Positions 1 through 64,000 of a stretch of 64,000 bases of DNA are shown here, piece by piece. Numbering within the stretch: position 1 is the first letter of the stretch; each line of letters starts with the position of its first letter. Made by a program: the position numbers and the translations under genes. The stretch is from an uncultured Bacteroidota bacterium (GTDB lineage: Bacteria > Bacteroidota > Bacteroidia > Chitinophagales > Chitinophagaceae). The stretch covers positions 1-64,000 of the forward strand of contig CAIMDZ010000012.1 in the NCBI GenBank assembly GCA_903839875.1, written 5' to 3'. The notes below the pieces were generated by a model, which was not told the DNA's origin, made no database searches, and worked only from the letters and a program-made list of their open reading frames with translations.

Positions 1-81
1 GGATGTATGTGTCCCGCCCTTAGTTATCGACAGCAATTCATCCCTTTCCTGCTCCGTTAGTGTAACCTTGTACTTTTCCAT
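1..81 (-). CDS. IS630-like transposase, N-terminal end only (continues beyond left edge)
   Basis: Reverse complement of 1-81 reads MEKYKVTLTEQERDELLSITKGGTHTS..., resembling the N-terminus of IS630-type transposases; open to the window edge. Confidence 0.7.
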   Translation of the reverse strand, partial: MEKYKVTLTEQERDELLSITKGGTHTS

Positions 82-86
82 AGTTT

Positions 87-1310
87 TTGCACAAAGGTAC
101 AAAAATTATGCGTCATAGTATGTGTGACATGACACTAGCCTGCTATGATAGTGCTTTGAAAAAAATAGATGAAAAGATCAGTATAAAGAAAAGCCCTGAC
201 CTGCAGGATACAATTGAAATAGCGGCTCTTCATCTGAATATGGGCGACCTGTACCTTTCTAAAGCGAATCCGGAGAAAGCCGCTCAGGAATTTCAAACTG
301 TGTTAAAAAATGGCGCCCCAGGAAGGGACAGGTTTTTAGAAACCTGGGCATTGCTGGGTATAGGTAAATCGTATAAACTAAAAAAAGATTACCAGCATGC
401 GATAGAATACTATGAACATGCATTGAGGGTATGCCGGGAAATAAACAGGTTTGAAGATGAGGTAAAGATAAAAGATGAACTGGCAAATACATACCTTGAG
501 ATATATGACCTGACGAAGGCATCGGCATACGCAGATAGCGCGCTGAGCCTTGCTCAAAACCAGCATTTTATCTCATTGTTGTCGAAGTCCAATGCAACGC
601 TGGGCAGCGTATATCTGCACCAAAATAATTTTGATCTTGCTGTTTCCTATTTGCAGAAGGCACTGGAAATTGCTATACAAACCCATAACCTGGAAAATGA
701 AATGGAAGCAGAGGAAGCTTTAAGCAGCGCCTACGAACAATCTGGCCAGTTTCAAAAGGCATTAATTTCTAGAAAGGAGTATTATGTATTAAAAGACAGC
801 CTTAACAACATTGAAAAAAATAACGAGTTTATCAGAAAGGATATAAGTATAGAAGTGTACAATAAAAAGACCTTGGATAGTTTAAAAACAAACATGGCCT
901 TTGATCAGAAGATGGCGCGGCAACAGGTACTTACTTATAGCGGTTTTACAGCGCTGGTGCTGGTTATCCTTCTTGCCTTTTTTATGTACCGGAGTTATGT
1001 CACTCAGAAGAAATACAATGAATTACTGGCAGTTGAAAAGAAACGACACCTGGCGCATATAGAGGCCCAGAGTAATATTCTGAGTGATATTGCAGATACA
1101 CAGGCACACCAGATACGAGGACCTATTTCTACCATATTGGGTCTGGTGCATATTTTTAATTACGACGATCCCACAGACCCGATGAATAAGCAGGTGATGG
1201 AGTGGATTACCTCGACTACCGAGAAGCTGGATGCGGTAGTAAAAGATGTGATCATTAAGGAGAATAAGTTAAGGGACGAACATGAAGAAGAGGAGAAAGC
1301 GAATTCATAA
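87..1310 (+). CDS. TPR-repeat membrane protein with C-terminal histidine-kinase DHp-like helix (HQIRGPISTILGL), no HATPase domain; 5' end probably truncated
   Basis: TPR motifs, TM segment (LTYSGFTALVLVILLAFFMYRSYV), H-box-like motif; ORF ends without N/G boxes; no signal peptide and starts directly beside the transposase end; ATG at 108 is an alternative start. Confidence 0.7.
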   Translation: MHKGTKIMRHSMCDMTLACYDSALKKIDEKISIKKSPDLQDTIEIAALHLNMGDLYLSKANPEKAAQEFQTVLKNGAPGRDRFLETWALLGIGKSYKLKKDYQHAIEYYEHALRVCREINRFEDEVKIKDELANTYLEIYDLTKASAYADSALSLAQNQHFISLLSKSNATLGSVYLHQNNFDLAVSYLQKALEIAIQTHNLENEMEAEEALSSAYEQSGQFQKALISRKEYYVLKDSLNNIEKNNEFIRKDISIEVYNKKTLDSLKTNMAFDQKMARQQVLTYSGFTALVLVILLAFFMYRSYVTQKKYNELLAVEKKRHLAHIEAQSNILSDIADTQAHQIRGPISTILGLVHIFNYDDPTDPMNKQVMEWITSTTEKLDAVVKDVIIKENKLRDEHEEEEKANS

Positions 1311-1440
1311 GTATCTGTCATTAACAATTCGTTTAGGATTTTCCTTTGTTTATCATAAGAAAATGTAAAAACTGGCACAGATGTTGTTGTATAATTATCA
1401 TCCGGCCCCTGGGAAACTTATGATCTATGACTTAGTTCGT

Positions 1441-1489
1441 TTAGCATCAGCTGCTCTTACCAAGAGCACTGATGCTGTGCTTTTTTCGG
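1441..1489. terminator. Probable intergenic transcription terminator
   Basis: AGCATCAGC...GATGCT hairpin with nested GCTCTT/AAGAGC, followed by T-run, between convergent genes. Confidence 0.5.
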
Positions 1490-1507
1490 CCCTTTCCTTC
1501 GAAAAAC

Positions 1508-1948
1508 TTATTTGACTTTTATTATTGGATGGAAGATTATTTTCGACTTCACGGAGTTGGAGATAAGGCAGGCTGCTTCTGATTTATTGAGTATTCTCAT
1601 TGCCTTATCATGATCGGCTTCATTTGAAATAGTTATTGAAGGAGTAAGCGTAACCTCGCTCATAATATATTTCCCATCTACCATTTCCAGTTTACCTGAT
1701 GCTTTACTGCTGAATTTTGTGAATTCAAGCTTTGAGCTTTCGGCAATAGACAGGAAAGTAGTCATCAGGCAACTGTTGATGGCAGCGGTAAACAGATGTT
1801 CGGGAGACCAAACCTTGTCAATTCCTTTGGGAAACTGGGGAGGGGTAGCAACCTGCATCTCGTCATTTAATTCAGGTGAATAAAGTATGCCTATCCTGTC
1901 ATGTATCCAGTTTACATCAACTTCATAATTGTGTTCTATAGTTGCCAT
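1508..1948 (-). CDS. OsmC family protein
   Basis: SPEHLFTAAINSCLMTTFLSIAE motif of OsmC/Ohr-like proteins. Confidence 0.85.
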   Translation of the reverse strand: MATIEHNYEVDVNWIHDRIGILYSPELNDEMQVATPPQFPKGIDKVWSPEHLFTAAINSCLMTTFLSIAESSKLEFTKFSSKASGKLEMVDGKYIMSEVTLTPSITISNEADHDKAMRILNKSEAACLISNSVKSKIIFHPIIKVK

Positions 1949-2144
1949 AATTAGTTGTTTAATAATTCATTTTTACTGACAAACCCGGTATGCTGCGCAA
2001 TTAGCAATCCGGGAATGTAACAGGTAAAATTCCACTATTTAGATGCCTTAAATTATGATCATCGTCAATCAAATTGATGATAGAAGTCACAATAACGTTG
2101 ACAGGGAATTTCAGGCTGTCAAATTCTGCTATTATCTTTAAGGC

Positions 2145-2951
2145 ATGAACAGGAAGAAACTAATTGAAATAATATTTAAAAAACGATCGGTTTTATGCGT
2201 TGGGCTCGATACCGATCTGACTAAAATACCAAAGTATCTTCTGGCGGATGAAGACCCGGCATTTGCTTTCAATAAGGCCATTATTGACGCAACAAAAGAC
2301 TATACTGTGGCGTACAAGATCAATACCGCTTTTTATGAGGCGCAGGGCATAAAGGGTTGGATGAGTATGGAAAAGACTCTTAATTATATTCCAAAGGATA
2401 TTTTCACGATTGCAGATGCCAAACGCGGGGATATAGGAAATACTTCTGAGCAATATGCACGTACCTTTTTCCATACTTATCCCTTCGATAGTGTAACTGT
2501 GGCTCCTTATATGGGGGCCGACAGTGTGAAGCCTTTTCTGCAATTTGAAGGCAAGTGGAGCATAGTGCTGGGGCTTACATCGAATGCGGGTAGTGCAGAT
2601 TTCCAGTTACAGCAGTGCGGGGATGAGTTGCTTTACCAAAAGGTTTTGAAGACAGTAGCATCGTGGGGAACTCCTGAGAACATCATGTTTGTGATAGGCG
2701 CTACCCGCAAGGAGCAACTACAGGAAGTGAGGGCTATGCTGCCGGAGCATTTCTTCCTGGTGCCGGGAGTGGGAGCACAGGGCGGGGATGTAGATACGGT
2801 TTGCAGCAATGCTTTTAACAAGGATGCGGGGGTGTTGATCAATGTATCGAGGGGGGTGATTTATGCAAGCGCCGGTGAGGATTTTGCTGAACGGGCGGGT
2901 GAGGAGGCGAGGAAATATCAAGGGGAGATGAAGGGATATTTGAAACCCTGA
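2145..2951 (+). CDS. pyrF: Orotidine-5'-phosphate decarboxylase (PyrF type 2-like)
   Basis: LCVGLDTDLTKIP, FTIADAKRGDIGNTSEQYA, PGVGAQGG motifs. Confidence 0.95.
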   Translation: MNRKKLIEIIFKKRSVLCVGLDTDLTKIPKYLLADEDPAFAFNKAIIDATKDYTVAYKINTAFYEAQGIKGWMSMEKTLNYIPKDIFTIADAKRGDIGNTSEQYARTFFHTYPFDSVTVAPYMGADSVKPFLQFEGKWSIVLGLTSNAGSADFQLQQCGDELLYQKVLKTVASWGTPENIMFVIGATRKEQLQEVRAMLPEHFFLVPGVGAQGGDVDTVCSNAFNKDAGVLINVSRGVIYASAGEDFAERAGEEARKYQGEMKGYLKP

Positions 2952-3071
2952 TCGCTTCTAGAGTGATTTTTTTTAGCTCTGTTGCAGTACTATACCAGAA
3001 GTTTTTTTTATTGTTTGTCTTTATTGCAAACGATGATAGAAATGGCTATGATCTACTAAAAAGGGATATAA

Positions 3072-3521
3072 ATGGCAATTTGGCAATATCAATTACACAT
3101 CATTCCGAATGATGAGATTGATTCCTTTTTTGGGGATAGTAACTTTATTAGCCAAGGCGCATTTGATGAAATAAATTGGTGGAAATATAAACAATTGAAA
3201 ACAGACGATTTCAGTATATTTTCGACGATATTGAAAGTTGGGAAATCCTGGTCGAAAGATATTATTCTATTTGGACATGAAAGTTCAAATTGTGTCGAAA
3301 TATTCTTTGATGACGGTAAAATTTACGAAGTGAGTGTCAGAATAGATATTAGGCAGGATTATCGCTCTGTTCTATTGGCAGTATGTGATTTCGCTGAAAG
3401 GCATAATTGCGTATTAGTAAATACTTCTATGCGGATTTTGCAGCCAGTTTTTGACTTTGTTAAAAGAGATATTGATGAAGACAAACTTTATCTGGACTTC
3501 ATCAACATGTTGAGAGGATAG
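3072..3521 (+). CDS. Hypothetical protein, immunity-protein-like
   Basis: 149-aa acidic ORF beginning MAIWQYQLHIIPN, reminiscent of small bacterial immunity proteins; no adjacent toxin. Confidence 0.5.
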   Translation: MAIWQYQLHIIPNDEIDSFFGDSNFISQGAFDEINWWKYKQLKTDDFSIFSTILKVGKSWSKDIILFGHESSNCVEIFFDDGKIYEVSVRIDIRQDYRSVLLAVCDFAERHNCVLVNTSMRILQPVFDFVKRDIDEDKLYLDFINMLRG

Positions 3522-3671
3522 ATAAGGAATATTCCAATTTAGAGGGAGGAATACTCAGCTATCGAACGTCAAGTTATTGTTGGGAAGTTACCGATGGTTT
3601 TTAGGAAAACAAATTTCCGCTATATTTTATTTCGTGTTCCATTTTAAGTTAACTTTGTCAAACATAAATTT

Positions 3672-4010
3672 ATGGAAGAAATAAGGGAACTTTTCTACTA
3701 TAAACATTATTTTAAGGATTTTTTGAACGGACAAAATAATAAAGTTAAAGACAAAATTAACTATGTTTTATTTCTTTTGACACATGCGCAAAGGGTACCG
3801 GAAAAATTTTTAAAACATTTAGAAGGGACAAAGGGGCTTTATGAAATTCGAGTTGAATCAGGGAATAATATTTTTAGAATTTTTTGTTGTTTTGACGAAG
3901 GAAGAATTATAGTTCTATTCAATGGATATCAAAAAAAATCCCAGAAAGCTCCCAAAAAAGAAATAGAATTAGCTTTAAAAATAATGGATGAGTATTTTAA
4001 TAAAAAATAA
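3672..4010 (+). CDS. RelE/HigB-type toxin (phage-derived Gp49-like)
   Basis: FLKHLEGTKGLYEIRVESGNNIFRIFCCFDEGRIIVLFNGYQKK pattern; followed 5 nt later by an XRE antitoxin; TAACTTTG -7-like element at 3651-3658. Confidence 0.88.
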   Translation: MEEIRELFYYKHYFKDFLNGQNNKVKDKINYVLFLLTHAQRVPEKFLKHLEGTKGLYEIRVESGNNIFRIFCCFDEGRIIVLFNGYQKKSQKAPKKEIELALKIMDEYFNKK

Positions 4011-4015
4011 TAATT

Positions 4016-4315
4016 ATGAAAAAGAATAAAAATCTTACTTCGTTTGATGAACATCTTGATGAGCAATATGGAAAGAGAGGGACTGCCAAACGAACAGAGT
4101 TTGAAATAAAAGCAAAAGCATTTTTAATAGGGGAAGTAATTAAAGATGAAAGGCGATTAGCTAACCTTACACAAGAACAGCTTGCAGATAAAATTGGGGC
4201 AAAAAAAAGCTTCATTTCACGAATAGAAAATGGCAAGTCAGATATCCAGCTTTCTACACTTTACAGGCTTCTTGAGTTTGGCCTTGGAAGGAAAATTGAA
4301 TTATTAGTACATTGA
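4016..4315 (+). CDS. HigA-like XRE-family antitoxin
   Basis: HTH: RRLANLTQEQLADKIGAKKSFISRIENGKSDIQLSTLYRLLEFG. Confidence 0.9.
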   Translation: MKKNKNLTSFDEHLDEQYGKRGTAKRTEFEIKAKAFLIGEVIKDERRLANLTQEQLADKIGAKKSFISRIENGKSDIQLSTLYRLLEFGLGRKIELLVH

Positions 4316-4403
4316 TAATATTTTTTTGTTAGTAAAGAAGCAGGTTGTGATGAATGTTTCAAAACATCTTTCTACTTTCGACTAACGACTTTATACTACA
4401 ACA

Positions 4404-4688
4404 ATGAACGAAGCTTTATTCCAATTCATATGGCAATACAGCCTTTACCAGCCGGGAGGACTGATGACGGCAGCAGGAGAGCCGCTTACGGTTATGTTTT
4501 GCGGCAAACTCAACAGGGACGCGGGCCCTGATTTCCTGGAGGCTAAGATTAAGGTGGGGAAAACAATACTGGTAGGCAATATAGAATTGCACATAAAGAG
4601 CAGCGACTGGCTGAAGCATGGGCACCAGAATGATGCAGCCTATCAGAATCTGATACTGCATGTGGTATATGAGGAAGATGCTTCATAG
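4404..4688 (+). pseudogene. DUF2851 family protein, 5' fragment (interrupted gene)
   Basis: FIWQYSLYQPGGLMTAAGEPLTV...AGPDFLEAKIKVG...NIELHIKSSDWLKHGHQNDAAYQNLILHVVYEED, then diverges at about 4680; remainder found at about 8509-9513. Confidence 0.88.
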
Positions 4689-4734
4689 TTAAAGTAAGTC
4701 CGTATCTTTATTGCTCACATTAAACAATATATTT

Positions 4735-5088
4735 ATGTTAGCAATTTACACCCGTATATCCAAAGATGATAAAAACGTTGAAGGTATATCGTTAGAGAAC
4801 CAACAATATAGGGGTATTCAGTTAGCCGATAAGTTAGGGCTGAAATACAAAGTTTATGAAGATGCTGGTAAGTCTGGGGAATTATCAGTTGAATTAAGAC
4901 CAAAATTTCTTGCATTATTTAACGACATAAAAAGCAAAGTAATTACTTCTGTTTATGTTCTTAATCAATCCCGTTTAGATAGGGGTGATTTATTGCAATT
5001 CCTGACTATCATAAAGTTCTTCAAAGACAATAAGATTAAACTGTATTACAATGAAGTATTCCAATCATCTTCATCAAATCCCCAATAA
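4735..5088 (+). pseudogene. Serine recombinase (resolvase-type catalytic domain), C-terminally truncated
   Basis: MLAIYTRISKDDKNVEGISLENQQ...YEDAGKSGELSVELRPKFLAL...SVYVLNQSRLDR; stops after about 115 aa without DNA-binding domain. Confidence 0.85.
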
Positions 5089-5630
5089 AAAACAGGTGGG
5101 TGTTTTGCTAAATGTCGTTTATCCCAGCTATCAGAATACAACCAACCATCCCTATCAGGGTATTCACTATTTTCAATCTTATCAGCAGGAACTACTTTAA
5201 CATTATATGGGTGTATGTAATTAATTTCAGCAATGGTTTTTTTGTCCTTGCTCCAAACCAATTCTAATACAAACGCACCTAATTGTTCATAATCGTGGCT
5301 AACTAATTTAAGTATCTTATCAAGGTTTAGTTTATTAGCCTTGTTCTTTAAAAATGTAATTGCTTGTGGTGAAAGACCTGCTTTCTGCCAGCCAGAGCCA
5401 CCCACCATATTACTTTTACGTTTTATTATGGCAGAATGTGAAGTACATTTCAATGATAGTTTGTTTAAATAAACCGGGTCGCTATCACTTCCCCATTCAA
5501 TACATTTCAAGTTGTTGTTTATTCTTTCACCATACTGCGGTACTTCTACCACTACGTTAGCTGATAGTTTGATTGAATTAGTTTTTGTACTTGCTAAATC
5601 TATTTTTTCATTGGTAGTTTTTTTAGTCAT
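5046..5630 (-). pseudogene. Phage portal protein, N-terminal fragment
   Basis: SLKCTSHSAIIKRKSNMVGGSGW...KLNLDKILKLVSHDYEQLGAFVLELVWSKDKKTIAEINYIHPYNVKVVP; truncated where it meets the recombinase remnant. Confidence 0.65.
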
Positions 5631-5852
5631 TAATAATCTAAACTTTTATCTACGAAAATCACCCCATTATCACCATCAGTATTGACTTGAAAATTGGAGT
5701 GTGTCCCGTTAATTTTTAGTAATCCTTGTTCAACAATTGGAAGAAGAACTACAAAAGGAAAGAATTGATAACTGGCTATTAAAAAATGGCTTGAAAATTC
5801 AGGACTTAAAAGTAATGCTTGCAATGGCATTAGATGAAAATAAAGAAACAGA

Positions 5853-6113
5853 ATGAACCAAGATAACATAAACGAATTGAAGAACTACCTGAATGTAATT
5901 TCAGCAGGTATTGAAGAAATACCAACCGACATACTATATTCTTTGTTTGAAGAAACTAAATCAATGTCGGCAAAAATTACAACATCAATAGATGGGGTAG
6001 AAGGGAGCGAAGAAACTATAAACATTGATTTATCAGAGGTAACAAAACCTGTGTTGAAGTTGTTAAGAAAGGAAATAAAAAGAAGAAAAAATAATGATAC
6101 TGCTAATTCTTAA
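5853..6113 (+). CDS. Hypothetical phage-like protein
   Basis: Compact overlapping ORF run (5853/6094/6345) typical of phage genes. Confidence 0.5.
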   Translation: MNQDNINELKNYLNVISAGIEEIPTDILYSLFEETKSMSAKITTSIDGVEGSEETINIDLSEVTKPVLKLLRKEIKRRKNNDTANS

Positions 6114-6345
6114 ATCACTTTTACTTGCTTGGTTGATTACGGGTTTTGACCCGCTGAAAAGATTAATCAATCTGATACCAGAAGGAATAGTAAAGTTTTA
6201 CACACAGACCCTATTTAGTTGCTTAAAATGCTGTTCTTTCTGGGTCTGCCTTATGCTATCAGGTAATATATTTTTAGCAGCAGGAACAGCATTTATTGCT
6301 TATTGGTATGATTACCTATTAGCACCCAAAATAAAATTGAACTAA
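6094..6345 (+). CDS. Hypothetical small membrane protein (phage-like)
   Basis: Two hydrophobic segments; overlaps the previous ORF and is coupled to the next by TAATG. Confidence 0.5.
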   Translation: MILLILKSLLLAWLITGFDPLKRLINLIPEGIVKFYTQTLFSCLKCCSFWVCLMLSGNIFLAAGTAFIAYWYDYLLAPKIKLN

Positions 6346-6578
6346 TGACCGCATCAGCTATACTTTACCCCAAAGAAGATTACTTATTTATTCAGGAAAT
6401 GAGAAAGACAGTTAACCCGTCTGGTCCAGAAATGGATAAGATTTTAGCACTTTACAGAAAGTACATTCAATATGTCTGGGGTTATGTAACCGGGTGTAAT
6501 TGTGCCCAAGATATTTCTTCACTATGGAATACTTTAAACCAATGGGTAATTAAAAATGATGGTCTATTTCAAAAATAG
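6345..6578 (+). CDS. Hypothetical phage-like protein
   Basis: TAATG overlap with preceding ORF. Confidence 0.45.
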   Translation: MTASAILYPKEDYLFIQEMRKTVNPSGPEMDKILALYRKYIQYVWGYVTGCNCAQDISSLWNTLNQWVIKNDGLFQK

Positions 6579-6659
6579 ATTTCAAACTAATTCAAAAAAT
6601 GCTAATATAAGTAGTAGAAAAGGTTACGACATAATTTCTTTCTGTTTAATTTTATACAA

Positions 6660-6690
6660 ACCCCTTCTTGCCATAGGAAGGGGTTTTTTG
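6660..6690 (+). terminator. Rho-independent terminator
   Basis: CCCCTTC..ttgccatag..GAAGGGG followed by TTTTTTG. Confidence 0.8.
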
Positions 6691-6742
6691 TTACTAACTA
6701 TAATGCCTATTTTTGAAACAATCTAAACATAGGAGTAGAAAT

Positions 6743-7600
6743 ATGGCAGCCACCATTAAATTAGTATTAGGAGATAGCACCAAAGAATTAAAAACATTAC
6801 CAGACAATTCAGTTGATTTAATAATTACTTCCCCGCCATATGCAGACCAAAGAAAATCTACTTATGGGGGTATAGCAGCAGATAAGTATGTTAAATGGTT
6901 TTTACCAATTTCAAAAGAACTATTAAGAGTTCTTAAACCTACCGGAACATTTGTACTTAACATTAAAGAAAAGGTTGTTGAGGGTGAAAGAAGTACCTAT
7001 GTAATGGAACTGATTATTGAAATGAGAAACCAAGGTTGGTTATGGACAGAAGAATTTATTTGGCATAAGAAAAATAGTTACCCTGGGAAGTGGCCCAATA
7101 GGTTCCGTGATAGCTGGGAAAGACTATTACAATTCAACAAAGACAAGAAGTTCCATATGTACCAAGAAGAAGTAATGGTACCAATGGGAGATTGGGCTAA
7201 AACCAGATTAAAGAACTTATCTAAAACAGATAAGATTAGGGATAATTCAAAAGTCGGTAGTGGTTTTGGAAAAAACATTTCAAATTGGGTCAATAGAGAT
7301 AAAGCGTATCCTTCTAATGTTTTACATTTAGCCACCGAGTGTAACAATAAAAATCATAGTGCTGCATTTCCAGAAGAACTACCAGAATGGTTTATTAAAT
7401 TGTTTACAAAAGAAGGTGATACGGTTTTAGACCCCTTCGCAGGTTCGGGCACCAGTTTAAGTGTATCAAAAAGAATGAATAGAAATTCAATTGGAATAGA
7501 ACTACTACCGGAATACTATAATGAGATGGTTACTACATTGGGAATATCACCTACTATAAAAAAGAAAAATGGAACAAAAAGTCTTGCAAAAAATCACTAA
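6743..7600 (+). CDS. DNA methyltransferase (TSPPY motif first, DPFAGSGTS last; beta-type order)
   Basis: VDLIITSPPYADQR and DTVLDPFAGSGTSLSVSKRMNRNSIGIELLPEYY. Confidence 0.9.
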   Translation: MAATIKLVLGDSTKELKTLPDNSVDLIITSPPYADQRKSTYGGIAADKYVKWFLPISKELLRVLKPTGTFVLNIKEKVVEGERSTYVMELIIEMRNQGWLWTEEFIWHKKNSYPGKWPNRFRDSWERLLQFNKDKKFHMYQEEVMVPMGDWAKTRLKNLSKTDKIRDNSKVGSGFGKNISNWVNRDKAYPSNVLHLATECNNKNHSAAFPEELPEWFIKLFTKEGDTVLDPFAGSGTSLSVSKRMNRNSIGIELLPEYYNEMVTTLGISPTIKKKNGTKSLAKNH

Positions 7601-8393
7601 ATATGTTGAAACAAACATTGGTGATTTTCATAAAAAGAGAATTGAAAAGGTCAAATCAATAGACCTTATAGGTATTCGTAAAGCCAAAAATCCGTATCTA
7701 TTTAAAGCAAAGAATGTAACAATAGCTGGTGATTTAGTAAAAACTATTTTGTCTGCTTATATGAGTTCATCAGAAGAAGGTATTTTTGGTAACTGGTTAG
7801 AAGGGTTAGCAATCTATATAAACAAACTGATTTATGGCGGTCAAAAATCGGGTGTAGATGGGATGGATTTAGAATTTACAATTGATGCAATCAGATATTT
7901 AGTGGTTATTAAATCTGGTCCAGTCTGGGGTAATGCTAATCAGTTAACCAAGATGTTGAACCACTTTTCAGAAGCAAAGAAAAAGATTGCAACAAGTGGT
8001 AACAAAGAACAAATTGTGTTTGTAAATGGGTGTTGTTATGGCAAAGACGGGAAACCACATAAGTTTCCAAAGAAAGGCATAGATTACTTTAAGTATTGCG
8101 GTCAAGAATTTTGGGAATTTATTTCTGGTGATGGTAATTTATACATTGATATTATTGAGCCATTGGGACACAAAGCACTTGAAAAGAATGATGAATACAA
8201 TAATGAATATGGTGCGTTAGTCAATAAACTAACAAAAGAATTTTCCGAAAAATACTGTGATGAAAATGGTAACATCAAATGGGAAGAAATTGTAAAAATC
8301 AATTCATCAAAACCAATTCCAAAAGTGAAGAAAGTAAAAGCAGTAAAGGTTAAAGTGAAGAAAGTAAAAGCAGTAAAAACACCCAAGAAGTAA
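7569..8393 (+). CDS. Type II restriction endonuclease, PmeII-like
   Basis: LIGIRKAKNPYLFKAKN...SSSEEGIFGNWLEGLAIYI...GVDGMDLEFTIDAIRYLVVIKSGPVWGNANQL...IIEPLGHKA; overlaps methylase by 32 nt; Lys-rich tail. Confidence 0.8.
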   Translation: MEQKVLQKITKYVETNIGDFHKKRIEKVKSIDLIGIRKAKNPYLFKAKNVTIAGDLVKTILSAYMSSSEEGIFGNWLEGLAIYINKLIYGGQKSGVDGMDLEFTIDAIRYLVVIKSGPVWGNANQLTKMLNHFSEAKKKIATSGNKEQIVFVNGCCYGKDGKPHKFPKKGIDYFKYCGQEFWEFISGDGNLYIDIIEPLGHKALEKNDEYNNEYGALVNKLTKEFSEKYCDENGNIKWEEIVKINSSKPIPKVKKVKAVKVKVKKVKAVKTPKK

Positions 8394-8445
8394 TTGAACG
8401 ATACATTACAACGGTATCTTATAACTTCAAGAAAACACACTTTAA

Positions 8446-9513
8446 CAACGAAAACCATACATTTCAAAAAGATGTATAATCGCTCCCAGCAAGGCAACCT
8501 GCTTTAACTATGAAACAGATGTACCTGAGGTTGCTGAAAACACACCGGTGCTTGTGTTGAAGGATCATATACAACCGCATATTATCGGACATTATAAAGA
8601 CCTGATGCAATCATCCGGTAAATTGCCCTGTGCCAGGCAGCATGATAAGGTAAAAGATATAACCAAGGAAAGCTGGTTAAGCAGACTACTGGCGGAAAGG
8701 TGGGAACAAAAACTCGGCGACTGGAATGTGCTGCTCGAAAATTCGGCAGAAGACTGGCGAAACCTGTTGTACTGGCGCATGGCGGCGAATTTCGGGTTTA
8801 AAACCAATGCTGCACCCTTCCTGATGCTGGCACAATCATTGAACATAAATATTCCCACTAAACATAAGGATCACCTGATGCAGATAGAGGCGCTGCTCTT
8901 CGGGCAGGCAGGTATGCTGGAGGATGATTTCCAGGATGATTATCCAAGAGAGTTACAACGGGAATATGATTACCTGCGCAAAAAATATAGGTTGAAACCT
9001 ATTCCGGGGCATTTGTGGAAATTCCTGCGTATGCGCCCGGCAAATTTCCCTACAGTAAGGATCGCACAGTTTGCAGCCCTTATTTATAAATCGCTGCAAT
9101 TGTTTTCGCAGATCATTGAAACGCATTCCATAAAGGAAATCGAACCCTTGCTGGAGGTAACTGCCAGCAGCTATTGGGACACCCATTTCCAGTTTGATGC
9201 GGCGCAGAAAGTAGCCACCAAAAAGTCTCTGGGGAAGACGTCGGTTCAGAACATTATTATTAATACCATTGCCCCCATCCAGTTCCTTTATGCAGCCAGG
9301 CAGGATACACATAAGCTGCAGGAGCGGGCTCTGCAACTACTGGAGGCTGTGCCGGCTGAAAAGAACAACATTACCCGCCTTTGGGATGAAAACGGATGGA
9401 GTGCCGAAAATGCGGCCCAGTCGCAGGCTTTACTTCAGTTATATAACAACTATTGCAGCTCAAAAAGGTGCCTGGAATGCACTATTGGGTTGAATATTAT
9501 TAAGGCCAGTTAA
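8446..9513 (+). pseudogene. DUF2851 family protein, 3' fragment (frame open from 8446; annotated start GTG 8548)
   Basis: YETDVPEVAENTPVLVLKDHIQPHII... continues the DUF2851 5' fragment at 4404-4680. Confidence 0.85.
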
Positions 9514-9907
9514 TGGTCAGTGTCTTTTTGCAGTCGGGGTGCAGGCTCAGGTAAACAGGGCATGTGCGGGCCGTATTTTCAATAATTGATTTCTCCTTAT
9601 CGGTATAAGACTGACCGCCGGGAAAGCTCATGTGCACCTTTATTTCACCTATTCTGCGCGGGTCAGGAACCATGATCTTCTCCACCTCGCAAAGTGCGCC
9701 GTCTATGTTTAAATTATGGGTTTGGCCGGCAATGCCAATGGTTGTAAGTATACAGGAAGCAAGGGAGGTCGCAACCAGGTCGGTAGGGGAAAAACGTTCG
9801 CCTTTACCGTGATTATCCACCGGGGCGTCTGTTTCGATAACTGATCCTGAACGGAGGTGGGTGTCAACTGTACGTAACCCGCCTGTATAAACTACTTTAG
9901 ATGTCAT
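9500..9907 (-). CDS. OsmC family protein (second, divergent copy)
   Basis: GERFSPTDLVATSLASCILTTIGIAGQ and TARTCPVYLSL motifs. Confidence 0.88.
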   Translation of the reverse strand: MTSKVVYTGGLRTVDTHLRSGSVIETDAPVDNHGKGERFSPTDLVATSLASCILTTIGIAGQTHNLNIDGALCEVEKIMVPDPRRIGEIKVHMSFPGGQSYTDKEKSIIENTARTCPVYLSLHPDCKKTLTINWP

Positions 9908-9986
9908 TGTCTTTTTTTGTTAAAATTACGAAGTCTGATTGGTTTTCCTAAGATTGTAATTTTCTATATTGAAATAGTTTAGTAAC

Positions 9987-10805
9987 TTGCTTTCTGATAT
10001 TATGACGGGAATTTTCAGAACGGCAATTTTGTTCACTGCATGTTGTGCCATGTCTGAGTTTGGATATGCGCAATCAGTTGCCCGGTCAACCGATACTTCC
10101 AAAAATATACAGCATACTTTCGCACCCTTAAAAACTAAAGGTCCTAAACCTATTTCGCATGAATTGAGTGCCGGAATAAGGGCCAACACTAATGGAGGGA
10201 GCGGCTTCATAGACATTGGCAGGATAAAATCGAAGGACATAAAGCATAGCGATATGTTTTACAACATAAGATTCTGGCAGATAGAATTAACTGAAAAGCA
10301 AAGCCCGAAAGAAAAAAAGAGTACAAGCCAGAACGGAAATAAATATAAATACGGTAAGATCAATAATTTCTTTGCATTAAAACTGGGTCGTGGATATACA
10401 AAGATGATAGCCGGGAAACCTGATCCGGGCAGTGTATCCATACATTGGATATATGCAGGCGGACTTTCGGTAGGGATGCTGAAACCCTATTACCTGAATG
10501 TTTACAGCGATCCGAATGCAATAAAATACGATGAAGGCCACAAGGATGATTTTCTGAATCAATACATGATAGAAGGCAACACCGGACCCTTTAAAGGGTT
10601 GAATGAAATAAAATTTATTCCGGGGTTTCACCTAAAATCGGCCTTGCATTTTGATTTTTCTGCCAACAGAAAGAGTGTGCTTGGAGTGGAAGCCGGGGTG
10701 AATTTTGAATATTATTCGCAGCAGATACAATTAATGGCAAACCAGCCTGCAACTGCTTATTTTGCCGATATGTACGTTTCCCTCCAATTCGGCAAACGCT
10801 GGTGA
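9987..10805 (+). CDS. Hypothetical secreted/outer-membrane-like protein
   Basis: Signal-peptide-like N-terminus; alternating beta-strand-like pattern; ends LQFGKRW. Confidence 0.6.
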   Translation: MLSDIMTGIFRTAILFTACCAMSEFGYAQSVARSTDTSKNIQHTFAPLKTKGPKPISHELSAGIRANTNGGSGFIDIGRIKSKDIKHSDMFYNIRFWQIELTEKQSPKEKKSTSQNGNKYKYGKINNFFALKLGRGYTKMIAGKPDPGSVSIHWIYAGGLSVGMLKPYYLNVYSDPNAIKYDEGHKDDFLNQYMIEGNTGPFKGLNEIKFIPGFHLKSALHFDFSANRKSVLGVEAGVNFEYYSQQIQLMANQPATAYFADMYVSLQFGKRW

Positions 10806-10919
10806 TTCCCTTTGAACCCTGCAACTCATTAAGTTATCCGGATTTCACGGAATCGGGATTGTTTTTATGATCCTTACCATTTTGCTGCTATTTTTACATT
10901 TTTCAATTTAAACTGAACT

Positions 10920-11738
10920 GTGACCTTGTTAAACGATAAAATAGTTGTTATTACCGGCGGCTCTTCCGGCATAGGTAAAGCGCTTGTGGAGGCTGCATTA
11001 GCGCGTGGCGCCAGGGTTGCTGTTTGTGCACGTAACATTGAAAAATTGCAAAGCCTGTTTACTACAAGCGATAAATTACTTTGCCTGAAAGCTGATGTAA
11101 GTAAGGAAGCAGATTGCCATGCTTTTATTAATACTGTAACAGAACGCTGGGGCAGGGTAGATGTACTTATTAATAATGCCGGGATAAGTATGCGCGCTTT
11201 ATTTGAAGACGTGGACCTCGCTGTTCTTAAAGAGCTGATGGATGTAAATTTCTGGGGAGCTGTGTATTGTACGAAGTATGCCATGTCCGCTATCAGGAAT
11301 AGCAAGGGTGTAATAGCCGGGGTATCATCTATTGCAGGGTACAGAGGCTTGCCGGGGAGAACAGGGTATTCATCTTCCAAGTTTGCATTACAGGGTTTCA
11401 TGGAGGCATTAAGGACTGAACTTTTACATACCGGTGTACATGTAATGTGGGTAGCGCCAGGCTTTACAGCGTCCAATATCCGCAATGTGGCAAGAAGCAA
11501 TGACGGATCGGCGCAGGCTGAATCGCCGCTTGATGAAAGTAAGCTGATGAGCGCTGATGAGTGTGCACGCATAATTATAGACGGAATTGAAAAAAGGAAA
11601 AGAACAATAGTAATGACCACGCAGGGAAAGCTGGCTGTATGGCTCAATAAATTATTTCCTGCCCTGGCTGATAAAATTGTATATAATCACTTTTTGAAGG
11701 AAGCGGATTCGCCGCTGAAACGGGGTGGTAAGGGGTAG
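10920..11738 (+). CDS. SDR family oxidoreductase
   Basis: VVITGGSSGIGKALVEAALARGA, NNAGIS, YSSSKFALQGF motifs; GTG start. Confidence 0.92.
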   Translation: MTLLNDKIVVITGGSSGIGKALVEAALARGARVAVCARNIEKLQSLFTTSDKLLCLKADVSKEADCHAFINTVTERWGRVDVLINNAGISMRALFEDVDLAVLKELMDVNFWGAVYCTKYAMSAIRNSKGVIAGVSSIAGYRGLPGRTGYSSSKFALQGFMEALRTELLHTGVHVMWVAPGFTASNIRNVARSNDGSAQAESPLDESKLMSADECARIIIDGIEKRKRTIVMTTQGKLAVWLNKLFPALADKIVYNHFLKEADSPLKRGGKG

Positions 11739-11963
11739 TCGAAAGTCGTTAGTCTATAGTTCGCGGATAATGACGAGCCTGAATACTTTTACTAAGAGAT
11801 TGTCAGGAAATAAGTTATGCAATAGTGGCGCAGTTACCTGCCTGCCGGTAGCTACCGTATACACACATGTATTTGCAGGATCCCGATAGCTATCGGGATG
11901 GAATGCCTCAGCGAGGCTACCTGTTAGTAGCTTTAGATGTAATAATGCTGTCATGCCCCGCTG

Positions 11964-12075
11964 GGGCAATGTCATTGACTTAAGCAAGCCCGGAGGGCTT
12001 ACCCGTGAATAGCCGCCGGTGAAACCCGCGGTAAATGAACAACAAGGACGAACCCTGAAAGGGTAGTGTGTCACG
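11964..12075 (+). repeat. Three-hairpin GAA-loop repeat, truncated copy
   Basis: GGGCAATGTCATTGACTTAAGC left end, then AAGCCCGGAGGGCTT, CCGCCGGTGAAACCCGCGG, ACCCTGAAAGGGT; right inverted end missing. Confidence 0.75.
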
Positions 12076-12141
12076 AATGAAAAGCAGAGTAGTTCTTTTC
12101 AATGCTGTATAAAAGATGAAGGTAGGTCCTTCACATACGCC

Positions 12142-13736
12142 ATGCAGTTGGAGTATGTAAACCATCTAAAGGTGCTGTGTTCAAAAGGCATGGTTAGGAA
12201 TATTCTTGCTTTTCAAAGGTCTTTCCCTAATTCTGAAATAAGCTTACCTATTCAGGAACTACCACGATATGTGGCCCTTTACGAAAAACTAGAGCCAACT
12301 GATGAATTAGAAAAATATATTTGGCTTTTTAACGACTCTTATCCGCAGTTTCCAGAAGGATACATTGAAGATAGAAGCATTTCCTATGAAAAAAGGCAAG
12401 CTGACAGACAAAAAATTATAGATGAAAAAAGAGATCAAGGGCTAATAAAAATATTAGATAAATATGGATTAAAAAAGGTTGTCGAATTAAGTAATTCAGT
12501 TGAGGTGCCCTCAACACTTGGTGGAACGTTGGCACGGTTGATAGAAGAAAATGACGACGTTTTTTTTTAATGCAACAGCTGAATGCCGAATACAATAAAC
12601 TGAATTTTATATTTTCTTTTGTTCGAAGTAAATATTTTTTAAAAGGCATTGATTCAACTTTATTGTTGTACAAGGAACTAGCGCTAAAGAAATTCACTAA
12701 TAAGGCATTAGGACGTTTTCTCATTCCATTGCCACTTACAAAACACATATTCGATTTCATTGAAAAACAGAACGATGAAGTTAAAAAGGAATACTGGACA
12801 AATATTAGCGTTAACTTCTATGGGCTAGATGCAGAGTATAAAATAATTGGGCTAAAATATTTAATTGAATACAAAAGATATTTTAGCGCTATCGAAACAT
12901 GCAGTTTTACTGAAGAAGACATACCTGGTGAATTAATCTTTGATATACTCATTAAAGCTGCAACAGAAAAATCAGAAGAACCTGCCAATTTCGAGAGTTA
13001 TCACATCGGTTTACTTTTCGATAAAATATACAATAGTAATGCGATTGCACATGAAAAATTAATTCAATTGGAATGGTTATATCTCCCAATTCTTGCGTCA
13101 TACGGATCTGGTAGAGATCCAAAAATACTACACGATGAACTAACAAATAACCCAAGCTTTTTTGTAGATGTTTTACGGTATATTTTCCATTCCAAAAATA
13201 AAGAGATATTAGAAGATGAGCATAAAGGTTTGTCGGATGATTTGATTCGCAACCGTGGGCATCAGGCGTACAGACTTCTGGAGACCTGGAAAACAATTCC
13301 AGGCATGAGCGAGAACGGTACGATTGATAATTTAACTTTGACCTCATGGGTGCAAAGTGTTCGGGAACAAGCGGAAAGTGTAGGTAGATTAGATGTTGCA
13401 GACATGCAAATTGGCAAGATGCTTGCTCAATATCCTGAAAAAAATGAAATTTGACCGCCAGATGAAATAGCAAACGTTATTGAGACAATAAATACGGAAA
13501 GTATCAAACAAAATTACCGATCAGCATTATTTAATAAACGAGGTTCATCATCTAGGGTAATGGACTCAGGCGGAGATATTGAAAGGGCTCATGCGAAGTA
13601 TTTTGAAAAATTGGCTGCGGCCCAAAAATCTAAATATCCAATTATAGCAGGAATATTCAAGAACTTGGCGAAAGGGTATTTATTTGATTCTAAACGGCAA
13701 GATGAAGATGCAGAGCGAAATAAGTTGGAGTATTAA
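12142..13736 (+). pseudogene. C-terminal remnant of a large accessory protein, broken by a frameshift at T9 (12560-12568) and an in-frame TGA (13452-13454)
   Basis: ORFs 12142-12570 and 12570-13454 join if the T run had one more T (DDVFF-L-MQQLNAEYNK); same frame continues after the TGA as PPDEIANVIETINTESIKQNYRSALFNKRGSSSRVMDSGGDIERAHAKYFEKLAAAQKSKYPIIAGIFKNLAKGYLFDSKRQDEDAERNKLEY. Confidence 0.75.
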
Positions 13737-14337
13737 GCTTTAAGTACAAAGTGATGTATAGTACGGAATTGATCTTGCGTATTGATGCTCGCTAATGCCA
13801 TTCGGTTTGGTATATTAGATGGGTTTGCTGCCGCATAAGGGAGGAAGGATTTCTGTCGGGCTTCGTGGGTTACTTCAGGAGATTTCTCCACTACATTCAT
13901 TTCATTCATTCTGTTGCGAAATGATGGCTTCGATTGGGCTTGTGTGTTACGCGGGCCTTGATGGGGTGGGAGTGCATGGGTTGCCGGTCAGACCTTCGTT
14001 CACTTATGGATTTAACCCACATTGCAGCTCATTAGAATAAAAACATGTATAAGATTCCGCGAAATCAATTAAATCAGCGGTTCAGACCTAATCACTTCCA
14101 CTTTCCTCACACTTCATAATATCTAAACCATTGCTCATAAAACAATTATCATCAAAAAAACTTTTTATCATAGCCCCAAAACTGCACTATCATAGATTTT
14201 ATATTTGGTAATTTAAAATTTGTGCCTTACATTTGCAAACCCCACGGCCAAAAAAGCCTATTGCATAAGGATGGCATTGAGGATTCATTCTTTTGTGAAG
14301 TTCCGGCATAAGCTCCCAATTTTACGTTATTTATTGT

Positions 14338-14612
14338 ATATATAAATTAACTTCCGGTCGCACTTCTTCCGCTTCCGGAAACAACCGGAAGAAATCCGGA
14401 ACTTGTCTGAAATACAACTGATTGAAAAACAACCTGCCTGCCGACAGGCAGGTGAAAATTTACTGAACCTTCAAACTAATTTTAATCCATAAATGTTTAA
14501 AAAACAACTATAGTTATGAATTACAAATCACATAATTTGATGTTTTCGTCTGTCCGGCACCGATAATTGTAGGGGCGGTACCCATGTGTCCGCCCCACTC
14601 GCGCAGGACAGA
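14338..14612. repeat. Intergenic repeat copy A (diverged duplicate of 14928-15168)
   Basis: Shared blocks: CGGTCGCACTT/CTGTCGCACTT, GGAAACAACCGGAA, ACTATAGTTATGAATTA/ACTACAGTTATGAATTA, AATTTGATGTTT, GTAGGGGCG..., CTCGCGCAGG. Confidence 0.7.
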
Positions 14613-14927
14613 TAATACTGCTTATCTGCTTCGAGTAAGTTGAGACAAATACAGTTCAAAATTTATGTTTGGCTTTATCATGGGATAATATTATCTGGCG
14701 AGTCAACTTATTTCCTGAATTAAAGCAATATATGGCCTTCGTAGAGCTATATTTTCTACGTTAAGGATTAAAATCATCACTTGTTTAAAGCAGATAAGCA
14801 GTCTGATAATAATGGTCATATAGGGGTTGCCCTTGCCGCCTGGCCCCTCGAAAATGTGGGGGCTACCTTCTCGCGTAGGGCACATAATACGTACCAAGGT
14901 TCCAATTTTTAATCTTAAAATAGATAT

Positions 14928-15168
14928 AATATATAAATGAGTCTCCTGTCGCACTTTCGCAACCAGAAACAACCGGAAACAACCGGAAATACAAATGATT
15001 GAAAATCAATTGAAATCTATAAAGCAGAAGACAATTTTTTACACTGCAGTTTTTAGACAATAACTACAGTTATGAATTATAATTAAGACAATTTGATGTT
15101 TCCGTCGGGTCCCGTAGGGTATGTAGGGGCGCGCCCTTGCGGCCGCCCTCTCGCGCAGGCCAGAGTCC
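14928..15168. repeat. Intergenic repeat copy B
   Basis: See copy A. Confidence 0.7.
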
Positions 15169-15197
15169 AACGTGTTAACACATTTCAGGACAGTGCA

Positions 15198-15402
15198 GTA
15201 CGACAATATACGACAATGCCACTACTGATTATCAATAAGTTGCGTCAGGAAAAACGAGAAAACACGACAATGAAAACAAGGACAATACCATTTGTTGTCT
15301 CGCACCTGCGTAACACCTCCCTCTCTTTTGGAGAGGGCTGGGGTGAGGCTAACAATAGTACGACAATATACGACAATGCCATTACTGATTATCAATAAGT
15401 TA
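15198..15402. repeat. Pair of about 45-bp direct repeats flanking about 115 bp
   Basis: GTACGACAATATACGACAATGCCA(C/T)TACTGATTATCAATAAGTT occurs twice. Confidence 0.85.
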
Positions 15403-15580
15403 CCTTGCAAAAAGCGTGAAAATGCAACAATGCCTGCCCGGCATGTCTGCCCTGTCTGCCGGTAAGCAAATTTACCCCATTTAAAGTATAACTTAGCTTT
15501 CTTCGGTAAAACTTTAATGCTGAAATCCGGTGTCTATTAAGTAATTTTACTTTTATTATAAAAACATTAAAATTTCACCT

Positions 15581-16927
15581 TTGAAGAACTTTTGCTTATT
15601 AGTTATATGGGTCCTGGTTGCTGCAGGAAATGCATCTGCCCAGAATATTATTACTATCGCTGGTAATGGGACACCCGCATATACAGGGGATGGTGGTCAG
15701 GCAACTGCCGCTGAATTAAATGCACCAATTGGTATTGCTTTCGATAAAACAGGTAATATGTATTTTGCCGATGCAACCAACTCGGTGGTACGGAAAATAA
15801 ATCTGGCCGGCGTGATCACAACAGTAGCCGGTAATAATACGTTTGGATATAGCGGAGATGGCGGAGATGCTACAAATGCGCAACTGAATACGCCAACCGG
15901 TGTATTTGTAGATACCGGAGGTAATTTATTTATAGCTGATTATGCAAATCAATACATCCGGAAGGTTAATCCGTCAGGTATTATCAGTACTATAGCAGGT
16001 ATTGGTACACCAGGCTATACAAGTGATGGCGTGCCCGCAACCACTGCGGCATTAAACTATCCGGTAGCTGTTACCGTTGACCTTCCGGGGAATGTGTATA
16101 TTTCTGATCTGTTTAATCACCGCGTACGAAAAATAAATACTGCCGGTATTATCTCCACCTTTGCCGGAAACGGAGTGGGTACTTATTCAGGTGATGCAGC
16201 TGCGGCTACAGCAGCAGGGATCCCATATCCTGAAGGCATAGTTATTGATGCAGTAGGTACGGTTTTTATTGCCGAAAAAGGAGATGGCAGAATCAGGAAA
16301 GTACCAACCTCAGGTATCATTTATACCCATGCGGGTATTGGTGTAAATGGATATAGCGGTGATGGGGTAGCGGCCACTAATGCCCAGCTAAACCAGCCAT
16401 ATGGCCTTGCATTAGACAGGACAGGGAATATGTATGTTGCAGATGAAAGCAATAACCGCATTCGTAAAATAGATCTTACAGGTGTCATTAGTACTGTCGC
16501 CGGTGCGGGTACAGCAGGTTATACAGGTGATGGAGGTCCGGCAACAGTGGCGGAATTGAACAGGCCTTGTGGCGTTGGTGTTGATAGCAGCGGCAAGGTA
16601 TATATTGGCGATACCTGGAATAATGTGATCCGTAAAATTGTTCCGAATATTGCACTCGGTAATGGCAACTTTTCTCCCGGCAATCATTCTGTAAATATTT
16701 ATCCCAATCCTGCAAATAGCGCCTTTACAATTGATATAGAGTCAGTTGCCAATACTACTGAAATAATTATTACAGATATGGCAGGCAGGGTAATGGAAAC
16801 AAGGAGTATAAAAAATATAAGTGTAAAGGAACATTTTGATGCGGCAAATTACCCCAACGGCACTTACATTATTAAGGTAGTAACAGGGGGTAATACTTAC
16901 AGAGAGCGTTTAATCATTGCTCACTAA
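15581..16927 (+). CDS. Secreted NHL-repeat protein with T9SS C-terminal sorting domain
   Basis: Repeated ITTVAGNGTAGYTGDGGPATAAQLNxPxGVAVD-type units; C-term VNIYPNPANSAFTIDI...GTYIIKVVTGGNTYRERLIIAH. Confidence 0.93.
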   Translation: MKNFCLLVIWVLVAAGNASAQNIITIAGNGTPAYTGDGGQATAAELNAPIGIAFDKTGNMYFADATNSVVRKINLAGVITTVAGNNTFGYSGDGGDATNAQLNTPTGVFVDTGGNLFIADYANQYIRKVNPSGIISTIAGIGTPGYTSDGVPATTAALNYPVAVTVDLPGNVYISDLFNHRVRKINTAGIISTFAGNGVGTYSGDAAAATAAGIPYPEGIVIDAVGTVFIAEKGDGRIRKVPTSGIIYTHAGIGVNGYSGDGVAATNAQLNQPYGLALDRTGNMYVADESNNRIRKIDLTGVISTVAGAGTAGYTGDGGPATVAELNRPCGVGVDSSGKVYIGDTWNNVIRKIVPNIALGNGNFSPGNHSVNIYPNPANSAFTIDIESVANTTEIIITDMAGRVMETRSIKNISVKEHFDAANYPNGTYIIKVVTGGNTYRERLIIAH

Positions 16928-16973
16928 ATCAAATACAGTTCTTATTTTTAGTCACTTCTAAATTTTCGATTCT

Positions 16974-17381
16974 ATGAAATACTGGATGGTTAAATCAGAG
17001 CCTTCTAAATATAGTTGGGAGCAGTTTGTAAAAGATAAGAAAGCTACCTGGGATGGCGTACGCAACTTTGCTGCACGCAATAATCTCAGGGATATGAAAA
17101 AGGGCGACAGATTATTGTATTACCACAGCAATGAGGGTCTCGCAATCGTTGGTATAGCCGAGGTAATCAAAGAAGCCTACCAGGATCCTACAACAGAAGA
17201 CACCAACTGGCTCGTAGTAGATATTAAACCCGTCAAAGAGATCCCAACACCGGTAACACTGGCCACACTAAAGGCAGATAAAGGTTTTGAAAACATGGAT
17301 CTAATACGACTCGGGCGCCTGTCAGTCGGCAAAGTAACTGATGAGGAGTATAAGAAGATTTTGAAAATGGGCGGGTTATGA
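16974..17381 (+). CDS. EVE domain-containing protein
   Basis: MKYWMVKSEPSKYSWEQFVKDKKATWDGVRNFAARNNLRDMKKGDRLLYYHS is diagnostic. Confidence 0.95.
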   Translation: MKYWMVKSEPSKYSWEQFVKDKKATWDGVRNFAARNNLRDMKKGDRLLYYHSNEGLAIVGIAEVIKEAYQDPTTEDTNWLVVDIKPVKEIPTPVTLATLKADKGFENMDLIRLGRLSVGKVTDEEYKKILKMGGL

Positions 17382-17413
17382 TTATCAGCTCAACTTGTCA
17401 ACTATTCAACCTA

Positions 17414-18313
17414 TCAACCTTTCACACCCGCCTTCCATTCTCTCTGCAATTCCTTCGATGTCTTGCTACTGCCGTCATGGCTCCATCCCGGTGCGTTAAA
17501 GAGATATTTTAGTTTCACTGAAAATGGTATTTTTTTCTTAAAGTCTTTTCCTATTTCCTGCCATTCATGTGTAACTATACGAACAGGGTGATACGGATTA
17601 TCCAATGGTTTGGTAATACCATAATGTGGTTCTTCTTCTGCCATCTCTTCGGTAAAAGTTCCGAATATCCTGTCCCAGATTATGAATACCATGCCCATAT
17701 TTTTATCAAGGTATGGGACATTGCTGGCATGGTGCACTCTGTGGTGCGATGGGGTTACCAGCACATATTCTATCCATTTCGGCAGTTTCTTAATCGCTTG
17801 TGTATGTACGAGTATTCCATAGATCTGTGTAACTGAATACATAAACACAACATCCATCGGCCTGAAATTCAACAGCACCAGGGGAATAAAATACAGGTAT
17901 TTATAAACAGGCATGAACACTGATGAACGGAAACCGGTTGACAGGTTGTATTCAGGCGAGGAATGATGGGTAACATGCACCGCCCAGAATAACCGGCAGC
18001 TATGATCTGCATAATGTTCTACCCAGAATAAAAAATCCTCCCCGAAAAGTAAAATAACCCAATAAAAGATTGGATTCCAGTTAATTGCAAAATGATATTG
18101 AAAGACAAATGTCAATAAGGCAAACCCGATAAAAAATCTTAAAAGCAGGTCTATCCCTGAATTCAACAGATTCAGATAAATATTTACCAGCGTTTCCTTC
18201 CAGGAATAAAATCTCAGATGCCCCGAATTACTCAGCAATATTTCCAGCGGAATAATCACAGCATAGATGGGAATTGAAAACAGCAACAATATTTCCTTCT
18301 GAAGTTCATCCAT
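17414..18313 (-). CDS. Sterol desaturase / fatty acid hydroxylase family protein (likely start MDELQKE near 18313)
   Basis: HYADHSCRLFWAVHVTHHSS, VTPSHHRVHHASN histidine motifs; ORF extension to 18439 runs through a palindromic repeat (QPACRQAG). Confidence 0.9.
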   Translation of the reverse strand: MDELQKEILLLFSIPIYAVIIPLEILLSNSGHLRFYSWKETLVNIYLNLLNSGIDLLLRFFIGFALLTFVFQYHFAINWNPIFYWVILLFGEDFLFWVEHYADHSCRLFWAVHVTHHSSPEYNLSTGFRSSVFMPVYKYLYFIPLVLLNFRPMDVVFMYSVTQIYGILVHTQAIKKLPKWIEYVLVTPSHHRVHHASNVPYLDKNMGMVFIIWDRIFGTFTEEMAEEEPHYGITKPLDNPYHPVRIVTHEWQEIGKDFKKKIPFSVKLKYLFNAPGWSHDGSSKTSKELQREWKAGVKG

Positions 18314-18336
18314 TAAACCTGGAATTTGTAATTTGT

Positions 18337-18360
18337 AACCTGCCTGCCGGCAGGCAGGTT
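18337..18360. repeat. 24-bp perfect palindrome AACCTGCCTGCCGGCAGGCAGGTT
   Basis: Exact palindrome; identical copy at 18478-18501. Confidence 0.95.
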
Positions 18361-18477
18361 GGGAATTGGGATGATAATGTAAATCAATATTTAAACCGGA
18401 TTGCCTGAATTTGATAAGGTTCAGAATTGGTTTCAACAACCCGATCCTAACCCTTATTGATTACAATCCAAATTCCC

Positions 18478-18501
18478 AACCTGCCTGCCGGCAGGCAGGT
18501 T
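18478..18501. repeat. 24-bp perfect palindrome AACCTGCCTGCCGGCAGGCAGGTT
   Basis: Exact palindrome. Confidence 0.95.
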
Positions 18502-18524
18502 ACAAACCACCAATTCCGCAAGAA

Positions 18525-19088
18525 CTATACCGTCATAATCTCTTTCTCCTTATCCTTGCAATGCTGGTCTACGGTTAGAATGAATTTATCGGTGATGCCT
18601 TGTATGCGTGCTTCACCATCCTTGGCTATATCTTCACTCAAACCGTCTTTTTGTAGTTTCTTCACATGTTCTATATGGTCGCGCCTGATGCTGCGTATAG
18701 CTACTTTGGCATGCTCACCCTCATTGTATACACGCTTCACCAGTTCTTTGCGGCGCTCTTCAGTAAGCGGAGGCAGAAACAGGCGTATATAATTACCATC
18801 GTTTTGCGGGGTAAGTCCTATGTTAGCAGCCATGATAGCCTTTTCGATGGGTGCAAGCATCTGTTTTTCCCAAGGTTGTATAGAAAGGGTGCGTGCATCT
18901 GCTACGGTTACGTTCGCAACCTGGTTCAGCGGGGTAGGGTTGCCGTAATAGTCAACATGTATCCCATCCACTATCATTGGTGTAGCCTTGCCGGCACGTA
19001 TTTTACTGATTTCTACTTCAAGATGACCAATCGCTTTTTTCATGTGATCGGTGGTATCATTAACTATTCCTTCTAAAGACTCGCTCAT
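18525..19088 (-). CDS. frr: Ribosome recycling factor
   Basis: KIRAGKATPMIVDGIHVDYYGNPTPLNQVANVTVADARTLSIQPWEK; RRKELVKRVYNEGEHAKVAIRSIRRD. Confidence 0.97.
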   Translation of the reverse strand: MSESLEGIVNDTTDHMKKAIGHLEVEISKIRAGKATPMIVDGIHVDYYGNPTPLNQVANVTVADARTLSIQPWEKQMLAPIEKAIMAANIGLTPQNDGNYIRLFLPPLTEERRKELVKRVYNEGEHAKVAIRSIRRDHIEHVKKLQKDGLSEDIAKDGEARIQGITDKFILTVDQHCKDKEKEIMTV

Positions 19089-19387
19089 AAAAGTTATTTT
19101 TTTGCAGGAAGCAAATGTAAAAATTCATACTGACATTTACCGTGATTGTGCTCAAAATTTGTAAAACGGTACGAAAGTAGTATATTTCACGCTGTATAGG
19201 TAAGTGCAAAAAAAGGCTCACGCAAAGGCGCAAAGCCGCAAAGAAACAAGTAATAATTACCTCTTTACAAAGTTGTTAAGCTCGCAAAGCCCATAATTAT
19301 AAATGCACTATTTTACCCCCGGTTACGTTATAAAAAATCAGGATCAATTGATCCTATCTTTATGCCGGGTTATTAAATTGTTGTATT

Positions 19388-19708
19388 ATGAATACTTTTT
19401 GGGTAGGGTTAGGAATATGGGAAATGTATATTTTCTATTACGCAGGCATCCCGGTAAACCTGGCGGCAATGCTTTTTTCAATTTCCAGAATAAACACAAA
19501 GTTCTCAAAACTGGTTATTTACATTGCTGTGTTGTTGAATTTGGTGACCGTTCCCTTTATTATGTGGTCTGCTATCATCCGGAGAGATAACATGATGGGG
19601 CATCCGGTTCCTGTGTTTGAGATTGTCCTGGTTCTGTTTTTATTGGTATTGACAGCATGTTATTTAATCAGGGTCATCAAAAAAGCAGAGCGGGCAAAAA
19701 TGCATTAG
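19388..19708 (+). CDS. Hypothetical small membrane protein
   Basis: 106 aa with hydrophobic segments. Confidence 0.55.
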   Translation: MNTFWVGLGIWEMYIFYYAGIPVNLAAMLFSISRINTKFSKLVIYIAVLLNLVTVPFIMWSAIIRRDNMMGHPVPVFEIVLVLFLLVLTACYLIRVIKKAERAKMH

Positions 19709-19987
19709 TGCCTGTCATTGCCGCGTGAAGTATAAATTATCCCGCAGGGTATTTTCCCAGGCGAATAATTGCCTTACGCAAAGGCGCAGTTTTCCTTGTT
19801 ACGTTTTTAAGAGTGCAGTATAAATTGAGAATTTACATCACAGAGGTTTTGCGAGCTTGATAGTTGTACTTTACGTTTATTACCCACAGCTATTACTCAC
19901 ACCTTTGTGCCTTTGCCTACCGGCAGGCAGGTTTGCCTGAAACTTTCCCGCGTTCATCATCTCTGCGGGAAATGGCCTAAAAACAAC

Positions 19988-20016
19988 ATCCCCCCGGAAT
20001 AGCATCCGGGGGGAGT
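19988..20016 (-). terminator. rpsT terminator
   Basis: CCCCCCGGaatagcatCCGGGGGG, with T-rich tract on the minus-strand side. Confidence 0.75.
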
Positions 20017-20039
20017 AAATAAGGTACTACTATCAATAA

Positions 20040-20294
20040 TTAAGCCAGAGCGTTGATCCTCTTTACTATACCGGATTTGATGTTGCCTGCTTTATTTTTA
20101 TGAATAACATTACGTTTTGCAAGTCTGTCAATCATGGAAATAACTTTTGTCAGATCATCTTTAGCGGTTGCTTTCTCAGTAACTGCCAATAGGTTACGTA
20201 TTGCATTACGGGTTGTTTTACCGTAATAACGGTTACGGTCACGGCGTTTTTCACTCTGACGGATATCTTTTTTCGTTGCTTTATGGTTTGCCAT
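20040..20294 (-). CDS. rpsT: 30S ribosomal protein S20
   Basis: MANHKATKKDIRQSEKRRDRNRYYGKTTRNAIRNLL; IHKNKAGNIKSGIVKRINAL. Confidence 0.96.
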   Translation of the reverse strand: MANHKATKKDIRQSEKRRDRNRYYGKTTRNAIRNLLAVTEKATAKDDLTKVISMIDRLAKRNVIHKNKAGNIKSGIVKRINALA

Positions 20295-20481
20295 TAAAAT
20301 TTATGTTTTTTTAAGGACTGCAAAGGTAATTTAAAAAATTATAAATAAAAAATAAAAAATAAAAAATATCAGCGGAAAATCGCTCCATCTGTTTTGCATT
20401 CACGCTCGTTTACGTTACACCTCCCTCTGCCAGTGACATGTTATACAGCCTATTGATGATTAGGCGCTTCCAAATTATTAA

Positions 20482-20644
20482 TTATACTGCAAACTGGTTA
20501 GGTGGAAGCTTTTACATTATAAGGGCTTTGCGAGCTTGGTAACCAAAAATATGTTTATTATTAACTAACTATTACTATTACTCGCTTCTTTGTGCCTTTG
20601 CGAGAAACATTTTTTCGCACGGGTTCATGCCGCGTGAGGTATTA
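20482..20644 (+). repeat. TTATACT-ended dispersed repeat
   Basis: TTATACTGCAAAC ... GCTTTGCGAGCTT ... CTTTGTGCCTTTGCG ... GCCGCGTGAGGTATTA. Confidence 0.7.
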
Positions 20645-20743
20645 GTTCACAAATAGGATTGTCATTTTCAAAGAAATATTGCGCGCAAATAAGCTACTCC
20701 CCGGGAGTGAACGCAAGTGAAGGAGCGCACTCGCGGGGTGAGG

Positions 20744-21871
20744 CTACTTATTGGCCGAATACATCTCCTTCGACCTCTTGGTAATCACATCCTTTTTCTT
20801 CAGGAAATCATCCATTTTGTCCTTTGGCAGCCTCAGGTTGTAGAATGGAGTAGGGTAGGTTTTGTATACAAACATATCATAGTCGGCATTCCAGCGGGCA
20901 AGTAACCTTTTATCTGCATTTATTTCCTGGGCCAGTAGGTCTAACTGCACCGGTTCGGTGATGCGGACTATGCACATATTCTTCAGTTCCTCATCTGAAT
21001 AGGGGGCTTTCTTATATGGGGTAACAACTGCACCTGGCTTGCCGGGTCCGCCTTTTACAACTGCCAGAATAATATCCTCTTCCTTACCAAACTTAAAGTC
21101 AACCGGTAAGCTGCCCAGGCTGATGAACTTGCTCATGTTTTCAAAAATACTGGCAGTAGCAATGAAAGCCAGTACGTGGCCCTGAGTTTCGCGGGGCAGG
21201 TATTCTTTTATATCCCAGAAGTTGTGGCTGCCGGTGCGCTCAATGGCGTTGAATACCGGGGTAGGACCGCTGTTGTATGCCGCTATTACCAGCAGCCAGT
21301 CGTTTAGCTGACTATACAATATTTCAAGATATTTTGCAGCGGCTACAGTTGATTTGTTCAGGTCCCTGCGTTCGTCGTGCCTGCGGGTAACAGACAGGCC
21401 CATGTTCATGGCAGTAGGCGCCATAAACTGCCACGGACCAACAGCGCCCACCGGAGAAACCGCATTGTTATTTAATGCTGATTCTATCACCGCCAGGTAC
21501 TTCAGTTCCTTGGGCATATGCCTCCGCTTCAGTTCATCATCTATTATCGTGAATGGACTGGCGCTGCGACCCTGAACTATAGTAAGGGAATTGTAATGTA
21601 ACTCAAGGTATTTGCGGACAAAATCATTTACAAAATCATTCTTTTCACCAAAGTAGGACTTCTCGCCGGCCAGCGGCACATGTGCGTAACCCCTGGATGG
21701 ATCGGTCACAGCACCAGCCACATTCCCTTTTCCCATCACATTTGCCACATTTTTAACATTTCCTGCATCCCTGATAGTATCCTTCTTCGCAATAAGTGCT
21801 GGCTGCTGCGCATGCAGTGGCGAAACAGCGAGTGTAATGGCAATAAAAAAAGCAATGGTTTTTAACTGCAT
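20744..21871 (-). CDS. Lytic transglycosylase domain-containing protein (MltD-like)
   Basis: YLAVIESALNNNAVSPVGAVGPWQFMAPTAMNMGL...RRDLNKSTVAAAKYLEILY; WLLVIAAYNSGP. Confidence 0.92.
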   Translation of the reverse strand: MQLKTIAFFIAITLAVSPLHAQQPALIAKKDTIRDAGNVKNVANVMGKGNVAGAVTDPSRGYAHVPLAGEKSYFGEKNDFVNDFVRKYLELHYNSLTIVQGRSASPFTIIDDELKRRHMPKELKYLAVIESALNNNAVSPVGAVGPWQFMAPTAMNMGLSVTRRHDERRDLNKSTVAAAKYLEILYSQLNDWLLVIAAYNSGPTPVFNAIERTGSHNFWDIKEYLPRETQGHVLAFIATASIFENMSKFISLGSLPVDFKFGKEEDIILAVVKGGPGKPGAVVTPYKKAPYSDEELKNMCIVRITEPVQLDLLAQEINADKRLLARWNADYDMFVYKTYPTPFYNLRLPKDKMDDFLKKKDVITKRSKEMYSANK

Positions 21872-21959
21872 AATAATAGCGGATATAAAAAGGTTAATGA
21901 ATAACCCAGTTAATTATAAAATAATAGATAGCAGTTGAATTGAGTAGTACTAATACCGC

Positions 21960-22211
21960 TTAGGCATTATTTACAGGCGTATTGGTTGTAGGAGCCTGAA
22001 TCTTGTCTTTCTCCTTTGAGCCATTCTCAATTTCATTTTTTATCCCGTCCTTAGCTTCATTAAATTCACGGATGCCTTTACCAAGGCCTTTTGCGAGTTC
22101 AGGTATCTTTTTACCACCAAACAGGACAACGATGATCAATAAGGTGATGATCAATTCGCCGGCATTTGGCATACCAATCAGAAATTGCGGACTGAAATGA
22201 AAAATTGACAT
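21960..22211 (-). CDS. tatA: Twin-arginine translocase subunit TatA/TatE
   Basis: [38 protein letters not shown]. Confidence 0.95.
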
Positions 22212-22360
22212 GTTAGAAAAAGTTTTTAAAGATTATTAATTAGTAATTGATAGAGGTCTAGGCAAAGATAAGAAATTCCGGTCAAAAAGCCCAAAGAAAT
22301 TTTTGTATGGGGGGAATGGGGGTAATGTTGGGGAGTATAGCTCGTTGGCAGTTGTTTCAG

Positions 22361-22418
22361 TTATACTGCAAACGGGATAAGCCTGCCTACCGGCAGGCTT
22401 ATCCCGCGTGAAGTATAA
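22361..22418. repeat. 58-bp minimal TTATACT-ended element forming a 15-bp perfect hairpin
   Basis: TTATACTgcaaaCGGGATAAGCCTGCCtaccGGCAGGCTTATCCCGcgtgaAGTATAA. Confidence 0.88.
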
Positions 22419-22703
22419 GTGCATGAAATTGTGCCACAAGTTGTATATTATGTATGTGGCAGAGTGGCTATTACCGTATTTCAGGACAAAACGAGCGGTT
22501 CTGATGGTGGGAGCCAGAAATAAAAGGAGCTGTTCAGCCATTCAGCTTCATCAAAATGAAGACGTTAGCAGAAAGGGTTTAATTGATAGTTCGCAATGAC
22601 CCTTCGGAACATCGCGAACTACGGGGAATTTATGAGCGCTATTACAAATAGCAAGCCATAACCATCAGTCAGATAGCTTACATAAAGTAAAATGTGCGGT
22701 ACA

Positions 22704-22895
22704 CTAAACTACTTTAACGTTCACTGCATTTAATCCTTTAGGACTATTTTCTACATCGTAACTAACCTTATCACCGTCATGAATTTCTTCCTTAAGAGCG
22801 GAGACGTGAACAAACAGATCTTTACTTCCATCACTAGGCGTAATAAACCCAAATCCTTTACTATTATTGAAAAACTTTACCGTACCAGTTGCCAT
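22704..22895 (-). CDS. Cold-shock protein
   Basis: MATGTVKFFNNSKGFGFITPSDGSKDLFVHVSAL. Confidence 0.97.
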   Translation of the reverse strand: MATGTVKFFNNSKGFGFITPSDGSKDLFVHVSALKEEIHDGDKVSYDVENSPKGLNAVNVKVV

Positions 22896-23118
22896 TTTGA
22901 TTAAATTGAGAATAAATAATAACTAAAAATACGATAAAATTTTTAACACGAAGTCTTTTTTTTCAAATGACGCTATAATATGTCGGATGGGTTCTGTATT
23001 TACGTACACCGGGGGGCGGAAAATTGAGAGCGGATGTGCGGAACGGAGAGCGGAACAGGGTTGGCGGCAAGCGGCGGGAACAGGCGTAATGGAACACTAC
23101 GGTCAACTCAATGATCGG

Positions 23119-24003
23119 TTACTCACTCACCCATGTCGGCATGTAATTGCTGTTTCTTTTATTAGTAATATAGGTTTTCTCCCCGGTTTCGATGTTTATC
23201 ATTGTAATCTTCCAATTTTTGGTTTCTGTTTTCAGACAACTGCAAACAATGTATTTTGGGTTGTCAGTCCAGCACATATCGTCGCAATGATCTATGAAAT
23301 TTTGGATTTTCGAATTCTTAAAGTCAACTATAAATATCCCAAATTTGCTTCCAAACTGGGCCTGGTAAGCATATCGTTTTCCGTCGGGCGCCAGGGCAGG
23401 AAATCTGGCAACAGTGTCTTTGCTATGGTTGGATAGCTTTTGTTCGGTTCCTTTATTTAAGTCGCGCGCCCAAATATTGTAATCTCTTGTAAATAACATT
23501 GTTTGATTATCATATGACCAGCATGGATGCCGCGCATCGGTGATTAGTTCATGATTGTTTTTCCCGTTGCTGTCTATAACCCATATATCGTTCGCATTTT
23601 TACCGGGGTAATTTTCATAGGCGATCAGCTTGCCGTCATGACTCCATTTGGGATTGCAGACAAGCTTGTTTTCGATAAGGGGTTTCGGTTGTCCGCCGTT
23701 AGTGCCGGTAATCAGGAGGCTTGCCCTCTGGCTTTTTTTATCCTCGGCCTGGCGGTAAACAATTCTGTTATGAAAGACACTTGGTATGTCTTTGTCTTTA
23801 TTATTGAGAGTGGTTATTATTCGCTCACCTGGGCCGTCGCTGTTGATAGCATACAATTCAGTGCGGCTGGTATCATTTACCCTTGAAGAAAAGATGATAC
23901 GCCCCTTGGGTACCTGCCCGAATAATGAATAAGACGATGTCAGGTAAAGGAGCGATGCAAAAATTAATTTGATGTTCATTTTTGGGAATTTAGCTGGTAA
24001 CAT
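23119..24003 (-). CDS. TolB-like PD40/WD40 beta-propeller protein
   Basis: Repeated CNPKWSHDGKLIAYENY, PCWSYDNQTMLFTRD, FPALAPDGKRYAYQAQ motifs. Confidence 0.85.
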   Translation of the reverse strand: MLPAKFPKMNIKLIFASLLYLTSSYSLFGQVPKGRIIFSSRVNDTSRTELYAINSDGPGERIITTLNNKDKDIPSVFHNRIVYRQAEDKKSQRASLLITGTNGGQPKPLIENKLVCNPKWSHDGKLIAYENYPGKNANDIWVIDSNGKNNHELITDARHPCWSYDNQTMLFTRDYNIWARDLNKGTEQKLSNHSKDTVARFPALAPDGKRYAYQAQFGSKFGIFIVDFKNSKIQNFIDHCDDMCWTDNPKYIVCSCLKTETKNWKITMINIETGEKTYITNKRNSNYMPTWVSE

Positions 24004-24075
24004 CGTTAATAAATACTATACAATAATACGAAAAATGGCATGATTGAGAGTGGGGGGCATTTGTGGGCCGTTGGC

Positions 24076-25301
24076 TTATTTTTCGTGTGATTTAGATAAT
24101 CTATACAACAAATACCCTCCATAAACAATTGTAAGGGTATACCAAATCGCTATCACCTTTGATGCATAAATGATCTTGTAGTGCACGATGGGTAAATAGC
24201 CATCGGGGTAGGAAAAAGCTTTATCGAGACTGAGGAGATAGGGGATGGATGCGAGCGCGAAGAGCCAGTAATTCTTTGACACAACTCCGTAGAAAAAGAA
24301 GAAGATAATAATAGGGTGGGCGTATCGCTCGTGCATCTGGGTATTGAAGTAAAAGAAACAAAGGCACAGCATTCCTGTACAGAGAAACAAGAGCCGGTAG
24401 GCTGCTTCATCAAAAGGTAGTTTGTGTTTTCGCAACTGCCATAATTTCTTTAATACCGGTGTGAGCACTGCAATGCCTGCTGTTGCAAACAATACCAATC
24501 CCCAAACGTGATAAGAAACAAGAATGAACTTATCTGTATCGTTTATCAGGTATGGTTCGGAACGGGAAACAAGGTACCAGAAGTTGAATGCCGAGATGGA
24601 AAGGTTGTGGTACAAGCCCACTGAGTTGAGCCCATGTTGCAGCAATATATATCTAAACCACCATTGTTCATGAACGGCAGTAATATCAATACCTGCAGAA
24701 CCACTGCTGCGCCAATAGTTATTGCCAGCATTTTGAAATTCCGGATATTGTATGCCAAAACAAAAACCACAACCGGCAGGAATACGATTGCCTGCTGCTT
24801 GGTATTGAGCGCCAGCACAAATAGCATCATGCCAATGACAGGGTAAACAACTGAGGTAACAATAGCCAGGAAAGCAAGGTTGGTGTATATGCTGTCTATC
24901 TGGCCCCAGATCATGGAGTTGAAGACGTAAGCAATGTTCAGCAACAGAAACAGGTAGGGTATTTTGAATTGCAGCAATCGCTGCCTGAATGCACAAAGCA
25001 CAACAACAGGGAGAAAATCAAAGATCACAAACAGTATCTTAATGCTGTTGATATTATGAATGATGTTAGCCTCAGATCCTTGCAGCAGGTCGAATAGGTA
25101 AAGACCGTATGCAAAGACAGGGAAGTAATTGATAGGAGAGGAAAGAGAATAAGTATTGCTCAGCCCATGCCGGTGGATATACAGCGCCCACTCCCGCCAG
25201 AAACCCATATCATACTCCATAGATACCCGTGGTAACAGGAACAGGTATAATACGAACAGTATCAACAGTTCGATACGTATTTTGGTCAGACCGTTATTCA
25301 T
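24076..25301 (-). pseudogene. Multi-TM glycosyltransferase-like membrane protein split by a frameshift near 24640-24660
   Basis: ORF 24546-25301 reads to ...LPFMNNGGLDI and ORF 24076-24996 continues with LLQHGLNSVGLYHNLSISAFNFWYLV; shift falls in a TATATAT tract, removal of one AT restores the frame. Confidence 0.75.
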
Positions 25302-25419
25302 TAGCTAATTCAAAAGTAAAAAGTTGAAGGGTAAAAGTGTAATTTGGTAATTAAACACTGGCTTTTTTTAGCTGTATTCCATAGTGATAATATTGTAATA
25401 AGTATGGACAAACAATGTA

Positions 25420-25452
25420 AGATGTGCCACACCTCTGAGGTGTGGCACATCT
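25420..25452. repeat. 33-bp inverted repeat (16-bp arms, 1-nt centre)
   Basis: AGATGTGCCACACCTC-T-GAGGTGTGGCACATCT. Confidence 0.95.
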
Positions 25453-25562
25453 GCAGACCGGCCGGCGACATCAAAAAAAACAACTTTCGGGGTAGGGGGG
25501 CATTTTTTTGTAGATTGAATATTGTGTCACCCGAACCTATGCGAATGCATCCTCTTGGGAAT

Positions 25563-25713
25563 GGCCAATGTCATTTAGTTAAGCAAGCCCGAAGGGCTTT
25601 CCCGTGAATAGCCGTGGGTGAAACCCACGGAAAAACAACAACATGAGTTAACCCTGAAAGGGTTGTGTGTGGTATGGGAAATACTGAAAACGCTTAACTA
25701 AATGAAATTGACC
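25563..25713 (+). repeat. 151-bp MITE-like element: 22-bp terminal inverted repeats enclosing three GAA-loop hairpins
   Basis: GGCCAATGTCATTTAGTTAAGC ... GCTTAACTAAATGAAATTGACC (20/22 complementary); AAGCCC-GAA-GGGCTT, CCGTGGGT-GAA-ACCCACGG, AACCCT-GAA-AGGGTT. Confidence 0.88.
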
Positions 25714-25838
25714 TAAAGACCGGGGCTACTGACATTTTACATTTGACCTGAAAGCTAAATATGTAGTAGTATGTGACAAGTGTTTTTTAATACGGGGCTT
25801 CGTGTTATATTTACTCATTACTTTTTACTTTTGACTTC

Positions 25839-28091
25839 ATGGCCAAGAAACCGAACAACAGACCATTACCCCAGGCAGCGCCGGTGCGGCAGCCTGTGGT
25901 GAATAAACCTGTAAAAAAAGAAACTACTATAAACTGGTTTTCTGTAAGGAACCTGTGTATTGCTCTTGCTGTAATTGCCTGTGCGCTGTATGTAAATACA
26001 TTGCAAAACGGATACATACTGGATGATACGATGGTGATAAAGGAGAATTTGATTGTGCAACAGGGAATAAAGGGGATACCGGAGTTATTCCTTACTCCCC
26101 ACATGAGGGGCTATATGGCGATACCGAATGACCTTTACAGGCCTTTGAGCCTTGTGATGTTTGCTGTCGAGGTGCAGTTCTTCGGGCTGAACCCGTTTGT
26201 GGGGCATTTGTTCAATGTGCTGACTTTTATGGGGTGTGTGCTGATGCTTTTCCTGTTCCTGAATAAACTGTTTGAGGGTAAGAAAACTGCTATCGCGTTT
26301 ATTGCAGCGCTGGTATTTGCGCTGCACCCCATACATACCGAGGTGGTGGCCAATATCAAGAGCCGGGATGAACTGCTGTGTTATTTCTTTGGGTTTTTGT
26401 CGCTGAACCTGTTCATGTATTATATGAAGAGCGGGAAAATGTGGCAATTGTTGCTGGGGGCATTTGCCTTGTACCTGTCGTATATATCAAAGGAGACAGT
26501 GATAGCATTTGTGGCGATTATTCCGCTGATCTTTTTCTTTTATTACAATGAAGATAAAAAACGAGCGGCGTTTATTACGGGTGGCATGGGAGTAGCTACA
26601 CTGGTATTTATGGTGGTACGTTACCTGGTGCTGGCACATTATAATGCGAACCAGCGGGGAGCGCCTGTTGACTTTATAGATAATGCACTGAGCCAGGCGC
26701 CATCGGCAGGTGAGCGGATAGCTACTGAGTTGTTTATTATAGGCAAGTACCTGGTACTTATGATTGTGCCTTATCCCTTGCTGAGCAACTATTCATTCAG
26801 GAGTATTCCTTTTGTGGGATTCGGTGATTACAGGGTATTGCTGTCATTAGCTGCCTATGCAGGACTTATAGTAATAGCTATAATGAGGTTTATCAAGAAT
26901 AAAAAGGACCCATGGGTTTTTGCGATAGTTTTTTACTTAGGAACCCTGGCATTGTTCTCCAACTTTCCGTTTCTTATGGGAGCGGAGATGGCTGAGCGTT
27001 TTGCCTTCTTTGCCTCTACCGGGGTATGTATAGCAGTGGCGCTGGCCATTGAACAGTTTATACTGAAAGCCCGGGCACAGGATGTGAACAGCCTGAAAAG
27101 CGGGAAGGTGATGATGATAATGATACCGCTTATGCTGATCTTCGGGGGAATGACAATAGCACGTAATGCAGACTGGAAAGATCAGTATACACTGTATAAA
27201 ACCGACCTTGAAAAATCACCGAATGACAGCAGGCTGTACCAATACCTGGCCACTGCAATGGCGGAGGATCTTTACCCCACGGAACCAGACAGCAACAAGC
27301 GAAAATCAATGGACCTGGAATGTGTGGGATACCTGAAAAAGGCGCTGGAGATATACCCGGATTTTGCCGAGTCGCATGTGGAACTGGGGAGGCTGTATGA
27401 ACGGGCAAGAATGTATGTGGCAGCGTATAAGGAGGATAGCACGGCGCTGGCATTAAAGCCGTTTAATGCTACCGGGAATAATAATATGGGTAGCGTATTG
27501 ATAACAACCGGCAGGTACCGGGAGGCAATACCTTATCTGAAAAAATCGGTTGAGGGGAATCCCAATTTTAAGTTTGTTTATCTGAACCTGGCCCGCAGTT
27601 ACAAGCAACTCAAGGTGTATGATTCTGCTGCGACGAACTACAGGATGATGCTTATGTTTGACCCCAATTATGCAGATGGGATAAAGGAACTGGCGACTGT
27701 ATATTTTGTGATGCAAAAATTCGATTCTGCGGCTATTTACTTCAGGCAGGTCACGAACCTGGCGCCAAATGACCCGGATGCATTTAATAACCTGGGAGCA
27801 GTCTATCTTAACGGCAGAAAATATGACCTTGCAATCGGGCCATTTACGAAAGCGATTTCTTTAAATCCTAACTACATTATGGCTTATTCCAACCTGGGAA
27901 GAACTTATTTTATGATGGGGCGGTATGCAGATGCAATTGATATTATCAAAAAAGGAATGGGGGTAAATCCCAAATACACCAGCGATATTCAGAACATAGC
28001 GATATCCTATCAGAAAATGGGTAAAATGGATGAGGCAAGGCAGTATGAAGCAATGGCCCGGCAGGTAAATCCGAATTTTAAGCTGGAATAG
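25839..28091 (+). CDS. Membrane glycosyltransferase (TMTC/PMT-like) fused to C-terminal TPR repeats
   Basis: Multi-TM N-terminus with NGYILDDTMVI...ALHPIHTEVVANIKSRDELL; many TPR units at C-terminus. Confidence 0.88.
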   Translation: MAKKPNNRPLPQAAPVRQPVVNKPVKKETTINWFSVRNLCIALAVIACALYVNTLQNGYILDDTMVIKENLIVQQGIKGIPELFLTPHMRGYMAIPNDLYRPLSLVMFAVEVQFFGLNPFVGHLFNVLTFMGCVLMLFLFLNKLFEGKKTAIAFIAALVFALHPIHTEVVANIKSRDELLCYFFGFLSLNLFMYYMKSGKMWQLLLGAFALYLSYISKETVIAFVAIIPLIFFFYYNEDKKRAAFITGGMGVATLVFMVVRYLVLAHYNANQRGAPVDFIDNALSQAPSAGERIATELFIIGKYLVLMIVPYPLLSNYSFRSIPFVGFGDYRVLLSLAAYAGLIVIAIMRFIKNKKDPWVFAIVFYLGTLALFSNFPFLMGAEMAERFAFFASTGVCIAVALAIEQFILKARAQDVNSLKSGKVMMIMIPLMLIFGGMTIARNADWKDQYTLYKTDLEKSPNDSRLYQYLATAMAEDLYPTEPDSNKRKSMDLECVGYLKKALEIYPDFAESHVELGRLYERARMYVAAYKEDSTALALKPFNATGNNNMGSVLITTGRYREAIPYLKKSVEGNPNFKFVYLNLARSYKQLKVYDSAATNYRMMLMFDPNYADGIKELATVYFVMQKFDSAAIYFRQVTNLAPNDPDAFNNLGAVYLNGRKYDLAIGPFTKAISLNPNYIMAYSNLGRTYFMMGRYADAIDIIKKGMGVNPKYTSDIQNIAISYQKMGKMDEARQYEAMARQVNPNFKLE

Positions 28092-28320
28092 GGGTGAGAA
28101 AAAGTTTCACGCAAAGTCGCAAAATAGTTACCCTTTATAGTGTTTTTAAGGGCGCAAAAGTGTTATGTAAATCGCGATAAAATGGTCTCACGCAAAGGCG
28201 CAAAGGCGCAATTTTCCGTGATGTTAATTTATGGGCGCAAAGGTGATTTGTGAAAAATAACAGGCTAACAACCTATATTATAAATGGTATTAAGCATAAC
28301 TTTGTATAAGAATCATTTCT

Positions 28321-28536
28321 ATGAAAAATAAGTCAATAAAGCCTGTATTAGTCAATTATGGCGGCGCTGAAAAATCTAGCTTTGACATGACGCCTGAGGA
28401 ATTCAAAATAGCAAGTAATTCCATTTTTAACAGGGCAAAGGAAAAAGCATTCTCTAAGGGTTTGCCAATCTATTATGGCAAAAAAGGAAAAGTTATTGCA
28501 GAGTATGCAGATGGACATACTGAAATTGTCAGTTAA
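28321..28536 (+). CDS. Small antitoxin-like protein paired with zeta-like kinase
   Basis: 71 aa, TAATG overlap with next gene; TAACTTTG -7-like element at 28296-28303. Confidence 0.65.
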   Translation: MKNKSIKPVLVNYGGAEKSSFDMTPEEFKIASNSIFNRAKEKAFSKGLPIYYGKKGKVIAEYADGHTEIVS

Positions 28537-29204
28537 TGGGAACTTCAACACTATATGTGATTGCCGGTCCAAATGGTATCGGGAAAACGACTTCGACTTA
28601 TGATCTTGTACCAAAAACAATTCCAGTAATCAACTCGGATGAGATAGCTAAGCAGGTAAAACTTGCCGGAATAGCTGCTAACATTAATACCCAGGAGTTC
28701 AGTAACCGTGAGGCAGCAAGATTGGTCGAGGAAAACATTGACAAACATATTTCTTTTGGGATTGAAACAAATTTATGTGACTTAGAAACTTGGAAGTTCC
28801 TTATTGGCATTCAGAAAATAGGGTACACAATAAACTTAATTTTTCTTTCTACAGATAATATTGAGATACTTAACAAAAGGATAGAAGAACGGACGCAACG
28901 TGGGGAACATTTTGTTACGCCTGCGGTTGTTAAAGAAAGGTACATTGACTGCCTGAAGCTTTTAGATCATTATTTTAATATTCCTGATAAAATTCAACTA
29001 ATTGACAATACAGAGCGAACAATGGTCGTTCTTGAAAAGAATGCAAATCAAATCCATGTTGTTTTTGAACCTCTTCCTGATTGGGTGATAAAATATTCGG
29101 GTGGGCATTTCGCAGAAAAGGGAAAAGAGCCTTTAAAGGCTAAGGACTTGTCATCGCGTGAAGAAGTGAAAAAAATGTATGAAAATATTATAAAAAAGAA
29201 ATAA
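28536..29204 (+). CDS. Zeta-toxin-like P-loop kinase
   Basis: LYVIAGPNGIGKTTSTYDLVPKTIPVINSDEIAKQVK...FGIETNLCD...RIEERTQRGEHFVTPAVVKERY. Confidence 0.85.
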   Translation: MGTSTLYVIAGPNGIGKTTSTYDLVPKTIPVINSDEIAKQVKLAGIAANINTQEFSNREAARLVEENIDKHISFGIETNLCDLETWKFLIGIQKIGYTINLIFLSTDNIEILNKRIEERTQRGEHFVTPAVVKERYIDCLKLLDHYFNIPDKIQLIDNTERTMVVLEKNANQIHVVFEPLPDWVIKYSGGHFAEKGKEPLKAKDLSSREEVKKMYENIIKKK

Positions 29205-29209
29205 TTTTA

Positions 29210-29710
29210 TTGGAAAATATTCCAATGAGAAATATAAAGAGATTTTCGTTCTTCCTGATTTTCTCAGCCTTATTACAATCGTGCGATCTTTCGAAATATC
29301 CTATAGATGACCCTGCTATTGTAAAGATAGATACACGTCTTCTTGGCACATGGGCAGATCATAAAAATGACCTGTCGGAGACCTATACTCTTGCGAGGAA
29401 GGATGATTATCATTATGCGGTAACTATGAAATCGAAAAAGGACAAACCTTTGAAATGTGTCGGCTGGTTGTCGGATGTGGAGCACAAGATGTTTCTAAAC
29501 GTTTATTACAGGGATGATAAGGATACCGGTTATCAATTCTACAGAATTATTGACTTAAATGCTGTTAAGAAAAGTATAAGCATCGCAGTCGTAAAGGATA
29601 CTACTATGAAGTATCTGAATAGTACCGCAGAGATCAGGGAGCGGATAGCAAGCAACATAAATAATCCTGGGTTTTATGGGGATACTGGCCGTTTGTATAA
29701 AGTAAAATAA
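29210..29710 (+). CDS. Hypothetical lipoprotein
   Basis: MRNIKRFSFFLIFSALLQSCDLSK lipobox. Confidence 0.65.
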   Translation: MENIPMRNIKRFSFFLIFSALLQSCDLSKYPIDDPAIVKIDTRLLGTWADHKNDLSETYTLARKDDYHYAVTMKSKKDKPLKCVGWLSDVEHKMFLNVYYRDDKDTGYQFYRIIDLNAVKKSISIAVVKDTTMKYLNSTAEIRERIASNINNPGFYGDTGRLYKVK

Positions 29711-29775
29711 TCCGTGGAGTTATAGTGATAGCCAGGATTTCTCTGATTAAATTCAATAGCTACAGGCAAAAAAAA

Positions 29776-29808
29776 GAAGCAGGTCCATTTTATGTTTGAC
29801 CTGCTTCC
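29776..29808. terminator. Bidirectional terminator (clpB 3' end)
   Basis: GAAGCAGGTCcattttatgtttGACCTGCTTC. Confidence 0.75.
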
Positions 29809-29828
29809 TCTTGTTTCTTTGCCTTCGT

Positions 29829-32453
29829 TTATTTTACAACTAAGCCATTCATAGCTTCATTCCTCATTACCACCACACCATCGAAGACATCTATCAGTAC
29901 AGGCTTGGATTTATCTATTTCGCCACCGATAATCTTTTTGCTCAACATATTGATGATATCCTTTTGTATCAGCCTTTTTAACGGGCGTGCACCATATTGC
30001 GGGTCGAAGCCGCGCTGGGCGAGGTAATCGAGGGCGTAGTCGGTGAACTGGAGGTTGATATTTTGGGTCATCAGTTGTTTTTGCAACTGCTCCAGTTGTA
30101 TGCGGATGATACCTTTTATCTCCTTCCTCATCAGCGGGCGGAACATGATCACATCATCAATACGGTTGAGAAACTCAGGCCTTAATGTCTGGCGAAGGAC
30201 TTCCATCACCTGTTCTTTAGTGGCGTCAACTACTTTATCTATATCCTTGTCTTTAAGGTCGGCAAAGTTCTCCTGTATGATCATGCTGCCCATGTTGCTG
30301 GTCATAATGATAACTGTGTTTTTGAAGTTTACCACACGGCCTTTGTTGTCTGTGAGGCGGCCATCATCGAGTACCTGCAGCAGTACATTGAAAACATCGG
30401 GATGCGCTTTTTCTATTTCATCGAACAGTATTACGGAGTATGGTTTACGACGCACTGCTTCGGTCAACTGTCCGCCCTCATCATAACCTACATATCCGGG
30501 AGGGGCGCCAACCAGCCGGCTGACGCTATGCTTTTCCTGGTACTCGCTCATATCTATACGAGTCATCATAGTGTCGTCATCGAAAAGTACATCGGCAAGG
30601 GCTTTTGCCAGTTCTGTTTTACCCACACCGGTTGTGCCGAGGAATATGAAAGACCCAATGGGTTTGCGGGGATCCTGCAAGCCCGCACGGCCACGGCGAA
30701 TTGCATCGGACACTGCTTCAATGGCTTCGTCCTGGCCTACCACGCGTTTGTGCAATTCATCTTCAAGGTGCAACAATTTTTCCCGTTCGCTGGTCATCAT
30801 CCTTTGCACCGGAATGCCGGTTGCTTTAGCTACATTCTGGGCAATATCCTCAGCATCCACTTCTTCTTTCAGCAGGCGTTTATGCTGGCCGTCCATTACA
30901 AGGAGTTGCTTTGAATATTTATCTATGGTTGCCTCTTCCTGCTGCACCTTGCCATAACGTATTTCGGCTACGCGGCCATAGTTGCCTTCGCGTTCTGCCT
31001 GTTCGGCTTCCAGCTTCAGGTGTTCAATTTCGGTTTTGGCTTTATTTATCTTGTCAACAATTTCTTTTTCTTCCAGCCATTTTGCTTTCAGTGTATCACG
31101 CTGCACTGTAAGCACAGAAATATCCTGGTTGAGCTCTTTTAATTTTTCATCATCTTTTTCTCTTTTTATAGCTTCCCGTTCAATCTCCAGTTGCCTGATC
31201 CTGCGTATCAGTTCATCCAGTTCCTCGGGCATGGAATTCAATTCCAGCTTCAGTTTGGCTGCGCTTTCATCTATCAGGTCTATGGCTTTATCGGGTAGGA
31301 AGCGGTCTGTGATATAACGGTGAGACAACTCAACCGCGGCGATAATGGCTTCGTCCTTGATACGTACCTGGTGATGGCTTTCGTAGCGGTCCTTAAGTCC
31401 GCGTAATATGGAAATGGCATCTTCCGGTGATGGCTCATCTACAAATACCCTTTGGAATCTTCTTTCAAGCGCCTTGTCTTTTTCGAAATATTTCTGGTAT
31501 TCGTTGAGGGTAGTGGCGCCTATAGCACGGAGTTCGCCACGGGCCAGTGCGGGTTTCAGAATGTTGGCAGCGTCCATAGCGCCTTCCATAGCGCCTGCTC
31601 CTATCAGAGTATGTATCTCATCAATGAACAGGATGACTGCGCCATCACTTTCTGCAACCTCTTTTATTACAGATTTCAGTCTTTCTTCAAACTCACCACG
31701 GTATTTGGCGCCAGCCATAAGTGCGCCCATATCGAGGGCATAAATGATCTTTGATTTCAGGTTGTCCGGTACATCGCCATTAATAATCCGTGATGCAAGA
31801 CCTTCAACAATCGCAGTTTTACCAACTCCCGGCTCACCTACAAGGATGGGGTTATTCTTTGATCGCCTTGAAAGTATATGTAAGGTGCGCCTGATTTCTT
31901 CATCACGACCTATAACAGGATCAAGTTTACCATTACGGGCAAGTACATTCAGATTTTTGGCATAACGCTCCAGGGAATTGTATTGCTGGTCGGAAGTCTG
32001 GGATTTTACGGTGCTTCCTTTTCTTAATTCCTTAATGGCAGCTATCAATCCTTTTTCGGAAAGGCCTGCGTCCATAAGCAGCTTGCCGGTTTCGTCATTT
32101 ACCTGCAATAAGGCAATAAGTAAATGCTCAGGAGTCACAAATTCGTCACCGAAAGTCTTTAAAACATTGGCAGTACGAAGCATGGCATTATTTGCCTCCC
32201 GGCCAATATTCTGGGCCGGCTCGCCCCCCTGCATTTTGGGTAGTTTGGCGATCTGTTCCTTTAGTTTACTATCAACGAAGGGTATGTTGACGTTGTTTTT
32301 TTTCAGCAAATAGGATATTGGTCCATCCGTGTCATTCAGCAAAGCCTGTAGAAAGTGGGCGGTTTCGATGGTTGGGTTCTGGTTATTGAAAGCGAGTTGC
32401 TGTGCCTGCTGCACAATTTCCTGGGCCTTGATGGTAAAGTTGTTTAAGTTCAT
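29829..32453 (-). CDS. clpB: ATP-dependent chaperone ClpB
   Basis: [30 protein letters not shown], middle coiled-coil, IIMTSNMGS. Confidence 0.98.
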
Positions 32454-32843
32454 AACAGGTTGATTTCCTTTAGTCTTATAGCCATAAAAATTGTTCCAGA
32501 ATCCCGATAGCTATCGGGATTGGAAATATTGGCATATAAATGTAAGATTTTGTGACAAGATGGCTTGAAAGTGAAGGTATACCTGCATTAATAGCAGTTA
32601 AAGATAGCAGTTTTTATTTATTGATAATTCTAATAGATTCTGCCATGATGGTCATGTTTATTTACAAGGGTTTTCGATTCAGTACCATGTGAATTCTATT
32701 ATATAGTGTATATATATAGAAGGATGAAACATAAAAAGGATAATCAGGTAGTTTTATAAATGGAATAATGTTAATACTAAGATAACACACGATGGGAAAT
32801 ATGGCTATTACTTTTGACCATTAATTCACCAAAAAATATAAAA

Positions 32844-33872
32844 ATGAAAAAACTGATTTACATTGTATCGTTGTTGTTAATTACAAATTCAGTAGTAAAA
32901 GCACAACTATTAGGAGCTGGAGCAACATTTCCTTATCCGTTGTATTCTAAAATGTTCTCTGAGTATGGTAAAATTACCAGCCTGAAGGTTAACTACCAAT
33001 CTATTGGTTCAGGGGGCGGTATTCAGCAACTGACAGCCAAAACTGTTGACTTTGGCGCATCAGACGCTGTTTTGAACGGTAAGCAGGATTCTGCACTGTC
33101 TGGCCCGGTTGTTCATATACCAATAACTGCAGGAGCTGTAGTGATTTGTTACAATTTGCCGGAAATAAAGGAACCAATAAAATTGACAGGGGAACTAACT
33201 GCTGATATCTTCTTAGGAAAAATAACTAAGTGGAATGACGCGAGAATAGCAGCCGTAAATAAAGGTGTAAAATTACCGTCCACAGATATACTTGTGGTTC
33301 ACCGTTCTGATGGATCCGGGACTTCGAACATTTTTACTACTTATCTTTCTAAAGTAAGCAGTGAATGGAATGGTAAAGTGGGTAAGGGATCGGCGGTTAA
33401 TTGGCCAGCCGGACTTGGCGGGAAAGGGAATGAAGGTGTTTCAGGTACCATAAAACAAACACCGGGCAGCATAGGTTATATTGAGTTAGCATATGCCATC
33501 CAAAACCATATTTCTTTTGCAACACTTGAAAATAAATCAGGTAAGTTTATAGTGCCGTCAATAGAATCTACTACAGCTGCTGCAAATATTGACATTCCGG
33601 AAGATGGCAAGGTATCTCTTACCAATACTGATGCTAAAAATGGTTATCCAATTTCCGGCTTCACCTGGATACTTGTTTATAAAGAGCAAAATTATGGGAA
33701 CCGTTCTGCCTCAACATCCGCTGATATGATGAAAATGATCTGGTGGATGACCCATGATGGTCAGAAATATTGTGCGGATCTGAATTACTCACCTCTTCCT
33801 AAGGCTGCAGTAAAAGTTGCTGAGAAAATAATTAAGTCCGTTAATTATAACGGGAAGCCAATTATGAAATAA
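32844..33872 (+). CDS. pstS: Phosphate ABC transporter substrate-binding protein PstS
   Basis: LLGAGATFPYPLYSKMF, YQSIGSGGGIQQLTAKTVDFGASDA, HRSDGSGTSNIFTTYLSKV. Confidence 0.96.
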   Translation: MKKLIYIVSLLLITNSVVKAQLLGAGATFPYPLYSKMFSEYGKITSLKVNYQSIGSGGGIQQLTAKTVDFGASDAVLNGKQDSALSGPVVHIPITAGAVVICYNLPEIKEPIKLTGELTADIFLGKITKWNDARIAAVNKGVKLPSTDILVVHRSDGSGTSNIFTTYLSKVSSEWNGKVGKGSAVNWPAGLGGKGNEGVSGTIKQTPGSIGYIELAYAIQNHISFATLENKSGKFIVPSIESTTAAANIDIPEDGKVSLTNTDAKNGYPISGFTWILVYKEQNYGNRSASTSADMMKMIWWMTHDGQKYCADLNYSPLPKAAVKVAEKIIKSVNYNGKPIMK

Positions 33873-33899
33873 ATTCCCTTTTTTCATTAATAAGTGTAT

Positions 33900-33942
33900 T
33901 AAAAAGCTGCCGGTTTAGTCACTAACCGGCAGCTTTTTTTAT
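33900..33942 (+). terminator. pstS terminator
   Basis: AAAAAGCTGCCGGTTtagtcactAACCGGCAGCTTTTTTT. Confidence 0.9.
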
Positions 33943-34161
33943 AGTATTGTACCTGTTTTCACTGCACCTGCTAAAGGCTTTTTGCAGTGCAAAACTAAGT
34001 TTTACTAACCAGTATGTTTTCGTTCGCCACTAAGCTCTATGTAACGATTATTTATTTATCGTTTTTGTAGCTCGCCACCTGGGTAATAAACATACCGGAT
34101 GGCGCATTCCGGTGTTTTCTTCGTGACTTAATAAGTAAAAAATAAAAAAACAATCACCGGA

Positions 34162-34902
34162 TTAAACCAAAAGCGATACACTTCTGGCCTTGCGATCACG
34201 AAGCCCCGCCAGCATATCCGACTCCGGCATGTCCTTTGCCCATGCAGGTCTTAGTTCATAATGGGGCGTGTCTTTAATTGATACCCAATTGCCTCCCCAT
34301 GCTAAACCTATGGAAACGCCTATTGGGCCAAGTTTATTATAGCTTGGTGATTCACCCATATATTTGCCATTCTCAAAAACACCAATATCAAATGCCAGCC
34401 CGAAATTATGATTAGAATAACCTCCTTTGGCATTTGTGACTTTTGGACCTGGTGCTGTTCTGCCTTGTGCATACAAGGCATCCTGCTGCGAAAAAGTTCG
34501 TAAGCCACTAATTATTTTTATGGTAATACCCGCCGCAGCAGCTTTGTGCACCAATTGCCGTGCCAATGGCTGCACCTCGGGAAGCAGGCTGCTAATAACT
34601 CCTTCACTCCTGCTATCCACTTTATCACCTGCATTTCCGGTATTAGGTTCTGCAGGAGGTTCTTCAGCAACAGATGTGATTGAATTACTTATCGCAGTCC
34701 ATGTTAATGGCCCGGGATCACCGTCAGGAGTGACCCCTGCCATTTTTTGTATGGCCTTAATGATCGCATCAAGATCAGTGGTGGTGGCAGGCTGCCCAAA
34801 TATTTTTTCGTAAATGGCATTCCATGTTCTTGGTCCGGCAATGCCATCGGCTGTAACGCCGATATTTAGTTGTACCTGTGTAATTAGCGCATCAGGATTC
34901 AT
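34162..34902 (-). CDS. Peptidoglycan-binding + M15 (D-Ala-D-Ala carboxypeptidase/endolysin-like) protein
   Basis: Two GVTADGIAGPRTWNAI / GVTPDGDPGPLTWTAI units; ISGLRTFSQQDALYAQGR...GGYSNHNFGLAFDIGVF. Confidence 0.92.
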   Translation of the reverse strand: MNPDALITQVQLNIGVTADGIAGPRTWNAIYEKIFGQPATTTDLDAIIKAIQKMAGVTPDGDPGPLTWTAISNSITSVAEEPPAEPNTGNAGDKVDSRSEGVISSLLPEVQPLARQLVHKAAAAGITIKIISGLRTFSQQDALYAQGRTAPGPKVTNAKGGYSNHNFGLAFDIGVFENGKYMGESPSYNKLGPIGVSIGLAWGGNWVSIKDTPHYELRPAWAKDMPESDMLAGLRDRKARSVSLLV

Positions 34903-35085
34903 GTGTGTGGATTTTTAAAAGTTAAAAAATGGTCTTCAATAAAATTATTCGAAATGAAAATTAATAATAAAAAGATTAAAGTAAAATTAATTGGCAATTA
35001 ATTTTTGAATTCATTAATTGAGTAATTGAAATGATTTAAAGGTATCCGGAGATCTATTTTTTATTTTTTTCTTTATTTTTGAAGA

Positions 35086-35490
35086 ATGAAACAGTTATTA
35101 ATCATTCTTTCTTTCGCCCTGATGCCAATTATTGCAGGCGCCCAGACAAAGGCAGACTATCAGAAAATGATGACCAGGTTTGTGAAATTTTATAACAATA
35201 AACAAGGTGATAGTGTGGTAAAACTCTGGCAATTTAAAGACCGGAAAAATATTGAACGTTTATGGTCGTCTGAGGAAATGAACAAGCTTCATGAAAAGTA
35301 TGGAAAAATAACCTCATTTAAATATTTGAAGGCAGGAACCGGTAAAAACGAGGGTGTGGGATTTACCACAATATTCAGAAAGCTTGAGCCAAACGGTTCA
35401 ACTATGCAGCTTGATAATAAAAATTTTATTTCATCCTTTATTCTGATCAACTCTGAGCCTAAAGACAAATCCGTCAAAAAAGGAAAATGA
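35086..35490 (+). CDS. Hypothetical secreted protein
   Basis: Signal peptide MKQLLIILSFALMPIIAGAQ. Confidence 0.6.
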   Translation: MKQLLIILSFALMPIIAGAQTKADYQKMMTRFVKFYNNKQGDSVVKLWQFKDRKNIERLWSSEEMNKLHEKYGKITSFKYLKAGTGKNEGVGFTTIFRKLEPNGSTMQLDNKNFISSFILINSEPKDKSVKKGK

Positions 35491-35512
35491 ATTAATTGAC
35501 CGAATGCGTATT

Positions 35513-37732
35513 CTATAGTTTACTCCACTTCAGCCGCAAACTATTACTCACCACAGACACAGAACTCAATGCCATAGCGGCTCCGGCTATCATAGGATTG
35601 AGCAGGAAACCATTTACCGGATATAATGCCCCGGCTGCAATGGGAATACCGATAATGTTGTAGATAAAAGCCCAGAACAGATTCTGCCGGATCAGTAAAA
35701 CGGTTTTTCGTGAGAGCCTTATTGCCTTAGGTATATGGTTAAGGTCCGAGGAAATCAAAGTCATTTTTGCAACATCCATGGCTATGTCTGTGCCCTTACC
35801 CATCGCAATACTGATATTGGCCTGGGCCAGCGCGGGGCTATCATTGATACCATCGCCCACCATTGCTACAATTTTCCCCTGAGCCTGCAGCTCTTTAATA
35901 AAATTCACCTTATCGGTTGGGGAAGCTTCCGCTTTGAATTGCGTTATACCCGCTTCAGCGGCGATCACATATGCAGTTTGCTGACTGTCACCGGTAAGCA
36001 TATACACATCAATGCCCATTTGCCTTAATTCCTTTATAGCCACGGGTGTGTGGGGTTTAATCACATCCTTAACAGCAATCGCGGCAAGTACACTAAACTG
36101 GTCTGCCAGCCAGACTACTGTATTTGCGTTCTCCACCCATTGGTTAACCTGTCTGGCAATGCTTTCGGGAATCTTTAAATTCATTGATGCAACCAGTTTG
36201 CTGCTGCCTGCGAAATATATGTTGCCGCCATAAAGGGCTGTTACCCCGCTACCTGTAATGCTGTCGAATGAATTAATGGCAACCTGTTCTATTTTTAAAT
36301 TTTTAAAAAAGCCCGTTATCGCCATTGCAAGCGGATGTTCCGACCGCGCTTCCATACTATATAGTACAGATGAAAGCAATGCATTATTTACCCCTTCTTT
36401 CCAGGCGATATCAGTCACTTCAGGTTTTCCTTCTGTAATTGTTCCGGTTTTATCCAAAACAATTGCAGTTACTTTATGGGCAGTTTCCAGGCTTTCCGCA
36501 TCTTTAATAAGGATACCTAAACCGGCGCCCTTGCCAACGCCAACGATAATGGCCGTAGGTGTTGCCAGGCCTAATGCACATGGGCAGGCGATAACCAGTA
36601 CGGTAACCATTGCGAGCAGGCCATGTGAAAATCCATTTTCGCCTCCCCAAACTATCCATACAATAAGACTTAAAACAGCAAGCCCCATTACAACAGGAAC
36701 AAATATTCCTGCAATTTTATCCACCAGTTTTTGTACCGGCGCTTTGCTTCCCTGCGCTTCCTGTACTTTCTTTATTATATGGGCAAGCAAGGTGTCTTTG
36801 CCAACTTTTTCAGCCCTGAACTGAAAACTACCTGTCTGGTTAATTGTACCGGCAAATACTTTGCTGCCGGTAGTTTTTTCAACAGGCATTGGCTCGCCTG
36901 ATATCATGCTTTCATCTATGAATGAATTGCCGGTGATAACAGTTCCGTCCACAGCAATTTTTTCACCCGGCTTTACAAGCACCACATCATTTACTGCCAG
37001 TTCTTTTATAGAAACTACTTCTTCTGATTTATCTTTCCTTACTCTTGTAACTGTTGATGGTTGTAATCCTATTAGTTTTTTAATAGCTGAGGAGGTGTTT
37101 GACTTTGCCTTTTCTTCCAGCATCTTACCGAGGAGAATAAATGCTATCACCACTGCTGATGCCTCGAAATATACATGCGCTTCCAGGTGCTTTTCAGTCC
37201 AATAGGTAGGGTAGAGGGTGTTGAAAACACTGAACAGGTAAGCAATACCTGTACTCAGCGCTACCAGTGTATCCATGTTCGCAGCGAAACGTTTTGCCTG
37301 TTTCCAGGCACCTGTAAAAAAACTGCTACCCAAAACAGCCACTACTGGTGTAGCCAGGAGCCACATCATGTAATTTGCATATGGAATATCCATTGCAAAC
37401 ATGCCCAGAACAACAATCGGAATGGACAGGATTATGGCAAGAATGGTCTTAAGCCTCAACGCTACATAATATTTCCGGTTTATTGCTTCAATTTTTTCCG
37501 GGTCGCTTTCTTCTTCATTAACCAGAATATCGTACCCGGCAGTTTCAACTGCTTTTTTTATTTCATCCAGGTTAGCAGTTTCACTATCATATTCTACAAG
37601 TGCGGTAGCATTGGCAAAATTGACACCCGCGTTGGAAATGCCTTTTTGTGATTTTAATGTTTTTTCAATGGTGACAGCACATGCTGCACAATGCATGCCG
37701 GTAACAGGAAATGTTTTTTTAATCGTTTTCAT
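35513..37732 (-). CDS. copA: Copper-translocating P-type ATPase
   Basis: GMHCAACAVTIEKTLK heavy-metal domain, CPCALGLATPTAI, DKTGTITEGKPEV, GDGINDSPALAQA. Confidence 0.96.
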   Translation of the reverse strand: MKTIKKTFPVTGMHCAACAVTIEKTLKSQKGISNAGVNFANATALVEYDSETANLDEIKKAVETAGYDILVNEEESDPEKIEAINRKYYVALRLKTILAIILSIPIVVLGMFAMDIPYANYMMWLLATPVVAVLGSSFFTGAWKQAKRFAANMDTLVALSTGIAYLFSVFNTLYPTYWTEKHLEAHVYFEASAVVIAFILLGKMLEEKAKSNTSSAIKKLIGLQPSTVTRVRKDKSEEVVSIKELAVNDVVLVKPGEKIAVDGTVITGNSFIDESMISGEPMPVEKTTGSKVFAGTINQTGSFQFRAEKVGKDTLLAHIIKKVQEAQGSKAPVQKLVDKIAGIFVPVVMGLAVLSLIVWIVWGGENGFSHGLLAMVTVLVIACPCALGLATPTAIIVGVGKGAGLGILIKDAESLETAHKVTAIVLDKTGTITEGKPEVTDIAWKEGVNNALLSSVLYSMEARSEHPLAMAITGFFKNLKIEQVAINSFDSITGSGVTALYGGNIYFAGSSKLVASMNLKIPESIARQVNQWVENANTVVWLADQFSVLAAIAVKDVIKPHTPVAIKELRQMGIDVYMLTGDSQQTAYVIAAEAGITQFKAEASPTDKVNFIKELQAQGKIVAMVGDGINDSPALAQANISIAMGKGTDIAMDVAKMTLISSDLNHIPKAIRLSRKTVLLIRQNLFWAFIYNIIGIPIAAGALYPVNGFLLNPMIAGAAMALSSVSVVSNSLRLKWSKL

Positions 37733-37880
37733 TAGACTTCTTAGGCAAAGTTAACCGTTGCAAAGGTCAAAAACTAACCGGAAATTTCTAATGATCCAAG
37801 TCAATAAAAGACTTTTATCAAGCTTCGGATATAATATATGAGGTGGAGATGTCCCCCACTTTCAAGATGTGGTGCGACTA

Positions 37881-38031
37881 TTATACTGTAAATGGGGTAA
37901 ATTTGTGCATTTATCAATAAGTGCTTTGCGAGCTTATAAACGTGACGTGAGTGTAGTAAATTGAAATAAAATTTAGTCCCGCATGTGCGGGTGAAACTCT
38001 TTTGCACAGATCTATGCCGCGTGAAGTATAA
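37881..38031 (+). repeat. TTATACT-ended dispersed repeat
   Basis: TTATACTGTAAATGGGG ... GTGCTTTGCGAGCTT ... GCCGCGTGAAGTATAA. Confidence 0.7.
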
Positions 38032-38079
38032 CGCAATTATGGTAACCCGGTATGTTATTGAATGTTATACAAAAACAAA

Positions 38080-38102
38080 AAGGGCGGGAAAACCCGCCCT
38101 TA
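38080..38102 (-). terminator. Terminator of the 38121 gene
   Basis: AAGGGCGGGaaaaCCCGCCCTT with T-rich tract on minus strand. Confidence 0.85.
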
Positions 38103-38120
38103 GTCTGCTTCCTGATTTAT

Positions 38121-39014
38121 TTACTTAACTATAAATTTCTTTTCTTCGACTCCGCCGAGTTCATCTGCAATCCGCAGCACATACATGCCATGAACCAGGC
38201 CCGATACATTAACCTGGAAATTATTTTCACCTATAGCTGCGTTAGTAGTTGACTCTTTAATCAGCCTGCCGCTAAAGTCAAGAACACTCAGCCTGATATT
38301 TCCACCGGTTATGCTGTAATAATACAAATTCGCATTTCCTCCTGAAGGATTTGGATATATTATTGAAGGAGTTGAGTTCGTATTTACTGTAACTACACCT
38401 GAAGGGACATTACCTGCAAAAGCAAGGGTATCAATATACAATGAATTATTTGCAACAGGTGTTGTGCCGCTCGATGCCAATAATATCATTGCAGTGTCAG
38501 GCAACTTACCGCTGTAATAATTAAGATTGATGGTAAAAGCAGTCCATGTACTAAGAGTGCCACCAACTGTTTTATTTGCGAATGCAACGGTATCTCTTTT
38601 ATTGGTTGCTAAATTCCATTTAGTAAGAAGTGCCATAACGTGGCCTGAATCTGTGCCGGTGGTTGCATATTGCCATTGGCCTGTAAGGCTTGCCGGGCGC
38701 AAGGTATAAGCGAAACCACCGCTTACTGACAAGGTCGTAGTATTTATAGAACCAGTTACAGCTATTCCCGGGGCTACCGGTAATACAACTGTTTTAGAAG
38801 TTAATTTAATATAGGAAGCCCCTGATGCTCCGGGCGTACCCTTTTCACAGGTGTAAACTGAAGCCGTTCCTGTAAATGAGTTTAAATTACCCCATTGATC
38901 AGGAGTATCATACCCGGTATGAGCCGTCCAGCTTTCGAAGCTGGCATTAGGGATCTGTGCGAAAGCAGAACCGGTTAAAACAATGGAACAAAATAGTGTA
39001 GAAAGTTTCTTCAT
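38121..39014 (-). CDS. T9SS type A sorting domain-containing secreted protein
   Basis: IPNASFESWTAHTGYDTPDQW; C-term IIYPNPSGGNANLYYYS...GMYVLRIADELGGVEEKKFIVK. Confidence 0.88.
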   Translation of the reverse strand: MKKLSTLFCSIVLTGSAFAQIPNASFESWTAHTGYDTPDQWGNLNSFTGTASVYTCEKGTPGASGASYIKLTSKTVVLPVAPGIAVTGSINTTTLSVSGGFAYTLRPASLTGQWQYATTGTDSGHVMALLTKWNLATNKRDTVAFANKTVGGTLSTWTAFTINLNYYSGKLPDTAMILLASSGTTPVANNSLYIDTLAFAGNVPSGVVTVNTNSTPSIIYPNPSGGNANLYYYSITGGNIRLSVLDFSGRLIKESTTNAAIGENNFQVNVSGLVHGMYVLRIADELGGVEEKKFIVK

Positions 39015-39065
39015 ACTCGTTTGGTTTTAAGTGGTCAGATAATAAAGAAAGTGGTTATTTTTTTG

Positions 39066-39959
39066 TTAATCAATAATTAATTTTTTCACCTGAATTCCCT
39101 GTTCATCTTCTATCTTAATAATATAAAATCCTTTTGAAAGATCTGCTGTATTTATGGTATTGGTGTTCATTCCTTTACTTACTTTCAAAGTTAAAGTTTT
39201 TATTGTCCTTCCACTAAGGTCTGAAATAGAAACATGCGTATCATTTCCGGAAACACTATTGTAAGATAATGTGAATTTTTCTTTTGCCGGATTTGGGAAT
39301 ACTGAAAGCTCATTTACCAGTTTAAACTGGTTTTCTGCGCCTAATGTCAGAGAATCAGCAAACCTCAGGTCGTCCACCATAAGAATACTATAGACTAATG
39401 GATTGGACCCACTTGCCGATAATACTACCATAGCTGAATCGGGGGAAGCGGAACTATAATAATACAGGGGTATATGAAAGGCCGTCCATGCCATAACCAT
39501 GTCTGGTAAATCGTACCTGGTATAAGCTATTGTATCCCTGTGGCTGGTGCCTGAGTTCCATTTCGACAGGAAGATAGTGATAAATCCCTGGTCAGCGGAA
39601 CTGTAAGCCATATACTGCCATTCTCCGGCCAATACCTGCGGGCGTAAAGTGTATGGGAAACCCGATATTGGAAGATAGGATGTATGATCTAATCTGCCTG
39701 AAACTGCAATCCCCGGTACGATTCCTATTCCTGGTACATTCAATGTACCTAGTTTTATGGAATAACCTGAATAACCCGGATCCATTCTTTGGCAGGTGTA
39801 AAATGAAGTAGAAGTTGTGACCGGGTTCATGTTATCCCATCCAACAGGCATTTGATAACCTGCAGAGGAATCCCAGGTTTCAAAATCTCCGTTGGGAATT
39901 TGTGCAATGCATGACGTTGTAACAAATAATGCTGTGAATAAAGTAATTAGTCTGATCAT
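39066..39959 (-). CDS. T9SS type A sorting domain-containing secreted protein (paralog of 38121)
   Basis: IPNGDFETWDSSAGYQMPVGWDNMNPV; VFPNPAKEKFTLSY...GFYIIKIEDEQGIQVKKLIID. Confidence 0.88.
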   Translation of the reverse strand: MIRLITLFTALFVTTSCIAQIPNGDFETWDSSAGYQMPVGWDNMNPVTTSTSFYTCQRMDPGYSGYSIKLGTLNVPGIGIVPGIAVSGRLDHTSYLPISGFPYTLRPQVLAGEWQYMAYSSADQGFITIFLSKWNSGTSHRDTIAYTRYDLPDMVMAWTAFHIPLYYYSSASPDSAMVVLSASGSNPLVYSILMVDDLRFADSLTLGAENQFKLVNELSVFPNPAKEKFTLSYNSVSGNDTHVSISDLSGRTIKTLTLKVSKGMNTNTINTADLSKGFYIIKIEDEQGIQVKKLIID

Positions 39960-40100
39960 TGATTTAGTTGCATCTTTTGTATTAATTTTACAAATGTAAT
40001 TTATTAATTAATTGTAAACAAGAATTAAACTTTGTATTTAGTATATTATTACCCAACTGTTAATAATTGACTGTCTGTTAATCTGAAATATAATATAATT

Positions 40101-41549
40101 ATGAAATATTTTTTTACACTTTGTTTTGCGGTAGCGTTTAGCGTTCCGTCTTTTGCACAGATAACCTGGGGTACCCCTATTACTGTAACCTCATCAGGTA
40201 CCGGGAGTAATCTTCATCCGCGTATAGCTTTAAACAGAAGCGGAGACCCTTATATTGTTTGGGGTAAGACTGACACAATCGCCTATTTTACAAAATGGAA
40301 CGGCACTTCTTTTAACCCCCCATCCGTGCCAAGCGGTGCTCATAAAGTATTTGCACAATCCTGGGCTGGACCTGATCTTGCCGCCTACGGTGATACTGTG
40401 TATATCTCTATGAAGGTTACGCCGGAAGGTACAATCACAAATTATTCGTACCTCGCACATTCCTATGACGGAGGAACTACGTTTTCGGCTCCAGTACGTG
40501 TTGATAACATAGACACCAATATATCACGTTTCCCCACGGTTACTGCGAATGCTACCGGCAATCCTGTTGTTGCCTTTATGAAGTTCAATGCCTCCTTTAA
40601 CAATGCACAATACGTAGTGAGCCGGTCAACTGATGGCGGTGCAACATTTTCAGCCGACGTTCTGGCCAGCGCAGGTACTAATGAGGTTTGCAATTGTTGT
40701 CCTGCAACCATGCTTTCTTCAGGATCAGACATTATTGTTCTTTACAGAAATAATGCCACAAATATCAGGGATTCATGGGCGGCTGTTTCCACTACAGGCG
40801 GAGCAACTTTCCCCAGTCACATGAATATTGATAACAATAACTGGCTGAAGACTTCATGCCCCGCAAGTGGCCCCGATGGTTTTGTTATTGGTGATAGTAT
40901 TTATTCAGTATTCATGAGCGGAGATACGCCGCCACTTGTTTACTACAGCCGTTCATCAATAAGTGCAATGTCCTCAGCTTCAACTACTCCACTTACAGGG
41001 ACTGTTACCGGTCTTTTATCTCAAAACTATCCCCGTACTGCAAACTGCGGCAATGTGGCCTCGGCTGTCTGGGTGCAAAATGTCAGTTCCGGAAAATACA
41101 TTGCGTTTACTTTTACCAATAACATTACTGCCGGCGGTTTTCCTCCTTACAGTGCGTTATCCTTTGCAACAGGCACCGGGATCATGAATGCAGATGTGGC
41201 AATGTCTCCAGGCGCTGTACATATAGTTTGGGAAGACGATAACACCGGAAAGGTAATGTATTTGAAAGGTACTTATACCGTTACCACATCAGTATCCCAG
41301 GCAACTTCAAAAGAAATTATTGATTTATTTCCAAATCCTGCCAAGGAGGAATTTACTATTATCCTGAACAAAATCAACATTTCTTCCAGCTACCTTGTTG
41401 ATATGTCCGGCAGCCGTATTGATGTGGTTCCCATTGTTAACAATGGCAAAGCCAGCTTCTCCGTACAAGGAATTGCGAAAGGTAATTATTACTTCGTAAT
41501 GAATGATGAATCGGGTAAGAATTATTATTCGAAATTAGTATTGCAATAA
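40101..41549 (+). CDS. Secreted BNR/sialidase-like beta-propeller with T9SS sorting domain
   Basis: Asp-box-like SYDGGTTFSAPV, STDGGATFSADV, STTGGATFPSH; DLFPNPAKEEFTIIL C-term. Confidence 0.87.
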   Translation: MKYFFTLCFAVAFSVPSFAQITWGTPITVTSSGTGSNLHPRIALNRSGDPYIVWGKTDTIAYFTKWNGTSFNPPSVPSGAHKVFAQSWAGPDLAAYGDTVYISMKVTPEGTITNYSYLAHSYDGGTTFSAPVRVDNIDTNISRFPTVTANATGNPVVAFMKFNASFNNAQYVVSRSTDGGATFSADVLASAGTNEVCNCCPATMLSSGSDIIVLYRNNATNIRDSWAAVSTTGGATFPSHMNIDNNNWLKTSCPASGPDGFVIGDSIYSVFMSGDTPPLVYYSRSSISAMSSASTTPLTGTVTGLLSQNYPRTANCGNVASAVWVQNVSSGKYIAFTFTNNITAGGFPPYSALSFATGTGIMNADVAMSPGAVHIVWEDDNTGKVMYLKGTYTVTTSVSQATSKEIIDLFPNPAKEEFTIILNKINISSSYLVDMSGSRIDVVPIVNNGKASFSVQGIAKGNYYFVMNDESGKNYYSKLVLQ

Positions 41550-41561
41550 GCGCTGGTGAAA

Positions 41562-41602
41562 GTATTTAAAACAGCCGCTCCGGGTTCCGGGCGGCTGTTT
41601 TT
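41562..41602 (+). terminator. Terminator of the 40101 gene
   Basis: AACAGCCGCtccgggttccggGCGGCTGTTTTT. Confidence 0.85.
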
Positions 41603-41631
41603 GTATTTATGCAGATTGTTTTCTGACAAGG

Positions 41632-42495
41632 TTATTGAATTACTACTTTCTTCCTTACAATGCGGTTGTCACCTGAGAAAATGGCAAAGAAATAAATGCC
41701 CGGAGTGAGTGCACTCACGTCAAAATTTAAAGAATGATCGCCAGGTTGCAGGAAACCGAAATCCTTTGTTGCGGCTTTATTACCTAATACATCTGTAACT
41801 ACCAATGTAACATCTAAACTACTGTTCAATCCGAAGTAAAGCACCACGTGATCACTTGCCGGGTTAGGGTAAACAGTAAGTGGGTTGTGGTCATTAATAT
41901 TGTCTAGCCCAGCTATGGAGCAGAAGGTAGTAGCTACATATTCCCAGGTGCGTACAGATGGCTTCATTAAGTTACTGTTGAGTGTGTCTGTATATACTTT
42001 TTTATTGGGGCAAATGAGGTAAAAAGTTGGGTAAGAATTAATGTTGTACGAAGCATTGAAATCATTCAATGGAACTCCATATGGCGGATTGATGACCGTG
42101 AAAAGAGTACCGGCCAGCCAGTTGCCCTGAGTGCTTGTGCCGGTTCCCTGCAGGTCGGCAAGATCCGTGCCGCCATCTCCTTCAATAAAAAGTACTTTGG
42201 CTTTATTGTCTCCAATGCTGTCTTGCAGGGTATAAAGGCTATCCATTACTCCGCTTCGATGGTAAGCCCAGCATGGAGCGCACCAGGTAGTGGAAATGTC
42301 TATCGCTACATATTTTCCCTGGTTAAGGTAAGAATAGAGGTTTTGGGTTGTTCCGTAAATATCTGTAAAAGTAAAGTCGGGGGCAGTGGCGCCATCGGCA
42401 AGCTGTGCATTTGCAGTACCTAAGGAAAAGACTGACATCAATGCGCAAAAGATCTTTTTCATTTCCTGTATGGATTTAACCGGAAGAGCCGCCAC
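41632..42495 (-). CDS. Secreted thioredoxin-like/redoxin protein with T9SS sorting domain
   Basis: DGATAPDFTFTDIYG, YVAIDISTTWCAPCWAYHRSG; VYPNPASDHVVLYF...IVRKKVVIQ. Confidence 0.88.
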   Translation of the reverse strand: MAALPVKSIQEMKKIFCALMSVFSLGTANAQLADGATAPDFTFTDIYGTTQNLYSYLNQGKYVAIDISTTWCAPCWAYHRSGVMDSLYTLQDSIGDNKAKVLFIEGDGGTDLADLQGTGTSTQGNWLAGTLFTVINPPYGVPLNDFNASYNINSYPTFYLICPNKKVYTDTLNSNLMKPSVRTWEYVATTFCSIAGLDNINDHNPLTVYPNPASDHVVLYFGLNSSLDVTLVVTDVLGNKAATKDFGFLQPGDHSLNFDVSALTPGIYFFAIFSGDNRIVRKKVVIQ

Positions 42496-42554
42496 AAAAA
42501 TAAACCCTCATCCCGGCTTAAAAGATAGGATGAGGGCAATAAATATAGTAAAGA

Positions 42555-42995
42555 CTACAACTTAAACACCAGGAAGTAGGCAACTACGTACATTGGTTCG
42601 CAAAGTAACTCATAACCTATCACTGTGTGACTTGCGTTTTCAACAGATCCGTCTCTTTTTATATAACCAAGCACAACGTGATCCCCATTTTCTACGGTAA
42701 TTGTATAATCAGTCTGATTCATTGATATAGAGGCAATCACATGATGGTCAAGATCATGAATTTCGTTGCCATTTGCAATATAACCAACTGTTTTATGTTG
42801 GCTGTTCACAATACAGAATTGTTTATCTACATTTTTAAACTGGCCAAGGAATGTATTATTATTGCCAATAATAGTGCCATTCCCGACGTCGCCGATAAAG
42901 TTGTGGTGGCTATCCTGGAATATATGTATGTTTTCCTGGGCAGAAAGCATGTTTACACTGCAACAAAAACCTAGAATTAATAATATTTTTTTCAT
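42555..42995 (-). CDS. Hypothetical secreted protein with repeated G-Y-I turns (beta-flower-like)
   Basis: Signal MKKILLILGFCCSVNMLSAQ; repeats KTVGYIANGNEIHDLDHHVIA / VVLGYIKRDGSVENASHTVIGY. Confidence 0.65.
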   Translation of the reverse strand: MKKILLILGFCCSVNMLSAQENIHIFQDSHHNFIGDVGNGTIIGNNNTFLGQFKNVDKQFCIVNSQHKTVGYIANGNEIHDLDHHVIASISMNQTDYTITVENGDHVVLGYIKRDGSVENASHTVIGYELLCEPMYVVAYFLVFKL

Positions 42996-43482
42996 ATTTA
43001 CGGTATTTAAGTGAATGCAAGATATTAATTTTCCTTTTACTTTCCATATATTATTTTGCACTTTTTTAAAAAAAGCCAGAAAAAAAAAGGATTTTCTAAA
43101 ATTCTTTAACTCATACTTAAAATTGCAGCCTGATCTTGTGAAGGTTATTATTTTAAATTTACAACTGATTGATTGAATTTGTTATTATTGTCAGTACGAA
43201 TAGCTCAAAAACACGAATTTAATGATAAATAGTGTTGGTTAAGATTTGTGTAAAACAGATTATTCCATTTGCACGTCCGGTTTTTACATATGTATCATTG
43301 AAGCATGTTTTTAGTTAAGACTTTATTAAAGGTATTTTTCCTGATGAAAAAAAATCAGCATTTACCCAAGATTTCAGGCTGAGTTTTCGTCTATAATCAG
43401 GTAATCCCCAATGTTATTAACATGCAGGATTTTAACGTATTGAATAGTTGCAGTTACAGTAAAAAATACCGCTATAAAACCA

Positions 43483-43490
43483 TATATTTG
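43483..43490 (+). promoter_or_regulatory. Bacteroidota -7 element upstream of gyrA
   Basis: TATATTTG (TAnnTTTG) 25 bp upstream of ATG. Confidence 0.55.
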
Positions 43491-43514
43491 CACATCTTTT
43501 TTTAATACCGGAAT

Positions 43515-46211
43515 ATGGATCAAAACAACGGAGATTTATTGCCTCAGCAGAACCCTGAAGAGAATGATAAAATAATACAGATCAACATTGAAGAACAGAT
43601 GAAGACAGCCTACATAGATTATTCTATGTCGGTGATCGTTGGTCGTGCATTGCCAGATGTAAGGGATGGTTTGAAACCGGTGCACCGCCGGGTATTGTTT
43701 GCAATGCATGAACTGGGTAATACCTTCAATAAGCCCTACAAGAAATGCGCCCGTATTGTAGGTGAAGTGCTCGGTAAGTACCATCCGCATGGCGATACTG
43801 CGGTTTATGATGCAATGGTGCGTATGGCGCAGCCCTGGAGTATGCGTTACACTACAATTGACGGCCAGGGAAACTATGGCAGTGCAGATGGCGATAACCC
43901 TGCGGCAATGCGTTACACAGAGGCGCGTATGCAGAAGCTGGGTGAAGCGATGATGGAGGATATTGAGAAAGAGACCGTTGATTTTGCCCCAAACTTCGAT
44001 GATTCGCTGGAGGAACCTACAGTTCTGCCTGCAAGGATACCACAGTTGCTTGTCAATGGCTCATCGGGTATTGCAGTGGGTATGGCAACCAACATGATGC
44101 CGCATAACCTTACTGAGGTTGTTGATGGCTGTATCGCCTACATTGACAACAGGGATATTACCATTGAAGAACTCATGAAGTTTGTAAAGGCGCCTGATTT
44201 TCCTACAGGGGCTATTATTTATGGTATAGAAGGTATCAAGCAGGGTTTCCTGACCGGCAGGGGAAGGGTAGTGCTGCGTGGAAGGGTGACGGTGGAGGCC
44301 ATGAAGAATGGCAAGGAAATGATCATTATTACAGAAGTTCCTTACCAGGTTAGCCGCGACGCACTCACTGAAAAGATAGGTTCACTTGTAAATAATAAAA
44401 TAATTGACGGCATCACCCATGTGGGTAATGAGTCGAACAAGGATGGAACAAGGATAGTAGTTGAGCTGCGCAGGGATGTGGTGGCCCAGGTCATTATCAA
44501 CCAACTATATAAATACAGTGAGCTCCAGACTTCCTACGGCATCAACAACGTGGCATTAGTGAATGGACGCCCCCGTACCCTTAACCTTAAAGACCTTATT
44601 TCGGAATTTATTATTTTCCGCCACGAGGTCGTAGTTAGGCGCACCAGGTATGAGCTGTCTGAAGCCAGAAAGCGTGCGCATATATTGGAGGGGTATTTGA
44701 TTGCCCTTGATCATCTGGATGAAGTGATCAAACTTATCAGGAATTCTGCTAATCCGGATATTGCGAAGGAAGGGCTGATCACTCAATTCAGTATGTCTGA
44801 GATACAGGCAAAGGCGGTTCTCGAACTTCGATTGCAGCGGCTTACAGGCATGGAGCGTGAAAAGATCCGTGAAGAGCATGCTGAGCTGATGAAACTGATA
44901 TCACACCTTGAAGAAATTCTTGGCAATGAAGGAATACGGTACCAGATCATTAAAGATGAGCTGTTAGAAGTGCAAAAAAAGTATGGAGATGCGCGCAGAA
45001 GCGAGATACAATACCTGGCCGATGAAATGCGCATTGAAGACCTGATAGAGAAAGAAGATGTAGTTATTACAGTTTCTCATCTCGGGTATATCAAGCGCAC
45101 TTCAACCGCTGAATACCGTTCTCAGCGCAGGGGCGGAAGAGGCTCGATGGGAGGCAAGACCCGCGAGGAAGACTATATTGAACACCTGTTTGTGGCGTCT
45201 ACCCACCACACACTGATGTTCTTTACTGAAAAGGGTCGTTGTTTCTGGCTTAAAGTGTATGAAATACCCGAGGCTGATAAAAACGGAAAGGGTAGGGCTA
45301 TCCAGAATATGATCCAGATACCGGCTGATGATAAGATACGAACCGTTATTGATGTACCGCAACTGGAAGATGAGGAATTTGTGAATTCACATTTTGTGGT
45401 ATTGTGTACCAAGAAGGGTATTATCAAAAAGACTAAACTGGAAGATTTCAGTCGCCCGCGTGCGAATGGTATCATAGCCATTACTATTGAAGAAGGCGAT
45501 CAGTTGCTCGACGTTTCTCTGACAAGAGAAGATTATTATATTATGATGGCGGTGAAGAGCGGCCGGGCTATTTGTTTCCCGCAGGAGAAAGTAAGGGCTA
45601 CTGGCAGGGGCGCAATCGGCGTGTTTGGTATTGAGCTTGATGAAAAGAATGATGAGGTAATAGGCATGATTTGCGTGTCAAAAAATGATGTGACCAAACA
45701 GGTTTTGGTGGTGTCTGAAAAAGGGCTTGGTAAACGTACCCCATTCCTGGAGAAGGTGGAAGAAAAAGCAGAAGATGCTGAAAAAGCCGCTGAAAGTGAC
45801 CCATATAATCTGGTTTCGATAGAAGACACGGATGGTAAAATGCAGAAATACCTGCTGTCCTACCGTGTTACCAACAGGGGAGGCAAAGGAGTGAAGACCA
45901 TTAATATTACTGAAAAGACCGGCGCGCTGGTTGGCCTGGTAGGTGTGGAAGAAACCGATGACCTCATGATCACCTGTGAATCGGGTGTTACAATCCGTAT
46001 GAAGGTATCAGCTATCCGTGAAGCAGGTAGAGCTACCCAGGGTGTAAAGCTGATCAATATAGATGAAGGTGACCGGATTGCAGCAATTGCCTCGATCCAT
46101 GAACAGGATGTGGAAGAGGAATTACCATCTGATCATCCTGTTGAGGAAGGAACTACTCCCGGAGAAGAACCATCAGGGGAAAGCGGATCAACACCAGCAA
46201 CAGAAGAATAG
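43515..46211 (+). CDS. gyrA: DNA gyrase subunit A
   Basis: [70 protein letters not shown] GyrA-box. Confidence 0.98.
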
Positions 46212-46298
46212 AAAAAACGCCTCAGGTTTCAGATATACTACTTGAAATTCAGGGCATATAAATCAGGTTTAAACGCAAACTGTCAAACAACCAGTAAT

Positions 46299-47564
46299 AT
46301 GAAAAAAGTAATTATTATGATTGCCGCGCTTGGATTAACCTTCCACGGTATAGCGCAGGAAAAGTTTACCGTTTCCGCAAAGGAAGCTCTGAATAAAGGC
46401 AACCTTGATGAAGCAAAGGAAAACATTGATAAAGCACAGGCAGGACCAGATACTAAGGATAAACCTAAGACCTTATTTGTAAAGGCAAGAGTGTATATGG
46501 GAATGCAGCAATCCGGTAAATACAATACGCTTTATCCATATAAAGAAGCAACCCAATCCCTTTTTAAATTGCTGGAAGTAAAGCCGGACTATGAAAAAAG
46601 CGATGTGGATATGCTGCTGTTATATGGAGCCATCAATTATTACAACGATGGATCAACCGCTTATAATAATAAGGATATGAACAATGCCATTGATCTCATG
46701 AAAACTGTAGTAAAAATTCATGAGATAGACGGAGGAAAAAGATGGGATAAACTTCCTTCCGCTTCGGCTAAGTTGTTTGATACCGCTTACGCAAGGGCAA
46801 ATCAGACAATAGCCCTCAGTGTTTATTATAGCAGTAAGTATGATGAAGCAATACCTCTGTTAATTGTAGTAAAGAACAACCCGATAACCAAAACTTCATC
46901 TGTTTATGAATGCCTGATACAGGCCTACAACATGCAGAAGAATACTGCTGAGGCATTTAAGGTTATTGAAGAAGCCAGGATATTATTTCCTGATGATGCA
47001 AATATCCGCAATTCAGAATTGAACTATTATATTACTACCGGCAAAATTGATGACCTTATAAAGAAACTGGAGGAGACAATCTCCAAAGAACCTAATAATG
47101 AAGTGCTGCTCTTTGACCTTGCGACAGCCTACCAGGAAATGGCTACTCCAAAAACAGGGCCAAAGCCGTCAAATTCGGCGGAGTTGGTACTTAAAGCGGA
47201 AGATGCCTATCTACGTGCATTGAAGGTGAAACCCGATGATGCCCTTGTTAATTACAATTTCGGCTCTTTATACTTTAACCAGGCTGCAGATTATAACGAT
47301 AAAATGAACGCCATAACAGGTACATCAACTGCCGACCAGACTAACTACGACGCCCTGAAAGGAAAGCGTGACGCATTATTCGGCAAGTCAATGCCGTATT
47401 TCGAGAAGGCATATACTGTTTATTCGGGCAGGGAAAAGGATCTTTCAGGTGATGAAAAGAATACTTACAAGTCAACCGTTCTGGCGCTTAAGGAAGTGTA
47501 TGCCAGGCAAAGTAAAATGGACAAATCAAAAGAAATGCTGGAGAAACTTAAAACACTTAATTAA
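46299..47564 (+). CDS. TPR-repeat secreted protein
   Basis: MKKVIIMIAALGLTFHGIAQ signal; TPR-like repeats. Confidence 0.85.
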   Translation: MKKVIIMIAALGLTFHGIAQEKFTVSAKEALNKGNLDEAKENIDKAQAGPDTKDKPKTLFVKARVYMGMQQSGKYNTLYPYKEATQSLFKLLEVKPDYEKSDVDMLLLYGAINYYNDGSTAYNNKDMNNAIDLMKTVVKIHEIDGGKRWDKLPSASAKLFDTAYARANQTIALSVYYSSKYDEAIPLLIVVKNNPITKTSSVYECLIQAYNMQKNTAEAFKVIEEARILFPDDANIRNSELNYYITTGKIDDLIKKLEETISKEPNNEVLLFDLATAYQEMATPKTGPKPSNSAELVLKAEDAYLRALKVKPDDALVNYNFGSLYFNQAADYNDKMNAITGTSTADQTNYDALKGKRDALFGKSMPYFEKAYTVYSGREKDLSGDEKNTYKSTVLALKEVYARQSKMDKSKEMLEKLKTLN

Positions 47565-47580
47565 TAATCATCATATTTCT

Positions 47581-47618
47581 ACAACCGCATCTTCAACGAG
47601 ATGCGGTTTTTTTTTGCT
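47581..47618 (+). terminator. Terminator
   Basis: AACCGCATCTtcaacgAGATGCGGTTTTTTTTT. Confidence 0.9.
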
Positions 47619-47705
47619 TTGATTTCCGGCTGATAAAAAGATAATAACATACCTTAATGGATATTTTGATTATATTTGCAGGCATTTTAAAAATCAACAG
47701 AAAGA

Positions 47706-48800
47706 GTGAATAAATTGGATATAGTTCGATTCGCACCTAAGAACGGAGACGGTTTCTACGACACACTGAAAAAAAATATAGACGATTTTTTTAAAGAGAA
47801 CGATCTTGTCCCTCATGGTAATATGGCGCTGAGATGGAAGACCGTCTTCATGTTATCTATATTTTTTGTACCTAATATATTGATTATTACCGGTGTAGGC
47901 GCTGTTAGTCCCTTGTTGTTTTTCGGTTTATGGTTTATGATGGGTGTGGGTATGGTAGGTATTGGTTGCTCAGTGCACCACGATTCCAACCATGGCTCCT
48001 ATTCCAAATACAAGACTGTGAACAAAATTGTTGGCGACGTGGTGAACGTAATAGGTGGCTATGATGTAACCTGGAGAATACAACATAATTTACTGCATCA
48101 TACCTACACCAATATCGAAGGCCTGGATGAAGACATCGAGGTAGGCGGACTGATGCGTTTTTCGCCACATGCAAAGAAGTATAAACTGCACAGGTTCCAG
48201 CATATATATGCCTGGTTCCTTTATTGCCTCCTCACCCTGCAATGGGTTACTTATAAAGATTACCGGCTGCTGTTTATTTACGAGAAAAGAGGGCTGCTTA
48301 AAAAAGAGAAAATAACCCTCAGAAAAGCGTTGCTGGAACTGAGCATATACAAGGTAATATATTTCGGTTATGTGCTGGTTTTACCTATCATATTTTCAGG
48401 TATGCCATGGTATTACGTAATTTTCGGATTCCTGATACTGCATGCAGTTGCCGGACTTGGGCTCTCATGTATCTTCCAACTGGCGCATGTACTGGAATCC
48501 TCTGAATTTCCTTTGCCTACCGGGGACAGGAAAATAGAGAACAACTGGGCTATCCATCAACTGATGAATACAGCCGATTTTTCTCCGCGCAGCCGCATCA
48601 TGTACTGGTTCATCGGTGGCCTCAACTACCAGGTAGAACATCATTTATTCCCCCACATCTCGCATGTGCACTATCCTGAAATTTCGAAGATAGTAAAGCG
48701 TACCGCCGAACAATTCGGGCTGCCTTACCAGGTCATGCCAAATTTTATGGTGGCGCTTGTGAAGCATGGCAGGATGCTCAGGAAGATGGGAAGGGAGTAA
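47706..48800 (+). CDS. Acyl-CoA/fatty acid desaturase
   Basis: HHDSNHGSYS, HNLLHHTYTNIEG, YQVEHHLFPHISHVHYPEI histidine boxes; GTG start. Confidence 0.94.
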   Translation: MNKLDIVRFAPKNGDGFYDTLKKNIDDFFKENDLVPHGNMALRWKTVFMLSIFFVPNILIITGVGAVSPLLFFGLWFMMGVGMVGIGCSVHHDSNHGSYSKYKTVNKIVGDVVNVIGGYDVTWRIQHNLLHHTYTNIEGLDEDIEVGGLMRFSPHAKKYKLHRFQHIYAWFLYCLLTLQWVTYKDYRLLFIYEKRGLLKKEKITLRKALLELSIYKVIYFGYVLVLPIIFSGMPWYYVIFGFLILHAVAGLGLSCIFQLAHVLESSEFPLPTGDRKIENNWAIHQLMNTADFSPRSRIMYWFIGGLNYQVEHHLFPHISHVHYPEISKIVKRTAEQFGLPYQVMPNFMVALVKHGRMLRKMGRE

Positions 48801-48823
48801 TGGTAAGATGATATTTTGTGGAT

Positions 48824-48856
48824 AAGGCCAGGAGCATGTTCCGGCCTTTTTCTTGT
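48824..48856 (+). terminator. Terminator
   Basis: AAGGCCaggagcatgttccGGCCTTTTTC. Confidence 0.75.
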
Positions 48857-48890
48857 ATTTTGCACTTAGGAATTATTTTGTCATCGTTCC

Positions 48891-49589
48891 TTAGTTACTC
48901 GCGCGGCCTTTCTTTATTATTTGCCCTTTATTCTCTTTCAGTTGTATATCAAGCAGCTCTGCCAGTGGGTAGTATTCAATGTCAAAATGTTTTGAATTGT
49001 AAAATAAGGTTTTTCTTTTCTTTCTTAAAATACGAAGGTTGGGACCTATAGTGTACACATAGCCGATCTGTTTCATGGTATCATTATTGATGACCAGGCT
49101 CCTGCCATACGGGTCGCCATAATTGGTGTTGTAGAGTGTGGGGTCGGGTATGTTTTCGGTTTCCACTCTTATCTTTTCGGTTGGTGCAGCGGCGTAGCCG
49201 AAATACACAATGTAGTAATCGTTGCCGGCGCGGTTGATGAGAGCGTTCTTTGCGGGGGTTAGGTCTTCATTCAGCAATATGCCGTCATACTGTTTTTTCC
49301 TGATCAGTTCAATATTCGTATCCACGTAATAATACACCGGGCAGTAGTTAAAATGCACCCGGAAATCCAGGATCATTCTTGACACTACCTCCCGGGCGTC
49401 TTTTTTTACCTCCTCCACTTCTTTGAACATCCTTCTCTTTGTCAACGCCTCTATCCTGTTATGCTCAGAACGCAACTGCACCAATATTACTGACGGTTTT
49501 TTGCGCCTGAGCGTGTCGGACCCGAATGAAGTACTACTATTGATGAATGATAATAGAATAAAAATTGCGAAAAATAACCTGTTGTTCAT
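48891..49589 (-). CDS. Hypothetical secreted protein
   Basis: Signal peptide MNNRLFFAIFILLSFINSSTSFG; long ORF in correct intergenic context. Confidence 0.7.
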   Translation of the reverse strand: MNNRLFFAIFILLSFINSSTSFGSDTLRRKKPSVILVQLRSEHNRIEALTKRRMFKEVEEVKKDAREVVSRMILDFRVHFNYCPVYYYVDTNIELIRKKQYDGILLNEDLTPAKNALINRAGNDYYIVYFGYAAAPTEKIRVETENIPDPTLYNTNYGDPYGRSLVINNDTMKQIGYVYTIGPNLRILRKKRKTLFYNSKHFDIEYYPLAELLDIQLKENKGQIIKKGRASN

Positions 49590-49704
49590 AATTTTCTGTT
49601 GGGCAAAAGTACATCAGTAATTTGAAAGTTATAAATCCGGAACAGCATTAATTGCAGGTGGTGCTTTTAAATACTCCTCATGGTAAACAAATGTATTCCG
49701 CACT

Positions 49705-49830
49705 AATGATGCCAAAGGCATCAACCGTTTATAGCCCGGAAAGTAAGGCCCCCCCGATGCCGACCGCGTGCCGCCTTAGCTTTGGCGGTGGCGCAAGGTA
49801 TCGCACATTGGGGATTTGTCTATGAAATTC
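49705..49830. repeat. Structured intergenic repeat (GATGCC-AAA-GGCATC hairpin + ACCGTTTATAGC)
   Basis: Hairpin plus conserved 3' flank also seen at 11902-11931 with a different stem. Confidence 0.55.
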
Positions 49831-49867
49831 GCTCATTGTTGATTTTAAGGTGTAATAGATATTAGCT

Positions 49868-52800
49868 TTATAGCACCATTTTTTTTATTCCCCTGAATTC
49901 ATTTTCTAATTCTTTACATGCCTGATTACAGATGTTTTCAAGCTGCAAAACAAGATCGGGAAGCTGATCACTGTGTTGTTTCTTTTCCGCATATTTCTGA
50001 ATTTTTTTTGCCAGCATTATATATTCTTCATTTATGCCCATTATATCGAATGAGGGAATAATTTTATGAGCCGCGGCGCTTAAAGATTCCCAGTCTTTAC
50101 TGTTCAGGCTAACCTTCATTAAGTTGATTATTGGTGGTATCTGTTCCAGGTATACGGTTATCATCTCCATCATCAATTTTGGTTTTGATTTTGTCCGTTT
50201 CTGAAGGTGATCCAGGTTTATATATTTGTGGTTTGTACTTATTACTTTTGTGTCTTTCGCAGGTTTAACCAGCCCGGTTATTTTACTGTACAGCAATTTT
50301 TCATCAATCGGCTTCGAGATATAATCATTCATGCCGGCGGCAGTACATTTTTCTAAATCAACTGTGGTTACATCTGCAGTTAATGCGATAATGGGGATTT
50401 TTGAATTCAGCTTGCTGCGAATGTATTCTGTAGCTTCAACCCCATTCATTACCGGCATCTGTAAATCCATCAGGATAATATCATAAGATTTACTTTGAAG
50501 TAGTTCAATGGCTGTTTTCCCGTTGGAAGCTATGTCCATTTCAAAGCCAAAATCATCCAGTATAGTTTTCATCAGTAATTGGTTGAGCTTCATATCTTCT
50601 GCAACCAATATTCTTATGTTCTTGGTCTCTGTATGCAGTTCGGCAGTTTCAATTTTAATATCAATTTCAGTATTTGTTTTTTCAAAGGGTAGTATAAAGC
50701 TAAAAACAGAGCCTTCATTAACTTTGCTTTTTACGCTTATGCTGCCACCCTGCTGTTCTACCAATTGTTTCACAATCGCAAGTCCTAATCCTGTGCCTCC
50801 ATACAATCTTGAAGTGTCGCCGGAGGCTTGCTGGAAGTTTTCAAAAATACTTTCCATTTTATTTTCCGGTATTCCTATTCCTGTATCGGTAACTGTAAAT
50901 TCGATGGATGCTCTCTTTTCATCTTCACTTACCAAACGGACGCCTACCGTAATTTTTCCTCTTGATGTAAATTTGACAGAATTGCTTACGAGATTTAGTA
51001 TAATCTGGTGCAAGCGCACCGGATCGCCAATCAACACCTCCGGAATTTTGTCGTCGTACTCTTTAACCAAATCTAAATTCTTCTCCTGGATTTTTGTCTG
51101 AAATAAATGTAGCATGGCAGATATGGATAACGCCATTTTAAATGGGGTTTGCGCAAATATCATTTTCCCTGCATTGACTTTTGCCAGGTCCAGTATATCG
51201 TTAATCAGCACGATTAATGCATCACCGCTTATTTTAATCGCTGTCAAAAACTCTTTTTGTTTTACCGATAAATCTGTTTTCAATACCACTTTTGTAAATC
51301 CGATAATTGCATTCATTGGCGTCCGGATTTCATGGCTCATGTTTGACAAAAATTGCTGCTTTGCTTTCATTGCACTTTCTGCGAATAGTGTGGCGTTTTC
51401 GGCTTTCTCTTTTGCTTCTTCAGCAATTACAGTAGCCAGCTCAGCAAACACCCTGGCTTCCATCATATCGGTTTCAATTCTTTTTTGTTCAGTAATGTCC
51501 GACCTTATAGCAACATACTGGTATGGCTTTCCCTCCTCATTCATAAAAGGAACAATCGTTGTGTTTACCCAATAAATAGAGCCATCCTTTGCTTTGTTTT
51601 TTAATTCACCTTTCCATATTTTCCCGCTGGCAATTGTTGTCCATAAATCACGGATAAACTCTTTAGGATGATAGCCGGTACTAATGATGCGGTGATCCTG
51701 ACCTATTAATTCTTCGCGTGTGTATTTTGATATACTACAGAAGTTGTCATTCGCATACTTGATAATTCCTTTCTGGTCAGTGATCCCAACTATGGAAGAT
51801 TCATCGAGCGCATATTTGTAATCCGATATTTCTTTTAGACTCTTCTCTAAATTCTCTTTAATCTTTTTCCTGTCGGTAATATCTCTTGCTACTACAACTA
51901 CACCTAGCACTTTACCTTGTTCATCTTTGTAAACCGATCCATTGAATAATACATCGGTCAGTTTGCCGTCCCTATGGCGAAGCGTAAGCGGGGCATCAGT
52001 CACAGATCCTTTGGCGAATACTTTCTTGTATACTTCACCTGCTTTTTGCGGTTCGGTGAAATAATCGAAGAAGTCGGTACCCTTAAGGTGTTCCCGTGCA
52101 ATACCTGTTATATTCACAGTCGCCTGATTTAAATCCATGATCTTGCCGTCTGTACTGATTGTTACCAATGGGTCCAGGCTTGCTTCAATAAGACTAAGAC
52201 TATATCTTTCCTTGATATAATAACGGGAACGCTCGGTGATGTCTTCAATGGCCAGCAGGATCAATTGTTCCTGCTGTGTTTTTTGAATAATCCGGCTTGC
52301 ATTGAGCAACATTATTTTTTCGCCTATTCCGGGGAAAGTGTGTATCAGTTCAAAATCCTGGAAGTGAGAATTCCGGGGAATGATGTCGTCAAGCAATTCG
52401 CGGAGGCGCGGAATATTCCATTGCTTGTTTCCTAAATCATACAAGAGTATCCCTTCAGTATCTTCTTTCTTTACACCAAAGTATTTATAGAATGAATTAT
52501 TGGCATATTTTACACGAAGGTTTTTGTCGAGAATAAGCATCGGCTCATGAATGGTGGCAATAATGGCTTCGGATAAATCCCGTGCTTCCGTTACCATTTC
52601 ATTCAAACTGATAATTTCATGGTTTACAATCGTCAGCTCTTCATTGGTGCTTTGCAGTTCTTCTTTGTTGGTTTCCAGTTCTTCGTTCAGGCTCTGTAGT
52701 TCTTCGCTGCTGCTTAAAAGTTCCTCGTTGGCGCTTTGCAGTTCTTCGTTGGCGGCTTCCTGGTCTTCGGTAATACTGCGCATATCTTCACGGGCTTGCT

Positions 52801-54805
52801 CCAGCTCCAGCTCTAATTGCTGTATACGTATATCCTTATCATCTTTTTTTTGTTTGGCTGAGACTGTTTTCTCAATGCTTATAGCTAATGCATTATTGCC
52901 ATTGGAATTATGATCGTGAAAGAGAATTAAATAATGTGGCTCTATAGTGTTGGGCAGCGGAATGGCTTCTATTGAAATGTTACGCAGACTGCCGTTTACC
53001 TGCAGGGGAATATTTTCTTTTATAACCGATGCTTTTTCTTTTTTTGCTTTGTGCAAAATGTTTCGCAGTTCAAAAGCCAAACCGTGTTTTGCCATCTTTA
53101 GTAAATTATGACTCGGCTTGCCGGGCGATTGCTCTAAGTAATTGCCGGTGCTGCCGCGAAAATGTACAATGTCCATGGCCTCATTTACTACCACACCGGC
53201 GGGGGTGTATTTGCTGAGTATAATATCATCAGCTGTTTTCTGAAAGTCGGTACGAATGGATTCGCTTTTGATATTGGTATCGGCAATACCGAAATATTGT
53301 TCGCTACGCTGGCTAGCTACATGCATAAACTTGCCGGGCACATCTTTGCGTGTAAATAATTTATCGTTTTTTGCGGCAGCAGCAAATAGGTCGGGTACAC
53401 CGCTGGTGGTTTCTGATTTACCGAGTAACAAAACCCCATGGAGGTTTAATGAATAATGAAAAGTGGTTAACGCCTTCTTTTGCAGGTAGGGTTCCATATA
53501 AATCAGCACATTGCGGCAACTTATAAAATCCATCTTGCCGAAAGGCGGATCTTTTAAAAAATTGTGAACGGCAAATACACACATATCCCTTACCAGTTTA
53601 ATTACCTGGTAACTACCGTTGGTTTTTGTAAAAAACTCATTCATGCGTTGCGGTGATATGCATTCCACTTCGCTTTTTTTATAAATACCAATGCGCGCTT
53701 TTACAATAGCAGGTTCGCTTATATCGGTGGCAAAGATTTGCACTTTTTGCTGGTTATCGCCTAATAATTCTTTAAAGCAAATAGCAATGGAATATACCTC
53801 TTCGCCGGTGCTGCAGCCGGCTACCCATACCCGTATGGGCTCATCCGTTTTTTTATTTTTTATAATTTGCGGAAAAACCGTTTCAGATAAATTTTCAAAA
53901 CTTTTAGTGTCCCGGAAAAAAGTGGTTACCGGAATTAACAGGTCCTGATATAGCGCATCCTGTTCCTGTTTATTTTCTCTTAAATATTTAAGATAGCCTG
54001 CCGGTTTTTCATTTTTGTTGAGCGCCATCCTGCGCAATATTCTCCGGCGGATGGTCGTTTGCTTGTAATAAGTGAAGTCGGTTCCCTTGCGGATGCGCAG
54101 CAGCGCAATGATTTGTTTAAACACATCCTCATCCTGCTGTGGCAGGTTGTGTTCCTCGCCGCTATTACCATTCATACTTTTGGTAATCTCCAGAATTTTT
54201 TGCGGTATTTTTTCCGGGGGAAGAATAAAGTCAACAACCCCTGCCTCTACCGCACTATGGGGCATGCCTTCATAAGCTGCCGATGCTTCGTCCTGGGCAA
54301 AGGTAACGCCGCCGTAATCTTTAATGGCTTTTAATCCCAGCGTGCCATCAGTAGCTGTGCCCGATAATACCACCCCTATGGCATGGGTCTGATGTACCTC
54401 GGCGAGCGAAGTAAAGAATAAGTCAATTGGCAGGTTTCGCTCCATTTTACTTTTTGCAGGGCGGGGGGCAAGGTGTAAAACGCCATCAGTAGCCACCATT
54501 ATTTTATTACTGGGGATTACATAAATAAAATTGGGTTCAACTTTAATATCATCAGTTATTTCCAGTACCGGAATGGTTGTAATTTTTTGCAGTATTTCGG
54601 GCAACATGCTTTCGTGGCTGGGATCTAAATGCTGCACTAACACGTATGCCATTCCTGAATTTGCAGGGATTGCTTTCAGCAGCTTTCTAAATGCATCAAG
54701 CCCGCCTGCCGAAGCCCCGATACCCACAACCGGAAACAAATTATCGGATTTAATTACTTCAGCCTTATCGTCCTTATGATCAGTAGTGGTAGATTTCGGT
54801 TTCAT
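49868..54805 (-). CDS. CheB-CheR-coiled coil-PAS-histidine kinase-receiver-Hpt hybrid sensor protein (1645 aa)
   Basis: GIGASAGGLDAFRKLL (CheB), WVAGCSTGEEVYSIAI (CheR), EELQSANEELLSSSEELQSLNEELE coiled coil, SNMSHEIRTPMNAIIGF (HisKA), GGTGLGLAIVKQLV, DIILMDLQMPVMNG (REC), AAAHKIIPSFDIMG (Hpt). Confidence 0.95.
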   Translation of the reverse strand: MKPKSTTTDHKDDKAEVIKSDNLFPVVGIGASAGGLDAFRKLLKAIPANSGMAYVLVQHLDPSHESMLPEILQKITTIPVLEITDDIKVEPNFIYVIPSNKIMVATDGVLHLAPRPAKSKMERNLPIDLFFTSLAEVHQTHAIGVVLSGTATDGTLGLKAIKDYGGVTFAQDEASAAYEGMPHSAVEAGVVDFILPPEKIPQKILEITKSMNGNSGEEHNLPQQDEDVFKQIIALLRIRKGTDFTYYKQTTIRRRILRRMALNKNEKPAGYLKYLRENKQEQDALYQDLLIPVTTFFRDTKSFENLSETVFPQIIKNKKTDEPIRVWVAGCSTGEEVYSIAICFKELLGDNQQKVQIFATDISEPAIVKARIGIYKKSEVECISPQRMNEFFTKTNGSYQVIKLVRDMCVFAVHNFLKDPPFGKMDFISCRNVLIYMEPYLQKKALTTFHYSLNLHGVLLLGKSETTSGVPDLFAAAAKNDKLFTRKDVPGKFMHVASQRSEQYFGIADTNIKSESIRTDFQKTADDIILSKYTPAGVVVNEAMDIVHFRGSTGNYLEQSPGKPSHNLLKMAKHGLAFELRNILHKAKKEKASVIKENIPLQVNGSLRNISIEAIPLPNTIEPHYLILFHDHNSNGNNALAISIEKTVSAKQKKDDKDIRIQQLELELEQAREDMRSITEDQEAANEELQSANEELLSSSEELQSLNEELETNKEELQSTNEELTIVNHEIISLNEMVTEARDLSEAIIATIHEPMLILDKNLRVKYANNSFYKYFGVKKEDTEGILLYDLGNKQWNIPRLRELLDDIIPRNSHFQDFELIHTFPGIGEKIMLLNASRIIQKTQQEQLILLAIEDITERSRYYIKERYSLSLIEASLDPLVTISTDGKIMDLNQATVNITGIAREHLKGTDFFDYFTEPQKAGEVYKKVFAKGSVTDAPLTLRHRDGKLTDVLFNGSVYKDEQGKVLGVVVVARDITDRKKIKENLEKSLKEISDYKYALDESSIVGITDQKGIIKYANDNFCSISKYTREELIGQDHRIISTGYHPKEFIRDLWTTIASGKIWKGELKNKAKDGSIYWVNTTIVPFMNEEGKPYQYVAIRSDITEQKRIETDMMEARVFAELATVIAEEAKEKAENATLFAESAMKAKQQFLSNMSHEIRTPMNAIIGFTKVVLKTDLSVKQKEFLTAIKISGDALIVLINDILDLAKVNAGKMIFAQTPFKMALSISAMLHLFQTKIQEKNLDLVKEYDDKIPEVLIGDPVRLHQIILNLVSNSVKFTSRGKITVGVRLVSEDEKRASIEFTVTDTGIGIPENKMESIFENFQQASGDTSRLYGGTGLGLAIVKQLVEQQGGSISVKSKVNEGSVFSFILPFEKTNTEIDIKIETAELHTETKNIRILVAEDMKLNQLLMKTILDDFGFEMDIASNGKTAIELLQSKSYDIILMDLQMPVMNGVEATEYIRSKLNSKIPIIALTADVTTVDLEKCTAAGMNDYISKPIDEKLLYSKITGLVKPAKDTKVISTNHKYINLDHLQKRTKSKPKLMMEMITVYLEQIPPIINLMKVSLNSKDWESLSAAAHKIIPSFDIMGINEEYIMLAKKIQKYAEKKQHSDQLPDLVLQLENICNQACKELENEFRGIKKMVL

Positions 54806-55220
54806 CTCATTAAAGTTTAATCACATTAACCTTATAAGCCAGATTAATCACATTGAATTTTAATGAAAAAATCAATGGTTGTAAGAGGAATACTATTGAT
54901 TAATGCGTCCTATGTAAATGCAGGGGATAAATTATACAATGGCTGTTTCCAAAATTCAATATCATTGTTGAAGTTTCAAATTAAGCCATTATAAAGGTAG
55001 TCAATTTAAAATTGGCTGTTTTTTAGAGGTGATTAAGTATTATTTGAGTGTCTCCCTTAATTACCACCCAGATGTTCCGAATAGATTTTCCTGAAAGAAA
55101 TCTCAGCCCTGGTTTAAGTTTTCTAAACTTAAATCCCCAATTAAACAAAGGACTGCGTCCGGCAAAACATATTCTGATGCCAAATCAAGGAGCCAAACGT
55201 ATACGCTACGAAGTGTCTAT

Positions 55221-55694
55221 TTATTTGGGCGTTATCTCCTCAGCGCAATCATATTTAATGGTATCGTTACGGCTATTTATCAATGACATCCGTTTGTCAG
55301 TAATGCTAACTATATTGAACTTATACAAATTATGTTTAGAATATATAATATTCAACGTATCACAGTCAATTTTCCAAAAAAACATATCGTCTCGAATCAT
55401 TGGAAAATTACCGCAATGTGGGACGGGCATACAAAGTCGTTGCCCTTCGTTTTTCTCCTCGCTATAAAAAAGACCCGTGCCGGATTTATTAAATATCATT
55501 CCTGTTCTAGAAACCATGTCAGCGTATCTAAAAGTATCCTCTCTTATCTAGAATTTTCCGTAATCACCAGTCAGATGTTGAGAATAATCCTTCCTGCAAG
55601 AAATCAAAAAGGATTGTAAAAGAAGAATTGAGCAAAATAAGAAATGCTTAGTGAGGGTATAGCATTTACTAATGTTTTCTTCCTTCTTTGCCAT
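55221..55694 (-). pseudogene. Frameshifted lipoprotein gene
   Basis: MAKKEENISKCYTLTKHFLFCSILLLQSFLISCRKDYSQHLTGDYGKF (lipobox) then, in another frame, DTFRYADMVSRTGMIFNKSGTGLFYSEEKNEG... Confidence 0.5.
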
Positions 55695-55781
55695 AATTTC
55701 CTGACTCGTTTTCAATAAAGTTAAACAACATTCCCCTGAACTACAGGGAAGAAAGTAAATAATTATATATTTTTGTAAAAA

Positions 55782-56027
55782 ATGACCCCCGTGAGCAGCA
55801 CTGAAATACGTCAACAATTACATCATTACATTGATGTCGCAAACGACAAAGATATTGCGGCAATGTTTTCTTTTATGGAAGATAAAAGCGCCCAGCCATA
55901 TACTTTTACACAAGAGGAATTGGATGAGTTTTATAGCCGTAGGGAAAAATTTCTAAAAGGCGGTAGCATAGGTTATTCAGTGGAAGATGTTCATAGCCAA
56001 TTAAGAAAAGGTAAAAATGGCTTATGA
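55782..56027 (+). CDS. Antitoxin-like protein of a RelE/ParE-type pair
   Basis: 81 aa; ATGA overlap with downstream toxin; SSTEIRQQLHHYIDVANDKDIAAMFSFMED. Confidence 0.78.
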   Translation: MTPVSSTEIRQQLHHYIDVANDKDIAAMFSFMEDKSAQPYTFTQEELDEFYSRREKFLKGGSIGYSVEDVHSQLRKGKNGL

Positions 56028-56311
56028 GTTATACGATTGTCCTGTCGGACGAAGCGAAGCATGATGAAGTAGAAAGTTATCATTATTATGAGTTGCAGCG
56101 CACAGGATTGGGTGATGAGTTCCTGGACGCGCTTGAAAATTGTTATGCTGCACTCGTCGGGCATCCCGAATTCTTCGGATTTATAGACAGCCGCAATTTA
56201 TTGCGCGGTATAAGGTTAAAGCGATTTCCCTTCATTATCATTTATGAAATTTCAGAGAGTTCTGTTTTCGTTTATTCAGTTCATCATACCAGCAGAAAAC
56301 CCTTTGAATAG
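56024..56311 (+). CDS. RelE/ParE family toxin
   Basis: YTIVLSDEAKHDEVESYHYYELQRTGLGDEFLDALENCYAAL...RGIRLKRFPFIIIYEISESSVFVYSVHHTSRKP. Confidence 0.88.
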   Translation: MSYTIVLSDEAKHDEVESYHYYELQRTGLGDEFLDALENCYAALVGHPEFFGFIDSRNLLRGIRLKRFPFIIIYEISESSVFVYSVHHTSRKPFE

Positions 56312-56382
56312 AAACATGAACCCAAGGGGCCAATCCCCTGAATTTTGCCGTCTATAATTTCCCCTTCAATTATCGTTTCCAT

Positions 56383-56390
56383 TATCTTTG
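56383..56390 (+). promoter_or_regulatory. -7 element (TATCTTTG) just upstream of the 56396 GTG start
   Basis: TAnnTTTG consensus; only 5 bp separate it from the likely start codon. Confidence 0.5.
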
Positions 56391-56395
56391 CCCCC

Positions 56396-58795
56396 GTGTT
56401 TCCAAAAACCATTTCATACGTACTTCTTTTTATCCTTGCCCTATGCAACAAAGCATCCGCGCAGCAAGTAAAAGCCACTTTCCGCATCATTGACCGCGAC
56501 AGTATCCCCATCCCATTCGCCCAAATTCAGGTAATAGGTACCCCCGATTCAGTAACCGAACGTTTTGGCGATATCGCAGATAGTACAGGCAGGGTAGCGT
56601 TTACCCTCACTCAGGGTCATAGGTACATTGCCAGGGTACATGCCATTAATTACAAACCCAGTATAAAAAATATTCTCATTATAGGCGATCACCCGGCTTT
56701 TGTTATGGTGGCGGAAACGGACACCAAATCCCTCAAAGACGTACAAATCACCGCCAAGCGCCCCTTGCTGCGACAGGAAGACGACAAGACCATTGTTGAC
56801 CCCGAAGAACTGGCCGCCAGCAGTACCAATGCCTACGATATCATGGAGAAAATTCCCGGTATATACGTTGATCAGGATGGCAGTATTTACATTTCCAGCA
56901 CCACGCCTGCTACCATTTACATCAATGGCCGCGAACAGAAAATGAGCAACACCGATGTGGCATCCCTGCTCAAAAGCCTGCCGCCCAATTCTATTGAGAA
57001 GATAGAAATTATGCGCACGCCTTCTTCAAAGTTTGATGCATCGAGCAGTGGCGGCATTGTTAATGTAGTGCTGAAGAAAGGAGTGCACATCGGGCTCACC
57101 GGTAACACCAATGCCGGCATGAACCAGGGCACCTACGGCAACCAGTTTGCGGGCTTCACCCTCAACAACAGCAATGGCATTTTCAGCACCAGCTTTTCAC
57201 TGCAGGCAAGCGCCCGTGCCACAGGCGAGCAGCTAAACACCAACCGGAAATTTGCCCCCGATTCCATGCTGGTACAAAAAGCCTATACCAAATATCCTGG
57301 CAGTACTTATTACGGCTCCTACAGCATAGGATACACCCCCGATAAGAAATGGGATATAAACTACGACGGCCGCATAAGTATCAATCAAAACTCGGGTAAT
57401 ACCAATACGGCCTCCGGCATGCAAAGGGCGGATGTGGATACAGCTTTCGCTGATTTCAATACCGGCCTTAATAATAATACTCACAATGTAAACATCAATC
57501 AGGGACTCTCAGCCAGGTACAAAATAGATACCCAGGGTTCTGAGTGGAGCGCGGACTTTTCTTACAACTACCTGCCCTCCACAACCACTCAGCATTACGA
57601 AACAGACTATACCCAACCAATATTGCCAACTGTATCGGGCAATGGCGACCTGCACAGCAATTATCAATACCTTTCTTTCAAGTCGGATATTGTTAAGAAG
57701 CTTCCGTTAAAAAGCCAGGTGGAGGCTGGTATTAAGACCACAAATGTGTGGTTTGATAACAATACCGCTTATACCATTACTTACCGCGATACCACTAAAA
57801 GTGATCTGCTCCGCTCAAATATTTATAACTACGACGAGCACATCTACGCTGCCTACGCCCAGGCATCAAAGAACTTTGCCGGTATACTCATTAAAGCCGG
57901 CGCCCGCCTCGAACATACCGAAATGAACGGCCACCAGATAGAGCCAAAGGACACCAGTTTCAAGGTCAACCGAACAGATCTGTTCCCCTATGTCTATATA
58001 AGCCGCAAAGTAATGTCCATCAAAGGTTACGAGCTGCGCGGCTACCTCATATACCGCCGTACCATTTCCCGCCCGTCTTACGATTATCTGAATCCCTTTC
58101 CAAAGTATGTAGACCAGTTCCTCTCCGAAGTCGGCAATCCGTCGCTCAGGCCGCAGTTCACAAAAAACTATGAGGCCAATATCTCAGTGGACGAGCGGCC
58201 CCTTTTTGCCTTCGGCTACAACGATATGACCGACATCTTCTCGCAGGTGGTCTATCCGTCTGCCACCAATCCCCTTCAGACCTACCGCACCTGGGACAAC
58301 CTTGGCCGCAACCGGGAATATTACGCCAGGGGCCTGGGCATACTGCCCCCCGGCAAGACGTACTTCGGGCTGCTGGGCGTGCAATACAACAGCAGCAATT
58401 ACGACGGTCAGTACAACGGCGCGCCGCTTACTTACAAACATGAAAGCTGGATGCTCTTCACCTACCAGACCCTGAAACTCAGTAAGCTCACCATGGTGGT
58501 GCTCAATGGCTTTGTGCGCTTCAAAAGCCAGGTGCAATTTTACGAACTCAGCACCTTCGGCTCCCTTAACCTCAGCATCAATCACCAGTTCCTTCAGAAG
58601 AAACTAAAAGCCACCCTCAGCGTCACCGACATGTTCCTCACCAACAACAACCAGTTCACCATAGACCAGGGCGCCATCCACGCCACCGGCCTCCGCAAAG
58701 GTGACACCAGGCGGTTTGGGTTTAATGTCTCCTACAACTTCGGGGTGAGGAAGAAGGAAGTGAAGGATTTTGTGGAGGATGCGACACCGCAATAG
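56396..58795 (+). CDS. Outer membrane beta-barrel / TonB-dependent receptor-like protein
   Basis: Signal peptide; ITAKRPLLRQEDDKTIVDPEEL; AYDIMEKIPGIYVDQDGSIYISSTTPATIYINGREQ; IEKIEIMRTPSSKFDASSSGGIVNVVLKK; C-terminal barrel. Confidence 0.93.
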   Translation: MFPKTISYVLLFILALCNKASAQQVKATFRIIDRDSIPIPFAQIQVIGTPDSVTERFGDIADSTGRVAFTLTQGHRYIARVHAINYKPSIKNILIIGDHPAFVMVAETDTKSLKDVQITAKRPLLRQEDDKTIVDPEELAASSTNAYDIMEKIPGIYVDQDGSIYISSTTPATIYINGREQKMSNTDVASLLKSLPPNSIEKIEIMRTPSSKFDASSSGGIVNVVLKKGVHIGLTGNTNAGMNQGTYGNQFAGFTLNNSNGIFSTSFSLQASARATGEQLNTNRKFAPDSMLVQKAYTKYPGSTYYGSYSIGYTPDKKWDINYDGRISINQNSGNTNTASGMQRADVDTAFADFNTGLNNNTHNVNINQGLSARYKIDTQGSEWSADFSYNYLPSTTTQHYETDYTQPILPTVSGNGDLHSNYQYLSFKSDIVKKLPLKSQVEAGIKTTNVWFDNNTAYTITYRDTTKSDLLRSNIYNYDEHIYAAYAQASKNFAGILIKAGARLEHTEMNGHQIEPKDTSFKVNRTDLFPYVYISRKVMSIKGYELRGYLIYRRTISRPSYDYLNPFPKYVDQFLSEVGNPSLRPQFTKNYEANISVDERPLFAFGYNDMTDIFSQVVYPSATNPLQTYRTWDNLGRNREYYARGLGILPPGKTYFGLLGVQYNSSNYDGQYNGAPLTYKHESWMLFTYQTLKLSKLTMVVLNGFVRFKSQVQFYELSTFGSLNLSINHQFLQKKLKATLSVTDMFLTNNNQFTIDQGAIHATGLRKGDTRRFGFNVSYNFGVRKKEVKDFVEDATPQ

Positions 58796-58879
58796 GTGGT
58801 GTTTGAAAAGTCATTTTATTAAATATAACGTCTCCTTTCCTTAGTATCATTAATATTTCATAATTATTGGTTCGTGTTG

Positions 58880-58887
58880 TATCTTTG
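58880..58887 (+). promoter_or_regulatory. -7 element upstream of the small ORF/DUF6169-like cassette
   Basis: TATCTTTG matches TAnnTTTG. Confidence 0.5.
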
Positions 58888-58946
58888 CTTTGCAGCGTTG
58901 GTTATTTAACGATGCGCATGCCCTGAAAGTTATTAATTAAGTAGCC

Positions 58947-59084
58947 ATGCTAAAAAAGATCGTAATATCGCCGGATAATAAAAAGGCTATTTCTTTCTTT
59001 GAGGAAATAGAGAAAAGAAAGGCTGAGGTTAAAAAAATGCTGGAGGCCAAAGCCGCTAAACGAATAAAGGCGCATAAGCTTTGA
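58947..59084 (+). CDS. 45-aa basic small protein (not in supplied ORF list)
   Basis: MLKKIVISPDNKKAISFFEEIEKRKAEVKKMLEAKAAKRIKAHKL; stop TGA overlaps TTG start of next ORF. Confidence 0.7.
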   Translation: MLKKIVISPDNKKAISFFEEIEKRKAEVKKMLEAKAAKRIKAHKL

Positions 59085-59614
59085 TTAACAATTTCTATTC
59101 CTATATTCTTGAGGAAGACGATAGTGATGTAATCTCCTACTCGTTTCTTACATCCAACCGGTCTGTTTACTATGTTTATTTCGACCCCTACGAATACGTC
59201 CGCTACACAGATAATTATCCTCATCTCCTGGAATCGGGTTTCGCTTTTGGATTCCAGAGAATAATAAAAGGAAATGGCCCGTGGATATCTGATCTCAAAA
59301 TCGGGGAGACCATTTCCAGGATAGTTATTGATTTTATTAAAGAGCATGGGGCTGATGTAGTGCTCTTGTATCATTGCGACTATTCAGATAAAAAACAACG
59401 GGGAAGAGATAAGATATTTAATGATTGGTACGAATGTTCTGCCATGAAACAATCATTTATTAAAAAGAAAATAGCGGTAATTATCGTAAATAAAAACGGC
59501 GGAGTGATTGATTACTATATGGGATATTTAACTTCAAAAAACAATAGCCTAAGCCAGAACGTTGAAGATGAATTTTCCTTGTTTGCTGAAAATCTGGCGA
59601 GCAATAAGCCTTAG
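59081..59614 (+). CDS. DUF6169-like family protein
   Basis: YSYILEEDDSDVISYSFLTSNRSVYYVYFDPYEYV...IGETISRIVIDFIKEHGADVVLLYHCDYSDKKQRGRDKIFNDWYE. Confidence 0.75.
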   Translation: MINNFYSYILEEDDSDVISYSFLTSNRSVYYVYFDPYEYVRYTDNYPHLLESGFAFGFQRIIKGNGPWISDLKIGETISRIVIDFIKEHGADVVLLYHCDYSDKKQRGRDKIFNDWYECSAMKQSFIKKKIAVIIVNKNGGVIDYYMGYLTSKNNSLSQNVEDEFSLFAENLASNKP

Positions 59615-59650
59615 CCAAGACCTGCAATAGCATAACGTTATTTCTTCCAC

Positions 59651-59833
59651 GCTCAGCGTCACCGACATCTTCCTCACCAACAACAACCAATTTACCATAG
59701 ACCAGGGCACCATCCATGCCACCGGCCTCCGCAAAGGCGACACAAGAAGGTTTGGGTTTAATGTCTCCTACAACTTTGGGGTAAGAAAGAAGGAGGTGAA
59801 GGATTTTGTGGAGGATGGGACACCAAACCCATA
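59651..59833 (+). pseudogene. 3' fragment of a second OMP gene (duplicate of 58612-58795)
   Basis: Encodes TLSVTDIFLTNNNQFTIDQGTIHATGLRKGDTRRFGFNVSYNFGVRKKEVKDFVEDGTPNP, near-identical to the C-terminus of the 56396 gene. Confidence 0.9.
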
Positions 59834-60002
59834 AACCTTTTACCCCTTCCTGAAACTGCACAAAGCGAAATAAAAATTGTTGCACACTTTTGTATTGTTA
59901 ATCAGCCTGTTAATCCAAAATAATGATTCCTTCGTCAGCATGACAAGCGGGAGTGAAGATGACCGGTACATCCACCTTCACTGAAGCTATGACGCACAAA
60001 AA

Positions 60003-60030
60003 AAAGGGAGCGCCTCCGCACTCCCTTCAA
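60003..60030 (-). terminator. rpoD terminator
   Basis: AGGGAGcgcctccgcaCTCCCT with T-tract on minus strand. Confidence 0.75.
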
Positions 60031-60062
60031 AACAAACCAACCCTTCATTCAAACTCACTTTA

Positions 60063-60920
60063 TCAACCCAAATATACTTTAAGTGCATTGCTGTAACGTG
60101 CTTTCTGTAAGCGTTTTATGGCGCGCTCTTTGATCTGGCGGATACGTTCTTTGGTAAGGTCGTATTTTTCGCCTATTTCTTCTATGCTGGGGCCATTGTC
60201 GCCTTCCAGTCCGAAGTAAGCAGCCAGTATTTCGGCTTCACGGATGCTGAGTGATTTCAGGATGCGGCGTATTTCGTTGCGCAAAGAGTCCTTCATTACA
60301 TCGTCATCAGTGTCACTGCTGCCTTCCAGCAGGTCGCCCATGGCCACGTCTTCGGCTTCGTGCACGGGTGCATCGAGGCTGGTGTGGCGGGTATTGCTGG
60401 TGAATATGTTGGTTACTTCAGTTTCGCTCATGTCCAGGATGTCGGCCAGTTCCTCGGTTGAGGGCTCGCGTTCGTTTTCCTGTTCAAAGGCGATGAACGC
60501 CTTGTTGGCCTTGTTGTAGGTGCCTATCTTGTTCTGGGGCAGGCGCACAAGGCGTCCCTGCTCTGCCAGAGCCTGTAAAATAGACTGACGTATCCACCAA
60601 ACAGCGTACGAGATAAACTTAAACCCTTTGGTTTCATCGAAACGCTGTGCGGCTTTGATGAGGCCAAGATTTCCTTCATTGATAAGGTCGCTCAGTGATA
60701 GGCCCTGATGCTGGTACTGTTTGGCCACCGAAACAACGAAACGGAGATTGGATTTAACCAGTTTTTCCAGCGCACGCTGGTCGCCCATATGTATTTTCTG
60801 GGCAAGTGTGGTTTCCTCCTCAGGAGTGATCATCGAAATCTTGCTTATTTCCTGCAAGTATTTCTCGACCGCCTGCGAATCCCTGTTTGTAATCTGGGTG
60901 GCAATTTTTAACTGCCTCAT
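60063..60920 (-). CDS. rpoD: RNA polymerase sigma factor RpoD/SigA
   Basis: SNLRFVVSVAKQYQHQGLSLSDLINEGNLGLIKAAQRFDETKGFKFISYAVWWIRQSILQAL; LTKERIRQIKERAIKRLQ. Confidence 0.96.
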   Translation of the reverse strand: MRQLKIATQITNRDSQAVEKYLQEISKISMITPEEETTLAQKIHMGDQRALEKLVKSNLRFVVSVAKQYQHQGLSLSDLINEGNLGLIKAAQRFDETKGFKFISYAVWWIRQSILQALAEQGRLVRLPQNKIGTYNKANKAFIAFEQENEREPSTEELADILDMSETEVTNIFTSNTRHTSLDAPVHEAEDVAMGDLLEGSSDTDDDVMKDSLRNEIRRILKSLSIREAEILAAYFGLEGDNGPSIEEIGEKYDLTKERIRQIKERAIKRLQKARYSNALKVYLG

Positions 60921-61230
60921 ATATATACTTTAATTTTTAATGCTGAGTAAAAGTGTAATTTTTCTGCTTATCTACATATATAGACGTAAATTTTACACAA
61001 AACGTTTAAATAATGTTCTAAAATCTTGTTATAATAATCATCACAAAATGCGTTCCACAAATTCTTAAATCCTTTAACAAATTGCCACTTGTTTGTAATG
61101 TTTTATTGAAACAGGCTATAGTACTGACTTTTAGGGGTTATGAATTTTACCTATATGCCTATAATTCAGGGACAATAATAAAAGCAAAGCTAAATTGCGC
61201 TGCAAAATTAAACCAATATGCCAAAATTGC

Positions 61231-61238
61231 TACCTTTG
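61231..61238 (+). promoter_or_regulatory. -7 element upstream of acyl-CoA dehydrogenase
   Basis: TACCTTTG matches TAnnTTTG. Confidence 0.5.
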
Positions 61239-61268
61239 CGCCACAATTTCGTATCAATTTAACAAAAC

Positions 61269-62447
61269 ATGACAAAAGATCTTTACCAGCACCCCGATTA
61301 TTACCTTGTGGATGAACTACTTACCGACGAACATAAACTCATCCGCGATTCAGTAAGAGCCTACGTAAAAAAAGACATTTCCCCGATAATTGAAGAGTAC
61401 GCCCAGCAGGCAAAATTCCCAGGTCAGATAATACAAGGCATGGGCGACCTCGGCTGTTTCGGCCCGTTTGTGCCGCAGAAATACGGTGGTGCTGGTCTGG
61501 ACTATATCTCCTACGGTATTATGATGCAGGAACTGGAGCGTGGCGATTCAGGTGTGCGCAGTACTGCATCGGTGCAGGGTTCGCTGGTGATGTTCCCTAT
61601 CTATAAATATGGCAGCGAAGAACAAAAGCATAAGTACCTGCCAAAACTGGCAACAGGTGAAATTATGGGCTGTTTCGGGCTTACCGAGCCAAACCATGGT
61701 TCAAACCCTGCCGGTATGCTCAGTAATTTTAAAGATGCCGGCGACCATGTTATTCTCAATGGCTCAAAGATGTGGATATCGAATGCTCCTTTTGCTGATA
61801 TTGCAGTGGTATGGGCAAAGAACGAAACGGGCGAGATACACGGAATGATAGTGGAACGCGGCATGGAAGGATTTTCCACACCAGAGACGCATGGTAAATG
61901 GTCGCTGAGGGCATCGGCAACCGGTGAGCTGGTTTTTGATAATGTAAAAGTGCCTAAAGAAAATATCTTCCCCGGCGTGAAGGGCCTGAAGGGGCCGCTT
62001 GGCTGCCTGTCCAGCGCCCGTTTTGGTATTGCATGGGGTGCAATTGGTTGCGCTATGGATTGCTATGATACGGCGCTTCGTTATGCCAAACAACGTATAC
62101 AATTCGGCAAGCCTATAGCCGGGTTCCAGTTGACACAAAAGAAACTGGCAGAAATGATCACCGAGATCACCAAGAGCCAACTGATGAACTGGCGTCTGGG
62201 CGTTTTGCGTAATGAAGACCGTGCAACTCCCGCACAAATATCTATGGCAAAACGAAACAGTTGCGATATTGCACTTAAAGTATCGCGTGAGGCCAGGCAG
62301 ATACTTGGCGGCATGGGCATCACGGGTGAATTCAGCATAATGCGCCACATGATGAACCTGGAATCAGTAGTTACCTACGAAGGCACGCACGACATCCACC
62401 TGCTGATAACGGGTATGGATGTGACGGGGATAAATGCGTTTAATTAG
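61269..62447 (+). CDS. Acyl-CoA dehydrogenase, glutaryl-CoA dehydrogenase-like
   Basis: GCFGLTEPNHGSNPAGMLSNFKDAGDHVILNGSKMWISNAPFADIAVVWAK; CLSSARFGIAWGAIGCAMDCYDTALRYAKQRIQFGKPIAGFQL; GMGITGEFSIMRHMMNLESVVTYEGTHDIH. Confidence 0.93.
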   Translation: MTKDLYQHPDYYLVDELLTDEHKLIRDSVRAYVKKDISPIIEEYAQQAKFPGQIIQGMGDLGCFGPFVPQKYGGAGLDYISYGIMMQELERGDSGVRSTASVQGSLVMFPIYKYGSEEQKHKYLPKLATGEIMGCFGLTEPNHGSNPAGMLSNFKDAGDHVILNGSKMWISNAPFADIAVVWAKNETGEIHGMIVERGMEGFSTPETHGKWSLRASATGELVFDNVKVPKENIFPGVKGLKGPLGCLSSARFGIAWGAIGCAMDCYDTALRYAKQRIQFGKPIAGFQLTQKKLAEMITEITKSQLMNWRLGVLRNEDRATPAQISMAKRNSCDIALKVSREARQILGGMGITGEFSIMRHMMNLESVVTYEGTHDIHLLITGMDVTGINAFN

Positions 62448-62518
62448 GAATTAGTAATTGGGGATTTGGAATTTGGATTGGAGTTTCGGGGCAAGTCCAA
62501 ATTTGTTTGCCCGGCACG

Positions 62519-62554
62519 AGTAGTAGAGACGGCATGCATGCCGTCTCTACTACT
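62519..62554. repeat. 36-bp perfect palindrome AGTAGTAGAGACGGCATGCATGCCGTCTCTACTACT
   Basis: Exact palindrome; related imperfect AGAGACGCAAAATcctgTGTCTCT about 26 bp downstream. Confidence 0.95.
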
Positions 62555-62671
62555 TACGGGTTGTCTGTCCGGTGCGAGCAGAGACGCAAAATCCTGTGTC
62601 TCTACGAAACGTGTGACTGCTAAATATGGTATACTTTTAGCTTTTCATTTTTGCCTTTTACCTTAATAAAG

Positions 62672-63010
62672 CTACCTGTCTCTCCAATGTGTAAGGTCTT
62701 TGTCTTCTCCGCCCCTGATGAGGTTGATAATAATGGAAAGAACCATAGCGCCTATGGTTGCGGCGGCTAATTTTCTGAAAAGGTGATCCTCTATAAATGT
62801 GAGGTATTTAAACAGGAATTTATTACCCAGCCACGAACCTGTAATACCAATGGCAATAGTTGCCAGCATACCAAAACCTCTGCCGGGTAATATTAATTGG
62901 GAGATAAGCCCTGCTATCATCCCAATGACTATTATAATTATTATTGCCTTGTGCGCCTGGAACTCATGCATAATAAAATCAGGTAACGAAAAAAGGAGCA
63001 GGTATCTCAA
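62672..63010 (-). CDS. GlsB/YeaQ/YmgE family (transglycosylase-associated) membrane protein
   Basis: IIIVIGMIAGLISQLILPGRGFGMLATIAIGITGSWLGNKF. Confidence 0.9.
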   Translation of the reverse strand: MRYLLLFSLPDFIMHEFQAHKAIIIIIVIGMIAGLISQLILPGRGFGMLATIAIGITGSWLGNKFLFKYLTFIEDHLFRKLAAATIGAMVLSIIINLIRGGEDKDLTHWRDR

Positions 63011-63076
63011 GTGATAAGTTTATGTAAATCTAGGAATGATTGGGGGTTTATTGAGTTGTTTTATTTGCATAGCTCC

Positions 63077-63289
63077 ATCAAGGCCGTCATTTCGAACGAA
63101 GTGGAGTGAAACGGAACGAAGAGAGAAATCTCCTGAGAGTTAAGGTGAAGCCAAATAGAGTTTCAGTGGTCACTTGCCCCATCAGAGCCGTCATTTCGAA
63201 CGGAGTACCGATTTTTCATCGGTACGCAGAGAGAAATCTCCTGAGAGTTAGCGGTGCGGCCAAATAGAATTCCACCGGCCACTTGCGTC
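63077..63289 (+). repeat. Two tandem copies (about 104-109 bp) of the CCGTCATTTCGAACG...GAGAAATCTCCTGAGAGTTA repeat
   Basis: Units 63077-63180 and 63181-63289. Confidence 0.88.
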
Positions 63290-63318
63290 AGCAATAAAAA
63301 ACGCTTAATTTTCGCTGA

Positions 63319-63612
63319 ATGCAGAAGGCCGGCTTCGTATATATAGTTACCAATACACATCACACAGTGGTGTACGTAGGTGTTACATCGCAGTTGTTGA
63401 ACCGTATCTACAAGCATAAAATTCATTTTTACAAAAAGAGTTTTTCTGATCGGTACAACATTGAGTATCTCGTTTATTATGAGCGTTTCGAAAGAATAGT
63501 GGATGCAATAGCAAGGGAAAAGCAAATAATGAAATGGCGGCGGGAAAAGAAGGATGCGTTGATCAATTCCATGAATCCGGAGTGGCGGGATCTGTGGGAT
63601 GAGATGCATTGA
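63319..63612 (+). CDS. GIY-YIG nuclease family protein
   Basis: GFVYIVTNTHHTVVYVGVTSQLLNRIYKHK...YNIEYLVYYERFERIVDAIAREKQIMKWRREKKDALINSMNPEWRDLW. Confidence 0.95.
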   Translation: MQKAGFVYIVTNTHHTVVYVGVTSQLLNRIYKHKIHFYKKSFSDRYNIEYLVYYERFERIVDAIAREKQIMKWRREKKDALINSMNPEWRDLWDEMH

Positions 63613-63630
63613 CGCAGGTTCCCTGATCGG

Positions 63631-63940
63631 CATCACCGCTGAGCCTCGGGAGATTTACTTCGTTACTTATGTCTTTTTCATTTGCCTCAATGAGATTGTT
63701 CTCTCTGTGCCGCGAAGAAAAAACGCGGCTCCGTTCGAAATGACGGCCTTGATGGGGCAGGGCAGTGATTGACTTCACCGCTAACTCTCAGGAGATTTCT
63801 CTCTTCGCCGCGAAGAAAAATCGCTGCTCCGTTCGAAATGACGGTCATGATGGGGCAGGACCGTGATTGACTCCACCGCTAACTCTCGGGAGATTTCTCT
63901 CTGCGCCGCGAAGAAAAATCGCTGCTCCGTTCGAAATCGG
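63631..63940 (-). repeat. Three tandem copies of the same repeat family in inverse orientation
   Basis: CGCTAACTCTC(A/G)GGAGATTTCTCTC...GCCGCGAAGAAAAA.CG..GCTCCGTTCGAAATGACGG repeated. Confidence 0.88.
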
Positions 63941-64000
63941 GGGCGGTGATGGTGAGTTAAGAGGTAGGATGGTGATTTCTAAATTCGAATAGAATGTTGT

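Follow-up and report, generated by a model that had tools for sequence, protein, structure and literature searches.

The window analysed here, a stretch of DNA 64,000 nucleotides in length, contains a GIY-YIG nuclease gene (63319..63612, + strand) that encodes a protein of 97 residues from an ATG start codon. Five copies of one hairpin repeat surround the gene, two in forward orientation on its left and three inverted on its right. The left copies are unit 1 (63084..63136, +), which has the form GTC|ATTTC...GAAAT|CTCC, and unit 2 (63188..63244, +), which contains an inner hairpin and has a DNA folding z-score of -3.4. On the right, the innermost copy, unit 3 (63644..63746, -), is a longer variant with extra internal sequence that is also present at two other loci (L013 and L015), followed by unit 4 (63788..63844, -) and the outermost unit 5 (63886..63940, -), the GTCATT tag of which is degraded or lost. 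Units 2 and 4 give rise to a large inverted repeat around the gene (63175..63857), with 89-nt arms (63175-63263 and 63769-63857) that are 85% complementary. The exact 15-nt core CCGTCATTTCGAACG occurs four times in the window, at 63084(+), 63188(+), 63732-63746(-) and 63830-63844(-), against 0.06 matches expected even with two mismatches allowed, and the tag CCGTC is found at four of the five copies. The core matches and the arms confirm the sequence-only reading, which had described two direct copies on the left, three opposite copies on the right and a gene enclosed in a large inverted repeat. The diverged solo copy that it had noticed near 13.9 kb is also real, located at 13874..13928 on the minus strand with no GIY-YIG gene nearby.

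Pattern searches of the host genome (226 contigs, 5.3 Mb) with a 14-nt core and one mismatch allowed revealed the repeat at 10 further sites, none of which has a GIY-YIG gene beside it. A search of the window region against Rfam gave no match. In addition, a perfect 18-bp inverted repeat with zero spacer (AGTAGTAGAGACGGCATG/CATGCCGTCTCTACTACT) is present at 62519-62554, downstream of an acyl-CoA dehydrogenase gene.

The repeats share several features with the CGTC-REPs, namely an unpaired (C)GTC tag, a stem starting with AT, an intergenic location, multiple copies and pairs in opposite orientation. The 2013 survey by Di Nocera, De Gregorio and Rocco distinguished GTAG-REPs, which have RAYT transposases, from CGTC-REPs, which include Neisseria dRS3 and Rickettsia elements and "apparently lack a dedicated transposase"; it found no gene for a transposase or other enzyme beside CGTC-REPs and left the question open (PMC3733652). 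In the superfamily the unpaired end tag is CGTC, TGTC or CCTC. The window copies possess such a tag (CCGTC at four of five) and a complementary stem starting with AT (ATTTC...GAAAT), and are dispersed, multi-copy and intergenic. Compared to the canonical elements, which have a stem of 8-9 bp, a loop of 4-5 nt and a short unpaired tail that is mostly CCA, they have a 5-bp terminal stem, a long inner segment of ~30-40 nt and the tail CTCC. We therefore call the window copies CGTC-REP-like rather than CGTC-REPs, since the stem, loop and tail lengths differ. The Proteobacterial copies beside the same nuclease, on the other hand, fit the stem and loop description of the survey.

The nuclease matches PF01541 in a profile search, scoring 42.3 bits where the cut-off is 22.6, and retains the catalytic residues Y8, Y19, G21, R29, E67 and N86, which together assign it to the GIY-YIG superfamily. 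Across the family, the Y, Y-x-G, E and N residues are invariant and the R is near-invariant. The structure predicted by AlphaFold2 has a pLDDT of 94.5 and most resembles UPF0213, followed at weaker scores by Slx1 and the N-terminal nuclease domain of UvrC. The small GIY-YIG proteins of the UPF0213/YhbQ type (PDB 1zg2 and 1ywl) are the nearest solved proteins in both sequence and fold. Nevertheless, the nuclease represents a distinct subfamily with a conserved C-terminal motif, K..R.KK..LIN..NP.W.DL, and the UPF0213-like genes of the same genomes adjoin tRNA genes rather than CGTC-REPs. No specific family for the window nuclease was found in NCBIfam, and no relative in a phage collection. Between close relatives, synonymous change is saturated whereas nonsynonymous differences amount to only 10-20%, indicating that the nuclease is under purifying selection. 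From the likeness of the predicted model to Slx1, it is plausible that the enzyme may recognize DNA in a branched or hairpin form.

Relatives of the window protein are present in 41 of 61 genomes of relatives and at 80 loci of named genomes. Together with 18 loci from plasmid and chromid records, these 80 form a set of 98 loci that spans Bacteroidota, Pseudomonadota, Cyanobacteriota and metagenome-assembled genomes filed as Armatimonadetes and Oscillospiraceae. The motif GTCATTKCGA proved too narrow for the search and was replaced by a stem-agnostic pattern, which begins with GTC and the AT-initial arm of a 5-bp stem, continues through a loop of 3-60 nt to the complementary arm and ends in C. 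With this pattern, GTC-AT hairpins were found within 500 bp of the gene at 84 of the 98 loci, compared to at most 19 (median 6) for the 63 other trinucleotide tags and at most 12 for stems starting otherwise than with AT. Near the gene they occur at 2.79 per kb, compared to 0.11 per kb beyond 500 bp. Among 25 distinct proteins without the strict unit, a relaxed copy is recognizable beside 16, bringing the total to 130 of 139; no recognizable REP was found at the divergent relatives L134, L142, L146, L147 and L148. The median gaps from gene to REP at the two gene ends are 70 and 43 nt. Moreover, inverted repeats bracket the gene at 32 of 72 testable loci but in only 3 of 465 control windows of identical shape drawn from other parts of those loci, and direct repeats do so at 30 of the 72 and in 13 of the 465, respectively.

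This linkage does not extend to other nucleases. Of 20 long GIY-YIG genes in the same genomes, UvrC-type or other, none has a GTC-AT unit within 500 bp, and units occur at 3 of 19 other small GIY-YIG genes, two of the three being tRNA T-arms. The host genome has four Y1/RAYT-type loci; the exact core is absent from all of them, and the sole match with one mismatch is an isolated GTCATTTTGA. Across genomes, GIY-YIG paralogs are very strongly and specifically associated with the repeat, the relation named beforehand as the test of the idea. In Alpha-, Beta- and Gammaproteobacteria, including Rhizobiaceae, Azospirillum, Aeromonas, Photobacterium and Neisseria, the gene is flanked by canonical REPs of the rhizobial and Neisseria types. 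The Proteobacterial stems are longer and perfect, such as GTCATCCTCGGGCTTGACCCGAGGATC next to the Sinorhizobium and Shinella genes, and the dRS3-type sequence GTCATTCCCGCGCAGGCGGGAATC adjoins it in Neisseria, Aeromonas and Photobacterium.

Some of the loci have neighbors of their own interest. On plasmid p1 of Planktothrix agardhii (L133:3989-4588), the nuclease gene has a type IIL restriction enzyme gene on one side and the DISARM gene drmA on the other, and 11 REP-like units lie in the vicinity. In many Chryseobacterium species (L063, L070, L072, L080, L085, L088, L091, L093, L095 and L097), the cassette follows a gene ending in ...NHYKSFEKQ, where it was apparently retained vertically; judged by eye, this gene appears to encode a barnase-type ribonuclease, and in several cases a barstar-like gene follows the cassette.

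The repeat has a paired stem that varies with the lineage of the enzyme. When position four of the stem and the base opposite it were left free, the two were complementary in 205 of 213 units, with 104 G-C, 51 C-G, 46 T-A and 4 A-T pairs and 8 mismatches. As the free position covaries and all four Watson-Crick pairs are used, the paired stem GTC|ATTNC...GN'AAT|C is supported. Single-strand DNA folding gave z-scores below -3 for only two of the five window copies and was unexceptional for the other three, so that the structure of the window repeat rests on the covariation. In 61 of 75 cases, the stem 5-mers to the left and right of the gene are identical, against an expected fraction of 0.20. 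Mapped onto the nuclease phylogeny (139 sequences), the stem type requires 28 changes compared to a mean of 50.6 when shuffled, and none of 200 shuffles was as low, a signal to which near-copies contribute and in which many forks are unresolved. The match is plainest among paralogs of a single genome. In one genome (G034), a paralog with 58% identity to the window protein, on contig C80, adjoins ATTTC-type repeats, whereas another with 48% identity, on contig C88, adjoins ATTGC-type repeats. Another genome (G030) has five cassettes with GTC(A/T)TTGCGAGGAACGAAGCAACC repeats and a further paralog with GTCATGTCGA...GACATC, and at its loci L154 and L156 each paralog has its own stem. Tandem REP-gene cassettes also exist.

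Gene and repeat are also distributed together. Among 296 Bacteroidota genomes, at least three repeats are present in 60 of the 147 with the nuclease and in 11 of the 149 without it (odds ratio 8.65, p = 5e-12), and within-family permutation reached the observed count in 3 of 20000 draws. At least five repeats are present in 46 and 7 genomes, respectively, and the mean repeat number is about ten times higher in the nuclease-bearing genomes; these counts cover only some stem types and include the copies flanking the gene. The seven REP-rich genomes without the nuclease run counter to the association, although past loss could explain them.

Comparison of syntenic sites showed that the element is present at some and absent from others. 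The window gene order is an acyl-CoA dehydrogenase, a transglycosylase-associated protein and then a DUF58-like gene (named by eye). G032 keeps this order, yet its last intergenic region is ~173 bp long, compared to ~1.5 kb in the window, and lacks both gene and repeat; the element is likewise absent beside the same gene pair in G028, G015 and G025. In Azospirillum lipoferum 4B, the gene and two REP pairs are located between sufB and sufC, whereas three relatives that are 95-98% identical there have no element. Sites without the element, which the sequence-only reading had proposed to compare, thus exist at both positions. In the gltA-lpxB interval of one Sinorhizobium meliloti strain, a REP, a truncated GIY-YIG gene and a REP are followed by a REP, an intact GIY-YIG gene and a REP, and in strain K101 the same interval holds a compact REP palindrome; the comparison suggests how REP pairs could be derived by internal deletion. 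The junctions are blurred in Azospirillum, Sinorhizobium and the window, where neither a clean insertion junction nor a target duplication was found, so that they yield no rule for the target site. When two Sinorhizobium genomes were compared over 100 kb in search of a solo REP with clean insertion ends, the differences were mainly other repeats in complex indels. Given its patchy distribution, its multiple copies and its absence from syntenic sites, the cassette appears to be a selfish mobile unit, and the earlier description of the system as domesticated finds no support.

Among known systems, the likeness to REP/RAYT drawn in the sequence-only reading fits well: in both, one small nuclease gene lies between inverted hairpin repeats, further copies of which are dispersed, and the repeat type matches the enzyme lineage. 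They differ in that GTAG-REPs are served by a Y1 HUH transposase, whereas here the tag is GTC followed by AT and the bracketed gene encodes a PF01541 protein of unrelated fold, which lacks the HUH motif and for which no covalent strand transfer is known. The terminal inverted repeats are also reminiscent of an insertion sequence, but the cassette holds only the GIY-YIG gene and no strand-transfer transposase or recombinase. Free-standing GIY-YIG homing endonucleases, an established class, are likewise selfish single genes that spread with presence/absence polymorphism. Here, however, the enzyme would target a dispersed repeat instead of a single allelic site, and the nuclease is without an intron or DNA-binding extension.

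Taken together, we consider it likely that this family of ~95-residue GIY-YIG proteins, encoded by one gene with no helper, serves the CGTC-REP superfamily and its long-loop Bacteroidota relatives as their dedicated nuclease. The small enzyme is thus probably the missing partner of the CGTC-REPs, for which no mobilizing enzyme was known in 2013. We infer that it would recognize, cleave and mobilize REPs, the mobile unit being REP - gene - REP, with an unpaired 5' GTC tag and a stem that starts with AT and is otherwise variable yet complementary. The enzyme might recognize its cognate REP type by tag and stem, be it a cruciform, hairpin or duplex, and nick or cut there. The cut REP would most likely be repaired from another REP locus; by this repair, or by replication across REPs, gene and repeats would be copied in a homing-like manner, and REP pairs and solo REPs would be non-autonomous or internally deleted derivatives. 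GIY-YIG enzymes hydrolyze DNA, and none is known to join strands. Spread would occasionally reach new sites, for which capture through host replication or repair would therefore be needed, and for the same reason the arrival of a REP at a REP-free site is a weak point of the proposal. The blurred junctions, the seven REP-rich genomes without the nuclease, the weak single-strand folding of most window hairpins and the divergent relatives with no recognizable REP also count against it.

The strongest rival is a pure parasite of REPs, in which a selfish GIY-YIG gene cuts REPs and is copied into them as in free-standing homing, while the REPs arise and move otherwise. This explanation, which we regard as possible though clearly the less likely one, agrees with the frequent location of the gene inside REP clusters such as the Neisseria arrays, with the abundance of solo REPs without a gene, with the seven REP-rich genomes that lack the nuclease and with the established homing endonucleases of the same superfamily. 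A pure parasite would not necessarily cause the roughly tenfold excess of repeats in nuclease-bearing genomes, and the match of stem type to nuclease lineage would be a natural outcome of an enzyme that shapes the repeats as well. Alternatively, a RAYT or other transposase might move the repeats and the GIY-YIG protein might only repair or remove REP cruciforms, in keeping with its resemblance to the nuclease domains of Slx1 and UvrC, which act on branched or damaged DNA. We find this improbable, since the four Y1-type loci in the host genome are all free of the repeat, a protein that acts only in repair would not need to be linked to it, and the 2013 survey saw no transposase beside CGTC-REPs (PMC3733652).

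Slightly less probable still is a regulatory or RNA role, in which the REPs serve as terminators, attenuators or mRNA processing sites and are perhaps cut as RNA for autoregulation; the short distances of REPs from both gene ends and their ability to fold back would suit it, but dispersed far copies, genome-wide co-occurrence and tandem REP-gene cassettes would be left unexplained. That gene and repeats merely collect in the same permissive intergenic regions is very unlikely: both are indeed intergenic and patchy, but only this GIY-YIG subfamily is linked (0/20 and 3/19 in the controls), and a single tag of 64, lineage-matched stems and inverted bracketing contradict it.

Returning to the dedicated nuclease, a broader form of the proposal has in our judgment about an even chance of being correct: REP - GIY-YIG - REP would be a minimal class of mobile element, unrecognized before, in which a hydrolytic nuclease that is selective for its cognate hairpin spreads CGTC-REPs through several phyla, and orphan repeats such as Neisseria dRS3 would be its non-autonomous offspring. 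A GIY-YIG partner would also mean that the strategy of combining REPs with a nuclease arose with a second, unrelated fold, for which no joining of DNA is known and which would therefore need a spreading mechanism unlike that of RAYT. Intergenic DNA is shaped in many bacteria by CGTC-REPs, the dRS3 arrays in Neisseria being the best known, and with a single-gene partner of 95 residues that is linked, stem-matched and co-distributed, the question of their enzyme left open in 2013 becomes directly testable biochemistry. A search of open-access literature, with subscription journals and preprints outside its scope, found no link between GIY-YIG genes and CGTC-type repeats.

A second small GIY-YIG subfamily, of the UPF0213/YhbQ-like type, shows a different association. 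In Bacteroidota genomes its members lie directly beside tRNA genes of many isotypes at ~28 of 40 loci (L001, part of L206-L233 and L255-L274, as well as contigs C133 and C132 of the host genome G000), whereas no tRNA lies within ~2.6 kb of any of 20 nuclease loci of the CGTC-REP type. Direct repeats of 16-76 nt flank 14 of 22 UPF0213/YhbQ-like genes tested, and several of them are duplicated tRNA segments. This subfamily looks like a separate GIY-YIG element that targets tRNA genes. At two of its loci (L001:1380-1470 and L002:1395-1490), tRNA-like copies beside the gene hold short perfect palindromes (CCTGCCTACCGGCAGGCAGG and TCCCGATAGCTATCGGGA) inserted in the tRNA sequence, and an intact tRNA-Leu at L001:1842-1926 represents the uninterrupted form.
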